A stretch of 64,000 nucleotides of DNA from Phycicoccus sp. Lineage in GTDB: Bacteria; Actinomycetota; Actinomycetes; Actinomycetales; Dermatophilaceae. Location: contig JAGOME010000005.1 in NCBI GenBank assembly GCA_017993715.1, positions 1-64,000 on the forward strand. The letters run 5' to 3'. Below, piece after piece: positions 1 to 64,000 of this stretch (position 1 is the first letter of the stretch; each line of letters begins with the position of its first letter). The notes beneath the pieces were generated by a model that saw only the letters and a list, made by a program, of their open reading frames with translations, did not search any database and was not told where the DNA came from. Both the position numbers and the translations under genes were made by a program.

Positions 1-73
1 CGGTCTCCCCGGCGGCCTGCTGGACCATCCGGACCGCCCGCTCCTTCGTCGCGGCGTCATAGTGCTTACCCAT
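1..73 (-). CDS. IS3-like transposase OrfA, N-terminus only (runs off window)
   Basis: Only the first 24 codons are inside the window, starting from ATG at 71-73. The peptide begins MGKHYDAATKERAVRMVQQ, which resembles the N-terminal helix-turn-helix of IS3-family OrfA proteins, where a short basic lead is followed by a 'RAVRMV' helix. The rest of OrfA and any OrfB lie to the left of position 1, so I cannot tell whether the element is intact. The family call rests on this short segment and is tentative. Confidence 0.5.
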   Translation of the reverse strand, partial: MGKHYDAATKERAVRMVQQAAGET

Positions 74-140
74 GCTGTGCATCCTCTCTGGTGGGAGACG
101 ATGCGGCCACAATCCCCGAACGCTTCACCCCCACCGGACA
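1..140 (-). mobile_element. Probable right edge of an IS3-like insertion sequence
   Basis: About 67 bp precede the transposase-like start codon. Read on the minus strand, a TG-initiated terminus (TGTCCGGTGGGGGTGAAGCG) begins at position 140 and runs toward the gene. IS3-family ends normally begin with TG. The partner end and the target duplication are outside the window, so the boundary is an inference. The element would lie about 60 bp beyond the 3' end of cobF. Confidence 0.35.
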
Positions 141-203
141 CGAATACCGCACCCGAGCCGCGCCGATAGAGGGGTGGGGAGCGCGAGTGAGCCCGGAGGG
201 CAA

Positions 204-1022
204 TCAAGCTGTGGCTGTCGGCGATTCCGCAGTGAGTGCGTAGACATCCATCACCCAGCCGTGCTCCTGACGAAGAGCGGCGCGCACAGCGATCACCTCG
301 TCGATGACGTCAGCGAGCCGTCCTGCGCGTAGTTCCTGCTGCGGCAGACCGAGATACGCGCCCCAATGCAGCATCAAGTCCGGGGCGCGGGAGACCAGCT
401 CACGGCACGCCAGGTGCCCGTCGAGCATGACGACGATGCTGCCGAGGTCGATGCCGGCCGCCACCGCCGCGTCGAACTCGCCGACCAACCGTCGTCCGGT
501 CGTGACGTGCACGGGCTCGCCAACCGCATGCAGGACGACCCCGTGGGCCGCGGCCAACGCCTGGAATGCCGTGATGCCGGGGATGACGTTGACGGACAGG
601 GGCATTCGCTCGCCGATCGCTTCAACAACCCGGATCGTGCTGTCGTAGAACGCCGGATCGCCCCACACGAGGAACCCGACCACCGCGTCAGCGGGCAAGG
701 CCGCGATCGTCGCGGCATAGGCATCAGCCCGGGCCGCGTGCCAGTCCCGAACCCCCTGCTCGTACGCCGCGGTGCCCCGCGCGGCATCCGGGCCGCGCGT
801 CGGGTCCTGCACCGTGACGAAGGCATAGTCCCGATCGGCGTCGATGAACCGGTCACAGATCCCCCGGCGCACCGCAATCAGCTCGTCCTTGGTCTCGCCC
901 TTGTCGGCGACGAGGAAGACGTCGACCGAGTTCAGCGCAGTCGCGGCCTGCGTGGTGACGAACTCCGGCGAGCCCGCCCCGATCCCGATGACCTGGATCC
1001 GTCGGGCGGCCTCCGCCGTCAT
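204..1022 (-). CDS. cobF: Precorrin-6A synthase (deacetylating)
   Basis: This is a 272-residue cytoplasmic SAM-dependent methyltransferase of the aerobic cobalamin pathway. CobF methylates C1 of the corrin ring of precorrin-5 and releases acetate. The N-terminus VIGIGAGSPEFVT is the glycine-rich first loop of the tetrapyrrole methylase fold, and GDPAFYDS and VIPGITAFQALAA are the later SAM-binding segments. The ATG at 1020-1022 is chosen because it overlaps the cobQ stop as ATGA, implying translational coupling; a longer frame upstream lies within cobQ. An IS-like end lies just downstream. Confidence 0.88.
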   Translation of the reverse strand: MTAEAARRIQVIGIGAGSPEFVTTQAATALNSVDVFLVADKGETKDELIAVRRGICDRFIDADRDYAFVTVQDPTRGPDAARGTAAYEQGVRDWHAARADAYAATIAALPADAVVGFLVWGDPAFYDSTIRVVEAIGERMPLSVNVIPGITAFQALAAAHGVVLHAVGEPVHVTTGRRLVGEFDAAVAAGIDLGSIVVMLDGHLACRELVSRAPDLMLHWGAYLGLPQQELRAGRLADVIDEVIAVRAALRQEHGWVMDVYALTAESPTATA

Positions 1023-2458
1023 GATGAGACCCCGGTCATCGACAGCAGACGATCGAGGTCGAGGTGCTCCTCGCACGCGTCGGCGAGGGCGTCGATCATC
1101 GCCTCTCGGCGATCCGCAAAGGCAGGCGCCGCCGCGTCTGGTCGCCAGGGCGATCCCGCCGAGGCCGCCACCTCGGTCAGCCAGGCCCGCCGGAATCCGT
1201 CACTCTCCAGCGTGCCATGCCAGATCGTCCCGTACGCCGCCTCGTCCCGCGTCCCACCCGGGAAGTTGTCCGGCGCGCTGACCACCCCGTGGTGGATCTC
1301 GTATCCGGTCACCTGGTGGCCCTCCCAGGACCCCGTCGGGCGCCCGAGCACCTTCGCGTCGTGGAAGACCGTTGTGGCGTCGAGCACCCCGAGGCCGGCC
1401 ACCGAGCCCGCACAAGACTCGACCCCATCGTCGATGACGCGGCCGAGCATCTCGTAGCCACCGCAGATCCCGAGAATGGGACGAGCCAGGGCAAAGCGTT
1501 CTTGGACAACGGCATCCAAACCATGGGAGCGCAACCAGGCGAGGTCCGACACCGTCGCCCGAGACCCGGGCAGGACGAGCAGGTCGGCCTCCCGGCATAC
1601 GGACGGGTCGGTGGTCACTCGCACGTGGACCCCCGGCTCAGCGGCCAAGGCGTCGACGTCCGTCGCATTCGAGGCCCGGGGGAAGCGGACCACGGCCACC
1701 GTCAGCTCGGGACCGTCACCGGGCGCGGTGCTCCAGCGACCCACCGACAGCGCGTCCTCGGAGTCCAGCCACAGGTCCGGCAGCCAGGGCAGGGTGCCGA
1801 GCCACGGCATTCCGGTCCGCGACGTCACGACCTCGAGACCGGGCGCGAGTACCGAGTCATCCCCGCGGAACTTGTTGATCACATACCCACGCAGGGCAGC
1901 CCGGTCGGCATCCTCGAGCAGACCCCACGTCCCATACAGTGCCGCGAGCGCGCCGCCACGATCGATGTCGGCCACGATGACCGCGGGCAGGTCGAAGCGC
2001 CTGGCCAGGCCGAGGTTCACGTAGTCGCCGGCTCGCAGATTGATCTCTGCCGGGGATCCCGCCCCCTCACAAACGACCAGATCGTACGTGGCCGAGAGTT
2101 CTTCAAACGCGGCGAATGCCGCCGCGGCCAGGTGGGTGCGTCCCGTCGCGTACTCGCCGGCCGCCAGCTCGCCCGCCGGCTGCCCCCGCAGGACCACGAA
2201 GCTGCGCCGATCCGAGCCGGGCTTGAGCAGGACGGGGTTCATCGCGCTGGTCGCCTCGACACGCGCGGCCTGAGCCTGGAGGTACTGGGCCCGCCCAATC
2301 TCAGCGCCGTCGGCGCAGACCATCGAGTTGTTCGACATGTTCTGACTCTTGAACGGCGCCACCGAGACGCCGGCCCGCGCCCACGCCCGACACAGCCCGG
2401 TCACGATGAGGGACTTGCCCGCATCGGAGCTCGTCCCGGTCACCAGCAGCCCAGCCAC
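1019..2458 (-). CDS. cobQ: Cobyric acid synthase
   Basis: This 479-residue glutamine-dependent amidotransferase amidates the b, d, e and g side chains of adenosyl-cobyrinic acid a,c-diamide. The N-terminal dethiobiotin-synthetase-like domain begins VTGTSSDAGKS (P-loop variant) and continues with PFKSQNMSNNS. The C-terminal class I glutaminase domain carries the nucleophile in GICGGYEMLG and a histidine in GYEIHHG. The GTG start at 2456-2458 is preceded seven bases upstream by TAGGGT, fitting a leaderless transcript. The gene is first in a cobQ-cobF unit and diverges from a phosphatase gene with only 49 bp between starts. Confidence 0.93.
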   Translation of the reverse strand: MAGLLVTGTSSDAGKSLIVTGLCRAWARAGVSVAPFKSQNMSNNSMVCADGAEIGRAQYLQAQAARVEATSAMNPVLLKPGSDRRSFVVLRGQPAGELAAGEYATGRTHLAAAAFAAFEELSATYDLVVCEGAGSPAEINLRAGDYVNLGLARRFDLPAVIVADIDRGGALAALYGTWGLLEDADRAALRGYVINKFRGDDSVLAPGLEVVTSRTGMPWLGTLPWLPDLWLDSEDALSVGRWSTAPGDGPELTVAVVRFPRASNATDVDALAAEPGVHVRVTTDPSVCREADLLVLPGSRATVSDLAWLRSHGLDAVVQERFALARPILGICGGYEMLGRVIDDGVESCAGSVAGLGVLDATTVFHDAKVLGRPTGSWEGHQVTGYEIHHGVVSAPDNFPGGTRDEAAYGTIWHGTLESDGFRRAWLTEVAASAGSPWRPDAAAPAFADRREAMIDALADACEEHLDLDRLLSMTGVSS

Positions 2459-2465
2459 GGCGCCG

Positions 2466-2500
2466 ACCCTATCCCGCCGCCACACCACGGCTCGTACAGT
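2466..2500. promoter_or_regulatory. Divergent leaderless promoters, cobQ / histidine phosphatase
   Basis: TAGGGT (2471-2466, minus) sits 7 nt before the cobQ GTG, and TACAGT (2495-2500, plus) sits 7 nt before the phosphatase GTG. The two -10 boxes are 23 bp apart, so the -35 regions must overlap. Confidence 0.5.
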
Positions 2501-2507
2501 GTCGCGG

Positions 2508-3092
2508 GTGCCCACCGACGCCGTGACCCTCCACCTGGTCCGCCACGGCCAGTCGACGTGGAATGCCGCGGGCCGGCTCCAGGGGCAGACCATCCATCCC
2601 GACCTGACCGCGCTGGGCCAGGCGCAGGCCCGTGCCGCGGCCGTCGAGGTCCGCCGCCGGGTGACCGGCCCCGTGGCCCTCTGGAGCAGCGACCTCGTGC
2701 GGGCCACCCAGACTGCGACGATCGTGGCGGCAGCCCTGCACGCAACCGTCGAGATCGATGAAGGGCTGCGTGAGCAGGGACTCGGCGCCCTTGAGGGCCA
2801 GCTCACCCGGGATCTCCGCGCCCAGCCCACGCCGCCGGGACGAGACGTGGCCGATGTCCGCTGGGGCGGCGGTGAGAGCATCCATGACGTGTGGGTCCGG
2901 GTCGGCCGCTTCCTGCGCCGGGAGCTCCCGGATGCCCCACCCCATCTCGTGCTCGTCACCCACGGGGACACGGTGCGCGTCCTGCGGGCGTGGCTGCTCG
3001 GGGGTGACTACCGCCGGCTCGACTGGGCGACGCCCCTGCCCAATGGGGCTGTGCTCAGCCTGCCGGGACCCGATCTGGAGAGAACTGACTGA
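2508..3092 (+). CDS. Histidine phosphatase family protein (possible alpha-ribazole phosphatase)
   Basis: This 194-residue cytoplasmic enzyme belongs to the phosphoglycerate-mutase/acid-phosphatase superfamily. The catalytic histidine is in LVRHGQST near the N-terminus, and the second histidine is in LVTHGDTVRVL. The GTG at 2508 is chosen because TACAGT lies exactly 7 nt upstream and the RHG motif then starts at a normal distance. The divergent cobQ neighbour suggests a CobC-like step (dephosphorylation of alpha-ribazole phosphate), but the superfamily is broad and the substrate cannot be fixed from sequence. The last 38 bp overlap the antiporter gene on the other strand. Confidence 0.75.
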   Translation: MPTDAVTLHLVRHGQSTWNAAGRLQGQTIHPDLTALGQAQARAAAVEVRRRVTGPVALWSSDLVRATQTATIVAAALHATVEIDEGLREQGLGALEGQLTRDLRAQPTPPGRDVADVRWGGGESIHDVWVRVGRFLRRELPDAPPHLVLVTHGDTVRVLRAWLLGGDYRRLDWATPLPNGAVLSLPGPDLERTD

Positions 3093-5175
3093 GCAGCCAC
3101 AGCTCGTCGGTGTGATCGCAGAGGCCATGAGACTGCAAGGTGGCGATCGCGCGTTGCCCCCACGCGTGCTGACTGAGCAGCCCGAGGCGGACCATGCCCT
3201 CGGCGAGCTCGGCGCTCTCGTCCTCGGACAACTCCACGAGGGCCGCGGCGCAGGCAACGTCGTAGTGGCGATAGCGCTCCACGACCAGGTCGTAGGCCAC
3301 GGGCGGAAAGACGGGCAACGGGTGGGCCTGCTGAAGTCCGTCGAGGATGCGCACGACCCGGCGAGAGAGGATCAGTTGAGCCCGCGCGGATTCGATGCGG
3401 TCGCTCGCTCCCTGCCCGTTATCGGCGCTGCCCATGCGAGTGGACACCCACGTCACCATGGCATCGAAGACGTCCTTGCGGTCCCGTGAGCGGTGCTCGT
3501 CGAGAGCGTCCTGCGCCCGTGAGGTGGCGAACTCGCGCTGCAGCTGGAGTTTGCCGTGCAGGCGCCGGTAGGTCGCTTCCCCGACCTCCTGGTTGACGTA
3601 CAACTGACGCAGGGCGACCTCTTCGATGGCCAGCGCCTGGAGCCACAGGCTGCGCTCGAAGACCGACGGCCCGGGCCCAGCCAACAGCTCCGCGCGATCG
3701 CCTCGCACCTGCTCCAGATCGGCCTCGACGCGCTCCAGGAGGCCCTGGGCCCGATCGTCATGCAGGATCTCCCGGGTCTCGGAGTCCCGGAAGCCGGCGC
3801 GCTCGGTCTGCAGGTAGTACGCCGCCAGGGTGTTGCGTCGAGCCTGATCGACGTGCTCGGGCTCGCCGACGTGCAAGCGACGCATGAGCGGCGCAATGAG
3901 AGGCGCCTTGAGGAACAGGGTGACCAGGATGCAGGAGATCGTCAGGGCGAGCAGGAAGTCTCGAGGCGAGGTCGCCAGCCCCCAGCCAGGGATCTGGAGG
4001 TCCGTCGGGATGAGCAGGACGACGATGATCGCCAGGGCCCCGCGCAGGCTGCCCCACGCCAAGAGGGCCTCCCAGGGGCGCGGGATCCCGCCCTCGATCC
4101 GGGCGGCGTTGATGCCCCGGGTGACCACCGCCACGGACACCGCTCGCGAGAACGCGACGACGAGCACGGACAGCACCATCGGGAGCCAGAGCTCTCCAAA
4201 GGGCACCTCGATCGAGGCGAAGAGCAGACCGGCGAGGAGGAACACCAGGGAGTTGGCCACGAAAGCCAGATGCTCGACCGCCTTGTCGACATAGTCGTCG
4301 GTGGTGGGGGAGAGCGCATGCCGGGCATAGGTGCCGAGGAACAGGGCCGACACCGTGGTGGCGATGATCGAGGACACCCGAATATCGACGGTGCCTAACG
4401 CCAGATGAGACTCGTTGATCAGCTCACCGGTGATGAACACCAGGTGAGCCGAGATCATCAGCAAGGTCGCGGCCACGAACTGGTCGGTGCGCGTATGCCG
4501 TAGGGCGATCCCGAGGACGGCGGCCGCCGCCAGTCCGAGCCCCACGCCCAGGGCCACCATGATGGCGAACTCCAGGGCCCCGATCAGGACCGTGCTCGTG
4601 CCGTCGAAGCCGCCGGTGACCACGCCGAGGACAACAAAGAACAGGGCGACCGCGGTGCCGTCGTTGAACAGGCTCTCGCCCTCGAAGATGATCGTCAGCC
4701 GGCGCGGTGCCCCGACGTCTTTGAAGAGCGCGAGGACCGCCACCGGGTCAGTGGCCGAGATGATCGAGCCAAAGAGCAGTAGCACGGTGAACGGCACGGC
4801 GACGCCGACCAAACCCAGGACGAGCGCGAGCAGCCCAGCGATGAGGAAGGCCGAGATCAGCAGGCCGACGACGGCGAGCAGGATGACCGTCCACGCGTTG
4901 TCCACCAGCAGCCGCATGCTCATGCCATAGCCGGACTCGAAGATCAGGATCGGCAGGAAGATGAGGAACAGCAGCTCGGGGGTCAGGACGAGGTCGTCGA
5001 GGAACCCGGTGACCTGCGAGATGCCCGGCAGGTGCACGAGGGGGACCAGCGCGATCCCCACAGCCACCAGCAGCACCGTGTAGGGCACGTGGAAGCGTCG
5101 AGCGAGGTAGTAGGTGACCGCCGCGAGCGCCAAGAGGACGAACAACGCCAGGGCAGAGGTGATGGTCAGTTCCAC
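3055..5175 (-). CDS. CPA1-family Na+/H+ antiporter with long cytosolic tail
   Basis: This 706-residue inner-membrane exchanger likely couples Na+ or K+ export to proton entry. About 12 hydrophobic segments span residues 5-470. The conserved unwound-helix motif SATDPVAV (around residue 140) and the ND motif FEGESLFNDG (residues 164-173) are the CPA1/NhaP ion-site signatures. Residues from about 480 to the end form a soluble, charge-rich, probably helical regulatory tail. The GTG at 5175 follows a GAGGGGG ribosome site; upstream in-frame residues are basic, non-hydrophobic and overlap the ileS leader. It is convergent with the phosphatase gene, with a 38-bp overlap. Confidence 0.85.
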   Translation of the reverse strand: MELTITSALALFVLLALAAVTYYLARRFHVPYTVLLVAVGIALVPLVHLPGISQVTGFLDDLVLTPELLFLIFLPILIFESGYGMSMRLLVDNAWTVILLAVVGLLISAFLIAGLLALVLGLVGVAVPFTVLLLFGSIISATDPVAVLALFKDVGAPRRLTIIFEGESLFNDGTAVALFFVVLGVVTGGFDGTSTVLIGALEFAIMVALGVGLGLAAAAVLGIALRHTRTDQFVAATLLMISAHLVFITGELINESHLALGTVDIRVSSIIATTVSALFLGTYARHALSPTTDDYVDKAVEHLAFVANSLVFLLAGLLFASIEVPFGELWLPMVLSVLVVAFSRAVSVAVVTRGINAARIEGGIPRPWEALLAWGSLRGALAIIVVLLIPTDLQIPGWGLATSPRDFLLALTISCILVTLFLKAPLIAPLMRRLHVGEPEHVDQARRNTLAAYYLQTERAGFRDSETREILHDDRAQGLLERVEADLEQVRGDRAELLAGPGPSVFERSLWLQALAIEEVALRQLYVNQEVGEATYRRLHGKLQLQREFATSRAQDALDEHRSRDRKDVFDAMVTWVSTRMGSADNGQGASDRIESARAQLILSRRVVRILDGLQQAHPLPVFPPVAYDLVVERYRHYDVACAAALVELSEDESAELAEGMVRLGLLSQHAWGQRAIATLQSHGLCDHTDELWLLSQFSPDRVPAG

Positions 5176-5261
5176 GAAGGTCCCCCTCGATGCCGCGTCG
5201 TTCGCCCTCCGGATGCTCCCGAGATGGCACGGCCGTGTCAAACGCCCCGGTAGAATCCTGG

Positions 5262-5521
5262 ACATAGGCGTTTGAGCCGCTATCACCGGCAAGCCTTCGG
5301 AAGAACGGTGGGTCCGCCCACCCACTAGACCCGAACGTCTGGGCCACGTCACGGCCTGGTGCAAGAGCGGTCGTCGACCGAGTGCCCGTCAGGGTGGTCG
5401 GCCGCGGCAAGCGAGGTGGTACCGCGGAGGCGACCACACGGCATTCCGGATCGCCCTGAATGCCGTCGGAGTCCTTCGTCCTCGTTCGAGAAACGACGAC
5501 GACCCGCAGGAGCCGATCACC
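5262..5521 (+). promoter_or_regulatory. Translational T-box riboswitch of ileS (short Stem I)
   Basis: The leader senses uncharged isoleucine tRNA. The specifier loop shows the Ile codon ATC at 5282-5284 inside gccgctATCaccggc, followed by the conserved actinobacterial run ccttcggaagaac. The T-box sequence AGGTGGTACCGCGG is at 5414-5427. Its flanking CCGCGG copies (5402-5407 and 5422-5427) can pair to form the antisequestrator hairpin, with TGGT (5417-5420) to meet the tRNA acceptor NCCA. A 9-bp stem (5438-5446/5458-5466) follows. There is no U-run terminator and the ribosome site (ccgcaggag) closely precedes the ATG at 5522, so control is most likely at translation initiation, as known for actinobacterial ileS leaders. 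A TAGAAT at 5251-5256 may be the -10 box. Confidence 0.9.
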
Positions 5522-8500
5522 ATGACCTACCCCAAGGTCGCCACGAGCCGTGACCACGGAGCCGCCGCGCCCGGAGCTGCCTTCGGGGTGCCCGCCAGCC
5601 CGCGCTTCCCCGTGATCGAGGAGGCGGTCCTGAAGTACTGGGAGACCGACGGCACCTTCCAGGCGTCCGTGGACAACCGCGCGGCTGGTGAGAACGGGAG
5701 CAACGAGTTCGTCTTCTACGACGGCCCGCCCTTCGCCAACGGCCTGCCCCACTACGGCCACCTCCTCACCGGCTACGTCAAGGACCTGGTGCCGCGGTAC
5801 GAGACCATGCGCGGGCGCCGCGTCGAGCGCCGGTTCGGCTGGGACACCCATGGCCTGCCCGCGGAGCTGGAGGCGATGAGCCAGCTCGGCATCAAGACCA
5901 CCGACGAGATCCGCGAGCTCGGGATCGAGGCGTTCAACGACAAGTGTCGCCAGTCGGTCTTTGAGTACACCGACGACTGGCGCAACTACGTGACCCGCCA
6001 GGCGCGCTGGGTCGACTTCGACAACGACTACAAGACCCTCGACCTGACCTACATGGAGAGCGTCATCTGGGCGTTCAAGGAGCTCTACAACAAGGGGCTG
6101 GTCTACGAGGGCTTCCGCGTCCTGCCCTACTGCTGGAACGACCAGACACCGCTGTCCAACCACGAGCTGCGGATGGATGAGGACGTCTACCAGGTGCGCC
6201 AGGACCCGGCCGTCACCGTCGGCTATCGGGTGACCACGCCCGGACCGCTGGAGGGCGCGCGGCTGCTCATCTGGACCACGACTCCCTGGACCCTGACGGC
6301 CAACCTCGCCGTCATGGTCGGCGAGGACATCGACTACGTCGTCGTCGAGTCCTCGGTGCCGACGGGTCGGCCCGATCGGTACATCATCGCCGCGGAGCGC
6401 GCGGGGGCCTACGCCAAGGAGTTCACCGGCGACACCAAGGGCGATGTGGAGCCGCTGATCGTCGCCCGGTATGCCGGCCGCGACCTGGTCGGCCTGCACT
6501 ACACGCCCCCGATGACCTACTTCCTCGGCCACGACAAGGCCTTCAGGGTCGTCCCGGCCGAGTTCGTCACGACGACCGATGGCACGGGCCTGGTGCACAC
6601 GGCCGGTGCCTTCGGTGAGGACGACAAGATCGTCACCGACCGCGAGGGCATCGAGGCGGTCGTCCCGGTGGCCATCGACGGGACGTTCACGTTCCCGGTC
6701 ACCGACTACGAGGGCCTGCTCGTGTTGGACGCCAATCTGCCGATCATCGATCACCTCAAGGCGCGCACCCACCTGGACGCCGACGGCGCACCCGGTGAGG
6801 TCGGGTCGACCAGCGAAGGCACCGTGCTGCTGCGACGGGAGTCGTATGCGCACTCTTACCCGCACTGCTGGCGCTGCCGCAAGCCGTTGATCTACATGGC
6901 GGTGTCGTCGTGGTTCGTCTCGACGACGACGATCCGGGACCGGATGCTCGAACTCAACCAGGAGATCACCTGGGTGCCAGGGCACATCAAGGACGGTCAG
7001 TTCGGGCGGTGGCTGGAGAACACCCGCGACTGGTCCATCTCGCGGAATCGGTTCTGGGGCAGCCCGATCCCTGTGTGGCGCTCGGACAACCCGCAATTCC
7101 CGCGGATCGATGTCTATGGCTCCCTCGACGAGCTCGAGCGGGACTTCGGGGTGCGCCCGGACAACCTGCACCGGCCCTTCATCGACGACCTGACCCGGCC
7201 CAACCCCGACGACCCGTCGGGGGAGTCGACCATGCGGCGGGTCACCGACGTCTTCGACTGCTGGTTCGAGTCGGGCTCCATGCCCTTCGCCCAGGTGCAC
7301 TATCCCTTCGAGAACCGCGACTGGTTCGAGGACCACTTCCCGGGTGACTTCATCGTCGAGTACATCGGCCAGACTCGCGGCTGGTTCTACACGCTGCACA
7401 TCCTCGCGACCGCTCTGTTCGACCGGCCGGCCTTCGAAACCTGTGTCTCCCACGGGATCGTCCTCGGCTCCGACGGGCTGAAGATGAGCAAGTCCCTGCG
7501 CAACTACCCCGACGTCCGCGAGGTCTTCGACCGCGACGGCGCCGACGCGATGCGCTGGTTCCTCATGTCCTCGCCGATCCTGCGCGGCGGCAACCTCATC
7601 GTCACCGAACAAGCCATCCGCGAGTCCGTCCGCCAGGTGCTGCTGCCGCTGTGGAACGTCTGGTACTTCTTCAGCCTCTACGCGAATGCCGCGGGGGAGG
7701 GTGGATACGACGCGTCGCACTCCACGGCCTCGACCCACCCCATGGACCGCTATCTGCTGGCCAAGCTGCGGGACTTCGTCACCGACATGCAGCACCAGCT
7801 GGACCATCAGGAAGTCGCGGCCGCGTGCGACACGACCCGCACGTTCCTCGACATCCTCACCAACTGGTATATCCGCCGCTCACGGGAACGGTTCTGGGAT
7901 ACCGGCGAGTCGACCGCGTCGGAGACCGAGGCGGCATTCGACACGCTGTGGACGGTCCTGGAGACCGTGTGCCGCGTCACTGCGCCGCTGCTGCCCTTGA
8001 CCACCGAAGAGATCTGGCGAGGCCTGACCGGCGGCCGATCGGTCCACCTGACCGACTGGCCGGACGCCCAGGACCTGCCGGAGGACCCGACTCTCGTGCT
8101 GGCCATGGACCGGGTCCGCGAGGTGTGCTCGGTCGCGTCGTCGCTGCGCAAGGCCGCCGGCCTGCGCAACCGGCTGCCGCTGGCCACGCTGACGGTCGTG
8201 ACCGATCACGCCGACGCGCTGCGTGAGTTCGCCGACATCGTGCGTGACGAGATCAACGTCAAGGAGGTCCGCTTCCTCGACTCCGAGCAGGCCAAGGCCT
8301 CTGACTTCGGTGTGTCCCAGCGGTTGACGGTCAATGCCCGCGCAGCCGGGCCACGGCTGGGCAAGCAGGTCCAAGCAGTCATCGCCGGATCCAAGGCGGG
8401 CGACTGGTCGGTGAGCGAGACCGGCCAGGTCCTGTGTGCAGGGATCGACCTCATCGATGGTGAGTTCGCGCTTGAGACGGTCGTTGACGACGGCGGTGCT

Positions 8501-8848
8501 GATGCGCAGTCGACCGCCATGCTCACCGGCGGCGGGTTCGTCGTGCTCGACACGGAGGTCACCGAGAGCCTGGCGCAGGAAGGCGTCGCCCGCGATGTCA
8601 TCCGGGCGGCGCAGGATGCTCGCAAGCAGGCGGGCCTCGACGTGAGCGACCGGATCGCCCTGACCATCGCCGGGGGCGAGCACGTGACCCGGGCCGTCCT
8701 GCAATGGCGCGCCTTGATCGCGGCCGAGACGCTCACCGAGCACCTCAGCGTGCAGTACAACCTCGATGACCTCGCCGTCGGTGACGGCGTGGCCGAAACG
8801 ACGCTGTCCGACGGGCATCGCGTCCGGATCCAGGTCGCCAAGCGCTGA
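5522..8848 (+). CDS. ileS: Isoleucyl-tRNA synthetase (type 2, eukaryote-like)
   Basis: This 1108-residue class Ia synthetase charges tRNA-Ile in the cytoplasm. The HIGH-type motif is present as [12 protein letters not shown] (about residues 68-79) and the KMSKS loop as [11 protein letters not shown] (about residue 655). A CP1 editing domain lies between them and an anticodon-binding domain follows. The 'GLPHYGH' form and the overall length match the type 2 clade also found in mycobacteria, which in other species is generally insensitive to mupirocin. Expression should be set by the T-box leader just upstream. A strong hairpin follows the stop codon. Confidence 0.96.
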
Positions 8849-8858
8849 TCCGGTCATC

Positions 8859-8898
8859 GCGGGCGCTGGGGTGTGTGCGAACGCATCCCAGCGCCCGC
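8859..8898 (+). terminator. Hairpin terminator after ileS
   Basis: A 12-bp perfect stem (8859-8870 with 8887-8898) is continued by an inner TGCG/CGCA pairing around an AA turn. There is no T-tract, as is usual for high-GC actinobacterial terminators. The right arm ends 10 bp before the -10 box of the next gene. Confidence 0.6.
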
Positions 8899-8919
8899 GC
8901 GCGTGCCTAAGGTGGGGGC

Positions 8920-10140
8920 ATGGCCGACCTCCCCGTCCTCAATGCCGTCCAGCAGCGGATCCTCGGCAGCCTGATGGAGAAGCAGGTCACCGTGCCGGCC
9001 AGCTATCCGTTGTCGCTCAACGCCCTGCGGACCGCGTGCAACCAGACGTCGAGTCGTGAGCCGGTCATGGCCCTGGACGAGCAGACCCTCCAGCACGAGA
9101 GCCGGGAGCTGCGCGACGCCGAGCTCGTGCGCATCGTCTGGGCGGATAGCGGGCGACGCACTCGCAAGTACCACCAGACGCTGACCGGCCGGCTGGACCT
9201 GACCGAGGCGGAGGCCGCGCTGATCACGGTGCTGCTCCTGCGTGGACCGCAGGCCCCCGGTGAGCTCAAGACCCGGACGGAGCGGCTCCATGCCTTTGCC
9301 GATCGGGCTGATGTCGAACGCCACCTGGCGGACATGGCCCAGCGGGTGCCGGCGCTCGTGCAGGAGCTGCCCCGCCAGCACGGACAAAAGGACACGCGCT
9401 GGCTGCACCTCCTCGGTCCCGTGGATGTCGACAACAGCGGTGCGGTGGCTGCCGCGCTGACCCCCGTGATCGATGTCCTCGCCGAGGGCGGGGAGGTGCG
9501 CGACGCCAGGGTGCGCGACACCTATGGCACCGTGGCGGCCACCTATGCCGTCCAGATCGGTGACGAGCTGGACGCGCTGCCTTTTGAGCGCTGGCTGCTC
9601 GATCGAGTGGTCGTCGGGGCGGACGGTGACCCGATCCTCGATGCGGGCTGCGGCCCAGGTCACGTTGCGGCGTACCTCAGCAGTCAGGGGGCCACGTCCC
9701 GGGGGATCGACCTCACCCCCGAGATGGTCGAACAGGCCCAGCGGGGCCACCCGGGCATCGAGTTCACCGTCGGCGACCTGCGCCGGGCCATGCGCCCGGC
9801 GGATGCCGCTGGCTGGGGCGCCGTGCTGGCCTGGTATTCGCTCATCCACCTGGCTCCGAGCGAGCTCCCCGACGCCGTCGCCGGGCTGGCCCGGATCCTG
9901 CGACCGGGAGGCCTGCTCGTGCTGGGCCTGCATGTCGGGGGCGAGGTGCGCCATCTCGACACCTGGTGGGAGCACGGCGACCTCGACCTGGACGTCGTGT
10001 TGCACGACGCCGGGGCCGTGCTCGCCGCCGTCCAGGCGGCCGGGCTCACCGATCTCGAGTGGTATCTGCGCGGCCCGTTCGACGCCCGCGGAGAGACCAC
10101 CCAGCGCCTCTATGTCTTCGCGGTTGCCCCCTCATCGTGA
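8920..10140 (+). CDS. YceH/DUF480 protein fused to a SAM methyltransferase
   Basis: This 406-residue two-domain protein has residues 1 to about 175 matching the DUF480 (YceH) family: tandem winged-helix units with signatures VLNAVQQRILGSLMEKQ, YPLSLNALRTACNQ and SSREPV. Residues about 185-400 are a class I SAM-dependent methyltransferase with motif I ILDAGCGPGHVAAYLSSQG, an acidic residue in GIDLTPEMVE, and the post-motif ILRPGGLLVLGLH. The methyl acceptor is unknown. TAAGGT (8908-8913) lies 6 nt before the ATG, so the transcript is probably leaderless. The frame is continuous across the domain junction, so this is a real fusion rather than two overlapping genes. Confidence 0.82.
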   Translation: MADLPVLNAVQQRILGSLMEKQVTVPASYPLSLNALRTACNQTSSREPVMALDEQTLQHESRELRDAELVRIVWADSGRRTRKYHQTLTGRLDLTEAEAALITVLLLRGPQAPGELKTRTERLHAFADRADVERHLADMAQRVPALVQELPRQHGQKDTRWLHLLGPVDVDNSGAVAAALTPVIDVLAEGGEVRDARVRDTYGTVAATYAVQIGDELDALPFERWLLDRVVVGADGDPILDAGCGPGHVAAYLSSQGATSRGIDLTPEMVEQAQRGHPGIEFTVGDLRRAMRPADAAGWGAVLAWYSLIHLAPSELPDAVAGLARILRPGGLLVLGLHVGGEVRHLDTWWEHGDLDLDVVLHDAGAVLAAVQAAGLTDLEWYLRGPFDARGETTQRLYVFAVAPSS

Positions 10141-10161
10141 CCAGGGGTCCGCTCACTATTG

Positions 10162-10181
10162 TCATTTAACGCGGTAAGTGA
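10162..10181. promoter_or_regulatory. Candidate operator upstream of fic
   Basis: An inverted repeat TCATTTA-N6-TAAGTGA (6 of 7 positions paired) covers the region just upstream of a -10-like TAAGTT (10185-10190). This AT-rich patch stands out from its GC-rich surroundings. Regulator unknown. Confidence 0.4.
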
Positions 10182-10196
10182 TGCTAAGTTTGGCGC

Positions 10197-10217
10197 ATGG
10201 GGTTCGCCGGTGAGTGA
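10197..10217 (+). other. Leaderless six-codon mini-ORF overlapping the fic start
   Basis: ATG at 10197 lies 6 nt after TAAGTT and opens a frame of six codons (MGFAGE). Its TGA (10215-10217) lies just inside the fic coding region, whose GTG is at 10210. If the promoter works as the leaderless promoters elsewhere in the window appear to, ribosomes would translate this mini-ORF first and reach fic by coupling. This is inferred from spacing only. Confidence 0.3.
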
Positions 10218-11415
10218 GGCGTCTGGCGAGGCGACCAGTTCCTGGCCGGCCATCGGACATGAGGATGTCGTCTGGGACGCACATCCGGTGTCGGGCATGA
10301 CCAGGCGCGATGCGCGCTGGCGTGGGCGGACCTACCGCGCGGCCGTTGTGCCAAGGATCGGCACCCTGAGTCCGCTGATCCAGCCCACCGTGCTCGCCGA
10401 AGCAGAGGAGGCCGCCACAGCGCTTGCCCGGCTCGACGCCGACATGGGAGCCCGGTTGTTGCCGTATGCGGCCGTGCTGTTGCGCAGCGAAGCGGTCTCG
10501 TCATCACAGATCGAAGGCATCACGGCAGGCGCCAGAGCCATTGCCGAGGCCGAACTGACCGGCGGCGGCGGGGGCAACGCGGAGCTCATCGTCGCCAACA
10601 CCCACGCCATGGTCGGTGCTCTCCGCCCGGCTGGCCCTCTCACCGTTGACCGGATCCTGGCGATGCATGCGGCGCTCCTGGGCAGCCACAACGCCACCAT
10701 CGCCGGGAGACTGCGTGATGACCAGGTGTGGATTGGGGCGGACCTGGTGCCCCACACGGCCGAATTCGTGGCCCCGGTGGCGCACCGAGTGCCCGGCGCC
10801 TTGGATGACCTGACCGAGTTTCTCGACCGCGACGACCTGCCAGCCCTCGTCCAGGCTGCCGTCGGCCACGCGCAGTTCGAGACGATCCACCCCTTCTCAG
10901 ACGGCAACGGGCGTACCGGGCGAGCGCTTATGCACGCGACTTTGACTGCCAAGGGCCTGGTCGAGAATTCGGCGGTGCCCGTCTCGGCGGGCTTGTTGAT
11001 CCGACGCGGGCGATACATCGATGCCCTCAGCGCCTACCGGGCCGGCGATCCCAGTCCCATCGTCAGCGAAGTCTCTCGTGCTGTTCTCCTCGCCACAGGT
11101 GAGGGTCGGCACCTGGCCCTGGAGGCGCAGCAGGTCCGCCATGTTTGGGAGGAGCGGCTCACGGGCGTGCGGGCTGACTCGGGGGCTCGCCGCCTCGCTG
11201 ATGGGCTCATTGGCCATCCCGTCGTCAACGTGCATCTCGTGCGAACCATTCTCGGAGTCGACCAGAATGTGCATCGACACATCGACGTCCTCGTGCAGCG
11301 GGGGATCCTCACCGCCAAGCAGGACTACCGATCCCGCAACACCATCTGGCGGGCCCAGGACATCCTCGACGTCCTGGATGCCTACGCCGCCCGCATCGGG
11401 CGCCGGATCCGCTGA
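10210..11415 (+). CDS. Fic-domain AMP-transferase (class II, self-inhibited)
   Basis: This 401-residue protein should transfer AMP from ATP to a hydroxyl of a target protein. The Fic core motif HPFSDGNGRTGR starts at His227. An N-terminal inhibitory helix motif SSQIEG (residues 98-103) matches the [S/T]xxxE[G/N] pattern of class II Fic proteins, whose glutamate blocks productive ATP binding. A C-terminal winged-helix-like segment (about residues 320-395) may bind DNA or a partner. GTG 10210 is the first convincing in-frame start; a TTG at 10159 is an alternative. No separate antitoxin gene is seen, consistent with built-in inhibition. Confidence 0.85.
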   Translation: MSEASGEATSSWPAIGHEDVVWDAHPVSGMTRRDARWRGRTYRAAVVPRIGTLSPLIQPTVLAEAEEAATALARLDADMGARLLPYAAVLLRSEAVSSSQIEGITAGARAIAEAELTGGGGGNAELIVANTHAMVGALRPAGPLTVDRILAMHAALLGSHNATIAGRLRDDQVWIGADLVPHTAEFVAPVAHRVPGALDDLTEFLDRDDLPALVQAAVGHAQFETIHPFSDGNGRTGRALMHATLTAKGLVENSAVPVSAGLLIRRGRYIDALSAYRAGDPSPIVSEVSRAVLLATGEGRHLALEAQQVRHVWEERLTGVRADSGARRLADGLIGHPVVNVHLVRTILGVDQNVHRHIDVLVQRGILTAKQDYRSRNTIWRAQDILDVLDAYAARIGRRIR

Positions 11416-11463
11416 CCCAGGGCCCGACTGACCTCTGGGGTTCGATGCGGGAGAATCACCCGG

Positions 11464-12855
11464 GTGAGCCCTGCACCCGATGCCGCCCAGCGCGAAGCCG
11501 CGCGCCGACTCGAGCTGACCAGCCGGATGAATGCCGCCGAGCAAGCAATTCTCTCGCGTGCGCCCGAGCACGAGCTGCAGCCCAGCCTGGACCGCATCCG
11601 GGCCGTCATGGAGCTGCTCGGCGACCCTCAGCGCACCTTCCCGGTCGTCCACCTCACCGGGACCAACGGCAAGACGACGACGGCGCGCATGATCGAAGGA
11701 CTCCTGCGGGAGATGGGCCTGCGGACGGGGCGGTTCACCTCGCCGCACCTGCACTCGATGCGCGAGCGGATTGCGTTGGACGGCAGGCCGATCAGCGAGG
11801 AGGCCTTCCTCGCGGCCTATGAGGAGGTGCTGCCGTTCGTCGAGATGGTCGACGCCCAGTCCATCGGGTTGGGGGGGCCGCTCATGACCTACTTCGAGGT
11901 GCTGGTTGCCGTGGCCTACGCGGCATTCGCGGATGCCCCGGTCGATGTGGCCGTCATCGAAGTGGGGATGGGTGGGGCGTGGGATGCCACCAATGTGGTC
12001 GATGCCCCCGTGTCGGTGATCCTCCCGATCGATGTCGACCATCGGCATTTCCTGGGTGACACCCCGGCCGACATCGCGACCGAGAAGGCCGGGATCATCA
12101 AGGCGGACGCCATCGTCGTCGTTGCGGCCCAACCGCATGACGACGTGGCCGTCATCTTGGGTGACCGGGCAGACGAGGTCGGAGCCCGCATCGTGCTCGA
12201 CGGCCGGGACTTCGGCGTCGAGGAGCGCGAGGTCGCGGTCGGCGGTCAGCAGGTCGCTCTTCAAGGACTCGGCGGGCGTTACGACGATCTGTTCCTGCCG
12301 CTGCACGGGGCACATCAAGCGCAGAATGCCGCCGTCGCCGTGGCTGCCGTGGAAGCATTTGTGGGCGGCGGGGAGCGGCGCCTCGACGACGACGTGCTCC
12401 GGACGGCCCTGGCCAATATTGCCTCTCCGGGCAGGTTGGAGATCGTGCGCCGCAGCCCCACGGTCATGGTCGATGCTGCGCACAACCCCCATGGGGTCAG
12501 GGCGCTGCGCGACGCGCTGCAGGACTCCTTCACCTTCGGGCGGCTCGTGGGCGTGATCGCGGTGATGGGCGACAAGGACGCCGCCGAGATGCTCGAGATC
12601 CTGGAGCCGGTCTTCGACGAGATCATCGTCACCCGCACGACGTCACCGCGAGCGATGCGGCCCGCCGCGCTCGGCGAGCTGGCCGGCGAGATCTTTGGTG
12701 AGCACCGCGTCACCGTGGTCAACGACTTGCCCGACGCGCTCGACCAGGCGGCCGAGCTGGCCGACGCGGGCGGCGTGGCCGGTGCCGTCCTGGCCACCGG
12801 CTCGGTCGTCACTGCGGCGGAGGTGCGCATGCTGCTCGGCCAGACCGAGGTCTGA
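11464..12855 (+). CDS. folC: Folylpolyglutamate synthase / dihydrofolate synthase
   Basis: This 463-residue cytoplasmic Mur-ligase-like enzyme joins glutamate to dihydropteroate or to folates, using ATP. The P-loop is HLTGTNGKTTTARM and the folate-binding segment is RTGRFTSPHLHSMRERI. The magnesium and ATP elements are in VDHRHFLGDT and the conserved DAAHNPHG motif. GTG 11464 is the start, with a weak GAGAAT 7 nt upstream. It begins a folC-DUF4233-ndk cluster that is common in actinobacteria. The N-terminal lead of about 35 residues before the core is typical of this phylum. Confidence 0.94.
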   Translation: MSPAPDAAQREAARRLELTSRMNAAEQAILSRAPEHELQPSLDRIRAVMELLGDPQRTFPVVHLTGTNGKTTTARMIEGLLREMGLRTGRFTSPHLHSMRERIALDGRPISEEAFLAAYEEVLPFVEMVDAQSIGLGGPLMTYFEVLVAVAYAAFADAPVDVAVIEVGMGGAWDATNVVDAPVSVILPIDVDHRHFLGDTPADIATEKAGIIKADAIVVVAAQPHDDVAVILGDRADEVGARIVLDGRDFGVEEREVAVGGQQVALQGLGGRYDDLFLPLHGAHQAQNAAVAVAAVEAFVGGGERRLDDDVLRTALANIASPGRLEIVRRSPTVMVDAAHNPHGVRALRDALQDSFTFGRLVGVIAVMGDKDAAEMLEILEPVFDEIIVTRTTSPRAMRPAALGELAGEIFGEHRVTVVNDLPDALDQAAELADAGGVAGAVLATGSVVTAAEVRMLLGQTEV

Positions 12856-12908
12856 ACGGTCCCGCCGGGGTGCGCCCCCACGTGCGCAGGCGGCATACCC
12901 TTGTCGGC

Positions 12909-13301
12909 ATGCAGGTCGTCGGTCGCACAGGGAAGTTCACGTGGCGGATGCTGGCCACGGTGCTCGTGGGCCAGTCCATTCTGCTGTTCTTCGGGGCGCT
13001 GGTCGCTCGCGGTTTTGCCCGCGCCGACGGCGGCGAGGGGACGGCTGCGCTGCTCGTCGGGACCGGGATCGCCGCTCTGGCCGTCCTGGCCGCGGGGCTG
13101 ATGCGAGGCCCTCTCGGACTGCCCCTGGGATGGCTGGTCCAAATCCTGACCTGGGTCGCTGCCTGGTGGGTGCCGATGATGGTGGCCGTCGGCCTGATCT
13201 TCACCGGGCTGTGGGTCTGGTGCCTGGCCAAGGGCACCAAGGTCGACCAGGAGTCGACTGCCCGCTCGGACGCGCACGAGACGTCCGCACCCGGCCGCTA
13301 G
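12909..13301 (+). CDS. DUF4233 small membrane protein
   Basis: A 130-residue protein with four hydrophobic segments (about residues 12-35, 42-62, 70-90 and 92-112) and a polar C-terminal tail. Its position between folC and ndk and its size fit the actinobacterial DUF4233 family, whose function is unknown. ATG 12909 is chosen because TACCCT (12896-12901) lies 7 nt upstream and because it begins just before the first hydrophobic segment. The TAG stop codon is also the first three bases of the ndk -10 box. Confidence 0.8.
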   Translation: MQVVGRTGKFTWRMLATVLVGQSILLFFGALVARGFARADGGEGTAALLVGTGIAALAVLAAGLMRGPLGLPLGWLVQILTWVAAWWVPMMVAVGLIFTGLWVWCLAKGTKVDQESTARSDAHETSAPGR

Positions 13302-13304
13302 GCT
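13299..13304 (+). promoter_or_regulatory. -10 box of ndk within the DUF4233 stop codon
   Basis: TAGGCT lies 7 nt before the ndk GTG. Its TAG is the stop codon of the upstream gene. Confidence 0.5.
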
Positions 13305-13311
13305 GCCCGGT

Positions 13312-13737
13312 GTGACTGAAACCCAGCGTTCCCTCGTCCTCGTCAAGCCCGATGGCTTCGCCCGCGGTCTGACTGGTGAGGTCCTGCGCCGCATCGAGAG
13401 CAAGGGCTACACCCTGGTCGCGTTGCAGGTGCTGACCCCGACCCCAGAGTTGCTGGCCGTCCATTACGCCGAGCACGAGGGCAAGCCCTTCTTCGAGCCG
13501 CTGGTCGCCTTCATGTCGTCCGGACCGGTGACGGCCATCGTCATTGAGGGCCACCGCTGCATCGAGGGATTCCGCGCCCTGGCCGGGGCCACCGATCCGA
13601 GCGCCGCAGCGCCGGGCAGCATTCGCGGCGATCTCGGGCGTGACTGGGGCGAGGCCGTGCAAAAGAACATCGTCCACGGATCGGACGGACCCGAGTCTGC
13701 CGCCCGCGAGATCGGGATCTGGTTCCCCGGCCTCTGA
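13312..13737 (+). CDS. ndk: Nucleoside diphosphate kinase
   Basis: This 141-residue cytoplasmic kinase balances nucleoside triphosphates by transferring the gamma phosphate through a phosphohistidine. The active-site motif NIVHGSD places the histidine at residue 122, and the N-terminal SLVLVKPDGF and the Kpn-loop region are present. Length and sequence are those of the standard hexameric or tetrameric bacterial enzyme. GTG 13312 is supported by TAGGCT 7 nt upstream, so ndk can be transcribed independently of folC and DUF4233. Confidence 0.97.
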   Translation: MTETQRSLVLVKPDGFARGLTGEVLRRIESKGYTLVALQVLTPTPELLAVHYAEHEGKPFFEPLVAFMSSGPVTAIVIEGHRCIEGFRALAGATDPSAAAPGSIRGDLGRDWGEAVQKNIVHGSDGPESAAREIGIWFPGL

Positions 13738-13821
13738 CCCCATCCGGTCGGCCAGAGCCGGTCGCCCCGAGCCGGAGGTCCTCGGGCGGTCGCGGCGTCC
13801 CACGCGCATTACTCTGGCCCG

Positions 13822-14682
13822 GTGAGCACGCAGCCAGGCGCCCCCGAGGTGCCGATCAGTGCTCGCATCCGGTTGGCGCACGCGAGCGCCCAGAGGGTCG
13901 CCGAGCGTGCCGGCGTCGACGTGCTCCACATCAAGGGCGCGGCCCTGGATCCCCTGCTGAACGCCGGTCGCCGCGAGTCCTCTGACGCCGATGTCCTCGT
14001 GCGACCCGAGCATGTCCGCCGGTTCGTCACTGCGTTGCCGACTGCCGGCTGGGTGATGTGGTGCGATTTCGACGAGGGCTCGCTGTTCGAGCACGCCGCC
14101 TCCTTTCACCATGATCAGTTCGGCATGCTCGACGTGCATCGCATCTTTCCTGGCTTGCACCACCACGCCGACCGGGCCTTCGCCGCGCTCTGGAGTGATC
14201 GGGTCGCCCGATCGATCGCTGCAGTGCCCTGCCCGGCACCAGGGGCGATGGGCGAGCACCTGATCATGCTGCTCCACGCGGGTCGCACCACTGGTCAGGA
14301 CCGGGATGTGGCCAATCACTGGAGGGCGTTGGGTCCTGACGAGCAGGACGAGTTGCGTTCGCTGGCCGATCGGCTCGGTGCCGGCGTGGGCCTGGCTGCC
14401 GCGCTGGGCGAGCTCGACCAGGTCGACGATGCCGAGGCCGACCTCTGGCGGCTCATGCTGGACAACCGTGATCGTTTGGGCGAGTGGCGAGCGCGGTGGC
14501 GGGCCGCCTCGGGCTGGCGCGAACACGCGCGTTTGGGGATGCGGGCTGTCAGGGTCAACCGGTTCCAGCTCGGTCAGAACCTGGGGCGGCAGCCGACGCG
14601 ACGGGACGTTCGGCGCGAATGGTGGCGCCGGCTTCTCGCCGGTGCCCGTGCGGCGCGTGCCCGGCTACCGCACCGTCCGTGA
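13822..14682 (+). CDS. Orphan nucleotidyltransferase-fold protein (NTP_transf_5-like)
   Basis: This 286-residue protein has the signature of the uncharacterised nucleotidyltransferase group: LHIKGAALD followed by ESSDADVLV, where the paired aspartates would bind metal. A conserved histidine-rich middle (GMLDVHRIFPGLHHHADRAF) and a MGEHLIMLLHAGR segment follow. Related proteins often sit in lasso-peptide or polysaccharide clusters, but no such genes are adjacent here. The C-terminus is very arginine-rich. GTG 13822 is preceded at 6 nt by TACTCT. Substrate unknown. Confidence 0.7.
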   Translation: MSTQPGAPEVPISARIRLAHASAQRVAERAGVDVLHIKGAALDPLLNAGRRESSDADVLVRPEHVRRFVTALPTAGWVMWCDFDEGSLFEHAASFHHDQFGMLDVHRIFPGLHHHADRAFAALWSDRVARSIAAVPCPAPGAMGEHLIMLLHAGRTTGQDRDVANHWRALGPDEQDELRSLADRLGAGVGLAAALGELDQVDDAEADLWRLMLDNRDRLGEWRARWRAASGWREHARLGMRAVRVNRFQLGQNLGRQPTRRDVRREWWRRLLAGARAARARLPHRP

Positions 14683-14725
14683 GGCGCCCCACCGGAGGAC
14701 GTCCACAGCCCGATAGTCTGGGCGC

Positions 14726-16123
14726 ATGGCTGACTACGATGTCGTTGTTCTCGGTGCCGGTCCTGGTGGGTATGTCGCGGCTATCCGCGCCTCACAGTTG
14801 GGCAAGAAGGTCGCGGTTGTCGAGAAGCGCTATTGGGGCGGCGTCTGCCTCAACGTCGGGTGCATCCCGAGCAAGGCCCTGATCAAGAATGCGGAGTTGG
14901 CGCACACGCTGACGCACGACAAGGCGCAGTTCGGCATCGAGGGCGACGCCACGATGTCCTACGGTCCGACCCACGCGCGCTCGCGCAAGGTCTCGGCCAA
15001 CATCGTCAAGGGCGTCCACTTCCTGATGAAGAAGAACAAGATCGAGGAGATCGACGGCTGGGGCACGCTGACCAGCCCGACCTCGATGGACATCGACCTC
15101 AACGACGGGGCGAAGCGATCCATCACCTTCGACAACCTCATCATCGCCACTGGGGCCGTGACGCGGATGCTGCCCGGCGTCGTGGTCTCCCAGAACGTCG
15201 TCACCTACGAGGAGCAGATCCTCGACCCCAACCTTCCGGGTTCGATCATCATCGCCGGGTCTGGCGCCATCGGCGTCGAGTTCGCCTACGTGCTCAAGAA
15301 CTTCGGCGTCGACGTCACGATCGTCGAGTTCCTCGACCGCATGGTCCCCACCGAGGACGAAGCGGTGTCCAAGGAGCTGCTCAAGCAGTACAAGAAGCTC
15401 GGGGTCACCGTGCTCCTTGGGACCAAGGTCGAGTCCGTGCAGGACACGGGCTCGGGCGTGCGCGTGACCATCTCGCCGGCCGCTGGTGGGGACAGTACGG
15501 TGCTCGAAGCCGACAAGCTGCTCTCGGCGATCGGGTTCGCCCCCCGGACCGAGGGATACGGACTGGAGCACACCGGAGTCGCCCTCACCGAGCGTGGCGC
15601 GGTCGCCATCGACGACTACATGCGCACCAACGTGCCGGGCGTCTACGCCATCGGCGACTGCACCGCCAAGCTCATGCTCGCCCACGTCGCCGAGGCCCAG
15701 GGCATCGTCGCGGCCGAGACGATCGCCGGCGCCGAGACTATGCCGATCGACTATGACTTCATCCCGCGCGCGACCTACTGCCATCCGCAGATCGGCTCGT
15801 TCGGCTACTCCGAGGCCCAGGCTCGGGACAAGGGCTACGACGTCAAGGTGGCGTCCTTCCCGTTCTCGGCCAACGGCAAGGCCATGGGTCTTGGGGACCC
15901 GGTGGGCTTCGTCAAGGTCGTCGCGGACGCCACCCACAACGAGATCATCGGCGCCCACATGATCGGGCCCGACACCACCGAGCTCCTCCCCGTGTTGACG
16001 CTGGCCCAGAAGTGGGACCTGACAGCGGACGAGGTGTCCCGCAACGTCTTTGCTCACCCGACCCTGTCGGAGGCGGTCAAGGAGTCCGTCGAGGGCATCG
16101 TCGGGCACATGATCAACATGTGA
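14726..16123 (+). CDS. lpdA: Dihydrolipoyl dehydrogenase
   Basis: This 465-residue FAD flavoprotein is the E3 component that reoxidises dihydrolipoyl groups of 2-oxoacid dehydrogenases and the glycine cleavage system with NAD+. It has an N-terminal FAD site ([12 protein letters not shown]), the redox-active disulphide CLNVGC, an NAD site ([12 protein letters not shown]), the second FAD segment YAIGDCT, and the C-terminal dimer interface with HAHPTLSEA-like HPTLSEA. ATG 14726 follows TAGTCT at 6 nt, indicating a leaderless transcript. No E1 or E2 gene is adjacent; an E1-like gene lies about 20 kb away at 34.8-37.2 kb. Confidence 0.95.
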
Positions 16124-16136
16124 GGACCCGCTCCAG

Positions 16137-16179
16137 ACGTGGGCCCGCGGCATACCCGAGGTATGCCGCGGGCCCACGT
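16137..16179. terminator. Strong hairpin terminator after lpdA
   Basis: A perfect 19-bp stem (16137-16155 with 16161-16179) closes a 5-nt loop starting 14 bp after the lpdA stop. It contains GTATGCCGC, one of the recurrent words of this genome. There is no T-tract. Confidence 0.75.
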
Positions 16180-16200
16180 GCGTGCACTCCACGTCCGACG

Positions 16201-16224
16201 ACCCGAGACCTCGTGGTCTCGGGT
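16201..16224. repeat. 10-bp inverted repeat in the -35 region of the decarboxylase gene
   Basis: ACCCGAGACC-TCGT-GGTCTCGGGT is a perfect hairpin ending 8 bp before the TACGGT -10 box of the next gene. It could be an operator or a second terminator. Confidence 0.5.
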
Positions 16225-16244
16225 GGCCCGAGTACGGTCCTGAC

Positions 16245-17669
16245 ATGACGCCCGAGGAGTTTCGGACCGCCGGCCACGCCCTGATCGACTGGATCGCGGA
16301 CCACCGCGAATGGATCCCCACCCTGCCGGTCGGCTCGACCGTCGCGCCCGGCGAGGTCGCGGCTGCCCTGCCGCCAGCTGTCCCGCTCGGTGGCGACAGC
16401 ATCGAGGATCTGCTGCGGGATCTCGACTCGATCGTTGTCCCTGGGGTGGTCCAGACCCAGCACCCGGCATTCTTCGGGTGGTTCCCGTCCAACGCCTCCT
16501 TGTCCAGCGTGCTCGGCGACATCGCCTCCGGGGGGATCGCGGCCCTCGGGATCACCTGGGCCAGCGCCCCGGCGCTCACCGAGGTCGAGCAGGTCGTCAC
16601 GGATTGGCTGCGGGCCGAGGCGGGACTCTCTGACGCGTGGCGCGGCGCCATTCAAGACACCGCATCGACCGGGACCCTGGTGGCGTTGCTCGCTGCCCGG
16701 GAGCGGGCCAGCGAGATGAGCAAGGACCGTGGCGGGCTCCAGGGCATTTCGCGACCGCTCATCGTCTACACCTCGCCGCAGGCGCACAGCAGTGTCGACA
16801 AGGCCGCGCTGCTCGCCGGCTACGGGCGCGACAACATCCGCGAGATCGCCGTCGACCCGATCACCTACGCCATGGACGCCGTCGCGCTTGCCCGGGCGAT
16901 GGCCGACGACGTCGCTGCGGGCGGCATTCCTGCCGTCGTGGTGGCGGCGATCGGGACCACGGGCACCACGGCGATGGACCCCCTCGCCGCTATCGTCGAG
17001 GTCGCCGCGGAGTACGGGTCGTGGGTGCACGTCGACGCGGCCATGGCCGGGTCGGCCATGTTGCTGCCCGAATGCCGCCAGCTCTTTGCCGGCATCGAGC
17101 ACGCCGACTCGTTGGTCTGGAACCCGCACAAGTGGCTGGGCACGATCTTGGACTGCTCCCTGCTGTACGTCCGAGACGTCGACCATCTCGTGGCGGTCAT
17201 GTCCACCACGCCCTCGTACCTGCGCAGTTCCGCCGACGACTCCGTCGTCCAGTACAAGGACTGGGGGATCCCGCTCGGCCGACGTTTCCGGGCTCTCAAA
17301 CTCTGGTTCCAGCTGCGCATCGACGGCCTGGACTCCATCCGTGAACGGCTGCGTCGAGACCTCGCCAATGCCCAGTGGCTTGCCGAGCAGGTTGTCGCAG
17401 AGCCCGATTGGCGAGTCTTGGCACCCGTTGAGCTCCAGACCGTCTGCATCCGCCACGAACCCCCCGGGCTGGTCGGGGAGGCACTCGATGCCCACACCCT
17501 GGCGTGGGCGGATGCTGTCAACCGGTCCGGCGCGGCCTTCGTCAGCCCGAGTGTCCTCGATGGCCGGTGGATGGTGCGGGTCTCGATCGGAGCCGAGGCA
17601 ACTGAGCGGTCGGACGTCGAGGCGATGTGGGAGCTGGTGCGCGCAAAGGCCGGCCGTCAGGCGGCGTGA
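16245..17669 (+). CDS. PLP-dependent amino-acid decarboxylase (group II)
   Basis: This 474-residue cytoplasmic enzyme belongs to the pyridoxal-phosphate group II decarboxylases (aromatic-L-amino-acid / glutamate type). The PLP-binding lysine is in WNPHKWLGT, preceded by HVDAAMAGSA, which carries the aspartate that contacts the pyridine nitrogen. The N-terminal HPAFFGWFPSN substrate segment is typical of aromatic amino-acid decarboxylases. ATG 16245 follows TACGGT at 6 nt. The last 13 bp overlap the convergent ltrA-like gene. The exact substrate (tryptophan, tyrosine, DOPA or phenylalanine) cannot be read from sequence. Confidence 0.88.
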   Translation: MTPEEFRTAGHALIDWIADHREWIPTLPVGSTVAPGEVAAALPPAVPLGGDSIEDLLRDLDSIVVPGVVQTQHPAFFGWFPSNASLSSVLGDIASGGIAALGITWASAPALTEVEQVVTDWLRAEAGLSDAWRGAIQDTASTGTLVALLAARERASEMSKDRGGLQGISRPLIVYTSPQAHSSVDKAALLAGYGRDNIREIAVDPITYAMDAVALARAMADDVAAGGIPAVVVAAIGTTGTTAMDPLAAIVEVAAEYGSWVHVDAAMAGSAMLLPECRQLFAGIEHADSLVWNPHKWLGTILDCSLLYVRDVDHLVAVMSTTPSYLRSSADDSVVQYKDWGIPLGRRFRALKLWFQLRIDGLDSIRERLRRDLANAQWLAEQVVAEPDWRVLAPVELQTVCIRHEPPGLVGEALDAHTLAWADAVNRSGAAFVSPSVLDGRWMVRVSIGAEATERSDVEAMWELVRAKAGRQAA

Positions 17670-18811
17670 TCAGGCGTCTGGACCTGTGCGGCCTGCGCGC
17701 CCGGCCGCACCGAGATCGCGGAGACCAGACCCGATGAGAGGACGACGACAACGACCATCCACGTCGCGATTGGGAGCGGTGCATCGTCCGGACGGGACAG
17801 AGCGAACGCGGTCAGGCCGGCGAGCAGCAACGTCGCTCCGGCGTGGACGCCGGCCCTCAGGGGGGCGATCGAACGCTCCCCGAAGATGTCGAGCATCGTC
17901 AGGGCCAGCATCGCGAGCGTCAGGGGAGCGCCGATCAGCCAGCCGGTCCCGCCGTGCCCGAGGCCCGAATCGGCCACGGCGAGTTTGCCCAGTCCCACGG
18001 CTGCCCCAATCAGGGCCAGGTGGAGCAGGAAGTGCGACAGCCCCCACGCCGATCGCCGCCGGGGCGATCCGGGGGGCCGGCGCACCGCGTCGCTGAAGTA
18101 GTCCCACCAGATCGCAGTCACGAAGACCACCACCAACGCCAGGCCTCCCGAATCAAGGGTGTCAAAGCCCTTCTCGTCGGCCGACAGCGCCATCTTGAGC
18201 AGGGTCTCACCGATGAGAATGATGGTCAGTTCGCCGAAGCGGTGGCTGAGGCGATCTGGATCGATCGCGCTGTCCTGGAGCCCAATCGCCGCAGCGACCA
18301 GAATCCCAACCAGGGCCACCCACCACACGGTGTTGGCCCATCCGGAGAGAGCATCCGGCAGGATCTCCGACACGACGATCAGGGTCGCTGCCGAAGCCAT
18401 CAGGACCAGGGTGTTCGTCTGCACGCGAGTTCCTCGCCGCCGGGCCCGCCACCCCAGGATCACGCCAGTACCGAGGGCCATCCCCAAGAGGATGCCGAAG
18501 ACGTTGTCCGCCGCTGACGAGTCGGCCACCGAGCTCAAGGTGACCAGGAGGATCGTGGCCATCTGGACAGTCAACAGGGCGATGTCGACCGCGCCAGGGG
18601 CGGCATCTCGCCCGCTGAAGGTGCCCATGACCAGGCTGGTCACGACCCAGGTCGACCAGATCAGCCCGAAGACCAGGCCCAACCACAACGTGAAGCCAAG
18701 CGAGTGGTCCAGCGCCCACGACCCTGACAGGACCACGATGGCGGCGACCAGCGCCAGGTCGTAGTAGAGGTCCGACCAGACCGCAGAGGGGGCGGCGGCA
18801 AAACGACGCAT
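17657..18811 (-). CDS. LtrA-family low-temperature-requirement membrane protein
   Basis: A 384-residue polytopic membrane protein with about 11-12 hydrophobic segments. The family signature is the central HRFGELTIILIGETLL (about residue 190), and the N-terminus SAVWSDLYYDLALVAAI also matches. LtrA was named for a Listeria gene needed for growth in the cold; the biochemical activity is unknown. The ATG at 18811 is preceded by AGGAG at good spacing, so unlike many neighbours it has a classical ribosome site. It is convergent with the decarboxylase gene. Confidence 0.85.
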   Translation of the reverse strand: MRRFAAAPSAVWSDLYYDLALVAAIVVLSGSWALDHSLGFTLWLGLVFGLIWSTWVVTSLVMGTFSGRDAAPGAVDIALLTVQMATILLVTLSSVADSSAADNVFGILLGMALGTGVILGWRARRRGTRVQTNTLVLMASAATLIVVSEILPDALSGWANTVWWVALVGILVAAAIGLQDSAIDPDRLSHRFGELTIILIGETLLKMALSADEKGFDTLDSGGLALVVVFVTAIWWDYFSDAVRRPPGSPRRRSAWGLSHFLLHLALIGAAVGLGKLAVADSGLGHGGTGWLIGAPLTLAMLALTMLDIFGERSIAPLRAGVHAGATLLLAGLTAFALSRPDDAPLPIATWMVVVVVLSSGLVSAISVRPGAQAAQVQTPDHAA

Positions 18812-18898
18812 GGGGCTCCTGGCCTACTAGGCGGTGGCTGAGGTACCGATTCGGCTGGAGTGTATCGAGCCCAACAGGTCAGGTCGGCTCCATGCGGC

Positions 18899-18904
18899 TA
18901 GCCT
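18899..18904 (+). promoter_or_regulatory. -10 box of lysX
   Basis: TAGCCT lies 6 nt before the GTG at 18911 and supports this start for the long bifunctional gene. Confidence 0.5.
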
Positions 18905-18910
18905 GGCCAG

Positions 18911-21900
18911 GTGCGAGGGGAAGCCGAGGTCCAGGACCGAGGAGTTGCCGCGACGGCGACTCCCCACCGGCTCCCGAGCGTGTTCGCGGGGCTGGTCACC
19001 CTGGCCGCCTTCTGGTCGCTGATCTCTATCCCGTTCGATGGCGCAGGGTGGGTTGACAAGGCCAACGACGTCTTCAAGTTCGTCGGGATCCCGGCCTCGC
19101 CGAGTCTCTTCCTGGCCGGGGCCTTGGCGATCCTCGGCGGAGCGCTGCGGCGCCGGCTGGCGATCGCCCGCCGGGTCGTGTTGGTCTTCGAGTGGCTCTC
19201 GCTGGTGGCTTTTGTGGTGGCCTGGATCGCTGTGGTCCTGTCCGAAACCGGCGACCTCACCGGTGGCGACGCCGTGGACCTGGATACCTGGAGCGCCGTA
19301 GTCCTCGGCGCGGGCACGCTGGCCGCCCTGATCCTCGTGGTCCTGTTCACCCGTGCGCGAGCACAGTTCCCCGCGCGGACCCGACCTGGGGCCTGGCGGA
19401 CGGCCCTCGTGGTGCTCGTCCTCGGCCTGGCGGTGGCCACCGTCGTGGTGGCGGTGATCGCGTTCATCGTGCCGGGAACGCTCGAAGGCCCCGGCGAGAC
19501 GCTGGTCTGGGCGGTGCAGGCCACGACTGAGGTCACCTTGCCCATCGACCCACTCCCCGCCGGGCATGACGGCCCGGCATGGCTGGCGGTCCTCGGGGGG
19601 CTCCTCGCCGGTGGCGTCCTCCTCGGCGCCGTGGCCACCTATCTCGGGTCCGTGCACCGGGCCGAACTGATGACCGCACCTGACGAGCTCGCGGTGCGCG
19701 CCCTGGTCGCTGCCCATGGTGAGGCCGACTCGCTCTCGTACTTCGCCACCCGACGAGACAAGTCGGTGGTGTTCTCGACGGACGGCCAGGCAGCCGTGAC
19801 CTATCGGGTGATCGGATCGGTCTGTCTGGCATCAGGTGATCCGGTGGGTGATCCGGCGTCCTGGTCCGCGGCGATCAATTCCTGGTTGGGCCAAGCGCGG
19901 GGCTTTGCCTTCCACCCGGCCGTCATCGGGGCCTCCGAGTCCGGGGCAGAGGCGTATGTTGCCGCGGGTCTACGTGCCCGGGAGCTCGGCGACGAGGCGG
20001 TGCTGATCGTTGAGGACTTCGCCTTGGCGGGGCGGGCGATGCGCCCGGTCAAACGCGCCGTCAGCCGAGTCGCTGGCCAGGGATACACGATCTCGGTGAT
20101 CCGCCACGGCGACCTCAGCGCCGCGGAGCTGACCGAGCTCGGTGCGCTGGCCGATGGGTGGCGCGGCGATGAGCCTGACCGTGGCTTCTCCATGGCGCTG
20201 AACCGGCTTGGCGATCGCGCCGACGGCAGCAGTGTGGCGGTGATCGCCCGCAACCGCGACGGGCACATCACGGCGATCCAGTCGTATGTTCCGTGGGGAC
20301 GGCGGGGCCTGTCATTGGACCTTATGCGTCGCGACCCGCAGGCTGCCAATGGCGTCAATGAAGCCCTCGTGGTGGGGCTGGTCGAGGCCTGCCCTGACCT
20401 TGGGGTGCGACAGATTTCGTTGAACTTCGCGATGTTCAGGTCGGTCTTTGCTGGGGCGGATCGCGTGGGGGCCGGGATCGGGGTCCGGCTGGCCGACCGA
20501 GTGCTGACTCTGGCGGATCGCTTCTGGCAGTTGGACTCCCTGTATCGCGCCAACGCCAAGTACCTGCCGGAATGGCGCCCGCGTTACCTGTGCTTCGACT
20601 CCGTCGCCGCGCTGCCGCAGGTGGGGTTGGCCATGGGGGTTGCGGAGGGGTTCTTGCCGGGGCGCGCTCCCACGGTGGCCCGCACCGGCGAGGAGCTGAT
20701 CCCCGACGGCGAGGGTGCGCCCCGGCCCTTTGCCGAGGTCGCCATCGAGCAGGAGCTGCGCCTGTCCGCGCCTGCGGTCGTCGATCGCCGTCGGCCACAG
20801 CAGGAGCTGGTTCGCCTGCGCAAGGCAGAGCGGCTGCGCGAGGCGGGGATCGAGCCCTACCCCGTGCAGGTCGCTCGGACGGGATCGCTGGGGGCAGCCG
20901 CCTCTGCAGCCCGGAGTGGGGCGACCGATCCCATGTCGGTGACCGGTCGCGTGCGTGCCGTTCGCGACTTCGGCGGTGTGCTGTTCGCGGTTCTGGAGGA
21001 GGACGGCCACATCCTGCAGGCGTTGCTCTCCCGCGCTGACGTCGCCGATCAGGGAATGCCGCTGTGGCGCCGCAGCGTGGACCTCGGCGACATCGTCTCG
21101 GTGACCGGTCCCCTCGGACGCAGCCGACGCGGCGAGCCCTCGGTGCTGGTCACTACCTGGGCTATGGCGGCCAAGTGCCTGCGGCCGTTGCCGGGGGTCA
21201 GGGCCGGGTTCACCGATCCCGAGGCCCGCGTGCGCCAGCGCGCGGTGGACCTGATCGTCAACCGGTCGTCGGTGGAGATGCTGCAGGCTCGGTCTCGAGG
21301 GATCGCGGCGATGCGTGCGGCATTCGCGGCCCGGGGGTTCCTCGAGGTGGAGACCCCGATGCTCCAGGCGGTCCACGGCGGGGCGACCGCCCGCCCGTTC
21401 CGGACCCATATCAACGCCTACGACGCCGACCTGTATCTGCGGATCGCCCCCGAGCTCTTCCTCAAGCACCTCTGCGTCGGGGGTATGGCGCGGATCTTCG
21501 AGCTCAACCGGAACTTCCGCAACGAGGGCGCCGACGCCACCCACAACCCCGAGTTCACCTCAGTGGAGGCGTATGCCGCCTACGAGGACTACACGTCTAT
21601 GCGGCACCTCACCCGCGATCTCATTCTGGCGGTCGCGACGGCCGTGCACGGTGAGCCGGTTGCTTTGCAACCAGGTCCCGATGGCAGCGTGGAACGGGTC
21701 CGGCTCGACGGCGAGTGGCCGGTCATCTCGGTGCATGAGGCGGTGTCGCGGGCCTGCGGGGTGACGCTGACCTCGGCCGCGAGCATCGAGCAGGTGCGGG
21801 TCGTCGCAGACACGCACGGCATTCACCTTCCGGCCGGCATGACCAGCGGCGAGGCGGTACTTGAGCTGTACGACGAGCTCGTCGAGGGGCAGACCCGGTT

Positions 21901-22264
21901 CCCGACCTTCTACACAGACTTCCCGCTGGAGACGTCGCCGCTGACGCGCACCCATCGCACCGATCCGCGCCTGAGTGAGCGATGGGACCTGGTCGCCTTC
22001 GGAGCCGAGATCGGCACCGCCTACAGCGAGCTCATCGATCCGCTGGATCAGCGTGCTCGCCTGGTTGCTCAGTCCCTCAAGGCGGCGGCCGGGGATCCCG
22101 AGGCGATGGAGGTCGACGAGAACTTCTTGGCCGCCCTCGAGTACGCGATGCCTCCGACGGGTGGTCTGGGGATCGGGGTGGACCGGATGATCATGATGCT
22201 GACCGGGGCAAACATTCGGGCCACGCTGGCCTTCCCGTTTGTCCGTCCGGGCGACGAGCGCTGA
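18911..22264 (+). CDS. lysX: Bifunctional lysylphosphatidylglycerol synthase / lysine-tRNA ligase
   Basis: This 1117-residue membrane protein has three parts. Residues 1-250 hold about seven hydrophobic segments. Residues about 250-600 form an MprF-type transferase domain (DUF2156) that moves lysine from lysyl-tRNA to phosphatidylglycerol. Residues about 640-1117 are a class II lysyl-tRNA synthetase with an OB-fold, motif 2 (FELNRNFRNEGADATHNPEF) and motif 3 (GLGIGVDRMIM). The fusion corresponds to LysX of mycobacteria, which lowers surface charge and protects against cationic peptides. A separate housekeeping LysRS is expected elsewhere. GTG 18911 has TAGCCT at 6 nt. Confidence 0.93.
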   Translation: MRGEAEVQDRGVAATATPHRLPSVFAGLVTLAAFWSLISIPFDGAGWVDKANDVFKFVGIPASPSLFLAGALAILGGALRRRLAIARRVVLVFEWLSLVAFVVAWIAVVLSETGDLTGGDAVDLDTWSAVVLGAGTLAALILVVLFTRARAQFPARTRPGAWRTALVVLVLGLAVATVVVAVIAFIVPGTLEGPGETLVWAVQATTEVTLPIDPLPAGHDGPAWLAVLGGLLAGGVLLGAVATYLGSVHRAELMTAPDELAVRALVAAHGEADSLSYFATRRDKSVVFSTDGQAAVTYRVIGSVCLASGDPVGDPASWSAAINSWLGQARGFAFHPAVIGASESGAEAYVAAGLRARELGDEAVLIVEDFALAGRAMRPVKRAVSRVAGQGYTISVIRHGDLSAAELTELGALADGWRGDEPDRGFSMALNRLGDRADGSSVAVIARNRDGHITAIQSYVPWGRRGLSLDLMRRDPQAANGVNEALVVGLVEACPDLGVRQISLNFAMFRSVFAGADRVGAGIGVRLADRVLTLADRFWQLDSLYRANAKYLPEWRPRYLCFDSVAALPQVGLAMGVAEGFLPGRAPTVARTGEELIPDGEGAPRPFAEVAIEQELRLSAPAVVDRRRPQQELVRLRKAERLREAGIEPYPVQVARTGSLGAAASAARSGATDPMSVTGRVRAVRDFGGVLFAVLEEDGHILQALLSRADVADQGMPLWRRSVDLGDIVSVTGPLGRSRRGEPSVLVTTWAMAAKCLRPLPGVRAGFTDPEARVRQRAVDLIVNRSSVEMLQARSRGIAAMRAAFAARGFLEVETPMLQAVHGGATARPFRTHINAYDADLYLRIAPELFLKHLCVGGMARIFELNRNFRNEGADATHNPEFTSVEAYAAYEDYTSMRHLTRDLILAVATAVHGEPVALQPGPDGSVERVRLDGEWPVISVHEAVSRACGVTLTSAASIEQVRVVADTHGIHLPAGMTSGEAVLELYDELVEGQTRFPTFYTDFPLETSPLTRTHRTDPRLSERWDLVAFGAEIGTAYSELIDPLDQRARLVAQSLKAAAGDPEAMEVDENFLAALEYAMPPTGGLGIGVDRMIMMLTGANIRATLAFPFVRPGDER

Positions 22265-22271
22265 GGGCGGC

Positions 22272-23477
22272 TCAGGCCACGCTGCGGTTGCTGCGCGCTA
22301 GGAGGACCACGCGCAGCGCGCAGGCCCGACGCACGATGCTTGTGGCGGCGTCGAACGCGTTCTGGCGCAGTCGCGCATCGGTGGCCGAGACCAACGCGTA
22401 GTTGAACCCGGAGAAGGCCGCGAGGAAGCCGGCCACCTTGAGGTGCTGCCAAGCGACGAAGTGGGGCTGTCCGCCGATGGTCCAGGAGAACAGGATCTCC
22501 GGTTGCTGCTTGGTCCAGGTCTCGATCGGGACCGTGCCGACGGCAATGAAGCCCAGGATGACAAAAACGAAAAAGACGACCACAGCCAGGACTGTCGCGG
22601 TGACGAGCCGCGAGACCACCGCGACAAATCGCAAGTTGGCCTCCTGTCGCCAGTCCAGAGGCGTGGTCGTCGGCGCGGCGACGGCGTCCGCATCGGCGGC
22701 AAAGTCCGTCTCGCCCAGGGCCGAACGTACCTCGTCGACGTCAGCGAACGTGGCCAACGGATCGACCTGGAACTGGCCGCGGCTGCCCAAGAAGAGGCCC
22801 GCCAGCAGCACCAGGAAGCCGACGAGCCCGATGAAGGAGAGGCTGTCCAGGCTCGAGATGGCCAGCCAGACCCCCGGATTGAGAAAGAAGAAGAACGTGA
22901 ATCCGAGCAGGACCGGGATGACGGCTGCCAGCGCGGTGGTCGTATCGGCGAGGGCCCGGTTGAGCTGACGGACCAGGAGGCTGGCCAGTGACCCGATGCC
23001 GGTCATGATGAAGACCCACACCAGCACGAGCAGCAGCGCCTGAATAGCCGCGGCAATCAGGGCCGCGGCGAGGCGACCCTCGGCCCCGGTGAAGACGAGA
23101 TCCACGTCGAGGTCCACGGTCTGCGGGACGCTGCCGGCCAGGAGCATCGGCACGAGGACGAAGGCCAGAGCCTCGCCGATGCCGATGCGCTTCACCGGCG
23201 CGAAGCGGGGAACTCTGTTGACTCGGTTGGAGATCAGCCACGTCACGAGGATGCTCACCAGGGCGAGCAGGACCCCTTGCCAGATCTCCAGATCGGGGCT
23301 CGCGACCGCGGTGAGGACCATCATCACCAGGAACAGCAGGGTCAGGACCGGGGCGGCCAAGCGTGCGGTGCTGGCGGCATACCCCGTGCCGCGCATCATG
23401 GAAATCAACCCATGCTGGCGAAACCACTTCTCGGCCTGGAGCGCCTCCGCCTTGGTCAGCGCGGCCCGCGTCGTCAT
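22272..23477 (-). CDS. Unknown polytopic membrane protein
   Basis: I do not recognise the family. The 401-residue product starts with a polar, helical stretch (ALTKAEALQAEKWFRQHG) followed by about eight hydrophobic segments in two blocks: residues 30-230 and 305-390. A soluble acidic linker around residues 250-300 (PLATFADVDEVRSALGETDF) separates the blocks. ATG 23477 is used; an adjacent in-frame GTG at 23480 is equally possible and lies 8 nt from a TAACGT box (23494-23489). It ends 8 bp from lysX, convergently, and diverges from the next pair of membrane protein genes. Confidence 0.7.
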   Translation of the reverse strand: MTTRAALTKAEALQAEKWFRQHGLISMMRGTGYAASTARLAAPVLTLLFLVMMVLTAVASPDLEIWQGVLLALVSILVTWLISNRVNRVPRFAPVKRIGIGEALAFVLVPMLLAGSVPQTVDLDVDLVFTGAEGRLAAALIAAAIQALLLVLVWVFIMTGIGSLASLLVRQLNRALADTTTALAAVIPVLLGFTFFFFLNPGVWLAISSLDSLSFIGLVGFLVLLAGLFLGSRGQFQVDPLATFADVDEVRSALGETDFAADADAVAAPTTTPLDWRQEANLRFVAVVSRLVTATVLAVVVFFVFVILGFIAVGTVPIETWTKQQPEILFSWTIGGQPHFVAWQHLKVAGFLAAFSGFNYALVSATDARLRQNAFDAATSIVRRACALRVVLLARSNRSVA

Positions 23478-23488
23478 CACGAGCCCAC

Positions 23489-23556
23489 ACGTTAGCGCGG
23501 GCTGGGCGCAGTGGGCGGCGCGCATTCGTGCGCCTGGTCTGCCGATCGCCTACGTT
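23489..23556. promoter_or_regulatory. Divergent leaderless promoters of two membrane-protein genes
   Basis: TAACGT (23494-23489, minus) serves the gene ending at 22272. TACGTT (23551-23556, plus) lies 7 nt before the ATG at 23564. Confidence 0.45.
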
Positions 23557-23563
23557 TTTGGGT

Positions 23564-24667
23564 ATGCCGCAGTCCACGCCCTCGCCCGCCGTCGTTCCCC
23601 GGGTGACCGCGGTCCCGTCGATCCTGCTGTTTAGTGTTGCGTGTGCTTTGACTATCGCCCTCACCCGCGTCTATTTGGTGTTGACCGGGTACCCGCAGAT
23701 CGGCGGCGCCGTGTTCCACTTGGCGCACGCGCTGTGGGGCGGACTCGCCCTGATCATTGCCGTCGTCCTGCTGATCAGCGTCTCTGACACCTGGGTGATG
23801 ACGTGGGGGGCGCTGCTTGGGGGCGTCGGGGCAGGCTTGTTCGTCGATGAGGTCGGCAAGTTCATCACCCAGGAGAACGACTACTTCTTCCCTCTGGCCG
23901 CCACGATCGTCTATCTCTTCCTGGTGGCCCTCGCCGGAGCCACGCTCTGGTTGTCCCGGCTGAGTCGGACCTCCGCCCGTGCCCACCTGCATGCCGCGCT
24001 CGAACTCGCGGCCTACGCCGCGGATGACCACCTGAGCGCGGCGCGGCGCGCCTCGATCAATGCTCATCTTGATCGGGCCCGTGCATCCAATCCCTCACCG
24101 GGGCAGCTGGACCTGATCGACGCGCTGGACCGGACGGTCGGTTTTGGGGTCGACAACGAGCACCGCCAGCTCGTCGAGGACAGTCGGTGGGAGCGGTGGC
24201 TGCGGTCCTTGTCCCCCGATCGTGTCCGCAAGCTCGCGCGAGCCTTGCTCAGCATCCAGGTGTACATCGGGCTCCTGGCTTTGGTCCTGGTGCCGCTGGC
24301 CCTCTGGGAGGAGTTCCCGATCGTGCCGGACCTCGTCAACGCGGTGGAGGTCGGGGGATTCGGGAAGACGATGACGTACGTCTCGTATGCCGCCATCGTC
24401 GTGGCCAGTGCCCTGGCCCTGATCGCGGTCATTCGCCTGCGGCCGAGGCGCGTCCAGCCGGAGTCGGCCATTCGCTACGGGATGACGAGCATGGTCATCC
24501 TGCTCGTGGTCGCCAACGCGCTCGGCTCGTATACGAGCCAGTTCCAGGTGTTGGGCGAGGCGATCTTCCAGGCCTGCACCATGGCCGCCCTGTTGCTCTG
24601 GCGCGAGCTGCTCCGCGAGGAGGCTTCCGCTGCGGCAGCGAAGCACCAGATGACGGGCCGGTCCTGA
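23564..24667 (+). CDS. Unknown membrane protein A, with HxxHxxWG / GVGAxLxxDE module
   Basis: A 367-residue membrane protein of no family I can name. Segments 1-4 (residues about 18-45, 50-75, 80-100 and 105-130) carry H52-x2-H55-x2-W58-G59, then GVGAGLFVDE ending at D95-E96, then E104 and Y107. A cytoplasmic helical region of about 110 residues follows, then four more hydrophobic segments (residues about 225-350). The first module is repeated, with the same spacing of key residues, in the next gene. ATG 23564 has TACGTT 7 nt upstream. The stop is 2 bp before the next ATG, so the two genes form one operon. Confidence 0.75.
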   Translation: MPQSTPSPAVVPRVTAVPSILLFSVACALTIALTRVYLVLTGYPQIGGAVFHLAHALWGGLALIIAVVLLISVSDTWVMTWGALLGGVGAGLFVDEVGKFITQENDYFFPLAATIVYLFLVALAGATLWLSRLSRTSARAHLHAALELAAYAADDHLSAARRASINAHLDRARASNPSPGQLDLIDALDRTVGFGVDNEHRQLVEDSRWERWLRSLSPDRVRKLARALLSIQVYIGLLALVLVPLALWEEFPIVPDLVNAVEVGGFGKTMTYVSYAAIVVASALALIAVIRLRPRRVQPESAIRYGMTSMVILLVVANALGSYTSQFQVLGEAIFQACTMAALLLWRELLREEASAAAAKHQMTGRS

Positions 24668-24669
24668 CC

Positions 24670-25458
24670 ATGACCTGGGAGTTGGTCGTGCCGTCGGGCC
24701 GGCTGGCCGTGTTGTGGCTGCTCGTGGCCTTCGTCCTGACGACCATTGCCACTCGGGCGGTCACCCGGCATATTCGCGCCAAGGAGGGCGAGCCCGCGGC
24801 GGCCCAGACCGAGCCGGGCGGCGCCGGTCTGATCAAGAATGTCCACATCGGGGGCGTCCATGTCCACCACCAGGTCTGGGGCATCCTGCTCTGCCTGCTG
24901 ACCGGATTGCTCTTGGTGACGTACCACCCCCAGCCTGGCTGGGGCCTGAACGCGCTGGCCGTCGCCTTCGGGGTCGGAGCGGCCCTGGCCCTGGACGAGT
25001 TCGCCATGTGGCTGCACCTTGAGGACGTCTACTGGAGTGCCGAGGGCCGTAAGTCGATCACGGCGCTGATGACGGCCGGGGCGATCGCCCTGGTGCTGGT
25101 CCTCGGAGCGGACCCCTTGGACCTGGGCAGCGAGGACAACGCCGGGATCCCGGCCTGGGGCGTGGCCGCGTTCGCCCTGATCAACCTCGGCTTCGCCCTG
25201 ATCTGCATCCTCAAGGGCAAGAACCTCGTGGCCCTGATCGCCGTGTTCATGCCCTTCGTCGGGCTGGTCGGCGCGATTCGCTTGGCCAAACCCGGGTCAT
25301 GGTGGGCCCGCCGCCGGTATCAACCTGGTTCGCGCAAGGAACGCCGCGCCGCGCGGCGCTTCGATCAGGCCTATCACGACCGGTGGCGCAAACTGCACGA
25401 CGCCATCGGCGGCGAACCCACGGTCATCGACCCCGAGGGAGCCGACCGTCCCGGCTAG
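24670..25458 (+). CDS. Unknown membrane protein B, paralogous module to protein A
   Basis: A 262-residue protein with about seven hydrophobic segments and a basic C-terminal tail (RKERRAARRF). A loop enters the membrane with IGGVHVHHQVWG: H64-x2-H67-x2-W70-G71, plus extra histidines H59 and H66. GVGAALALDE follows, ending at D109-E110, with E118 and Y121 at the same offsets as in protein A. The clustered histidines and acidic residues near membrane faces could bind a metal, but that is inference. It starts 2 bp after protein A and is surely co-transcribed with it. I recall similar unnamed integral membrane proteins in other actinobacteria but no assigned function. Confidence 0.75.
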   Translation: MTWELVVPSGRLAVLWLLVAFVLTTIATRAVTRHIRAKEGEPAAAQTEPGGAGLIKNVHIGGVHVHHQVWGILLCLLTGLLLVTYHPQPGWGLNALAVAFGVGAALALDEFAMWLHLEDVYWSAEGRKSITALMTAGAIALVLVLGADPLDLGSEDNAGIPAWGVAAFALINLGFALICILKGKNLVALIAVFMPFVGLVGAIRLAKPGSWWARRRYQPGSRKERRAARRFDQAYHDRWRKLHDAIGGEPTVIDPEGADRPG

Positions 25459-25483
25459 GTCTGGTTCCGCCGGATGAGGTCAC

Positions 25484-25819
25484 CTAACCGCCCGACGAGC
25501 GGGTGGCCGCGGTGTGGTCGTAGTCCTCGTCCAGGAGATGCTCGGCGGCGGACACCAGCAGGGGCGGGATCGTGGTGTCCCCGCGGCGGATGTGGGCCAT
25601 GAGTTCGTGCCGCATCCGCGGTGGCCAGAACTTTTTGATGTGGGTCGCGATCTCTGCGGCGGCAGCGTCTGGAGCCAGCGGCGAAAAGGCCCGCACGAGA
25701 TCGGCGCCCATGCGCAACGCGCCCGTCCGCCCGGCGTGCGCGATCCCCTCGTGCAGTGCGGCCGGGGACTCGGGGGCTACCGGCAGGTCCAGGCCGTCCG
25801 GATGTGCCGATCCGCTCAT
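25484..25819 (-). CDS. fdsD: Formate dehydrogenase delta subunit
   Basis: A 111-residue soluble protein resembling FdsD, the small accessory subunit of cytoplasmic NAD-dependent molybdenum formate dehydrogenases. Recognisable parts are LVRMANQI-like LVRAFSPLAP, the segment EIATHIKKFWPPRMRHELMAHI and the C-terminal PPLLVSAAEHL. FdsD is needed for a fully active complex in other bacteria. Its ATG overlaps the fdsA stop as ATGA, so it is coupled to the large subunit. It is the last gene of the operon. Confidence 0.85.
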   Translation of the reverse strand: MSGSAHPDGLDLPVAPESPAALHEGIAHAGRTGALRMGADLVRAFSPLAPDAAAAEIATHIKKFWPPRMRHELMAHIRRGDTTIPPLLVSAAEHLLDEDYDHTAATRSSGG

Positions 25820-28635
25820 CGGTCCGCTCCCACATGCTCGGAAGTCTGGTCCTGCGCCGCCCGCACCTCCGCCGTCACCACGGTGGCCTGGACCGCGGTC
25901 ACCTTGTACTCCGGACAGTTGGTCGCCCAGTCTGAGTTCTCTGTCGTCACGACATTGGCCCCGCTCACGGGGTGGTGGAAGGTCGTGTAGACCACCCCCG
26001 CCGGCATCCGCTCCGAGACCAGCGCGGTCAGCCGGGTCGCCCCCACGCGCGAGGCCAGCTCGACCACGTCGCCAGAGCGAATGCCGCGAACCTCGGCATC
26101 GGCGGGGTGAATCTCCAGGACATCCTCGGGGTGCCAGGTCGAGTTGGGGGTGCGCCGGGTCTGAGCGCCGACGTTGTACTGGGAGAGGATGCGACCGGTG
26201 GTCAACACGAGCGGGAACCGTCGGTTGGCGCGTTCGGTCGTCGGGACATACACGGTGGGGGTCAAGGCGCCCAGGCCCCGCACGAACGAGCCCACATGCA
26301 TCGTCGGGGTGCCGTCGGGGGCGGCCTGTGTCACCGGCCATTGCAAGGATCCGTGCTCATCGAGCCGCGCGAATGAGACGCCGGCAAAGGTCGGTGTCGT
26401 GGCCGCGATTTCGTCCATGATCTGACTCGCGTCGGCATACTCCATCGGGTATCCCATGGCGGCGGCGAGGTCGCAGGTGATTTGCCACTCGTCCTTGCCC
26501 ACAAGGCTCGGCATGACGGGACGGACGCGGTTGATCCGGCGCTCGGCGTTGGTGAAGGTGCCGTCCTTCTCCAGGAACGAGGTCCCCGGCAGGAAGACAT
26601 GGGCAAACCGGGCCGTCTCGTTAAGGAACAGGTCCTGGACGACGACCAGGTCCATGGCGAGCAGCGCGGCCTCGACATGGGCGGTGTTGGGGTCGGACTG
26701 GGCGATGTCCTCGCCCTGTACGTACAGACCCTTGAAGGACCCGCCGATCGCGGAGTCGAACATGTTGGGAATGCGCAGTCCCGGGTCGGGCTGGATCGTC
26801 ACGCCCCACAGTCCGTCGTAGATCGCCCGGACCTCAGGCCTGGACACATGCCGGTACCCCGGCAGCTCGTGGGGGAACGAGCCCATGTCGCACGAGCCCT
26901 GCACGTTGTTCTGACCGCGCAGCGGATTGATCCCGACGCCCTCACGGCCCAGGTTGCCGGTCAGCATCGCCAGGTTGGCCATCCCCATGACCATCGTCGA
27001 GCCCTGGCTGTGCTCGGTGACGCCCAGGCCGTAGTAGATGGCCGAGTTGGGTCCGGCGGCATACAGCCGAGCGGCGGCGCGCAGGTCGGCGGCAGGGATC
27101 CCGGTCTCGCCCTGGGTGGCTTCAGGGGAGTGAGCCGGGTCGGCGATGAAGGCCAGGTACTCGTCAGCGTTCTCGCACCGGTCCCTGATGAAGTCCTCGT
27201 CGTGCAGGCCTTCGCTGACGATGACGTGGGCCATCGCGTTGATGAAGGCGACGTTGGTCCCGGGCTGGACAGGCAGGTGGAATGCCGCCTCGATGTGAGG
27301 GGACCGGACGAGGTCGATCCGGCGTGGGTCCGCGACGATGATCTGGGCTCCCTCGCGGATCCGCTTCTTCATCCGCGACCCGAAGACGGGATGGGCATCG
27401 GTGGGGTTGGCTCCGATGAGCAGGATGACGTCGCACTGCTCGACTGACGCGAAGTCCTGGGTGCCGGCGGACGTCCCGAAGGCATGGTTGAGGCCGTAGC
27501 CGGTGGGAGAGTGGCAAACGCGGGCGCAGGTGTCGACGTTGTTGTTGCCGAATGCCGCCCGCACCATGCGCTGGACGACGTAGACCTCCTCGTTGGTGCA
27601 GCGCGAGGAGGAGATGCCGCCGATAGCATCGACGCCGTGGCGGGCCTGGATGTCCCGGAAGCCCTGAGCCGCCCGGGAGATCGCCTCGTCCCAGGACACG
27701 ACCTGCCAGGGCTCGTCGACCGAGTCTCGGACCATCGGCTCGAGCTGGCGGTCCGGGTGGTTGGCGTAGCCGTAGGCGAAGCGGCCCTTGACGCAGGAGT
27801 GACCCTCATTGGCCCCGCCGTCCTTCCACGGCACCATCCGGACGACCCGCGTGTGCGAGCCGGTGCCCTGGACCTCGGCCTTGAACGAGCACCCGACGCC
27901 GCAGTAGGCGCACGTCGTCAGCACGCTGCGTGACGGCATGCCGAGCTCGACGACGGACTTCTCGGTGAGGGCGTCGGTGGGACAGGCCTGGACACAGGCC
28001 CCGCACGACACACACTCCGACGACAGGAAATCTGTCCCGCCCGGGGTGATCCGTGAGTCGAAACCGCGACCCTCGACCGTCAGCGCGAACGTGCCCTGCG
28101 TCTGCGCGCAGGCGCGCACGCACCGTGAGCAGGCGATGCAGGCCGAGGGCTCGTAAACGAAATAGGGGTTCGAGGCGTCGGCCTCGTCGGCGAAATGGTT
28201 GGCGCCCTCTGCGCCATACCGGACCTCGGCCACGCCGGTACTCACCGCGAGCCCCTGGATCTCGCAGTTGCCGCGGGCGCAGCCGAGACAGTCCTGCGGA
28301 TGATCGGACAGGTAGAGCTCCATGACGCCGCGGCGCAACTCACGGACCTGATCAGTCTGGGTAGAGACGACCATGCCGTCGGCACAGGGGGTCGTGCAGG
28401 ACGCTGGGGTGCCCTTGCCGCCCTCGACCTCGACCAGGCAGAGTCGGCACGACCCGAACGCCTTGAGGGAGTCGGTCGCGCACAACTTGGGGATCTCGAT
28501 GCCCGCCAGCGCCGCCGCGCGCATGACCGAGGTGCCGCTCGGCACGGTCACCGCGCGACCGTCGATGTGGACCGTTGCCTCGGTGTCGGCGGACACGGCG
28601 GGTGTCCCCAGGTCGGGTTCGTGGATCAACGTCAC
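25816..28635 (-). CDS. fdsA: NAD-dependent formate dehydrogenase, molybdenum-containing alpha subunit
   Basis: This 939-residue cytoplasmic subunit oxidises formate to CO2 at a bis-MGD molybdenum site. A [2Fe-2S] domain (C52, C63, C66, C80) comes first. A His-Cys [4Fe-4S] site follows (H112, C116, C119, C124), then two ferredoxin-type clusters (C166-C176 and C208-C218) and the catalytic-domain cluster (C242, C245, C249, C281). The molybdenum ligand is Cys374 in ARVCHSPTGYG, not selenocysteine. Electrons pass to the diaphorase pair FdsB/FdsG. Genes fdsG, fdsB, fdsA and fdsD overlap by 4 bp each, so stoichiometry is probably set by coupling. Confidence 0.95.
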   Translation of the reverse strand: MTLIHEPDLGTPAVSADTEATVHIDGRAVTVPSGTSVMRAAALAGIEIPKLCATDSLKAFGSCRLCLVEVEGGKGTPASCTTPCADGMVVSTQTDQVRELRRGVMELYLSDHPQDCLGCARGNCEIQGLAVSTGVAEVRYGAEGANHFADEADASNPYFVYEPSACIACSRCVRACAQTQGTFALTVEGRGFDSRITPGGTDFLSSECVSCGACVQACPTDALTEKSVVELGMPSRSVLTTCAYCGVGCSFKAEVQGTGSHTRVVRMVPWKDGGANEGHSCVKGRFAYGYANHPDRQLEPMVRDSVDEPWQVVSWDEAISRAAQGFRDIQARHGVDAIGGISSSRCTNEEVYVVQRMVRAAFGNNNVDTCARVCHSPTGYGLNHAFGTSAGTQDFASVEQCDVILLIGANPTDAHPVFGSRMKKRIREGAQIIVADPRRIDLVRSPHIEAAFHLPVQPGTNVAFINAMAHVIVSEGLHDEDFIRDRCENADEYLAFIADPAHSPEATQGETGIPAADLRAAARLYAAGPNSAIYYGLGVTEHSQGSTMVMGMANLAMLTGNLGREGVGINPLRGQNNVQGSCDMGSFPHELPGYRHVSRPEVRAIYDGLWGVTIQPDPGLRIPNMFDSAIGGSFKGLYVQGEDIAQSDPNTAHVEAALLAMDLVVVQDLFLNETARFAHVFLPGTSFLEKDGTFTNAERRINRVRPVMPSLVGKDEWQITCDLAAAMGYPMEYADASQIMDEIAATTPTFAGVSFARLDEHGSLQWPVTQAAPDGTPTMHVGSFVRGLGALTPTVYVPTTERANRRFPLVLTTGRILSQYNVGAQTRRTPNSTWHPEDVLEIHPADAEVRGIRSGDVVELASRVGATRLTALVSERMPAGVVYTTFHHPVSGANVVTTENSDWATNCPEYKVTAVQATVVTAEVRAAQDQTSEHVGADR

Positions 28636-30152
28636 GGTCGGGCCTCCTGGCTCATTCCGAAATCCGCGGGGAAGTGGCGCACCGCGCTCTGTACGGGCAT
28701 GGGGGTGAGCCCGCCCATGGCGCAGAGGGAGCCCTTGGTCATCGTGGTGCAGAGGTCATCGAGCAGGGCCAACTGGGTCCGTCGCACACCGTCGTCCGGA
28801 GCCGACCGGATCCGGTCGATGACCTCGACCCCGCGGACGGAGCCGATCCGGCACGGTGTGCACTTGCCACAGGACTCCTTGGAGCAGAACTCCATGGCGA
28901 ACCTGGCCATCGCCGAGGCATCCATCGTGTCGTCGAAGACGACGATGCCGCCGTGTCCGACCATGGCCCCCGCCGCGGCGAATGCCTCGTAGTCCATGGG
29001 CAGGTCGAACTGGTCCGGGGGGAGGTAGGCGCCGAGGGGGCCCCCGACCTGGACGGCTTTGATCGGACGGCCCGAGGCGCTCCCGCCACCCCACTGCTGG
29101 ACCAGCTCACCCAAGGTGATCCCGAAGTCGGCCTCGACAATGCCGCCTCGCGCGACGTTGCCGGCGAGCTGGAAGACCTGGGTGCCTCGGGACCGCCCCG
29201 TGCCCAGCGCGGCATAAGCCGCACCGCCGTCGGCGAGCACCATCGGGACCGTGGCCAGCGTGAGGACGTTGTTGACGACGGTGGGCTGTCCGAACAGACC
29301 CTCCAGTGCGGGGATGGGGGGCTTGGCGCGGACCTCGCCGCGCTTGCCCTCGAGCGAGTCGAGCATGGAGGTCTCTTCGCCGCAGATATAGGCGCCGGCC
29401 CCGACCCGCACGGCCAGATCGAAGGCGTGCCCACTGCCGAGCACGTCCTGGCCGAGCAGACCCCGGGCGTAGGCGATCTCGATGGCCCGGCGCAGGGTGC
29501 GGACTGCCTCGGGATACTCGCTGCGCAGGTACACGAATCCGCGGGTTGCCCCGACGGCATAGGCGGCAATGGTCATGCCCTCGATGAGGCTGAACGGGTC
29601 ACCCTCGATGAGCATGCGGTCGGCGAACGTGCCGCTGTCACCCTCGTCGGCGTTGCAGCACACCCATTTCTGGTCGCCGGCCGCTGTGCGGACCGTCTCC
29701 CACTTGATCCCGGCCGGGAAGCCAGCGCCACCGCGCCCGCGCAGTCCTGACGCGGTCACCTCGGCAACCACGTCCGCGGGGTCCATCGCCAGGGCCCGCT
29801 GGAGTCCGGTCAGTCCGCCATGCTGCTGATAGGCCGTGAGGTCGGTCGGCTCGATGCGGCCCACCCTGGTGAAGGTGACCCGGTGCTGGTCGCGCAGCCA
29901 GGGGTAGTCCTCGACGGCACCGATCGACGGGTGCCTCCCGGCGAGGACCGCGTCGACGTCGGAGGGGGAGAGGTTGGCATACCCAGTGCGGGTGCCGTCC
30001 GGTCCTTCGACTTCAGCGAGAGGCTCGAGCCAGAGCAGGCCGCGTGAGCCGTTGCGGCGCACGGTCGCGCCCGCCGCTGCGAAAGCGTCGGCCACCTCGT
30101 CCGCCCCGACCGATCGGGCGGCTGCGTCGATCGGCACCCAGACCGTCGTCAT
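28632..30152 (-). CDS. fdsB: Formate dehydrogenase beta subunit (NuoF-like, NADH/FMN)
   Basis: A 506-residue NuoF-like flavoprotein carrying FMN, the NAD site and one [4Fe-4S] cluster. The glycine-rich SGLRGRGGAGFPAGIKW motif binds NADH and FMN, CNADEGDSGTFADR is the FMN segment, and ESCGKCTPCRIG supplies three cysteines of the cluster, with a fourth in GSLCAMGG. An extra N-terminal domain of about 100 residues is usual for FdsB and HoxF-type proteins. The ATG at 30152 overlaps the fdsG stop by 4 bp. A longer in-frame extension upstream is read through fdsG and is not real. Confidence 0.93.
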   Translation of the reverse strand: MTTVWVPIDAAARSVGADEVADAFAAAGATVRRNGSRGLLWLEPLAEVEGPDGTRTGYANLSPSDVDAVLAGRHPSIGAVEDYPWLRDQHRVTFTRVGRIEPTDLTAYQQHGGLTGLQRALAMDPADVVAEVTASGLRGRGGAGFPAGIKWETVRTAAGDQKWVCCNADEGDSGTFADRMLIEGDPFSLIEGMTIAAYAVGATRGFVYLRSEYPEAVRTLRRAIEIAYARGLLGQDVLGSGHAFDLAVRVGAGAYICGEETSMLDSLEGKRGEVRAKPPIPALEGLFGQPTVVNNVLTLATVPMVLADGGAAYAALGTGRSRGTQVFQLAGNVARGGIVEADFGITLGELVQQWGGGSASGRPIKAVQVGGPLGAYLPPDQFDLPMDYEAFAAAGAMVGHGGIVVFDDTMDASAMARFAMEFCSKESCGKCTPCRIGSVRGVEVIDRIRSAPDDGVRRTQLALLDDLCTTMTKGSLCAMGGLTPMPVQSAVRHFPADFGMSQEARP

Positions 30153-30631
30153 CGCGACCACTCCGCCGTGACCTGCGCGATGCGCTCCGAGGTAAGGCGG
30201 CCGTGGAGTCGACCGTCGATCTGGCCCGCTGGACCGAGCGCGCAGTTGCCGAGGCAGAAGACCTCGTGGACCTCGATGATGGTGCTCGCCACGGCCTGGG
30301 CTGTGGCGTGGAGCGCGTCCGCTCCGCGGGACTGGCAGGCCTCGCCCCGGCACACGCGGATCTGGTGCGCCGCAGGGGCAGTGGTGCGCAGGTCGTCGTA
30401 GAAGCTGACGACCCCGTGGACGTCGGCTCGGCTGAGGAGCAGGACGTCGGCGATGACCGGCACATCATCGGGGTCGATGTGGCCGAACTCGGCCTGGACG
30501 GCGTGCAGGACTTCCAGAAGTGGTCCCGGCTCATTCACGCAGGCCTGGGCGACCGCGCGGACCCGATCAGCCCGCTCGATGTCACGCGGTGCGGTCAGGG
30601 GCGTGCCACTGGGGTTGTGCGTGGTTCGCAC
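30149..30631 (-). CDS. fdsG: Formate dehydrogenase gamma subunit (NuoE-like [2Fe-2S])
   Basis: A 160-residue thioredoxin-fold [2Fe-2S] protein homologous to NuoE. The four cluster cysteines are in CRGEAC and CLGNC. It pairs with FdsB as the NAD-reducing diaphorase module. The GTG at 30631 follows an AGAGGA ribosome site at 6 nt, so this operon is leadered. It is the first gene of fdsGBAD. The 225-bp region upstream contains a cluster of TGTTGCG repeats that may be the control site. No fdsC or fdhD maturation gene is in the window. Confidence 0.92.
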   Translation of the reverse strand: MRTTHNPSGTPLTAPRDIERADRVRAVAQACVNEPGPLLEVLHAVQAEFGHIDPDDVPVIADVLLLSRADVHGVVSFYDDLRTTAPAAHQIRVCRGEACQSRGADALHATAQAVASTIIEVHEVFCLGNCALGPAGQIDGRLHGRLTSERIAQVTAEWSR

Positions 30632-30713
30632 GGGCGTCCTCTCGACGGTGAGGGAGTTCGTCGACCCAGCCTACGACTGGGCTGCTTCAGAAGGGGAGCC
30701 CTGGACCCTGGTT

Positions 30714-30750
30714 TGTTGCGTGTTGCGCTGTCTGTTGCGCAAAATGCAAC
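30714..30750. promoter_or_regulatory. TGTTGCG repeat cluster between fdsG and the CMD gene
   Basis: TGTTGCG occurs three times in direct orientation (30714, 30721 and 30733). The third copy is part of GTTGC-N7-GCAAC (30734-30750) and of the palindrome TTGCGCAA (30735-30742). Such clustered half-sites suggest a transcription-factor site controlling fdsGBAD, the divergent gene, or both. Factor unknown. Confidence 0.45.
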
Positions 30751-30821
30751 TCGGAGGGCATGAGTCTCGTGCTGTCGCCCGGACTCGGGGGCCGGTCCTG
30801 CCGCGTGCTGCGGTCGCGGGC

Positions 30822-30827
30822 TAGATT
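30822..30827 (+). promoter_or_regulatory. -10 box of the CMD-family gene
   Basis: TAGATT would start a transcript with a leader of about 23 nt containing the GGGGAGG ribosome site. Confidence 0.4.
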
Positions 30828-30856
30828 GGGTCTTCCGCCAATTGGGGAGGTCAGTG

Positions 30857-31627
30857 ATGGCTGAGGGCACCGAGTTTCCAGGTCAGAACGTCGATGCCGC
30901 GGATGTGCTGAACGAGGCTGTCCGGGACCGTGATCCGGAGTTGGCGGCCGTCCTGCAGCGGGTGGTCACGGTCGATCTGCCCGCGATCGGTACCCTCGAC
31001 GCCCGCACCCGCGACCTCATCGCCATCACCGTCCTGGTGACCCGTCAGGCGCTACTGCAACTGGCCGAGCACATCCCCGGTGCCCTCGCGCACGGCCTGG
31101 CTCCTCTGGAGATCCGCGAGGCGATCTATCAGTGCGCGCCGTTCGTTGGCTTCCCTGCGGTGTGCAGCGCGGTGGAGATCGTCGACGACGTCTTTGAGGC
31201 CGCTGGCATCGAGCTCCCGCTTCCCAGCGCCGCGACGACCACCGACGAGAACCGGTTCGAGCGTGGTCGGGAGATCCAGGAGGGTCTCTATGGCAGGGCC
31301 ATTCGGGCGGTCCTGGACCCGCTGCCCGACGGCTTGGGTCCCGCGATGGCCGATCTGCTGACCGATGCGTTCGGCGACTTCTACACGCGCGACGGGCTGG
31401 ATGTGGCGACCCGTGAGCTCCTCGTCCTGTGCATGTTCGTCGCCCTGGGTGACATGCCCAACCAGATCCGTTCTCACTCCCTGGGCAACCTCAAGGTGGG
31501 CAATAGCAAGGCGCGGATCGTCGCGGCCATGGTTGCCTGCTATCCCTACGTTGGGTTTCCCCGTGTCCTCAATGCCGTGCGCCTGATCCTCGATCTGCCC
31601 GACGGCGCGGGCGAGCTGACCCCCTGA
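30857..31627 (+). CDS. Tandem carboxymuconolactone-decarboxylase family protein
   Basis: A 256-residue all-helical protein with two CMD/AhpD-like repeats: residues about 20-115 (TRDLIAITVLVTRQALLQLAEHIPGAL, EAIYQCAPFVGFPA) and about 140-245 (TRELLVLCMFVALGD, GNLKVGNSKARIVAAMVACYPYVGFP). Neither repeat has the CxxC pair of AhpD peroxidase reductases, so a redox role is unlikely. Related tandem proteins are usually annotated only by fold. ATG 30857 follows GGGGAGG at ideal spacing. The divergent formate dehydrogenase operon is the main contextual clue. Confidence 0.8.
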   Translation: MAEGTEFPGQNVDAADVLNEAVRDRDPELAAVLQRVVTVDLPAIGTLDARTRDLIAITVLVTRQALLQLAEHIPGALAHGLAPLEIREAIYQCAPFVGFPAVCSAVEIVDDVFEAAGIELPLPSAATTTDENRFERGREIQEGLYGRAIRAVLDPLPDGLGPAMADLLTDAFGDFYTRDGLDVATRELLVLCMFVALGDMPNQIRSHSLGNLKVGNSKARIVAAMVACYPYVGFPRVLNAVRLILDLPDGAGELTP

Positions 31628-31734
31628 TCACACCCAGGTCGCAGGAGTTGGGCCCGGTCCTTGGAGTGCGGGCGACGCCAGGCAACGTCCGCGACCGCGC
31701 TGTGACTCGATTTCGACGTGGGGCCAGGGTCCGG

Positions 31735-31740
31735 TAACCT
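31735..31740 (+). promoter_or_regulatory. -10 box of rpsO
   Basis: TAACCT lies about 100 bp upstream of rpsO, giving a leader of about 95 nt. No CDS is seen between 31628 and 31841. Confidence 0.4.
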
Positions 31741-31841
31741 AGGTGGCACTGCCGTTCGATCGGCCGCGGAACCAGAGAGCCCCGGTGAACCAGCCCGGGA
31801 GCGCCGCGCAACAAGTCACGAGAAGGAGAGTCGGATCACCT

Positions 31842-32111
31842 ATGCCGCTCAGCACCGACGTCAAGAAGCAGATCATGGCCGAGTACGGCACGTCCGAGGG
31901 CGACACCGGCTCCCCTGAGGTGCAGATCGCGATGCTCACCCAGCGCATCAAGGATCTCACCGAGCACTCTCGGACCCACAAGCACGACCACCACAGCCGT
32001 CGCGGCCTGCTGCTCCTCGTGGGCCAGCGCCGTCGGCTCCTGCGCTACCTGGAGAGCGTCGACGTGGAGCGTTACCGCTCCTTGATCAAGCGCCTCGGCC
32101 TGCGCCGTTGA
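31842..32111 (+). CDS. rpsO: 30S ribosomal protein S15
   Basis: This 89-residue protein binds the 16S rRNA central domain. The conserved segments [17 protein letters not shown] and [19 protein letters not shown] and the C-terminal [12 protein letters not shown] are present. ATG 31842 is preceded by AGAAGGAGAG. A hairpin follows the stop, and pnp lies about 200 bp downstream, the usual bacterial rpsO-pnp order in which S15 and PNPase levels are linked through mRNA decay. Confidence 0.98.
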
Positions 32112-32120
32112 TGATTTGAC

Positions 32121-32152
32121 GAAAGTGCGGTCCCATCCGGGGCCGCACTTTC
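32121..32152 (+). terminator. Hairpin between rpsO and pnp
   Basis: A 14-bp stem including one G-T pair (32121-32134 with 32139-32152) closes a 4-nt loop 9 bp after the rpsO stop. It may act as a terminator or as an mRNA-stabilising or processing hairpin. Confidence 0.65.
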
Positions 32153-32314
32153 GGCATGTCGCGGGACGCTCCCTCGGAGTGCACCGAACGACAACCGCCG
32201 CGAGCCTTCGCAAGGCCGCACACGGCATTCACAACTTCATAGCGACCAGAAGCACACCCGGACACAACGACGATGTCCGTGGCTGACAAGAAAAGAAAAG
32301 GAGGGCCCCACCAC

Positions 32315-34708
32315 ATGGAGGGTCCTGAGATCACTTTCGCCGAGGCCGTTATCGATAACGGTTCGTTCGGCACCCGCACGGTCCGGTTCGAGACCGGACG
32401 CCTGGCCCGCCAGGCTGGCGGCGCAGTCGTCGCCTACCTCGACGAGGACACCATGCTCCTGTCGACGACAACGGCCGGGAAGCACCCCCGCGAGGGCTTC
32501 GACTTCTTCCCGCTGACCGTGGACGTCGAGGAGCGCATGTATGCCGCGGGCAAGATCCCCGGCAGCTTCTTCCGCCGCGAGGGTCGCCCGTCCACCGACG
32601 CGATCCTCACCTGCCGCCTCATCGACCGGCCGCTGCGCCCGACCTTCAAGAAGGGTCTGCGCAACGAGGTCCAGGTCGTCATCACCGTGCTCGCGCTCAA
32701 CCCGGACGTGCAGTACGACGTCTTGGCGATCAACGCGGCGAGCGCCTCGACGCAGATCTCCGGTCTGCCGTTCTCCGGTCCGATCGGTGGCGTGCGCGTT
32801 TCGCTCATCGAGGGCCAGTGGGTCGCGTTCCCGAACTTCTCCGACATCGAGCGCTCGACCTTTGACATGGTCGTGGCCGGTCGGGTCGTCGGTGACGACG
32901 TCGCGATCATGATGGTGGAGGCCGAGTCCACCGACTCGACCTGGAACCTCGTCAAGCACGAGGGCAAGACCGCGCCGACCGAAGAGGTTGTTGCGCAGGG
33001 CCTGGAGGCTTCTAAGAAGTTCATCAAGGTGCTGTGCGAGGCGCAGGCTCAGCTGGCCGCTGAGGCAGCCAAGCCGGTCCAGGAGTTCCCCGTCTTCCTC
33101 GACTACACCGACGACGTGTATGCCGCGGTCGAAGCCGAGGCGGCTATCGCTGCCACCGAGGCGATGACCATCGCCGGCAAGCAGGAGCGCGAAGACCGCC
33201 TCTCGGAGATCAAGGACGCCGTGCTCGGCGCTCTGGCCGTCGACGGCAAGCAGTTCGAGGGCCGCGACAAGGAGGTCTCCGCCGCCTACCGCAGCCTGCA
33301 GAAGGCCCTGGTCCGCCAGCGGATCCTGCGCGACAAGGTCCGCATCGACGGTCGTGGCCTGGCCGACATTCGCGCGCTCTCGGCCGAGGTCGAGGTCATC
33401 CCGCGGGTGCACGGCTCGGCGATCTTCGAGCGTGGCGAGACCCAGATCATGGGAGTGACGACGCTGAACATGCTCCGCATGGAGCAGCAGCTCGACACGC
33501 TCTCGCCGACCACGCGCAAGCGCTACATGCACAACTACAACTTCCCGCCGTTCTCCACGGGTGAGACCGGCCGCGTGGGCTCGCCCAAGCGTCGCGAGAT
33601 CGGCCACGGCGCGCTCGCCGAGCGGGCGCTCATGCCGGTGCTGCCGACCCGCGAAGAGTTCCCCTACGCGATCCGTCAGGTCTCCGAGGCGATGGGCTCC
33701 AACGGCTCGACGTCGATGGGCTCGGTGTGCGCATCCACCCTGTCGCTGCTGAACGCCGGTGTGCCGCTGCGCGCGCCGGTGGCCGGCATCGCGATGGGGC
33801 TGGTCTCCGCGGAGGTCGACGGGCAGATGCAGTATGCCGCCCTCACCGACATCCTCGGCGCTGAGGACGCGTTCGGCGACATGGACTTCAAGGTCGCCGG
33901 GACCCGCGAGTTCGTCACGGCCATCCAGCTCGACACCAAGCTCGACGGCATCCCCGCCGACGTGCTGGCCGGCGCGCTGACCCAGGCCCGCGACGCCCGC
34001 CTGCACATCCTGGACGTCATGAACGAGGCCATCGACGCGCCCGACGAGATGAGCGTCTTTGCTCCTCGCGTCATCAGCGTCAAGGTCCCGGTTGACAAGA
34101 TCGGTGAGGTCATCGGCCCCAAGGGCAAGATGATCAACCAGATCCAGGAGGAGACCGGCGCCGACATCTCCATCGAGGACGACGGCACCGTCTACATCGG
34201 CGCGACCGACGGTCCGTCGGCCGAGGCAGCTCGGGCCGCGATCAACGCGATCGCCAACCCGCAGATGCCCGAGATCGGCGAGCGCTTCCTGGGCACCGTG
34301 GTCAAGACCACGACCTTTGGCGCGTTCATCTCGCTGCTCCCCGGCAAGGACGGCCTGCTGCACATCTCCGAGGTGCGCAAGCTCGTCGGTGGCAAGCGCA
34401 TCGACGCAGTCGAGGACGTGCTGTCCGTGGGCCAGAAGGTCCAGGTCGAGCTCAAGGAGATCGACCCGCGCGGCAAGCTGTCGCTGGCCGCTGTTCTCCC
34501 CGAGGGTGAGGCAGCCCCCGCGGCGCAGGCTCCGGCCGCGGCCGAGGCTCCCGTTGCCGAGGCCGACGACGACACCGATGGTGCCGACGATGGTGCGGCG
34601 GACTCCTCCGAGGGTGGCGAGCGTCGTCAGCGCAACCGTCGCCGGGGTGGCGGCCGCGGCCGCAGCCGTGGCGACCGCGACGGCGACCAGGGTGGGCAGG
34701 AGGGCTGA
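32315..34708 (+). CDS. pnp: Polyribonucleotide nucleotidyltransferase (PNPase)
   Basis: This 797-residue 3'-5' phosphorolytic exonuclease works in RNA turnover. It has two RNase PH domains (about residues 20-240 and 340-560; the second has the active-site [19 protein letters not shown]), a KH domain ([18 protein letters not shown]) and an S1 domain ([24 protein letters not shown]). The C-terminus is an acidic Ala/Glu/Asp stretch followed by an arginine-glycine-rich tail, an actinobacterial feature. ATG 32315 follows AAAAGGAGGG. A separate promoter upstream is likely because the rpsO hairpin intervenes. Confidence 0.97.
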
Positions 34709-34726
34709 CGCCTTCCCCGCCTGACC

Positions 34727-34778
34727 CAAAGCGGGTGGCCCCCACGTTCGAATGCGAACGTGGGGGCCACCCGCTTTG
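34727..34778. terminator. Bidirectional 24-bp hairpin between pnp and the E1 gene
   Basis: The perfect stem 34727-34750 with 34755-34778 surrounds a 4-nt loop. AAAGCGGG at one end and CCCGCTTT at the other give A/T-ended arms in both directions, well placed to stop both convergent transcripts. Confidence 0.85.
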
Positions 34779-34820
34779 TGCGACTAGCAGGGATGCCCAC
34801 CGCTGGCCGGTGGCCTCGGA

Positions 34821-37205
34821 TCAGCGACCGAGCAGTCCCATCGCCGCGTCGACGATCGACGGGGTGTCGATGCCGTGCAGCGCATAGGCGTCGGCGAGGT
34901 CTGAGGACTGGCCGAACTCGGTGACGCCCAGGCACCGGATCGGGTCCCCGCGCAGCCCGGCGAGGAACGCCAGGGTGTGGGGATGCCCGTCCAGGACGCT
35001 GACGATCGGGGCATGTTGGCCCCGCGGGAACAGGATGTCGGCGATGTCGGAGGCGGCGGCATTCGCCGGCGTGGTGGTCGACCCGCGACGCTGGAACGAG
35101 CGGTAGACGAGGTCGGGGCTGGTCAGGCACACGACCCCAGCGGTCACGCCCTGAGCTTTGAGCAGGTCCGCGGCGGCGAGAACCTCGGGCATGATGGCGC
35201 CCACGCCGACGAGGGTCACCTCCTCCTGGCCGGGATCGAGTGACGTGATGCGGTAGCCCCCGGCGACGGCCAGCCGGCGACGACGTTCCAGGAGAACGGA
35301 ATCCTCGGGAACTCTCGCCAGCAGGGGATCAACCGGACGGGTCGACAACCGAAAGTACGCCGACGTTCCGCCCGGCACGCCCACCCGGTCCATGGCGTGC
35401 AGGAAGCACCATTCGAGATCCTGGGCGAAGGCCGGCTCCCAGGCCACGCAGCCTGGCTGCTCCAGGCCGATCGACGGCGTGACGATCGACTGATGCGCGC
35501 CGCCCTCAGGAGCCAGGGTCACTCCCGATGGCGTGCCGACGAGGATGGACTGCCCGCCGGCGTAGATTCCGTAGGACCAGGGCTCCAAGGCGCGCGTGAC
35601 GAACGGGTCGTAGAGCGTGGCGATGGGGATCAGGCGTTCGCCCCAGCGGGACCACGTTGCCCCCAATTCACCGAGCAGGCTCACGAGATTGACCTCTGCG
35701 ATACCGAGCTCGATGTGCTGCCCACGGGCTGCCTCGGACCAGCGCAGGATCCGTTCAGGGTCGTCGGCGAACCAGTCACGTCGATCCTCGATGGACCACA
35801 CGCCGCTCTTGTTGATCCAGCCACCGAGGTTGGTCGAGGAGGCGACGTCGGGCGAACAGGTGACGATCCGGCGCGCGGCCTCGGGGGCTTCGCGGTGCAG
35901 ATCGGTGAGCAAGCGGCCCAAGGCCGCCTGGGTCGAGACCGGCCGCTGTCGCGGGTGTCCGAGGGAGACCGGAACCGTGATCGGCGCTTGTTCGGGCAGC
36001 GGGGTGCGGCGCAGGGCCACGCCCCGCTCGTGACAGAGCTGGGCTGCCGCTGAATGAACGGCGAAGGCACCCCACGGGTCGGCGAGGTCGCGCCCGCAGG
36101 CCAAGGCCAACTCCTCCATCTGGGACTGGGTGAGCAACGCGGAGTGGTTAGCCGGATGACCTTCAGTTGGTAGGCCGCGGCCCTTGATGGTGTAGGCGAA
36201 GACAATCGAGGGTCGGGTGGGATCGACGGTGGCGAACGTGTCCGTGAGCAGCCCGAGGTCATGACCACCGAGGTCACGAACGGCTGCAGCCAAGTCGTCC
36301 GGGGACAGGCTCTCGATCAGGCCCGCAAGGGCCGGGTGGGCATCCTGACCCAGCAGACGTTGTGCGACTTGGTCGGTGGGCGCCCTAAGGAGGCGCTGGA
36401 ACTCCTCATTGGGCATCTGCTCCATGCGGCTGCGCAGCTCGGCGCCGCCAGGACGGCCGAACAGCTCGGTGATCCGCCGCCCCCACTTCAGCGTGATGAC
36501 CTGCCAGCCAGCCGAGGCAAACATGCCCTGCAAGCGGGCGATCTGCATGTCGGGAACGACGCGGTCCAGAGACTGGCGATTGAGGTCCACCACCCAGAGC
36601 AGCTCGCCGAGGTGGGACACGCTGGGGTCGGCGATCGCCTCCCAGATGGCGCCTTCATCGAGCTCGGCATCACCGAGGAGGCTGATGAATCGCCCTGCTT
36701 CAGGAACATCCGGCAGATGGGTGCGGAGGTATCGATGTGACATGGCCGCCCACAAGGGAGCGGTGGCGCCGATGCCGACCGATCCGGTCGAGAAGTCGAC
36801 CGTGTCGGGGTCTTTGAGTCGCGACGGATACGACTGCAGCCCGCCCTTGGCCCGCAGCGTGGTCAGGTACCGAGGATCGAGGTCGCCGAGCAGGTAGTTG
36901 ATGGCGTGCAGGACCGGTGAGGCGTGCGGCTTGACACTGACCCGATCGAGCCGAGTCAGCTCGTGGAACCACAGGGCGACCATGATGTCGACCATGGAGG
37001 CGCTGGAGGCTTGATGCCCGCCGATCTTGATTCCGCCGGGGTTGGGGCGTCCACGGTTTGCCGCGTCGACAACGCAGGTCGCGAGCCATAGGACGCGGGT
37101 CGAGATCTCGCGAAGCACGTCGAGCGTGGCGGCTCCTGCCGGGCCGCCCGGGCCGGTCGGGTCGGTCGGGTCGCTGGGCGGGCGAGGTTCGGCGATCTGG
37201 GTCAC
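34821..37205 (-). CDS. AceE/MdeB-like thiamine-dependent 2-oxoacid dehydrogenase E1
   Basis: A 794-residue homodimeric-type E1 (transketolase-fold) protein. The thiamine diphosphate region is in SLLGDAELDEGAIWEAI, with a distal VVDLNRQSLD. KGRGLPTEGHPANHSALL is close to the AceE loop, and GIAEVNLVSLLGELG carries the pyrimidine-ring glutamate. The family includes AceE and MdeB, an E1 for 2-oxobutyrate found beside an Lrp-type regulator in pseudomonads. The same arrangement here, with a divergent Lrp gene, makes a non-pyruvate 2-oxoacid plausible. GTG 37205 has a GGAG site. No E2 gene is adjacent; E3 (lpdA) is 20 kb away. Confidence 0.75.
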   Translation of the reverse strand: MTQIAEPRPPSDPTDPTGPGGPAGAATLDVLREISTRVLWLATCVVDAANRGRPNPGGIKIGGHQASSASMVDIMVALWFHELTRLDRVSVKPHASPVLHAINYLLGDLDPRYLTTLRAKGGLQSYPSRLKDPDTVDFSTGSVGIGATAPLWAAMSHRYLRTHLPDVPEAGRFISLLGDAELDEGAIWEAIADPSVSHLGELLWVVDLNRQSLDRVVPDMQIARLQGMFASAGWQVITLKWGRRITELFGRPGGAELRSRMEQMPNEEFQRLLRAPTDQVAQRLLGQDAHPALAGLIESLSPDDLAAAVRDLGGHDLGLLTDTFATVDPTRPSIVFAYTIKGRGLPTEGHPANHSALLTQSQMEELALACGRDLADPWGAFAVHSAAAQLCHERGVALRRTPLPEQAPITVPVSLGHPRQRPVSTQAALGRLLTDLHREAPEAARRIVTCSPDVASSTNLGGWINKSGVWSIEDRRDWFADDPERILRWSEAARGQHIELGIAEVNLVSLLGELGATWSRWGERLIPIATLYDPFVTRALEPWSYGIYAGGQSILVGTPSGVTLAPEGGAHQSIVTPSIGLEQPGCVAWEPAFAQDLEWCFLHAMDRVGVPGGTSAYFRLSTRPVDPLLARVPEDSVLLERRRRLAVAGGYRITSLDPGQEEVTLVGVGAIMPEVLAAADLLKAQGVTAGVVCLTSPDLVYRSFQRRGSTTTPANAAASDIADILFPRGQHAPIVSVLDGHPHTLAFLAGLRGDPIRCLGVTEFGQSSDLADAYALHGIDTPSIVDAAMGLLGR

Positions 37206-37343
37206 GGCGATACTCCACAGGCGCAGGTGCGGGGCGAGCCTGCCGGCCCGAGGGGTCGTGCCCCGATCGGGCCGTGCAGGCGTGGCCACGAGGATCGCCC
37301 GGGCAGGGGAACACTGACATTCAGGTCGAGATGCAGGCAATAC

Positions 37344-37376
37344 AGTCAGGCGTCATGCTGCGATATTTGCCTGACT
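37344..37376. promoter_or_regulatory. Candidate Lrp operator in the E1/Lrp divergent region
   Basis: The inverted repeat AGTCAGGC-N17-GCCTGACT is perfect over 8 bp per arm. The spacer is AT-richer than its surroundings (TGCGATATTT). It lies 139 bp from the E1 start and 55 bp from the Lrp start, a position suited to a shared operator. A second, imperfect dyad, ATCACGCA...TGCGGTGAG, spans about 37397-37420. Confidence 0.5.
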
Positions 37377-37430
37377 CATCGCGAAGAAGGCCCGTTATCA
37401 CGCATGATATGTGCGGTGAGCACTCAAAAC

Positions 37431-37907
37431 ATGCGCAACACGTCTGACCCCATCGACGCCGTAGATCGCGAGATCCTCGCAGTGCTGCGCGCCGATGCCC
37501 GCACTCCGGTCAGTGAGATCGCCCGGGCGGTCGGCCTGACGGCCGCCCCGGTCGCCCGCCGCATCGAGAGGTTGGAGCAGCGGGGCGTCATTCGCGGCTA
37601 TCGCGTCATCATCGACGAGAGTCGCGGTGGCAGTCTGGAGGCGTTCACTGAGGTGCAGCTCTCCGGCGGGTTGGCCACGCAGGACTTCGGTTCCGTCGTC
37701 CGCGGCATTCCCGAAGTGACCGAGCTCCTGACGATTGCCGGAGACGTGGATGCGCTGGTCCATTTTCGGGTCGACGACGTCGATCACCTGCAACGGGTCG
37801 TCAATGCGCTGCGGCGGACGGGCCAGGTGGCGGGCACCCGTACTCACATCGTTCTGCACCGGTGGTCGCGGGCCGACGACGACCAGGACCGCGACGTCAA
37901 ACCGTAG
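37431..37907 (+). CDS. Lrp/AsnC-family transcriptional regulator
   Basis: A 158-residue DNA-binding protein. The helix-turn-helix is VDREILAVLRADARTPVSEIARAVGL...VARRIERLEQRGVIRGY near the N-terminus, followed by an RAM ligand-binding domain (TEVQLSGG...GIPEVTELLTIAGDVDALVHFRVDDV). ATG 37431 is chosen for the GGTGAG site 10 nt upstream and the normal family length; in-frame ATG 37404 and GTG 37416 are alternatives. It diverges from the E1 gene, which it probably controls in response to an amino acid. The TAG stop overlaps the -10 box of dapB. Confidence 0.88.
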   Translation: MRNTSDPIDAVDREILAVLRADARTPVSEIARAVGLTAAPVARRIERLEQRGVIRGYRVIIDESRGGSLEAFTEVQLSGGLATQDFGSVVRGIPEVTELLTIAGDVDALVHFRVDDVDHLQRVVNALRRTGQVAGTRTHIVLHRWSRADDDQDRDVKP

Positions 37908-37910
37908 GCT
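37905..37910 (+). promoter_or_regulatory. -10 box of dapB within the lrp stop codon
   Basis: TAGGCT lies 7 nt before the dapB GTG. As at ndk, its first three bases are the stop codon of the upstream gene. Confidence 0.5.
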
Positions 37911-37917
37911 GTGTCGG

Positions 37918-38673
37918 GTGACGAACTCGCAGAGCGATATCCGGGTGGCCGTGCTCGGGGCCTCAGGTCGGATGGGATCGACCGTGTGCCAGGCCGTGGA
38001 GCAGGCCAAGGGCCTGACTCTCGTCGGAGGCTTCGACCTCGGCGACGACCTGGGTGACCTGGCCGGCGCCGAGGTCGCGGTGGACTTCACCGTTCCCGAT
38101 TCCTCGCCGGGCAATGTCGGCCACTGCGTGGCTCAAGGAGTCCATGCGGTCGTCGGGACCACCGGCTGGGACGAGGGGCGCCTGGACGTGCTGCGCAGCC
38201 AGGTCGCCAGCGCCCCGGGTGTGGGCGTTCTCATCGCCCCCAACTTCGCGATCGGCGCGATCCTCATGATGAACTTTGCTCGCCAGGCTGCGCGTTTCTA
38301 CGAGTCGGTCGAGGTCATCGAGCTGCATCACCCGGGCAAGGTGGACGCGCCCAGCGGGACGGCGGCTCGCACTGCGGGCCTCATCGGCCGGGCGCGCGCA
38401 GAGGCGGGGCTGGGTGAGGTCCCTGACGCCACCACGCTGGACCCGGACGGCGCCCGCGGAGCTCGTGTGGACGGCATTGCGGTCCACAGCGTCCGGCTGC
38501 GCGGGCTCGTGGCCCACCAGGAGGTGCTCTTCGGCGCGGAGGGCGAGATGCTCAGCATCCGGCACGACTCGTTCGACCGGGTGTCGTTCATGCCGGGCGT
38601 CATCGAGGCCGTGCGGCAGGTCGGCAGCCACCCGGGGGTGACGATCGGGCTCGAGCACTACTTGGGCCTGTGA
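37918..38673 (+). CDS. dapB: 4-hydroxy-tetrahydrodipicolinate reductase
   Basis: This 251-residue cytoplasmic NAD(P)H enzyme follows DapA in lysine and meso-diaminopimelate synthesis. The Rossmann motif is VLGASGRMG, and the catalytic/substrate-binding segment is ELHHPGKVDAPSGTA with a conserved histidine pair and lysine. GTG 37918 is placed by TAGGCT 7 nt upstream. dapA lies 4.6 kb downstream. In many actinobacteria an M16-type peptidase gene sits between pnp and dapB; here that interval holds the E1/Lrp pair instead. Confidence 0.95.
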   Translation: MTNSQSDIRVAVLGASGRMGSTVCQAVEQAKGLTLVGGFDLGDDLGDLAGAEVAVDFTVPDSSPGNVGHCVAQGVHAVVGTTGWDEGRLDVLRSQVASAPGVGVLIAPNFAIGAILMMNFARQAARFYESVEVIELHHPGKVDAPSGTAARTAGLIGRARAEAGLGEVPDATTLDPDGARGARVDGIAVHSVRLRGLVAHQEVLFGAEGEMLSIRHDSFDRVSFMPGVIEAVRQVGSHPGVTIGLEHYLGL

Positions 38674-38700
38674 GTCCTTGGGCGTCCTGCGCCTTGGGCG

Positions 38701-39015
38701 TCAGCCGATGCCTAAGGCACGCAACGACGCCGCCACCACCGCTCCAGCCAGGACGACCACGACGAAGTTGGCGCGAGCAAGCAGGAGCGCAATGGCGACC
38801 GCCACGGCGGCGATCCGGGCGTCGAGCACGAGAGTGCCTTGCGACCCGCCGAAGGTCTGGGTGACGATCAGGGCCGCGAGGAGGGCCACGGGCAGCAAGG
38901 TGGTGATCCGGCTGGTGCGCTCTCCCTCCAGCCAGGATCCAGGCACGAGGTAGCCGACAAGTTTGAGGGCATAGCATGCCGCGCAGCCGAGGAGGACGGC
39001 GACCCACATCGTCAT
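38701..39015 (-). CDS. azlD: Branched-chain amino-acid exporter small subunit, AzlD
   Basis: A 104-residue protein with four hydrophobic segments, matching the AzlD/YgaH family that forms a two-component exporter with AzlC. Signature features are the N-terminal MWVAVLLGCAACYALKLVGYLVP and a conserved hydrophobic end. The ATG overlaps the azlC stop as ATGA. It is the last gene of a four-gene coupled operon and faces dapB across 27 bp. Confidence 0.88.
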   Translation of the reverse strand: MTMWVAVLLGCAACYALKLVGYLVPGSWLEGERTSRITTLLPVALLAALIVTQTFGGSQGTLVLDARIAAVAVAIALLLARANFVVVVLAGAVVAASLRALGIG

Positions 39016-39767
39016 GGGATCGGGTCCGATCCGGGTAGTTCGCCGTCGGCGCCCTCCAGGGGGCGCTCGTGCCGCCCGTGGGACCATAGCCCAACCAGGA
39101 CGGCGGCGGCTGCGGCGAGGATCACCGGGATCCCGGCCGGGAGCAGGGGTGTGGCCGCTAACGCGATGAATGCCGCGAGCACCGCCGTGGCGCGCGCATC
39201 ACCACTGCGCAGACGGGGCCAGATCAGGGCGCAGAAGGCCGCGCAGGCTGCCCCGTCCAGTCCCCAGCGACGCGGGTCGCCGAGGGCATTGCCGAGGAGG
39301 GCCCCGGCGAGGGTGGCCAGGTTCCAAAAGACGAACACCGCGATCCCGGTGTGCCAGAAGCCCAATCGTTTCGCCGAGTCTTCCGGCTGGGCGACGCCCA
39401 CCGCCGTGGATTCGTCGATGGTCAGCTGGGCAGCGGCCAGCCGCCGCATGCCCCTCACGCGGAGAAAGAGGGCGTCCTGGATGGCGTAGAGACCGTTGCG
39501 GATGCCGAGCAGGGCAGCCGTAGCGACGGCGGCGGGCGCGGCCGCCAGGCCACCGGCGGCGATGATGCCGACAAAGGCGAACTGGGAACCGCCGGTGAAC
39601 ATCAGGAAGGACAGCGCCTGGGTCTGCAGGACGGACAGGCCGGCCGCAACACTGAGTGCGCCGAAGCTCACGCCGTAGGCGCCGGTCGCGACGCCGACCG
39701 ACCAGGACTGGCGCAGGACGTCACTGCGGCGTCCTGCCGGCAGCACAGTGTCGGCGGGAGTGGTCAC
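39012..39767 (-). CDS. azlC: Branched-chain amino-acid exporter large subunit, AzlC
   Basis: A 251-residue polytopic membrane protein of the AzlC/YgaZ family. Conserved parts are GVSFGALSVAAGLSVLQT, the SFLMFTGGSQFAFVG segment, LLGIRNGLYAI and TIDESTAVG. YgaZH exports valine and other branched-chain amino acids in Escherichia coli. The GTG at 39767 overlaps the GNAT stop as GTGA. An Lrp-family gene lies 1.3 kb away, echoing AzlB-AzlCD in Bacillus, though the genes are not adjacent here. Confidence 0.9.
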   Translation of the reverse strand: MTTPADTVLPAGRRSDVLRQSWSVGVATGAYGVSFGALSVAAGLSVLQTQALSFLMFTGGSQFAFVGIIAAGGLAAAPAAVATAALLGIRNGLYAIQDALFLRVRGMRRLAAAQLTIDESTAVGVAQPEDSAKRLGFWHTGIAVFVFWNLATLAGALLGNALGDPRRWGLDGAACAAFCALIWPRLRSGDARATAVLAAFIALAATPLLPAGIPVILAAAAAVLVGLWSHGRHERPLEGADGELPGSDPIP

Positions 39768-40333
39768 GACGGCTCCGATGCGGGCGGCCCGATGACCACG
39801 ACGAGGCGGACCTCGCGCAGGGTCCGTCCGTCGGGGGCAACCACGCGTTCGCGGTGAGCGCCGTCCGGGGAGAAGCCGCTCCCGGCGAGGAAGCGCCGGA
39901 CGTCGTCGTGATCGGTGAGCACCCAGGTGGACACGGCCGTTGCTCCGGCCTCGCGCAGGACGTCGACGGCGGCGTTGAGCAGCCGGGACCCGTGGCCCTC
40001 GCCCCGGGCTCCGGGATGGACACCGATGGCAGTGATCTCGGCCTGGTCGGCGTCTGCATCGGGATCCTGGGCGGGGCCGAGGGCGACGAAGCCGACGATG
40101 CGGGCCCCGGTGAGGGCGACAAGGAGCTGATGAATGCCGGCCGGCGGGCGGGTCAGGGAGGCGCGCCAGGCGGTGCCGAAGGCGGCGGGCGTGAAGGCGG
40201 CGAGGACCTCATCGGGCAGATGGGTGGCGTAGGCCTGGGTCCACACGGCGGCCTGGACGGCCCCCACCGCGGGCGCGTCGTTCGGGCCGGCCCGCCGCAC
40301 GGAGGCGTCGGGCGCGGGGACAGCCGTGCTCAC
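39764..40333 (-). CDS. GNAT-family N-acetyltransferase
   Basis: A 189-residue cytoplasmic acetyltransferase. The acetyl-CoA pyrophosphate loop appears as GVHPGARGEGHGSRLLNAAVD, a variant of the Q/RxxGxG/A motif, and motif B follows in ATAVSTWVLTDHDDVRRFLAGSGF. Its substrate is unknown; genes on both sides suggest small amino- or acyl-compound metabolism. Start (GTG) and stop both overlap neighbours by 4 bp, so it is tightly coupled in the operon. Confidence 0.85.
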   Translation of the reverse strand: MSTAVPAPDASVRRAGPNDAPAVGAVQAAVWTQAYATHLPDEVLAAFTPAAFGTAWRASLTRPPAGIHQLLVALTGARIVGFVALGPAQDPDADADQAEITAIGVHPGARGEGHGSRLLNAAVDVLREAGATAVSTWVLTDHDDVRRFLAGSGFSPDGAHRERVVAPDGRTLREVRLVVVIGPPASEPS

Positions 40334-41061
40334 CGGCCACCGAACCGGGGTGGGCGCCGCTCGCGGAAGGCGGTCTGGCCCTCGACGAGGTCCTCGCTGG
40401 CCCAGGCTCGCTCAAAGGCCGCGGCATAGCGAGCGACCTCGGTTGCATTGTCGACATGGGCGTCGAAGCCGATCTTGGACCCGGCTTGGGTCAGCGGCGC
40501 GAGCGCCACCACCTGGGCGGCCAGGTCCTGGGCAGCATCGAGGTCGCCGCGGCGTTGGGCGAAGCCCAGCCGCCACGCGTCGTCGGCGTCAAGTACCTCC
40601 CCGGCCAGGATCATCATCCTGGCGGCACCTTCGCCAAAGAGGCGGGTGACCCGATCGACGGTCCAGTGGTCCACCATGAGGCCGAGCTTGCTCACGGGGA
40701 CGGCGAAGCGGGCCGAGTCGCCGACGACCCGCAGGTCGCTGGCGACGGCGAGCTGCATCCCGAGGCCCATGCACGACCCCTCGATCGCGGCAATGGTCAC
40801 CAGGGGCAGATCGGCCAGATGATGCAGGACCTCGGCGAGGCGCCGGGTGAATGAGACGTCCTCGAGCTCGGTGAGATCCGCTCCGGCGCAGAAGTGGCCC
40901 CCGGCGCCGGTGAGCACGATGGCCCGACTCCCGCCACCAGCGGCCTGGACCACGGCGGCATGCAGCTCCTCGAGGGCGTCGAGGTTCAGCGCATTGCGGC
41001 GTTGCTGGCGATCGATGACCAGTGTCGTGATCGGGCCCACGGCGCTCGAGTGAATCGGCAT
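40330..41061 (-). CDS. Enoyl-CoA hydratase/isomerase family protein
   Basis: A 243-residue crotonase-fold protein. Oxyanion-hole segments HFCAGADLTEL and GSCMGLGMQLAVASDLRV are clear. The usual catalytic glutamates of enoyl-CoA hydratase are not obvious: VPVSKLGLMVDHWT replaces the common FGxPEVxLGLxP pattern. A different acyl-CoA reaction is therefore possible. ATG 41061 follows TAGGGT (41073-41068) at 6 nt and heads the hydratase-GNAT-azlC-azlD operon. Confidence 0.82.
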   Translation of the reverse strand: MPIHSSAVGPITTLVIDRQQRRNALNLDALEELHAAVVQAAGGGSRAIVLTGAGGHFCAGADLTELEDVSFTRRLAEVLHHLADLPLVTIAAIEGSCMGLGMQLAVASDLRVVGDSARFAVPVSKLGLMVDHWTVDRVTRLFGEGAARMMILAGEVLDADDAWRLGFAQRRGDLDAAQDLAAQVVALAPLTQAGSKIGFDAHVDNATEVARYAAAFERAWASEDLVEGQTAFRERRPPRFGGR

Positions 41062-41135
41062 CCGCTCACCCTAATGCGGCTCACGTGTCGACCCTAGGTG
41101 CCCCCACCGAGCCGCCCGCCCGTGATCCACTCGCG

Positions 41136-41603
41136 TTAGGTGCGCTCGTAGGTGACGAACGCAAAGCCGTCGTGCGGCTGGCGATCAGTGACCAGCCAGG
41201 CAGCAGGATCCCAGGTGGGAAAGGTGGTGTCGCCGTCTGGCTCGGCCGCGATCTCGGTGAGGACCATGCGGTGTGCCCAGGGCAGGGCCTCGCGATAGAT
41301 CTCTCCGCCGCCGACGACGAAGACCTCGTCGGCAGGCCCAGCCAGCGCCAGGGCTTCGGAGAACGAGTGGACCGTCTCGACGTCGGAATGGCTCCAGGTC
41401 AGGGACCTGGTGATGACGATCGTGCGTCGGCCCGGCAGGACCCGGCCGATCGAGTCGAACGTGCGTCGGCCCATGACGAGCGGGTGTCCCAGGGTGAGGG
41501 ACTTGAAGTGGCGCAGGTCCTCGGGCAGATGCCAGGGCATGGCCCCCTCCCGGCCGATGACGTTGTTGCGGCCCATGGCCGCGACCAGCGTGATCCGGGT
41601 CAT
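41136..41603 (-). CDS. folA: Dihydrofolate reductase
   Basis: This 155-residue cytoplasmic enzyme reduces dihydrofolate with NADPH, regenerating the cofactor consumed by the adjacent thymidylate synthase. Conserved parts are VAAMGRNNVIGREGAMPWHLPEDL, which includes the Met20-type loop and the catalytic acid, VMGRRTFDSIG, and the VVGGGEIYREAL NADPH segment. The ATG at 41603 is 5 bp after the thyA stop, so the pair is one operon. Confidence 0.95.
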   Translation of the reverse strand: MTRITLVAAMGRNNVIGREGAMPWHLPEDLRHFKSLTLGHPLVMGRRTFDSIGRVLPGRRTIVITRSLTWSHSDVETVHSFSEALALAGPADEVFVVGGGEIYREALPWAHRMVLTEIAAEPDGDTTFPTWDPAAWLVTDRQPHDGFAFVTYERT

Positions 41604-41608
41604 GCCGC

Positions 41609-42436
41609 TTAGACCGCGATCGGGGCTTTGATCGACGGATGCGCCTGGTAGCCGACCAGGTCGAAGTCGTCGAGGTCGTACTCGTCGATGCTGCCGCGCG
41701 GCGTGATCCGCATCGTCGGCAAGGGGAAGGGCTCGCGGGTGAGCTGGAGGCGAGCCTGGTCCACGTGATTGCGATAGAGGTGCGCGTCGCCGAGGGTGTG
41801 CACGAAATGGCCGGGCCGCAGTCCGGTCAACTGCGCGAACATCATGGTCAGCAGTGCGTAACTGGCGATGTTGAACGGCACGCCGAGGAAGATGTCGGCG
41901 CTGCGTTGGTAGAGCTGGCAATCCAGGAATGCCGTGTCGTCGCCGGCGTCCCGCTCGTGGGCGCTGGCCGGGCGGACGTAGAACTGAAACATGGTGTGGC
42001 AGGGCGGGAGGGCCATGGCGTCGACGTCCGCGACATTCCAGGCCGACACGATGTGCCGGCGGCTATCCGGGTTGGTCCGCAAGGAGTGCAGGACGCCGGT
42101 CAGTTGGTCGATCGTGCGGCCATCCGGGGTGGGCCAGGATCGCCACTGGTAGCCATAGACCGGACCAAGGTCGCCTTGTGCGTCGGCCCACTCGTCCCAG
42201 ATGGTGATGCCTCGCTCTTGCAACCAGCGGACGTTGGTGTCCCCGCGCAGGAACCACAACAACTCGCCGATGATCGAGCGCAAGTGCAGCCGCTTGGTCG
42301 TGACGACCGGGAACCCCGCGCCGAGGTCGTAGCGCATCTGATACCCGAAGACGCTGCGGGTCCCAGTGCCAGTGCGGTCCTCCTTGTCCACGCCGGTCTG
42401 CAGGACGTGGTCGAGCAGGTCGAGGTACTGGCGCAC
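41609..42436 (-). CDS. thyA: Thymidylate synthase (folate-dependent, ThyA type)
   Basis: This 275-residue enzyme methylates dUMP to dTMP with methylene-tetrahydrofolate. The catalytic cysteine is in [12 protein letters not shown]. The N-terminal [14 protein letters not shown] and the C-terminal [23 protein letters not shown] end are typical. GTG 42436 is preceded at 6 nt by TATCGT. Operon with folA. Diverges from dapA with 62 bp between start codons. Confidence 0.96.
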
Positions 42437-42442
42437 GGCCTC

Positions 42443-42492
42443 ACGATAGTGCGTGACACCGACGTCGGTGCCGTGGCCGAGCCAACTACCCT
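42443..42492. promoter_or_regulatory. Divergent leaderless promoters of thyA and dapA
   Basis: TATCGT (42448-42443, minus) is 6 nt from the thyA GTG. TACCCT (42487-42492, plus) is 6 nt from the dapA ATG. Confidence 0.55.
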
Positions 42493-42498
42493 GTGCAC

Positions 42499-43386
42499 AT
42501 GACGACTTCTCCCTTCGGCCGCGTCCTCACCGCGATGGTGACCCCGATGGCACCCGGAGGCGACATCGACCCCAAGGGTGTCGACGCGCTCGTGGACCAT
42601 CTCCTGGATACCGGTCACGACGGCATCGTCGTCAACGGCACGACGGGGGAGTCCGCCACCTTGACCTCGGATGAGAGCATCGCGATGGTCGAGCAGGTCG
42701 TCCGCAGGGTCCAGGGTCGAGCCGCGATCGTGGCCGGCGTGGGGTCCAATGACACCCGGCATTCGGTCGAGATGGCCCGGCGCGCGGCACACGCCGGGGC
42801 GACGGGTCTGCTCCTGGTTTCGCCCTACTACAACAAGCCCACGCAGCCGGGCCTCATCGCGCACTGCCGGGCGGTGGCGGACGCCACCGACCTGCCGGTC
42901 ATGCTCTATGACATTCCCGCCCGCACCGGCATTCCGTTCACCGTCGAGACGCTGACCGCGCTGGCCGACCACCCGCGGATCCTCGCTGTCAAGGATGCCA
43001 AGGGCGACCAGTGGGCGGCGACTCAGGTGATGTCTCAGACCGACCTGCTTTGGTATTCCGGCGCTGACGAGGACAACCTCGCGCTGCTCGCCTTGGGAGC
43101 AAACGGCGTGGTGTCCGTCGTCGGGCATGTCGCCGGAGCGGCGTATGCCGCCATGGTCTCGGCCGTGGAACGCGGGGCTGTCGAGGAGGCGCGTCGACTG
43201 CATCGCGATCTGGTCCCGCTCGTGGCGGCCATCATGCAGACCTCGCAGGGCGCGATCATGGCCAAGGCGGCCCTGGTCGAACTCGGGGTCATCGACTCCG
43301 CGACAGTCCGCTTGCCTCTCGTGGAGTCACCCCCGGAGCACCTGACGGTGCTGCGGGCGGCGATGTTCCCGACCGTGTCGGCATGA
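42499..43386 (+). CDS. dapA: 4-hydroxy-tetrahydrodipicolinate synthase
   Basis: This 295-residue (beta/alpha)8 enzyme condenses pyruvate with aspartate semialdehyde, the first committed step to DAP and lysine. The GTTGESATL motif, the [11 protein letters not shown] segment with its catalytic tyrosine, YDIPARTG, and the Schiff-base lysine in [10 protein letters not shown] are present. ATG 42499 is chosen over GTG 42493 because TACCCT lies 6 nt upstream of the ATG. It overlaps rnj by 4 bp, the common dapA-rnj pairing of actinobacteria. Confidence 0.95.
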
Positions 43387-45068
43387 GCCACCCGCATCCG
43401 GAGCTCCCGGAGCCGCAGCCGCTCACCCCCGGTGGGGTCCGCATCGTCGCGCTCGGCGGCCTGGGCGAGGTCGGCCGCAACATGACGGTCATCGAGCACG
43501 CCGGTCAGTTGCTCGTCGTCGACTGTGGCGTGCTGTTCCCGGACGACAACCATCCGGGGATCGATTTGATCCTGCCGGACTTCGGCCCGATTCTTGACCG
43601 CCTCGACGCCATCCAGGCCATCGTGCTCACGCACGGGCACGAGGACCACATCGGCGCCGTGCCCTATCTGCTGCGCCTGCGGCCCGACATCCCGCTTGTC
43701 GGTTCCCAACTCACTCTGGCCCTGATCGAGGCCAAGCTGCGTGAGCACCGCATCACCCCCTACACGCTCGGGGTGACTGAGGGCCAACGCGAGTCGCTCG
43801 GGGTCTTCGATTGCGAGTTCGTGGCCGTGAACCACTCGATCCCCGATGCGCTCGCGGTGGCTATCCGCACTCCCGGTGGGACCCTGTTGCACACCGGCGA
43901 CTTCAAGATGGACCAGCTCCCGCTCGATGGCCGACTGACAGACCTGCGCGCCTTCGCCCGGCTGGGGGAGGAGGGCGTGGATCTGTTCCTCACCGACTCC
44001 ACGAATGCCGAGGTGCCGGGCTTCACGACCCCCGAGCGGGAGATCGCGCCCGCCATCGATGCCGTGTTCAGGCACACCCAGGGCCGCATCATCGTTGCGT
44101 GCTTCTCCTCGCACGTGCATCGCGTGCAGCAGGTACTCAACGCCGCTCAGAAGGCCGGACGCCGGGTTGCCTTCGTCGGTCGTTCGATGGTGCGCAACAT
44201 GGGGATCGCGAGCGAGCTGGGATACCTCACCGTTCCTGATGGTCTCCTCGTGGACTTCAAGAAGCTCACCGACCTGCCCGACAACCGGATCGTGCTCATC
44301 TGCACCGGCTCCCAGGGGGAGCCGATGGCGGCCCTGTCCCGGATGGCCAACCGCGACCACCGAATCGAGGTCGGCCCCGGGGACACCGTGTTGCTCGCTT
44401 CCTCGCTCATTCCCGGCAACGAGAATGCCGTCTATCGGGTGATCAACGGCCTCATGCGGCTCGGAGCGGAGGTCGTCCACCGCGGCAATGCCCGGGTCCA
44501 TGTCTCCGGCCATGCCTCGGCGGGTGAGCTGCTCTACTGCTACAACATCGTCAAGCCGCGCAACGTGATGCCCGTGCATGGGGAGTGGCGGCACCTGGTT
44601 GCCAACTCCGAGTTGGCCATCGCCACGGGACTCCCCCGAGAGCACGTGGTCGTGGTCGAGGACGGCGTGGTTGTCGACCTCGTCAACGGGGCGGTGCGCG
44701 TGGCCGGCGCTGTGCCGTGCGGCTACGTCTACGTCGACGGATCCTCCGTGGGCGAGGCCGACGAAACCCTCCTCAAGGACCGTGCGATCTTGCGCGACGA
44801 GGGCTTCATCTCGGTCATCGTCGTCGTCGACGCCGCCCGCGGGACGATCGCGGCCGGACCGGAGATCACCGCTCGTGGATTCGTCGAGGGCGAGGACATC
44901 TTTGACGAGGTCCTGCCCCAGGTGCGTGAGGCCGTCTCGGCCGCGCTGGCTCGTGGGGTGTCTGATCCTCGGGAATTGCAGCAGGTCGTCCGCCGCACCG
45001 TCGGTGGCTGGGTGGGCCGCAAAATCCGCCGCCGCCCGATGATCATCCCCACCGTCATCGAGGCCTAA
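43383..45068 (+). CDS. rnj: Ribonuclease J
   Basis: This 561-residue metallo-beta-lactamase/beta-CASP nuclease has 5'-3' exo- and endonuclease activity in RNA maturation and decay. The zinc motif HGHEDH begins at His84. Further ligands are in LLHTGDFKMD and in the beta-CASP elements, including VHVSGHASAGEL, and a C-terminal domain completes the protein. The ATG overlaps dapA as ATGA, so it is translated by coupling. A 14-bp hairpin follows the stop. Confidence 0.95.
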   Translation: MSHPHPELPEPQPLTPGGVRIVALGGLGEVGRNMTVIEHAGQLLVVDCGVLFPDDNHPGIDLILPDFGPILDRLDAIQAIVLTHGHEDHIGAVPYLLRLRPDIPLVGSQLTLALIEAKLREHRITPYTLGVTEGQRESLGVFDCEFVAVNHSIPDALAVAIRTPGGTLLHTGDFKMDQLPLDGRLTDLRAFARLGEEGVDLFLTDSTNAEVPGFTTPEREIAPAIDAVFRHTQGRIIVACFSSHVHRVQQVLNAAQKAGRRVAFVGRSMVRNMGIASELGYLTVPDGLLVDFKKLTDLPDNRIVLICTGSQGEPMAALSRMANRDHRIEVGPGDTVLLASSLIPGNENAVYRVINGLMRLGAEVVHRGNARVHVSGHASAGELLYCYNIVKPRNVMPVHGEWRHLVANSELAIATGLPREHVVVVEDGVVVDLVNGAVRVAGAVPCGYVYVDGSSVGEADETLLKDRAILRDEGFISVIVVVDAARGTIAAGPEITARGFVEGEDIFDEVLPQVREAVSAALARGVSDPRELQQVVRRTVGGWVGRKIRRRPMIIPTVIEA

Positions 45069-45080
45069 CCCCTCGCTGCC

Positions 45081-45118
45081 CATCAGGTCGGGTCGGGTCC
45101 GCCGGACCCGACCTGATG
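45081..45118 (+). terminator. Hairpin terminator after rnj
   Basis: A perfect 14-bp stem (45081-45094 with 45105-45118) closes a 10-nt loop. A slipped alternative pairing is also possible because the arm contains repeated GGGTC. Confidence 0.7.
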
Positions 45119-45257
45119 CGCCGACCCGTCGGCTGTGAGGGGCGCGTCGTTTCAGGTGCTCGGGCTTCGCCGGGCGACGGTGACGTGGGTGCTGCCCGGG
45201 TGTGGGCTGCTTGACCCACCCCGGGGATGGGTGGGGTCGGTGGTGCGGACGGTGTCC

Positions 45258-45320
45258 GGTCGAGCCCCCTGGAGGGCGTCGAGCGGTCGAGCCCCCTGGA
45301 GGGCGTCGAGCGGTCGAGCC
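45258..45320. repeat. 27-bp tandem repeat, 2.3 copies
   Basis: Unit 1 (45258-45284) and unit 2 (45285-45311) are identical. A third copy keeps only 9 bp (45312-45320). The unit contains GGTCGAG and CGTCGAG at its ends and a GCCCCCTGGAGGGC partial dyad in the middle. It resembles intergenic GGTCGAG-rich repeats seen in actinobacteria. Confidence 0.85.
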
Positions 45321-45489
45321 AGTCAAGACCGACCAGCTGGCGCACGGTCAGCCTTGCCCTCCGGGGCACACCCCACCGAGATGCCGCGCGGGGTTGCTCG
45401 ATCAGCATGCGTAAACGCTTGCGCTTATCTTGTGAGACAGAGAAGAAAAATATGCGTTTTCAGGCGGCACATTTGCAAAGGAGGAGTAA

Positions 45490-45615
45490 GTGACAGTAAT
45501 GTCCGTCCAATCAAGATGTGGCCAGGGAGCACATCGGCTCAGGGGATTAATCCCATGGGTCCTGCCGCGGTCTCGCTCCAGTCACGAACTTGCTGTTCGT
45601 CCCCCCCGTGAGTGA
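45490..45615 (+). CDS. Candidate 41-residue leader peptide
   Basis: GTG at 45490 (or in-frame ATG at 45499) follows one of the best ribosome sites in the window, AAAGGAGGAG at 45477-45486, in an AT-rich start region. The frame runs 41 codons; the product has an arginine-rich C-terminal half (LPRSRSSHELAVRPPRE) and no membrane segment. Its TGA at 45613-45615 overlaps a GTG and lies 14 bp before the ATG of the secreted-protein gene, so coupling is possible. No homologue is recognised. It could also be a regulatory leader rather than a functional peptide. Confidence 0.4.
   Translation: MTVMSVQSRCGQGAHRLRGLIPWVLPRSRSSHELAVRPPRE
45543..45554. repeat. 12-bp perfect palindrome
   Basis: GGGATTAATCCC lies within the short leader ORF, 76 bp before the secreted-protein start. 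It could be a DNA-binding site or an mRNA structure element. Confidence 0.5.
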
Positions 45616-45629
45616 TAGCGAGAGTCCCC

Positions 45630-46685
45630 ATGTCCAGCGTTGACCAGCAGTCCCCCCGCGTCAGCCGCCGCAATCTCGCCCTGGGGGCGGCCTGGGCCGC
45701 CCCGGTGATCGCTCTCGGCGCCCCTGCGCCCGCCCAGGCCGTCACCAACAGTGCCTGCGACCCCGCCACCGGCACGTTCAACTTCTCGTGGGACATCTTC
45801 AACAGCGCCACCGCGCCTTCGGATCCCACGGTCGGAGCATCGACGTCGGTGAGTGTGACCAGCCAGGGCTTCGACTCGCTCCAGAACAACTCAAACCCCA
45901 CGGCCCTCAGCGGTCGCACGATCAACCGTCTGGGGGTCAATGCTGTGCCCTTGGGCCTGATGGCCTGCACCCAACCGGACTTCAATCTGTCGGTGACCAC
46001 GACGCGCTACGGCCACGCCTTCGACTCCTACACGTGTGTGCCCGGATTTGCCTACCCCGCATCACAGACCTGTGGCAACCCGGGTGCTGGTGGGTATGCG
46101 CCGCAGTCACTCACCAAGTCGCAGTGGCGGGACGGCGCGAACTTGAGCCCCGTCAGCGGCTACGACACGCCGGGTCAGCTGCCCGCACCCGGCGTGGCGG
46201 GTACCGCATTCGGGCTTTCCCTGGGGTGGAACAACTACGCCCCGGGCGGCACAGGGGCATACACGGGGACCTCGAGCGTTGGCTACCTCAACAGGTCCGA
46301 ATGGACGTTTACGTTCTCGCAGGCGGTCACCGACCTGTACTTCAACCTCTACGACATCGACTACCGGAACTCTTTGGCCAGCGGCGGCGGCTCCGGCACG
46401 GGGGCGCGTGAGTATGTGGCCTTCAGCTCGTCGGCAGGCACCCTGCCGACGAGCTTCGGCACCCGCGGTGCGTCCGTTGCCGGGAGCGGGACCATCGCCA
46501 CCCCGTGGGTCTCGACCCTGAACGGTGATGCGAGCCGGAATGCCGCGGCCAGCGGGATCACCAATATCTACTTCTCCACGGTGACGACCTTCACCATCGT
46601 GGCGTGGAGCGAGGACACGACCTACCGTACGTCCGAGAACATCTTCATGTCCGATCTCAAGTTCAAGTGCCCCACCGGCTGCTGA
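45630..46685 (+). CDS. Tat-type secreted protein of unknown function
   Basis: A 351-residue exported protein. The signal peptide has a twin-arginine region (VSRRNLALG), a hydrophobic stretch (AAWAAPVIALGAPAPA) and a probable AQA cleavage site near residue 37. The mature part is rich in Ser, Thr, Asn and Gly, with six cysteines including a C-terminal CPTGC. The segment WTFTFSQAVTDLYFNLYDIDYR resembles beta-sandwich domains of bacterial surface proteins. No LPxTG anchor or membrane tail is present, so the protein is probably released. ATG 45630 is preferred over GTG 45612 because it begins just before the signal. Confidence 0.7.
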   Translation: MSSVDQQSPRVSRRNLALGAAWAAPVIALGAPAPAQAVTNSACDPATGTFNFSWDIFNSATAPSDPTVGASTSVSVTSQGFDSLQNNSNPTALSGRTINRLGVNAVPLGLMACTQPDFNLSVTTTRYGHAFDSYTCVPGFAYPASQTCGNPGAGGYAPQSLTKSQWRDGANLSPVSGYDTPGQLPAPGVAGTAFGLSLGWNNYAPGGTGAYTGTSSVGYLNRSEWTFTFSQAVTDLYFNLYDIDYRNSLASGGGSGTGAREYVAFSSSAGTLPTSFGTRGASVAGSGTIATPWVSTLNGDASRNAAASGITNIYFSTVTTFTIVAWSEDTTYRTSENIFMSDLKFKCPTGC

Positions 46686-46706
46686 CTGCGTGACCTGCTC
46701 TGCTGG

Positions 46707-46729
46707 CCCGGAACCCTCGCGGTTCCGGG
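46707..46729 (+). terminator. Hairpin after the secreted-protein gene
   Basis: The 9-bp perfect stem CCCGGAACC/GGTTCCGGG with a 5-nt loop starts 21 bp after the stop codon. Confidence 0.6.
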
Positions 46730-46833
46730 GCAGCCGTGTGCTGCGGGCGATCTGCCTGGGTATTGCCGCTGATCTGGTCGGCCTCGTGCGCGTAGACACG
46801 CGTGTGCTCCAAGTGACGGGTGTGACGTTCGCG

Positions 46834-46839
46834 TAGGCT
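46834..46839 (+). promoter_or_regulatory. -10 box of ftsK
   Basis: TAGGCT lies 7 nt before the ATG at 46847. Confidence 0.5.
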
Positions 46840-46846
46840 CGCCGAC

Positions 46847-49537
46847 ATGGCAAACCGTCCCACCCCGACGACGCGGCCCCGTGCCGGTGCAGCCCGTCCG
46901 GCCGCAACCTCGGCGCGCCGGCCGGCGACCCGAAAGCCCGCACCCAAGGGGCGCGCTAGTGGCTCGCCCAAAAAGGGCGGACTGCCGCTGCCACTGCGTG
47001 CGCTGCGGTCGACATGGATGGGTATGGCGTCCGTGGCGGGGGGCACCGTGCGCAGGGTGCATTCGGCGGGTGCGGACCTCGAGCCCGAGCACAAGCGCGA
47101 CGGGCTGGGCTTCGCCCTCATTGCCGCGGCCATCCTGGTCGCCGCCCGCGAGTGGTGGGGCATGCCCGGCATCGTCGGGGATGCCTCGCACGCCGTCGTG
47201 GCCGGGACCGTGGGACGCCTGGCCTATGCGGCGCCGATCGTCCTGTTGGCCTTCGGTCTGCACCTCTTGCGGGGACCCGATCGCCGCGAGGAGAGCAACC
47301 GACTGGCCGTCGGCACGATCCTGCTCGCCTGTGCCGCGGCCGGCCTGGTCCACCTCTCCGCCGGGATTCCTCAGCCACCCGGAGGCGCCAACGCCATGCG
47401 CGCAGCCGGCGGCATCATCGGCTTCCTGGCCGCGAGCCCGCTCGATGCGGCTGTCGGCTCCGCCGGTGCCACGCTTGTGCTCATCCTTCTCGGGATCTTC
47501 GGCCTGCTCGTCCTGACCGCCACCCCGGTCCACCAGATTCCGGACCGCGCGCGGGCCGTGCGGGCCTACTTCGTCGGACCCACTCCGGAGGAGTCCGACG
47601 GCGCCGACGCCGCGGACGACGCCATCAAGAAGAAGCGCCCCTCGCGCACCAAGACCGGCCCCGGCGCCGGAGAACTCGACGGCGACACGGCATTCGATCA
47701 GGCCGCCGTGGTGGATCCGGTGACCGGCAAGCGACTGCGCCCCGGTCAGAAGCGACCCAAGCCCACCCCCGAACGGGACATCACGGTGCCTGTCACCGTG
47801 CCCAGCGCCCCAGCCGTCGCTGTGGCCGAGAAGACCCCCCTCGAGGCGCCCCCGACCGCTCAGCTCCCGCCCCGAGTCGAGCAGTTGGCTTTGGCCGGGG
47901 ATATCACCTATACGCTGCCGGACTCAGCCCTCCTGGAGCCGGGCTCGCCGCACAAGGAACGCAGTGCGGCCAACGACGCCGTGGTCCACTCGCTCACCCA
48001 GGTCTTTGAGCAGTTCGACATCGACGCGGCCGTGACCGGCTTCTCTCGCGGCCCGACGGTCACGCGCTACGAGGTCGAGCTGGGCCACGGCACCAAGGTC
48101 GAGCGGGTGACCGCGTTGTCCAAGAACATCGCGTATGCCGTCGCCTCCGCCGATGTGCGGATCCTCAGCCCCATCCCCGGCAAGTCGGCGATCGGCATCG
48201 AGATCCCCAACACTGACCGCGAGAAGGTCAGCCTCGGTGACGTGCTGCGCAGCCAGGTGGCTCGCTCCAACGAGCACCCGATGGTCATGGGCGTCGGCAA
48301 GGACGTCGAAGGCGGTTACGTCATCGCCAACCTCGCCAAGATGCCGCACTTGCTGGTCGCCGGCGCGACCGGCTCAGGTAAGAGCAGTTTTGTGAACTCG
48401 ATGATCACCTCGATCCTCATGCGATCCACGCCTGACGAGGTGCGGATGATCCTGGTCGACCCTAAGCGCGTCGAGCTGACGGGCTATGAGGGGATTCCGC
48501 ACCTCATCACCCCGATCATCACCAACCCCAAGAAGGCCGCCGAGGCCCTCCAGTGGGTCGTGCGGGAGATGGATGCGCGCTACGACGACCTGGCCAACTA
48601 CGGCTACAAGCACGTCGATGACTTCAACAAGGCGGTCCGCGCAGGCACGGTCACCCCGCCCGCCGGCAGCCAGCGGGTCATCCAGCCTTACCCCTATCTC
48701 CTTGTCGTCGTCGACGAGCTCGCCGACTTGATGATGGTTGCTCCTCGCGACGTCGAGGAGTCGATCGTCCGCATCACCCAGCTCGCGCGCGCCGCCGGCA
48801 TTCACCTGGTGTTGGCAACCCAGCGGCCGAGCGTGGACGTCGTGACCGGGCTGATCAAGGCCAACGTGCCCTCACGGATGGCCTTCGCCACCTCCTCGCT
48901 GGCCGACTCTCGGGTCGTCCTCGACCAGCCCGGCGCCGAGAAGCTCATCGGCCAGGGTGATGCCCTCTTCCTCCCCATGGGCGCCAGCAAGCCCATGCGG
49001 GTCCAGGGTGCCTGGGTCACCGAGTCCGAGATCGCGAACGTGGTCAAGGTCGTGACCGAGCAGCTGAAACCGGCCTATCGCGACGACGTCGCCGTCGCAG
49101 CCGAGAAGAAGGTCATCGATGACGACATCGGCGACGACCTCGACCTCCTACTCCAAGCCGCCGAGCTCGTGGTCACCACGCAGTTCGGCTCCACCTCAAT
49201 GCTCCAGCGCAAGCTGCGGGTCGGGTTTGCCAAGGCCGGTCGGCTGATGGACCTGCTCGAGTCTCGGGGCATCGTCGGCCCGTCCGAGGGCTCGAAGGCC
49301 CGCGATGTGCTCGTCCGCCCCGACGACCTCCCGACGACCCTTGCCCTTCTGCGTGGTGAGGACCCGCCCGAGGTCGACGCCCCCTACGACGACGAGCGTC
49401 CGCCCGCCAAGCCGTATGCCGCCGCGGCGCCGTCCGGCCCCGGGTCGCCGGAGTGGGACGCGGCCACGGAGATCGTGCAGGAGTGGGACGAGCCCGAGGA
49501 GGGCGAGGACGCCTGGGAACTCACCGGCCGGCGCTGA
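46847..49537 (+). CDS. ftsK: FtsK/SpoIIIE DNA translocase
   Basis: An 896-residue septal DNA pump that moves chromosome ends out of the closing septum. A basic N-terminal tail precedes four hydrophobic segments (about residues 85-225), followed by a charged linker, the alpha/beta motor with Walker A GATGSGKSS (from residue 506) and Walker B YLLVVVDELADLMM, and a C-terminal gamma winged-helix domain (TSMLQRKLRVGFAKAGRLMDLLE) that reads KOPS-type sequences. The position after dapA-rnj is conserved in actinobacteria. ATG 46847 follows TAGGCT at 7 nt. Confidence 0.95.
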   Translation: MANRPTPTTRPRAGAARPAATSARRPATRKPAPKGRASGSPKKGGLPLPLRALRSTWMGMASVAGGTVRRVHSAGADLEPEHKRDGLGFALIAAAILVAAREWWGMPGIVGDASHAVVAGTVGRLAYAAPIVLLAFGLHLLRGPDRREESNRLAVGTILLACAAAGLVHLSAGIPQPPGGANAMRAAGGIIGFLAASPLDAAVGSAGATLVLILLGIFGLLVLTATPVHQIPDRARAVRAYFVGPTPEESDGADAADDAIKKKRPSRTKTGPGAGELDGDTAFDQAAVVDPVTGKRLRPGQKRPKPTPERDITVPVTVPSAPAVAVAEKTPLEAPPTAQLPPRVEQLALAGDITYTLPDSALLEPGSPHKERSAANDAVVHSLTQVFEQFDIDAAVTGFSRGPTVTRYEVELGHGTKVERVTALSKNIAYAVASADVRILSPIPGKSAIGIEIPNTDREKVSLGDVLRSQVARSNEHPMVMGVGKDVEGGYVIANLAKMPHLLVAGATGSGKSSFVNSMITSILMRSTPDEVRMILVDPKRVELTGYEGIPHLITPIITNPKKAAEALQWVVREMDARYDDLANYGYKHVDDFNKAVRAGTVTPPAGSQRVIQPYPYLLVVVDELADLMMVAPRDVEESIVRITQLARAAGIHLVLATQRPSVDVVTGLIKANVPSRMAFATSSLADSRVVLDQPGAEKLIGQGDALFLPMGASKPMRVQGAWVTESEIANVVKVVTEQLKPAYRDDVAVAAEKKVIDDDIGDDLDLLLQAAELVVTTQFGSTSMLQRKLRVGFAKAGRLMDLLESRGIVGPSEGSKARDVLVRPDDLPTTLALLRGEDPPEVDAPYDDERPPAKPYAAAAPSGPGSPEWDAATEIVQEWDEPEEGEDAWELTGRR

Positions 49538-49568
49538 GTCCGGGGGCGAACACGTCGCCCTGTTGAGG

Positions 49569-50675
49569 TCAGTCCTTGGTGACGAGTTCGCCTTCGACCA
49601 CCGTGTCCGCGGTGGGATCGTCGACCTCGACGTCGCCGTCCGAGAGCGCATCGGCGATGTCGTCGACGAAGGCGCGGATCTCTTCGATGCCGCTGACCGG
49701 TCCGCCGGCCAGCATGCCGTCGGCGCCCAGCAGGACTGCTGCCGGGCTGGCCTCCAACTGGAGGGCCTGCCAGGCGAGCCCCGCGTGGTCTCGCCACCCT
49801 GGCGCGGGCTGGCGCGAGTGGACGTCGAGGGGGGGCACCCCGGAGAAGATGTAGCGCACGTCGATGGCCGGGACCCGCTCCGCCCAGCCCTCGGTCTCGG
49901 TCAAGGCCATGATCGTCGAGCCGCAGTAGCAGTTGCCAAAGACCAGCAACTGGGCGCGCTGCTGGGCGAGCTCGGTGAGGAGCACCGGCTCGCCCTCCGG
50001 GGTGACCAGCAGCGACCTCGGGATCGGCGCGCGAATGTAGTCATCGTCGTCGGACGATGCGTCATGGTCACCTCTGTCGCTGCGGGTGGCGGTCGTGGCG
50101 TGCGCACTGTGGTCATGTCGATCCGACGCGGGCGCCGCACCCGTCGCCTCGAAGGTGCCGCCGGACATGAACACGGCCACTGCGGCGAGCCCGATCGCCA
50201 TGAGGACCCACACCCAGCCGATCGTCCCGAACGTCGCCAACTCGCCCGGAACGGTGTGACCGGTGAACGCCAGGCCGACGAAGACCAGAGCCAGCGCGAC
50301 AAAGAGGACGTTGCGCGCCACCGTGCGACCGTTGACTCGCTGGTCACCGATATTGCCGAAGCAGCCGCAGGTCGGGCGAGGTGAGAAGCCCATGGCTCGG
50401 ACGATCACGGCCAGGTAGGCGACGAACAGCGCCAACGAGGCCACGGACGCAGCGCGCACCAAGAGGGTGAACGGGGAGGTCATGACGATGGCCAACACGA
50501 GCTCGCCGGTCGGCAAGGCGCGAGCGAACCAGTCCGTGCGCAGGAATGCTGGGAGTCGCAGGAGGGTGATGCTGCTCGTCGTCGACTCGGGGGCGCGGAC
50601 TTTGGCGATGGCGCTGACCACCAGGACAGCCGCAAGGATCAGCGGTGCCATGGTCAAAGGGGAGGCAATCGTCAT
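49569..50675 (-). CDS. MauE-type membrane protein fused to a thioredoxin-like domain
   Basis: A 368-residue protein. Residues 1-170 form a MauE/DoxX-like membrane domain of about five segments with the redox motif PTCGCFGN (C103, C105). A His/Asp-rich linker (residues 180-212) leads to a thioredoxin-fold domain, with LLVFGNCYCGSTIMALTE (C249, C251) where TlpA proteins have CxxC. The two cysteine pairs suggest electron transfer between membrane and thioredoxin parts, probably for disulphide chemistry outside the membrane. ATG 50675 follows TACCAT at 6 nt. The topology of the C-terminal domain is not certain. Confidence 0.75.
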   Translation of the reverse strand: MTIASPLTMAPLILAAVLVVSAIAKVRAPESTTSSITLLRLPAFLRTDWFARALPTGELVLAIVMTSPFTLLVRAASVASLALFVAYLAVIVRAMGFSPRPTCGCFGNIGDQRVNGRTVARNVLFVALALVFVGLAFTGHTVPGELATFGTIGWVWVLMAIGLAAVAVFMSGGTFEATGAAPASDRHDHSAHATTATRSDRGDHDASSDDDDYIRAPIPRSLLVTPEGEPVLLTELAQQRAQLLVFGNCYCGSTIMALTETEGWAERVPAIDVRYIFSGVPPLDVHSRQPAPGWRDHAGLAWQALQLEASPAAVLLGADGMLAGGPVSGIEEIRAFVDDIADALSDGDVEVDDPTADTVVEGELVTKD

Positions 50676-50681
50676 GGCTCC

Positions 50682-50712
50682 ATGGTAGGGCGACCGTCGC
50701 CAGCCCTACGCT
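50682..50712. promoter_or_regulatory. Divergent leaderless promoters, MauE-Trx / channel
   Basis: TACCAT (50687-50682, minus) is 6 nt from one ATG. TACGCT (50707-50712, plus) is 8 nt from the other. Confidence 0.5.
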
Positions 50713-50720
50713 GTCCAACC

Positions 50721-51422
50721 ATGACGAGCCTGTGGGACGACCTGCGCGAAGAACCGACCCGGATGCAGCGGTGGCGCGCGGTGCTGCGGCGTCAGCCCTC
50801 GGCATTCCTGCTCGCTGTTCAACTCCTCGTCATCCTCCTGCTGCCGTGGATCGAGGGGCCCACCTGGGGGCGGGCCGTCCTGATCGTGCTGAGCTTGACG
50901 GCCCTGACCGTGGCGGTCCTCACGGTGCGCAGCACTCCCGCGCTGACCTGGCTGGCGGTCGGCCTCGCGCTACCGGCCGGCACTCTCGAGGTGGCCGGCG
51001 TGGCCTACCAGGGCAATGGGGTGCTGGCGGCAGTCGCGCACACTGCTCTTGCCATCTTTTATGCCTACACCGCGTTCGCGCTCATTTCCTACATGTTCGA
51101 GGATGCCTGGGTCACCAAGGACGAGCTGTTTGCGGTGGGAGCGTGCTTCACCGTGCTCGTCTTCGCCTTCGCCTACCTCTATCTCGGGATTCAGGAGGTC
51201 TATCCCCACTCGTTCACCTCGGTGGACGGGCCGGGGCAGCGCACCTTCCTCGAGCTCGTGTACTTCTCCGGCGCAAACCTGACCAGCGTGGGGCTCTCGG
51301 ATGTCGGTTCCATCCGTCCAGTCGCACGCTCGGTGACGACCATCGAGCAGCTCGGCGGCGTGTTGTACGTGGCCATGGTGATCAGCCGACTCGTCGCCCT
51401 CACAGTGTTGCGCAACCGCTAA
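50721..51422 (+). CDS. Ion-channel (Ion_trans_2-like) protein with degenerate filter
   Basis: A 233-residue membrane protein with about six hydrophobic segments. The last two flank a pore-loop-like stretch, LVYFSGANLTSVGLSDVG, followed by ARSVTTIEQLGGVLYVAMVISRLVAL. This aligns with the K+-channel pattern of pore helix, TTVGYGD filter and inner helix, but here the filter reads TSVGLSD, losing the tyrosine and second glycine. Potassium selectivity is therefore doubtful. ATG 50721 lies 8 nt after TACGCT. The final 4 bp overlap the convergent dipeptidase gene. Confidence 0.7.
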   Translation: MTSLWDDLREEPTRMQRWRAVLRRQPSAFLLAVQLLVILLLPWIEGPTWGRAVLIVLSLTALTVAVLTVRSTPALTWLAVGLALPAGTLEVAGVAYQGNGVLAAVAHTALAIFYAYTAFALISYMFEDAWVTKDELFAVGACFTVLVFAFAYLYLGIQEVYPHSFTSVDGPGQRTFLELVYFSGANLTSVGLSDVGSIRPVARSVTTIEQLGGVLYVAMVISRLVALTVLRNR

Positions 51423-52636
51423 AGCCGGACGCATACCTCGGGTCCCGGTGACGCAGGGGTCGGCCCATCGAGGTCCTCGATGCGTGCGAGGCTGGCTCCG
51501 CGTTGCGCGCAGACCTCCTTCGCCACGCGTTCGGCCTCGCCGACGACTCGCAGCACGTTGCCGCTGGTCAGCTTGCCCAGATCAGCGTCCGACCACCCAC
51601 GGTCGGCCAGAGCTCGCAGCAGGCGGGGATACCCGCTGACGTCTTCCAGGCCGACCGGGCCTCCCGGCATTCCGTCGTAATCACCGCCCACGCCCACGTG
51701 GTCGATTCCCGCGACCTCTCGGACGTGCTCGACATGTGCGACCACGTCGTCCAGGGTCGCCAGGGGAGCGGGGGTCCTGCGGCCGCGCTCGGAGAGGAAT
51801 GCCGAGAAGGCCACGTGGTCGCGAGGGTCGACCCCCCTGTCCCGGGCGTCCTGGCGGCCCGCCTCCACCCATTCGTGGACGGGAGGGCTGACGAAGTAGG
51901 GCACGAACGTGACCATGCAGACTCCACCGTTGCCGGCCAGGATGCCGAGCACGTCATCGGGCACATTGCGCACCGACGGACACACGGCATACGCGCTGGA
52001 GTGGGAGAACATCACCGGTGCCTCGGTGGTGGCGAGGGCATCCCGCATGGTGTCCGCCGAGACGTGGCTGAGGTCGACGAGCATCCCGATCCGGTTCATT
52101 TCCCGGACCACCTCGCGGCCGAACGAACTCAGCCCGCCCAGCCGCGGTTCGTCGGTTGCCGAGTCGGCCCACGGCACGTTCTGGTTGTGGGTCAGGGTCA
52201 AGTACCGCACGCCGAGCGACCCGAGCATGCGCAGCACGCCGAGGGAGGAGTCGATGCTATGCCCGCCTTCGGCGCCGAGGAAGGAGGCGATCCGGCCGCG
52301 GCCCATCGCGGCCCGGGCCTGCTCGGCGGTCGTGGTCAGGGTGAGGTCGGCGGGATACCGTCGCGTCATCTCCCACACGGCATCGACTTGCTCCAACGTC
52401 GCGGTCACCGCGTCGGCGCCGGGCAAGGTCGCCGGCACGAAGACCGACCAGAACTGGCCGCCCACACCACCGCGCCGGAGCCGGGGCAGGTCCGTGTGGG
52501 TCGGCAGCCCATCGGTGGCCAGATCTAGCCTGGACCAGTCGTAGCCGACGCGTTCGCGCGCCTCCCAGGCCAGGTCGTTGTGCCCGTCGATAACCGGCGC
52601 GGTGGCGAGGAGGCGGGTGATCCGGTCGTCCGACAT
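51419..52636 (-). CDS. M19-family membrane dipeptidase
   Basis: This 405-residue zinc-dependent dipeptidase is of the renal-dipeptidase type. The metal-site motifs are VIDGHNDL near the N-terminus, GAEGGHSID, MLVDLSHVS, APVMFSHSSAYAVCP and GVGGDYDGMPG. No signal peptide is seen, so a cytoplasmic role in dipeptide or D-amino-acid peptide breakdown is likely despite the family name. ATG 52636 follows TACGGT (52649-52644) at 7 nt and is preferred to the upstream ATG at 52645, which lies inside the -10 box. Confidence 0.9.
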   Translation of the reverse strand: MSDDRITRLLATAPVIDGHNDLAWEARERVGYDWSRLDLATDGLPTHTDLPRLRRGGVGGQFWSVFVPATLPGADAVTATLEQVDAVWEMTRRYPADLTLTTTAEQARAAMGRGRIASFLGAEGGHSIDSSLGVLRMLGSLGVRYLTLTHNQNVPWADSATDEPRLGGLSSFGREVVREMNRIGMLVDLSHVSADTMRDALATTEAPVMFSHSSAYAVCPSVRNVPDDVLGILAGNGGVCMVTFVPYFVSPPVHEWVEAGRQDARDRGVDPRDHVAFSAFLSERGRRTPAPLATLDDVVAHVEHVREVAGIDHVGVGGDYDGMPGGPVGLEDVSGYPRLLRALADRGWSDADLGKLTSGNVLRVVGEAERVAKEVCAQRGASLARIEDLDGPTPASPGPEVCVRL

Positions 52637-52702
52637 GCACCCCACCGTATGCCGCGCGCGCCAGGACGGAGAGGACGGCCACCAGGAAACTAGAGTGGCG
52701 TC

Positions 52703-54115
52703 ATGACGTCCCCTGGCACTTCCGCGCGCACAGTTGCGCTGGTCACGTTGGGGTGCACCCGCAACGAAGTCGACTCCGAGGAGCTGGCCGGCCGGCTGGC
52801 TCGCGAGGGCTGGATCCTCGTCGACGATGCCGGGGAGGCCGACGTGGCCGTGGTCAACACCTGCGGATTCGTCGAGCAGGCCAAGAAGGACTCGATCGAC
52901 GCGCTGCTGGAGGCTGCCGACCTCAAGGAAACGGGACGGACCCAGGCCGTCGTTGCCGTCGGCTGTCTCGCCGAACGCTACGGGCAGACCCTGGCCGACG
53001 AGCTACCCGAAGCCGACGCCGTCCTCGGTTTCGACTCGTATGCCGACATGTCCGGTCAGCTGCGCCGCATCCTTGCCGGGGAGCGGCCCGCGTCGCACCG
53101 CCCGACGGATCGGCGGGCGCTCTTGCCGCTCACGCCCGTGGACCGGGGGGCTGCGGCGGCCGGGGTGGCGCTCCCGGGACATGGGGGGTCGGTGCTGCGG
53201 GCCCGACTGGACTCCCGACCCTGGGCGCCGCTGAAGATCGCCAGCGGTTGCGACAGGCGCTGCGCGTTCTGCGCCATTCCCTCCTTTCGCGGGTCATTCG
53301 TGTCGCGCCGCCCAACCGAGATCATCGACGAGGCACGGTGGCTGGCCGAGTCTGGCGTGCGTGAGCTGCTCCTGGTCAGTGAGAACTCGACCTCCTACGG
53401 CAAGGACCTGGGGGACCTCGCCCTCCTGGAGAAGCTGCTCCCGGAGCTGGCCGAGGTCGAGGGGATCGAGCGGGTCCGCGTTTCCTATCTGCAGCCCGCG
53501 GAGGTCCGCCCCGGCCTCGTTGCCGCCATGGCCTCCATCCCGGCGGTGATGCCGTGGTACGACCTGTCCTTCCAGCACGCGTCATCGTCGGTCCTGCGCA
53601 GGATGCGCCGCTTCGGCGGGACTGAGGCGTTCCTCGAGCTCATCGGTCGGGTGCGGGCGGTGCGTCCGGATGCGGGAGTGCGCACCAACGTCATTGTCGG
53701 CTTCCCGGGGGAGACCGATGACGACGTTGACGAGCTTGAGCGCTTCCTCATCGCCGCGGAGCTCGACGTCGTCGGAGTGTTCGCCTACTCCGATGAGGAC
53801 GGAACTGAGGCTGTGGACCTGGACGGCAAGCTGCCCGACGATGTCGTGGCGCAGCGGCATTCCCGCGTGACTGACCTCGTCGAGGCCCTCACCACCCAAC
53901 GGGCCGCCGATCGCGTGGGCGAGTCAGTCATCGTCCTCATTGAGGAGGTCGACGAGGACACCGGGGACCTGGTCGGCCGCGCCGAGCATCAGGGGCCGGA
54001 CGTCGATGGCGTCACGATCGTGCACGGCGCCCCGGACGCCGGGATCGGCTCCTTCGTCACGGCAGAGGTGACCGGATCCCTGGGGGTCGACCTTGTCGCG
54101 CGGGCAGCGCCGTGA
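52703..54115 (+). CDS. rimO: Ribosomal protein S12 methylthiotransferase
   Basis: This 470-residue radical-SAM enzyme adds a methylthio group to the conserved aspartate of ribosomal protein S12. The N-terminal MTTase domain has cysteines in LGCTRN, NTCGF and VGCLAE for one [4Fe-4S] cluster. The radical-SAM cluster uses C183, C187 and C190 (CDRRCAFC). A TRAM domain ends the protein. ATG 52703 follows TAGAGT at 6 nt. The stop overlaps pgsA by 4 bp. Confidence 0.93.
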
Positions 54116-54735
54116 CACCTGAGCCGGTCGCGCGTCGGGTGAGTGCGTGGAACATCGCCAACTACCTCACCGTGCTCAGGCTGGCGCTGGTGCCTGTGTT
54201 CGGATATCTCCTCCTCGCCCATGATGGCGCCCCGGACGCTTTCCGGTGGGCTGCGTGGCTGACCTTTGCGATCGCCATGCTCACCGATCGCATCGATGGG
54301 GATCTGGCCCGCAGCCGCGGACTGGTCACGGACTTCGGCAAGGTCGTCGACCCGATCGCGGACAAGGCCCTGGTGACGATGGCCCTGGTCGGGCTCTCGT
54401 TGCTCGCCGAAGTGCCGTGGTGGGTGACCGTGGTTGTGCTGGTGCGCGAGTGGGGCATCACGCTGCTGCGCCTGTGGGTGATCCGCCATGGTGTCATCGC
54501 CGCCGATCGGGGAGGCAAACTCAAGACGCTCCTCCAGGCCGTCGCCCTCCTGCTGTTGTTGCTACCCCGCGAGGTACTCCCGCTGTCGGCGCTGTGGACG
54601 GGGGCCGCGTGGATCGCCCTGGTGCTTGCGGTCATCGTCACGGTGGTCACCGGGGTCAATTACGTCATCGCTGCCTTGCGCCTGCGCGCGACGAGCGATC
54701 GCACCCGGGCCAAGCGGGGAGTCGGGGAGTCCTGA
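54112..54735 (+). CDS. pgsA: CDP-diacylglycerol-glycerol-3-phosphate 3-phosphatidyltransferase
   Basis: This 207-residue membrane enzyme makes phosphatidylglycerol phosphate. The CDP-alcohol phosphotransferase motif is complete: D59, D62-G63, A66-R67, G76, D80 and D84. Five to six hydrophobic segments are present. The GTG overlaps the rimO stop as GTGA. Phosphatidylglycerol is the lipid that LysX (18.9 kb) would modify. In many actinobacteria pgsA is followed by cinA and clgR; no cinA is seen here. Confidence 0.93.
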
Positions 54736-54883
54736 CCGCGCCCCGCCCTGTCGACAGGGTCCGGGAATGCCGCGCACGACCCTGGGTGTTCCCCACAGGT
54801 TCCACGGCCGTCCACGCCCCGCCGACGTTTCCTGGGTGCCGGGCACAGGACCGCACGGTACGGTTGGACGAGGCGCGATATCG

Positions 54884-54898
54884 GTCGCGGCCTGCGAC
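54884..54898. promoter_or_regulatory. Candidate ClgR operator upstream of clgR
   Basis: GTCGC-N5-GCGAC is a perfect dyad 17 bp before the clgR ATG. The core CGC-N5-GCG is the one reported for ClgR sites in Streptomyces and related bacteria, so autoregulation is likely. A TACGGT (54859-54864) upstream may be the -10 box. Confidence 0.6.
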
Positions 54899-54914
54899 GA
54901 GGAAGGAGGCGCCC

Positions 54915-55214
54915 ATGGTGCTGTTGCGCGCCGAACTCGGCGAGGTACTGCGCGATCTCCGGATGGAGCAAGGGCGCACTCTGCGCGAGATCTCGCGGGC
55001 ATCATCGGTCTCCCTCGGCTACCTCAGCGAGATCGAACGCGGCGCTAAAGAAGCCTCGTCTGAGTTGCTCACGGCGATCTGCGTGGGCCTGGACGTGCCG
55101 CTCTCTGTCGTGTTGTCGGAGGTGGCAAGCCGGGTGGCGCAGACGGAGGCCTTGACGGCCCCGGTGGCCTTGCGGCTCCCCATGGCCCCCGACGTGTCGG
55201 CGTCTGCCGCCTGA
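54915..55214 (+). CDS. clgR: ClgR-type transcriptional activator
   Basis: A 99-residue XRE-family regulator that in actinobacteria activates clp protease and other stress genes. The helix-turn-helix [34 protein letters not shown] is nearly the family consensus. ATG 54915 has the strong site GGAAGGAGG at good spacing, so a leadered mRNA is expected. The C-terminus (APDVSASAA) is Ala-rich; ClgR proteins are often degraded through such ends by ClpP. Confidence 0.9.
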
Positions 55215-55236
55215 CCTCTGCTCCGCTGCGGGTCTG

Positions 55237-56091
55237 TCATCGCCGGCGGCCACCGCCGCTGCCCAGCGGGGACTGCGGGCGACGATTGTCGGTGGGTGCC
55301 CAGCCGCCCTGGCACGTCGCGCAGCTGAAGATGGTCCGTTGTCGGGGTGCCGTCCCGGTGAGGGCTACGCGGATGAGATCACCGCATCGTCGGCAGGGTC
55401 GGCCGGAACGGGCGTGCACCCAGGCTGCTTCCCGAGCCCCGGATCGGCCGCCCACAGTTGGGCTGCTGGGGCTGATGGCATCGGTGAGCAACTGGCGGAG
55501 GCGGCTGGTCAGCGCCACCAGTCGATCCGCTGAGACGTCGCTGGTCCGGGTCCAGGGGAGGAGCCGCTCGAGGAAGAGCGCCTCGCTGGCCCAGTAGGTG
55601 CCGACTCCGGCCAGCACGCGCTGGTCCAGCAGCGCGTCGACGACGAACCCGTCGAATGCCGTAAGCCGTCGCCCCGTCTCGTCGTGGTCCCACTGAGGAC
55701 CCAGGACGTCGGGACCCAAATGGCCCACCAGCGTGTGCTCCTGCGAGGTCGTGACCAGGTCGAGCCGACCCAGCCGGACCCCGATGGCGGTGCACTGCGC
55801 AGTGCCGATTGCCGCGCGCAGGTCGTGGCGTCGCAGGGCTCGGGCGACCTCGGGCTCGGCGGGGGCGATGGCCCACCTGCCTTCCATGCGCAGATGCGAG
55901 TGCAGGGTCCAGCCGTCCGAGAAGCGATGCAGGAGGTGCTTGCCGACGCTGACCACCCCCACCGTCGTCGACCCGACGAGGCGGTGGGGTGATACCCGTG
56001 GCCAGCGGAGGTCGACAAGGGTGATGGGCTGGTCGGCGAGGGCCGCGTGCAGGCGGGCGGCCGTCCGCCAGACGGTATCGCCCTCAGGCAT
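55237..56091 (-). CDS. nei2: DNA glycosylase of the Fpg/Nei family (Nei2-like)
   Basis: This 284-residue bifunctional glycosylase/AP lyase repairs oxidised bases. The mature N-terminus PEGDTV supplies the catalytic Pro2 and Glu3 after Met removal. The H2TH region (VLAGVGTYWASEALFLERLLPW) and a C-terminal zinc finger (CRRCGD...CATCQ) are present. The 'PEGDT' start, rather than PELPEV, marks the Nei branch. Its ATG overlaps the 3' end of padR by 8 bp. The lhr helicase gene lies about 1.1 kb away, an association also seen in mycobacteria. Confidence 0.9.
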   Translation of the reverse strand: MPEGDTVWRTAARLHAALADQPITLVDLRWPRVSPHRLVGSTTVGVVSVGKHLLHRFSDGWTLHSHLRMEGRWAIAPAEPEVARALRRHDLRAAIGTAQCTAIGVRLGRLDLVTTSQEHTLVGHLGPDVLGPQWDHDETGRRLTAFDGFVVDALLDQRVLAGVGTYWASEALFLERLLPWTRTSDVSADRLVALTSRLRQLLTDAISPSSPTVGGRSGAREAAWVHARSGRPCRRCGDLIRVALTGTAPRQRTIFSCATCQGGWAPTDNRRPQSPLGSGGGRRR

Positions 56092-56743
56092 GACCTGACC
56101 GCCGGACCCGCGCTGGGGCGACAGGAGCCTCTGACGGTGCCTCCTGTGTGGGTCGGCCCAGGTTGGGGTCGAGCTCGGAACGGTGCTCTGATCGGTCCAG
56201 TTCGTCAAGGCAGGCCAGCGCCCATTGTCGCTGAGCGGCCACGATCTGCTCTCCGTAGGCCAGGGTCATGGTGCGGTAGCGCTGTGCGGCCGTGTCTGGA
56301 CGCGGCATCCCGGAGCGTTCTTCGGCATAGCGCGCCAGCGCTGCCTCCGTCTCGCGCAACACGTCCTGGAGGAGGCGACGATCCGCCCCCTCCGGGAGCT
56401 CGGAGCCGAAAAACAGGCGCAGGAGTAGTCCATTGCGTGGGGGCGCCGGTCGCCAGGGCTCGGCGAGCAGGGTCCGTAACTGCATCTGCCCGGCCGAGGT
56501 GATCGCGTATCGCCTCCGGGAGGTGCCTCCCGCACGGGAAGGCCGGTCATCGGGAGATGCATCGGCCGGGCGGATCGCCCCGCTCGCCTCGAGTCGGCTC
56601 AGGGTGGGATAGATCTGGCCGAAGCTCTCGTGCCAGAACGCACCCAAGGTCTGAGTGATCGCCGCTCGGACCTCATAGCCCGTCATGGCTCCCGTGCTCA
56701 GCGCGCCAAGGACGGCCAACTCAGTCTGCGATGTTCTGGCCAT
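56084..56743 (-). CDS. PadR-family transcriptional repressor
   Basis: A 219-residue repressor with the PadR winged helix at residues 1-85 (LAVLGALSTGAMTGYEVRAAI, FWHESFGQIYPTLSRLEASG, RRRYAITSAGQMQLRTLL) and a C-terminal helical domain. ATG 56743 is 6 nt after TATACT (56755-56750), the best -10 box in the window. That box lies inside a palindrome (56752-56768), so the gene probably represses itself and the divergent membrane-protein gene. Ligand unknown. Confidence 0.9.
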   Translation of the reverse strand: MARTSQTELAVLGALSTGAMTGYEVRAAITQTLGAFWHESFGQIYPTLSRLEASGAIRPADASPDDRPSRAGGTSRRRYAITSAGQMQLRTLLAEPWRPAPPRNGLLLRLFFGSELPEGADRRLLQDVLRETEAALARYAEERSGMPRPDTAAQRYRTMTLAYGEQIVAAQRQWALACLDELDRSEHRSELDPNLGRPTQEAPSEAPVAPARVRRSGHA

Positions 56744-56751
56744 GCGCTCAG

Positions 56752-56768
56752 TATATCTGTTAGATATA
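56752..56768. promoter_or_regulatory. PadR-type operator
   Basis: TATATCT-GTT-AGATATA is a perfect 7-bp dyad in otherwise GC-rich DNA. It covers the padR -10 box and the upstream edge of the divergent gene starting at 56773. Confidence 0.65.
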
Positions 56769-56772
56769 TGTC

Positions 56773-57180
56773 ATGGGACATATCCAGGGAGATCGGGTCC
56801 GGCTCGTGCTGGCGGCGTCGACGGCCACCATCGCGGCGTTCCAGATCGGGTTGGCCGCCGGCGCACCTTGGGGTGCGTTGGCTTGGGGTGGAAGCCATCC
56901 TGGGACGCTGCCCCCGAGCCTGCGGGCGGCCAGCGCGGGCGCGGCCCTGACGTGGGGTGCGGTGACCTGGGCTGTGGCCCGGATGGACCTGCCGCCGACG
57001 GTGGCGAGTCGCCCGTGGCTCATGAGTCTGTCGGCGATTGGTGGCATCGGCACGCTGCTCAATCTCATCTCGCCCAGTGGTGCTGAACGGATCTGGGCGC
57101 CGGTCAGCCTCGTGGTGGCCCTGTGCGCGTGGCGCCTGCGCCGGGTCCCCGCGGCGGAAACGGCCGGACCCCGCCCCTGA
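56773..57180 (+). CDS. Small four-helix membrane protein, PadR-linked
   Basis: I do not recognise this 135-residue protein. Four hydrophobic segments (about residues 8-28, 48-68, 76-98 and 100-120) are joined by short loops, with a charged C-terminus. The ATG at 56773 is only 4 bp from the PadR palindrome, so the gene is very likely a PadR target. PadR repressors often control membrane transport or stress genes next to them, but this protein is too small for a typical transporter subunit unless it multimerises. Confidence 0.65.
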   Translation: MGHIQGDRVRLVLAASTATIAAFQIGLAAGAPWGALAWGGSHPGTLPPSLRAASAGAALTWGAVTWAVARMDLPPTVASRPWLMSLSAIGGIGTLLNLISPSGAERIWAPVSLVVALCAWRLRRVPAAETAGPRP

Positions 57181-57217
57181 GCCTTGCCCTCACGATGCGG
57201 ACTGCCGATGCAGCGGG

Positions 57218-60200
57218 TCAGCGGCGCAGTCGCAGCCCTCGCGGGGTGAGGTGGAAACCTGCCTCGGCGAGTGCTAGGGCCACGGGGTGGTCGCTGCCAA
57301 GGACCGGGATGCCGTCCGCCTTTTCCACGGTGAGTCTGCCGAGCGTGCCGTCCCGGACCGTGGTGGCCAGGGCCACCGAGGCTGGTCGCAGGACGGAGGG
57401 CTCCGTGCTGAACGAGAGCATCGTGCGTCCGCCGCGCTCCACGTACAGGGCGAGGGCGCCGTCGACCAGGACGACGAGCGAACCGGCCTTGCGGCCCGGC
57501 TGGTGCTTGGACTCGCCCGTGACCCGGGCCGGCCATGGCAGAGCGGCCCCGTAGGGATTGGCCGGGTCACACGCCGCCAGGACTTGGGCTCGGTCCTGGT
57601 CGGGGCGGGTGGCTCTGAGGCGGTCCACGGCGCCGGTCGTGCCGAACTGTGCCGCACCCAACCCCTCGACGAAGTAGCCGCGGCGGACCCTCCCGGACTC
57701 CTCCGCGGTGGCCAGCACGCGATAGACCGCAGCGAATCCGCCGACGACCTCCTCGGCCTGGACCGCGCCACGCGTCACGATGCCGTAGCGGTCGAGCAGG
57801 ACCTCGGTCGTGGCCAGAGTCCGTGTCGTGGGGTCAGTGTCGACCCACGGCAGGACCGACCAGCGACCGATGGCGGTCGGCGGCCCCGTCCGAGCGGGGA
57901 ACGCGGGTCGCGTTGAGGCGCTGCCCAGGCCTCGCAGCGGGCTGCGCCGGGAGGCATACCGGCTTGCGGCCGGCCCGGGTCGACTCCGGCGATGGGCGGT
58001 GCGGCCCCCGCCCAACAAGGCCCGGACCGGGGCAAAAGTGTCACCGGTGATCTGCCCCGACCAGACCAGGTCCCAGAGGGCAGCAAGCACGTCGGGATCG
58101 TCGCAGGACCCGACCCGCTCGGCGATGGATCGAAAGAACCAGGACCCTCCTGCGCCGAGCGCGGCGAGCACCTCCGTCGCCAGGTCGGACAGCGGCGTGG
58201 TCGACGGTGGCGCCATGGTCAGGTGTGCGGTATCCGCCAGGTGCAGGCTGATCCAGCCGTCGTCCCCGGGCAGGGAGCCGTGGCCGCGCCAGAGGATCTC
58301 GCCGGTGCTCATCGCCTCGTCGAGCAGCGCGGGCGCATAGTCGCCAACTCGGGCCGGCAGGATGAGCGACTCCAGGGCACTGGCGGGCAGGACCACGCCA
58401 GAGAGCTGCTCGATGGCCCGGGTCAGGCCGGCGGGGCCACGGTGCGCGCCGCCGATGCCTTGCCAGCCCAGCGTGAACCGGGCCAGATCGGCGGGGGTGA
58501 CCGGCTCGACCTCGGCCCGCAGCGCGGCCAGCGACCGCCGCCGCAGCAACCGCAGAACCTGGACATCGCAGAACTCGCGGCCCCCAGTGGGGACCGGGAG
58601 GAACTCGCCTTCGGCCACTCGCCCAGCGGTGACGAGCCGGGCCAGGCCCGCGGTGACGACGGCGATTCCGAGGCCGTAGTGGGCGGCCACATCGGCGGCG
58701 TGAAAGGCTGTGTGGGTCCGGGCGTATCGCGACAGCAGGTCACCCAGGGGGTCCGGCACCGGGTCGAGGAACGTGTACGGCACACCGGGCGGCAGAGCGG
58801 TCCCCAGGGCATCGCGCAGTCGGCCGGCATCCTCGATGGCGGCCCATCGGTCCTCGTCGGCCATCCGCACAGCGATCGCCTGACGGCTGCCCCGCAGGGA
58901 CTCGAGCCAGTCGGTGACCTGGTCCGAGGAAACCTCCGGGCGGGTGCGTGCGCGAAGGGCGGTGAGCGACAACGGTCCAAGGGTGCGCAGCAGATCGGCG
59001 ACATCATCGGCGTCGCGTGCCGCCCGCTCGCTGGTGAGGCGTTGCAGCTCGGCCTCGGTGCGGCTGATCGCGTCGGCGTCGAGGAGATCGCGCAGGGCCA
59101 GACCCTCGGATCCCCCGAGGAGCTCGGCCAAGAGATCGGGATCAAGGGCGAGGGCGGCGGCGCGGCGCTCCGCCAGCGGTGTGTCGCCCTCGTAGAGGAA
59201 CTGGGCGACGTAGCCAAACAGCAGAGATCGGGCGAAGGGGGACGGCTGCGCGGTCTCGACGTCGACCACGGTGATCGTGCGGGCGGCCAGATCGCGCATG
59301 ATGCTCGCCAGCGCCGGCACGTCGAAGACGTCCTGGATGCACTCGCGCACGGCCTCGAGCGTGATGGGGAACGACGGATACTCGCTGGCGACCTCGAGCA
59401 GCTGAGCGGCGCGCTGGCGTTGCTGCCACAGGGGTTGGCGGCGATCGGGACGGCGCCGGGGGAGGAGCAGGGCGCGGGCCGCGCACTCTCGGAATCGCGC
59501 CGCGAACAAGGCGGATCCACCGATCTCCGCGGTGACGATCCCGGGCACCTCATCGGCGTCGAGGGTGACCAGATCCAGGATCTCGGCACCGATGGATTGG
59601 TGCCCGGCGCGTGCCGTGCCACCATCGTCAGCAGCGCCGAGAAACTCATCGAGCTCGATGTCGGGAAGCCGCAAGACGATCCCGTCGTCGCCGTGCATGG
59701 CCTGCACGTCGACCCCGAATCGCTCCCGCATGCGTGCACTGACGGCCAGGGCCCAGGGCGCGTGGACCTGAGCACCGAAGGGGGAGTGGATCGCCACGCG
59801 CCAATCCCCGAGCTCGTCGCGGAAACGCTCGACAACAATGGTGCGGTCGTCGGGGAGATGTCCGGTGGCGTCGCGTTGTTCGCGCAGATAGGTCAGCAGG
59901 TTGTCGGCGGCCCAGGCATCGAGCCCGGCGGCCTGGACCCGCGCCAAGGCTGGCTCCGCAGCCAGCCCACCGACCTCGCGGACGAACGCCCCCACGGCTC
60001 GGCCCAGCTCGACAGGCCGCCCGATCGTGTCGCCCTTCCAGAACGGCAGCCTGCCCGGGAGCCCCGGCGCTGGAGTGACGAGCACCCGGTCGTGGGTGAT
60101 GTCCTCGATCCGCCAGGTGCTGGTCCCAAGAGTGAACAGGTCACCGACGCGCGACTCGTAGACCATCTCCTCGTCGAGCTCACCGACACGCCGGCCCGGA

Positions 60201-61963
60201 CCCTGCGCCCCCGCAAGGAAGACGGCGAACAACCCGCGATCGGGAATGGTGCCCCCCGAGGTCACCGCCAGGTGCTGGGCGCCCCTGCGGCCGCTGAGCA
60301 CCCCTGTCAGCCGATCCCAGGTGATCCGTGCCCGTAACTCGGCGAACTCCTCGCTGGGGTATCGACCAGCGAGCATGTCCAGGACGGAGTCCAAAACGGT
60401 GGGGGACAACGTCGCCCAACTCGCGGTCCGGCGGGCCAGGGCCAGGACGTCCTCGACAGTCCAGTCGTCCATGGCGCACATGGCGACAATCTGTTGGGCG
60501 AGAACGTCGAGTGGATTGCTCGGGACATGCAGCGCCTCGATCTGCCCGCCCACCATCCGCTCGACGACGACGGCGGTCTGGACCAAGTCCCCCCGGAACT
60601 TGGGGAAGAGGACGCCGCGGCTGACGGCCCCGACTTGGTGACCGGCACGCCCGACACGCTGCAGGCCGCTGGCGACCGAGGGCGGCGACTCGACCTGGAC
60701 GACCAGGTCGATGGCGCCCATGTCGATGCCCAGCTCCAGGCTGCTCGTGGCGACGACTGCCGGTAAGCGGCCAGCCTTGAGGTCCTCCTCGATCTGGGCG
60801 CGCTGCTCCTTGCTGACCGAGCCGTGGTGGGCCCGCGCGATGAGGGGAGCGGCACCGTAGGCCGTCCCCGACTGGGCCATGACCTGGGCCGGGGGAGCGG
60901 AGGCGGCGTGGCGTTGGCGGGCCGGAATCGACGACCCGGCATTCGCCGTCGTGTCCGAATGCCGCGCGCCGACCAGGGGCGCACCTGGATCCGCGTCGAG
61001 GCGCTCCTCCCACACCTCGTTGAGGCGGTTGGTGAGGCGCTCGGCGAGCCGACGACTGTTGGCGAACACGAGCGTCGAGGTATGAGCGGCCACCAAGTCG
61101 ACGATCCGCTCCTCGACGTGGGGCCAGATCGACGTGTGGGGCTCCGCCCCGGTGGCGGACAATTCGCCGGGGCCTTGGCCGAGGTCGGCGAGATCCGGGA
61201 CAGGGACGACGACCTGGAGATCCCACTGCTTGGTCGAGGGCGGCTGGACGATCTCGACCGGTCGACCCCCGGCGAGATAGCGCGCCACTTCGTCGACCGG
61301 CCGGACGGTGGCGGACAGGCCGATCCGCTGCGCAGGCTGGTCCAGGATCGCATCGAGCCGCTCGAGGCTGAGTGCGAGGTGGGCCCCCCGTTTGGTGCCG
61401 GCCAGGGCATGGATCTCGTCGATGATGACCGTCTCGACTCCGGCGAGAGCCTCTCGGGCCTGACTGGTGAGCAGCAGGAAGAGCGACTCCGGGGTCGTGA
61501 TCAGGACATCGCTCGGACGCCGTGCGAACAGCCGCCTCTCGTCAGCGGGTGTGTCGCCCGACCGGACCGCCACGGTGATCTCGGGCTCGGGGAGCCCGAG
61601 GCGGCTCGCGGCGTGCCGAATGCCGATGAGCGGGCTGCGCAGGTTGCGCTCGACGTCGACGGCCAGCGCCTTCATCGGTGAGACGTAAAGGACCCGGCAG
61701 CGCCGCAGCCGCTCATGCGGGACGGGGGCGGCGCCGATCCGGTCCAGGGCCCACAGGAACGCGCTCAGGGTCTTGCCGGACCCCGTCGGAGCGACGACCA
61801 GAGCGTGCTGACCGCTGCTGATGGCCGTCCAGGCACCCTCCTGAGCCAGGGTGGGCGCGCTGAAACTGCCCCGGAACCAGGCTTGGGTCGCGGGGGAGAA
61901 CCGGTCCAGCACCGGGATCGGCGACTGGTCCGGTGAGTCCGGGGCGCTGGGTGGATCGGTCAT
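57218..61963 (-). CDS. lhr: ATP-dependent DNA helicase Lhr
   Basis: This 1581-residue superfamily 2 helicase is involved in DNA repair. Motif I is APTGSGKT (residues 59-65), the DEIH box is in VIIDEIHALAGTKRG, motif III is LSATVRP, and ELGIDMGAIDLVVQ and QRVGRAGHQ supply motifs V and VI. The Lhr winged-helix and domain 4 follow, and the long C-terminal half is the Lhr-CTD found in the actinobacterial full-length form. Its neighbour nei2 is a base-excision glycosylase. The ATG at 61963 has only a weak, distant GAGAGG upstream. Confidence 0.95.
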   Translation of the reverse strand: MTDPPSAPDSPDQSPIPVLDRFSPATQAWFRGSFSAPTLAQEGAWTAISSGQHALVVAPTGSGKTLSAFLWALDRIGAAPVPHERLRRCRVLYVSPMKALAVDVERNLRSPLIGIRHAASRLGLPEPEITVAVRSGDTPADERRLFARRPSDVLITTPESLFLLLTSQAREALAGVETVIIDEIHALAGTKRGAHLALSLERLDAILDQPAQRIGLSATVRPVDEVARYLAGGRPVEIVQPPSTKQWDLQVVVPVPDLADLGQGPGELSATGAEPHTSIWPHVEERIVDLVAAHTSTLVFANSRRLAERLTNRLNEVWEERLDADPGAPLVGARHSDTTANAGSSIPARQRHAASAPPAQVMAQSGTAYGAAPLIARAHHGSVSKEQRAQIEEDLKAGRLPAVVATSSLELGIDMGAIDLVVQVESPPSVASGLQRVGRAGHQVGAVSRGVLFPKFRGDLVQTAVVVERMVGGQIEALHVPSNPLDVLAQQIVAMCAMDDWTVEDVLALARRTASWATLSPTVLDSVLDMLAGRYPSEEFAELRARITWDRLTGVLSGRRGAQHLAVTSGGTIPDRGLFAVFLAGAQGPGRRVGELDEEMVYESRVGDLFTLGTSTWRIEDITHDRVLVTPAPGLPGRLPFWKGDTIGRPVELGRAVGAFVREVGGLAAEPALARVQAAGLDAWAADNLLTYLREQRDATGHLPDDRTIVVERFRDELGDWRVAIHSPFGAQVHAPWALAVSARMRERFGVDVQAMHGDDGIVLRLPDIELDEFLGAADDGGTARAGHQSIGAEILDLVTLDADEVPGIVTAEIGGSALFAARFRECAARALLLPRRRPDRRQPLWQQRQRAAQLLEVASEYPSFPITLEAVRECIQDVFDVPALASIMRDLAARTITVVDVETAQPSPFARSLLFGYVAQFLYEGDTPLAERRAAALALDPDLLAELLGGSEGLALRDLLDADAISRTEAELQRLTSERAARDADDVADLLRTLGPLSLTALRARTRPEVSSDQVTDWLESLRGSRQAIAVRMADEDRWAAIEDAGRLRDALGTALPPGVPYTFLDPVPDPLGDLLSRYARTHTAFHAADVAAHYGLGIAVVTAGLARLVTAGRVAEGEFLPVPTGGREFCDVQVLRLLRRRSLAALRAEVEPVTPADLARFTLGWQGIGGAHRGPAGLTRAIEQLSGVVLPASALESLILPARVGDYAPALLDEAMSTGEILWRGHGSLPGDDGWISLHLADTAHLTMAPPSTTPLSDLATEVLAALGAGGSWFFRSIAERVGSCDDPDVLAALWDLVWSGQITGDTFAPVRALLGGGRTAHRRSRPGPAASRYASRRSPLRGLGSASTRPAFPARTGPPTAIGRWSVLPWVDTDPTTRTLATTEVLLDRYGIVTRGAVQAEEVVGGFAAVYRVLATAEESGRVRRGYFVEGLGAAQFGTTGAVDRLRATRPDQDRAQVLAACDPANPYGAALPWPARVTGESKHQPGRKAGSLVVLVDGALALYVERGGRTMLSFSTEPSVLRPASVALATTVRDGTLGRLTVEKADGIPVLGSDHPVALALAEAGFHLTPRGLRLRR

Positions 61964-62018
61964 CGCGGTGACAGCCTCTCACCCGCCACTGACACCGCGG
62001 GCTGCCAAGATCAGGGGT

Positions 62019-62363
62019 ATGCCCGCGACCCGCCAGCTGCTCGAGGCTGAGCGTGCGCAAGCGCGCCGGCTCCTGGCCTCTCTCACCGGGGACTTTGATG
62101 CGATCGTCGAAGCCTCGCGCGGCTCGAACGCCGACGACGAGCACGACCCCGAGGGCGCCACGATCGCCTACGAGAGGGCGCAGGTGTCAGCCCTGGTGCG
62201 CCAGGTGCAGGCACATGTGTTCGAGGTCGAGGCGGCCCTAGCGCGGCTGGCGCAGGGCCGGTATGGCACGTGTGAGCGGTGCGGCACGACGATCTCCTCG
62301 GGGCGGCTCGAGGCCAGACCCACGGCCCGCACCTGTATCGCGTGTGCGTCTCTGAGTCAGTGA
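62019..62363 (+). CDS. DksA/TraR-type C4 zinc-finger protein
   Basis: A 114-residue protein with an N-terminal helical, probably coiled-coil, half and a C-terminal C4 zinc finger (CERCG...CIAC). The layout is that of DksA/TraR proteins, which can bind the RNA polymerase secondary channel; the acidic tip residues typical of DksA are represented by NADDEHDPEGA. Many actinobacterial members are uncharacterised. ATG 62019 is preceded by a CAAGAT 7 nt upstream and an AGGGG run. It diverges from lhr. Confidence 0.85.
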   Translation: MPATRQLLEAERAQARRLLASLTGDFDAIVEASRGSNADDEHDPEGATIAYERAQVSALVRQVQAHVFEVEAALARLAQGRYGTCERCGTTISSGRLEARPTARTCIACASLSQ

Positions 62364-62396
62364 GTCATCGCCGGGGTCAGCGCCTACAGTGCTCGC

Positions 62397-62498
62397 GTGA
62401 CCTGCGACCCGCCCGAGCCACCCATCGCCGCTGTCCCCCCGGCGCAGGCCGACGACGCACGGGGCGCCTCGAGTCCGGAGGTGGCCCGGTGCGCCTGA
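62397..62498 (+). CDS. Candidate leaderless 33-residue ORF overlapping DUF3046 start
   Basis: GTG 62397 lies exactly 6 nt after TACAGT (62385-62390), the spacing of the leaderless genes in this window. The frame encodes 33 residues (VTCDPPEPP... ending ARCA) and stops at 62498, 10 nt inside the DUF3046 gene (start 62489). Translation of this ORF could deliver ribosomes to DUF3046, whose start also has a GGAGG site. Proline- and alanine-rich, no known family. A leader role seems more likely than an independent protein. Confidence 0.4.
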   Translation: MTCDPPEPPIAAVPPAQADDARGASSPEVARCA

Positions 62499-62716
62499 GT
62501 CGATTCTGGGATCTCATGGATGAGGAGTTCGGCGAGGGATACTCACGATCGCTGGCTGGACGCCACGTCCTGGGGAGCCTCGGCGGGCGCACCGCGTTGC
62601 AGGCGCTTGACGACAACGTCGCCCCCCGGGAGGTCTGGCTCGCCCTGTGCGACGACATGGACGTCCCCGAAGAGCGCCGATTCGGCAAGGACGTCCGGGG
62701 CTCCAGCCGTGGGTGA
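62489..62716 (+). CDS. DUF3046 protein
   Basis: A 75-residue acidic protein starting MRLSRFWDLMDEEFGEGYSR, a good match to the actinobacterial DUF3046 family (about 65-75 residues), which is commonly encoded just upstream of recA. GTG 62489 has GGAGG at 6-7 nt. Here the next gene is not recA but a DUF1905 protein overlapping by 8 bp. Function unknown; the usual recA neighbourhood suggests a link to DNA repair. Confidence 0.85.
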   Translation: MRLSRFWDLMDEEFGEGYSRSLAGRHVLGSLGGRTALQALDDNVAPREVWLALCDDMDVPEERRFGKDVRGSSRG

Positions 62717-63020
62717 CTGGGGCACCTGGGAGTTCGACGCGCCCTTGTGGCGCTGGGAGGTCGTCAAGGACGGATCGTGGCACTTCGTCACCGTGCCACC
62801 GGAGATCAGCGACGAGATCGACGAGATGGTGGGTGGGCGCAAGGGTGGCTTTGGTTCCGTGCGTGTCGAAGTGCGGTGTGGCGCAACGACCTGGCGAACA
62901 TCCGTCTTCCCGAGCACGGCGCAGGAGGCCTTCGTCCTGCCGGTCAAGCTCGCCGTGCGCAAGGCAGAGGGCCTCTCAGCGGGCGCGGCGGCCACCTTCG
63001 TTGTCACGGTGCTGTCGTAG
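62709..63020 (+). CDS. DUF1905 small beta-barrel protein
   Basis: A 103-residue protein matching the DUF1905 fold: an N-terminal WEFDAPLWRWEVVKDGSWHFVTVP strand pair and the PVKLAVRKAEGLSAGA helix-loop with a final VTV strand. Members are small double-psi beta-barrel-like proteins of unknown role, sometimes fused to YdeI-type domains. GTG 62709 overlaps the DUF3046 stop by 8 bp, so it should be co-translated with it. Confidence 0.78.
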   Translation: MGDWGTWEFDAPLWRWEVVKDGSWHFVTVPPEISDEIDEMVGGRKGGFGSVRVEVRCGATTWRTSVFPSTAQEAFVLPVKLAVRKAEGLSAGAAATFVVTVLS

Positions 63021-63072
63021 GCACGCGACGGCATTCCCCGAAAACGGGGTGAGGCGTGTCAGGGTCGTTCGG

Positions 63073-63078
63073 TAACGT
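63073..63078 (+). promoter_or_regulatory. -10 box of the ABC ATPase gene
   Basis: TAACGT lies 8 nt before the ATG at 63087, and an AAGG sits directly before the start. Confidence 0.4.
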
Positions 63079-63086
63079 CACGAAGG

Positions 63087-64000
63087 ATGGTGACTCAAGC
63101 GATGGTGAGCAATCAGGGGGGGCGCGGCGCCGAGGCCGACGTCCTGATTCGGGCGCGCGGGCTGACCAAGTCGTTCGGTGCCTTTACCGCCGTGGACGGC
63201 ATCGATGTGGATGTGCAGCGCGGCGAGGCGTTCGGCTTCCTTGGGCCCAACGGGGCGGGCAAGTCCTCCACGATGAGGATGATCGGCTGTGTCTCGCCGG
63301 TGTCGTCGGGTGAGCTGCGCATCTTCGGGTCCGATCCCGCCACCAGTGGGTCGGCAATTCGAGCCCGGCTCGGCGTCTGCCCGCAGGACGACATGCTGGA
63401 TGAGGATCTCTCGGTCGAGGAGAACCTGTGGGTCTACGGGCGGTTCTTCGGACTGTCGCGCCGCGAGGTCCGCGCTCGGGCCGACGAGCTGCTCGAGTTC
63501 GCCCAGCTGACCGAGCGCCGACGGGACCGTGTCGAGCCCCTGTCCGGCGGCATGAAACGCCGGCTGACGATCGCCCGGGCGCTGGTGAACAATCCCGAGG
63601 TGCTGCTCCTCGACGAGCCGACGACCGGACTGGACCCCCAGGCCCGACACATCCTCTGGGACCGGCTCTACCGCCTCAAGCGCGAGGGGGTCACCCTCGT
63701 GATCACGACCCACTACATGGACGAGGCCGAGCAGCTGTGTGACCGCCTCGTCGTGATGGATCGCGGGCGGATCGTCGCGCACGGCAGCCCGGCAGCCCTG
63801 ATCGCTGAGCACGCGACGCGGGAAGTCGTGGAGTTGCGGTTCGCCGTCGACGAGCAGCAGCGACACGTCGAGACGATCACGGCCCTTGCCGAGCGCGTCG
63901 AGGTGCTGCCGGACCGGTTGCTGCTCTACACCCAGTCCGGGGATGACGCGCTCGCGGCGGTGCATGATCGTGGGGTCCGGCCACTGGCCGCGCTGGTGCG
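63087..64000 (+). CDS. ABC transporter ATP-binding protein, NodI/DrrA-like (3' end outside window)
   Basis: The first 304 residues of an ABC ATPase that runs off the window. Walker A is FLGPNGAGKSST, the Q-loop is in GVCPQDDMLDEDLSV, the signature is LSGGMKRRL, Walker B is EVLLLDEPTTGLD, and the switch histidine is in VITTHYMDEAE. The pattern and the extended C-terminal region resemble NodI and the daunorubicin-resistance DrrA group of exporters. A permease gene should follow to the right. ATG 63087 is chosen for its spacing from TAACGT; an in-frame ATG at 63102 is also possible. Confidence 0.92.
   Translation, partial: MVTQAMVSNQGGRGAEADVLIRARGLTKSFGAFTAVDGIDVDVQRGEAFGFLGPNGAGKSSTMRMIGCVSPVSSGELRIFGSDPATSGSAIRARLGVCPQDDMLDEDLSVEENLWVYGRFFGLSRREVRARADELLEFAQLTERRRDRVEPLSGGMKRRLTIARALVNNPEVLLLDEPTTGLDPQARHILWDRLYRLKREGVTLVITTHYMDEAEQLCDRLVVMDRGRIVAHGSPAALIAEHATREVVELRFAVDEQQRHVETITALAERVEVLPDRLLLYTQSGDDALAAVHDRGVRPLAALV

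Follow-up and report, generated by a model that had tools for sequence, protein, structure and literature searches.

A four-helix membrane core common to two adjacent actinobacterial proteins, and the linkage of one branch to aminoacyl-lipid synthase genes

In a 64,000-nt stretch of Phycicoccus sp. (contig JAGOME010000005.1, positions 1 to 64,000; hereafter the window), two adjacent genes encode membrane proteins, referred to as A and B, that differ in length and tails and carry similar motifs. This raises the questions of whether the likeness reflects common descent, whether the two genes form a lasting pair, and in which process the proteins take part. The features on which the answers depend are the following.

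18911..22264, + strand: LysX-type aminoacyl-lipid synthase (membrane region, LPG_synthase_C and lysyl-tRNA synthetase), two genes upstream of A
22272..23525, - strand: 417-aa membrane protein between lysX and A, on the opposite strand to both, without Pfam or NCBIfam match
23564..24667, + strand: protein A, 367 aa; four-TM core at about residues 18-135, then a charged linker, then more hydrophobic helices
23717..23743, + strand: A motif at the start of TM2, H52-x2-H55-x2-W58-G59-G60; H52, H55 and G59 invariant in 29 rows, W58 not
23822..23887, + strand: A motif at the end of TM3, G87-x-G89...F93-x-D95-E96-x-G98-K99-F100...Y107-F108; listed residues invariant
24670..25458, + strand: protein B, 262 aa; the same four-TM core (about residues 9-150), two extra hydrophobic helices and a strongly basic C-terminal tail
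24859..24882, + strand: B motif at the start of TM2, H64-V-H66-H67-x2-W70-G71; the three His and the Gly conserved, W70 not
24970..25056, + strand: B motif from the end of TM3 to the start of TM4, G101-x-G103...D109-E110-x-A112...D119-V-Y121-W122...G126-R-x-S129

Both genes are complete open reading frames at these coordinates, and the residue numbers given in the original prediction are all correct, with HxxHxxWG found at A52 and B64 and GVGAxLxxDE at A87 and B101. The TGA of A is followed after 2 nt by the ATG of B, and a search for promoter- or terminator-like sites at this junction returned none. Given such a short gap, co-translation is likely, and A and B look co-transcribed in the window. 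Directly after B, an NAD-dependent formate dehydrogenase cluster (FdsD, molybdopterin subunit, NuoF-like and NuoE-like) occupies positions 25484-30631 of the - strand. The same genome also holds a second B-family gene (G000:C5:25568-26266; L002, L079), which is 38% identical to B and lies beside a rhodanese-like gene, not near lysX.

Homology and conserved residues of the four-helix core

The similarity between A and B is true homology over the four-helix core and not a chance resemblance. The direct BLASTP comparison (E = 0.012) is weak alone. With families collected from whole genomes, comparison of the two family profiles by hhalign gives E = 7e-9 (7 A and 32 B sequences), and E = 3e-8 over 120 columns for larger families (28 A and 67 B). 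The hhalign A-B score is 62.5; 25 block-shuffled B profiles score 26.5 on average and 46.5 at best, none as high as the real one, and a reversed profile scores 24.8. Searches of whole genomes are reciprocal: the A profile matches B members (E 3.5e-5, 8.2e-4 and 1.1e-4), and the B profile matches A members (E 1.1e-6, 1.9e-6, 3.5e-6 and 4.5e-5). The match spans TM1 to TM4 and thus extends beyond the motif alone. That this region is a domain is also indicated by short forms with little beyond the core, such as the 207-aa protein of L011. B-like proteins of 160-210 aa, approximately the four-helix core alone, occur in L011, L101, L105, L200 and L201, some of them on a separate supported branch.

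According to the alignments (29 A and 67 B rows), the signature common to both families is near-invariant and consists of R at the end of TM1, H-x2-H-x3-G in TM2, G-x-G...D-E in TM3, and Y. Residues R35, H52, A54, H55, G59, G87, G89, F93, D95, E96, G98, K99, F100, T102, Y107, F108 and Y117 are invariant in A; those invariant in B are R29, H67, G101, L106, D109, E110, L117, D119, Y121, W122 and S129, with H64 and H66 present in 66 of the 67 rows. The invariant D119 of B precedes the common Tyr and has no equivalent in A. Regarding the motif residues proposed originally, the His pair, Asp, Glu and Tyr are conserved, and W58/W70 and E104/E118 vary.

No match over the curated cut-off was found for A or B in Pfam, NCBIfam, PADLOC or PHROG, no sequence match in PDB, and no significant match in phage and defence libraries. 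Together, the TM1-TM4 profile homology and the common signature define a new, undescribed membrane domain family, which bears out the earlier proposal of an unnamed intramembrane domain in both proteins; its His, Asp and Glu residues listed above prove to be invariant.

By family hydropathy, the core has four helices in A as in B. The His pair opens TM2 and the Asp-Glu closes TM3, so that these residues, like the TM1 Arg and the Tyr, should lie on the same membrane face. The C-terminal tail of B, which comes after six helices, has a mean of 11.2 Lys+Arg; in A the N-terminus and the linker after TM4 are basic, and the loops on the side of the putative site are not. These charges suggest that the site faces outward. 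Judging from helix count and charge distribution, the invariant residues would therefore form one polar site at the outer face. The TM1-TM2 loop of B, with a mean of 4.5 K+R, speaks against this orientation. AlphaFold models, built from window sequences plus one relative (only two and one sequences), reach pLDDT 57 and 55, respectively, too weak to judge the fold or a cone shape of the four helices.

Distribution and phylogeny of A and B

The core tree resolves A and B as separate clades of ancient origin. The 29 A rows and the 66 B rows fall on opposite sides of a 100/100 branch with a very long separation, and each clade also reaches into other classes of the phylum. The genome set contains one genome per species, and genes of the neighbourhoods were called with a simple GC-frame caller. 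In the class sample, B is found in 47 of 148 genomes (about a third) and full-length A in 8 of 148. A survey for co-occurrence of the two, as suggested with the original prediction, finds both in 4 genomes of this sample against 2.5 expected by chance. Of the 26 neighbourhoods read around A, just two have B next to it, namely in the window and, divergently, in L075; in L232 the two are about 17 kb apart. The idea of a duplicated pair kept together is hence rejected on both the ancient split in the tree and the rarity of adjacency, and a co-transcribed pair appears likely in the window, its maintenance elsewhere being unsupported.

Relatives of A and B were not found in viral contigs. On plasmids, B is present only in those of actinobacteria, and no A was found. 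An apparent fusion of a B protein with the uncharacterised membrane domain DUF2254 (PF10011, E 1.8e-67) is observed at L081:7687-9978. The big B open frames of L098, L212 and L235 appear, by eye, to be over-extended.

Linkage of B to aminoacyl-lipid synthase genes

The lysX gene of the window led to a linkage test, in which a B gene, placed at its match midpoint, and an LPG_synthase_C gene counted as a pair if located at most 8 kb apart. Among the 41 genomes holding both, 12 have such a pair against 0.32 expected. Counted by family-level lineage (labels as given by the tool), the values are 6 of 13 against 0.32 expected (P ~1e-7), which includes the window; since the window suggested the test, its lineage is not independent evidence, and five lineages remain without it. 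Thus, B is linked to LysX/MprF-type synthase genes across lineages. In the A neighbourhoods examined, a synthase near A is found only in this window. Neither A nor B is homologous to the synthase itself (LPG_synthase_C, PF09924).

The arrangement of the two genes varies: they overlap on the same strand in L234, are divergent in L207 and L209, stand tail-to-tail in L087, L226 and L253 (one large genus), and B lies near a full LysX in L223, L231 and the window. Such variation among lineages argues against a single inherited accident. In Streptomyces-like genomes the genes are convergent, which is weaker than an operon. The majority of B copies lie away from any synthase gene, and of the 56 genomes with B, 15 lack an LPG_synthase_C gene at E 1e-10, which indicates that B has other roles as well.

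In three of the family-level lineages with linkage, a membrane protein of 270-300 aa is encoded near B and the synthase, for which Pfam reports only weak matches to EamA-type transporters (best E 0.015). The LPG_synthase_C protein of L234 (L234:6443-9085), encoded downstream of B by an overlapping gene, has a sub-threshold rhomboid-like match (PF20401) in its N-terminal half. A conserved membrane gene without Pfam match, denoted c18, occurs in L226:8332-9222, L253:9619-10320, L088, L092, L251 and L252, and adjoins the synthase gene wherever the latter is called (L226, L253 and L092). A comparison of c18 beside Streptomyces synthases with the rhomboid-like segment of the synthase from L234 gave no match.

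Proposed role and alternatives

The aminoacyl-lipid pathway renders actinobacterial membranes resistant to cationic peptides and aminoglycosides, and the linkage of B ties an undescribed family to it, with B as a candidate missing part. No partner family of A/B type is named for MprF/LysX in the literature or family libraries examined. We tentatively favour the reading, to which we give somewhat less than an even chance, that A and B represent two branches of a single undescribed four-helix family and that B acts together with LysX/MprF-type synthases. In corynebacteria and mycobacteria, lysyl-diacylglycerol (Lys-DAG) is the product of LysX, and Lys-PG is believed to require an additional, undefined step (PMC10580965). 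According to the favoured reading, LysX would put lysine onto lipid at the inner membrane face, and B would then move, transfer or remove the aminoacylated head group (Lys-DAG/Lys-PG) at the outer face. The recent finding that LysX makes Lys-DAG left the source of Lys-PG open (PMC10580965). By its genomic context and its invariant His, Asp, Glu and Arg at the putative outer-face site, B is a concrete candidate for the Lys-PG step, or else for export of the product. A more specific form, in which B is an outer-face intramembrane transferase (or hydrolase) moving lysine from Lys-DAG to phosphatidylglycerol in the LysX pathway, and the first member of a new membrane enzyme fold, appears quite improbable.

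Two other readings start from the same genes. B could be a non-enzymatic partner, such as a flippase or an assembly subunit for aminoacylated lipids, which would agree with the gene linkage, with the EamA-like neighbours and with a LysX described with six TM helices (PMC10580965), which we read as lacking the flippase domain of MprF. We consider this unlikely: the invariant His, Asp, Glu and Arg suggest catalysis or metal binding, and forms of four helices only (L011, 207 aa) would be small for a transporter. As for a metal or proton site without direct lipid role, for instance in a metal transporter or sensor, the HxHH, DE and D residues are typical ligands, the neighbours of A are of many kinds, with regulators and an ion channel among them, and linkage to the synthase might then stem from a common envelope-stress regulon. 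However, conserved metal-homeostasis neighbours were not found in the neighbourhoods examined, and the linkage is specific to B and one synthase family, which makes this explanation distinctly unlikely.

The core also resembles the Lipocone superfamily (VanZ, YjdF/Wok and PTDSS), whose members have four helices with His at the start of H2, Glu at the end of H3 and an acidic residue close to these, and act on phosphate-linked lipid head groups at a predicted outer-leaflet site (PMC12419801). This layout led to profile tests against VanZ (PF04892) and Wok/YjdF/DUF2238 (PF09997). In both A and B the hydrophobic core has a His at the start of H2 and, some 41-43 residues further on, a Glu closing H3, and these residues (H55/E96 and H67/E110, respectively) are invariant. 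A also aligns with VanZ in register, DE-x2-K falling on E-x2-Q of VanZ, with a score of 20.3 against at most 16.0 in 25 shuffles. The A-VanZ match, however, reaches only E 0.03, whereas the positive control, Wok against VanZ (two accepted members), reaches E 1e-4. The A-Wok and B-VanZ comparisons (E 0.11 and 0.38, respectively) are within shuffle noise, and the B-Wok match (E 0.043, score 19.7 against at most 19.1 in shuffles) aligns unrelated segments. Moreover, unlike Lipocone proteins, A and B carry a His pair and adjacent Asp-Glu, and the conserved Asp of H4 is lacking in TM4 of A; in B, D119 lies before TM4, and the Asp of SVD varies, being Thr in the B of the window. That the core is a divergent Lipocone member acting on phosphate-linked head groups at the outer leaflet is hence doubtful, and membership is not supported by profile tests with shuffles and a working control, nor by an earlier shallow test. 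The core may still work like a Lipocone member.

Regarding A, a conserved neighbourhood was sought at 26 loci and none was found, save a cell-surface polysaccharide locus shared by three genomes that belong to a single family. The probable role of A is that of a related enzyme or transporter acting on another lipid. In L241, L245 and L246, the locus around the A gene is conserved and also contains glycosyltransferase, LytR-CpsA-Psr, UDP-glucose dehydrogenase and D-Ala-D-Ala ligase-like genes.
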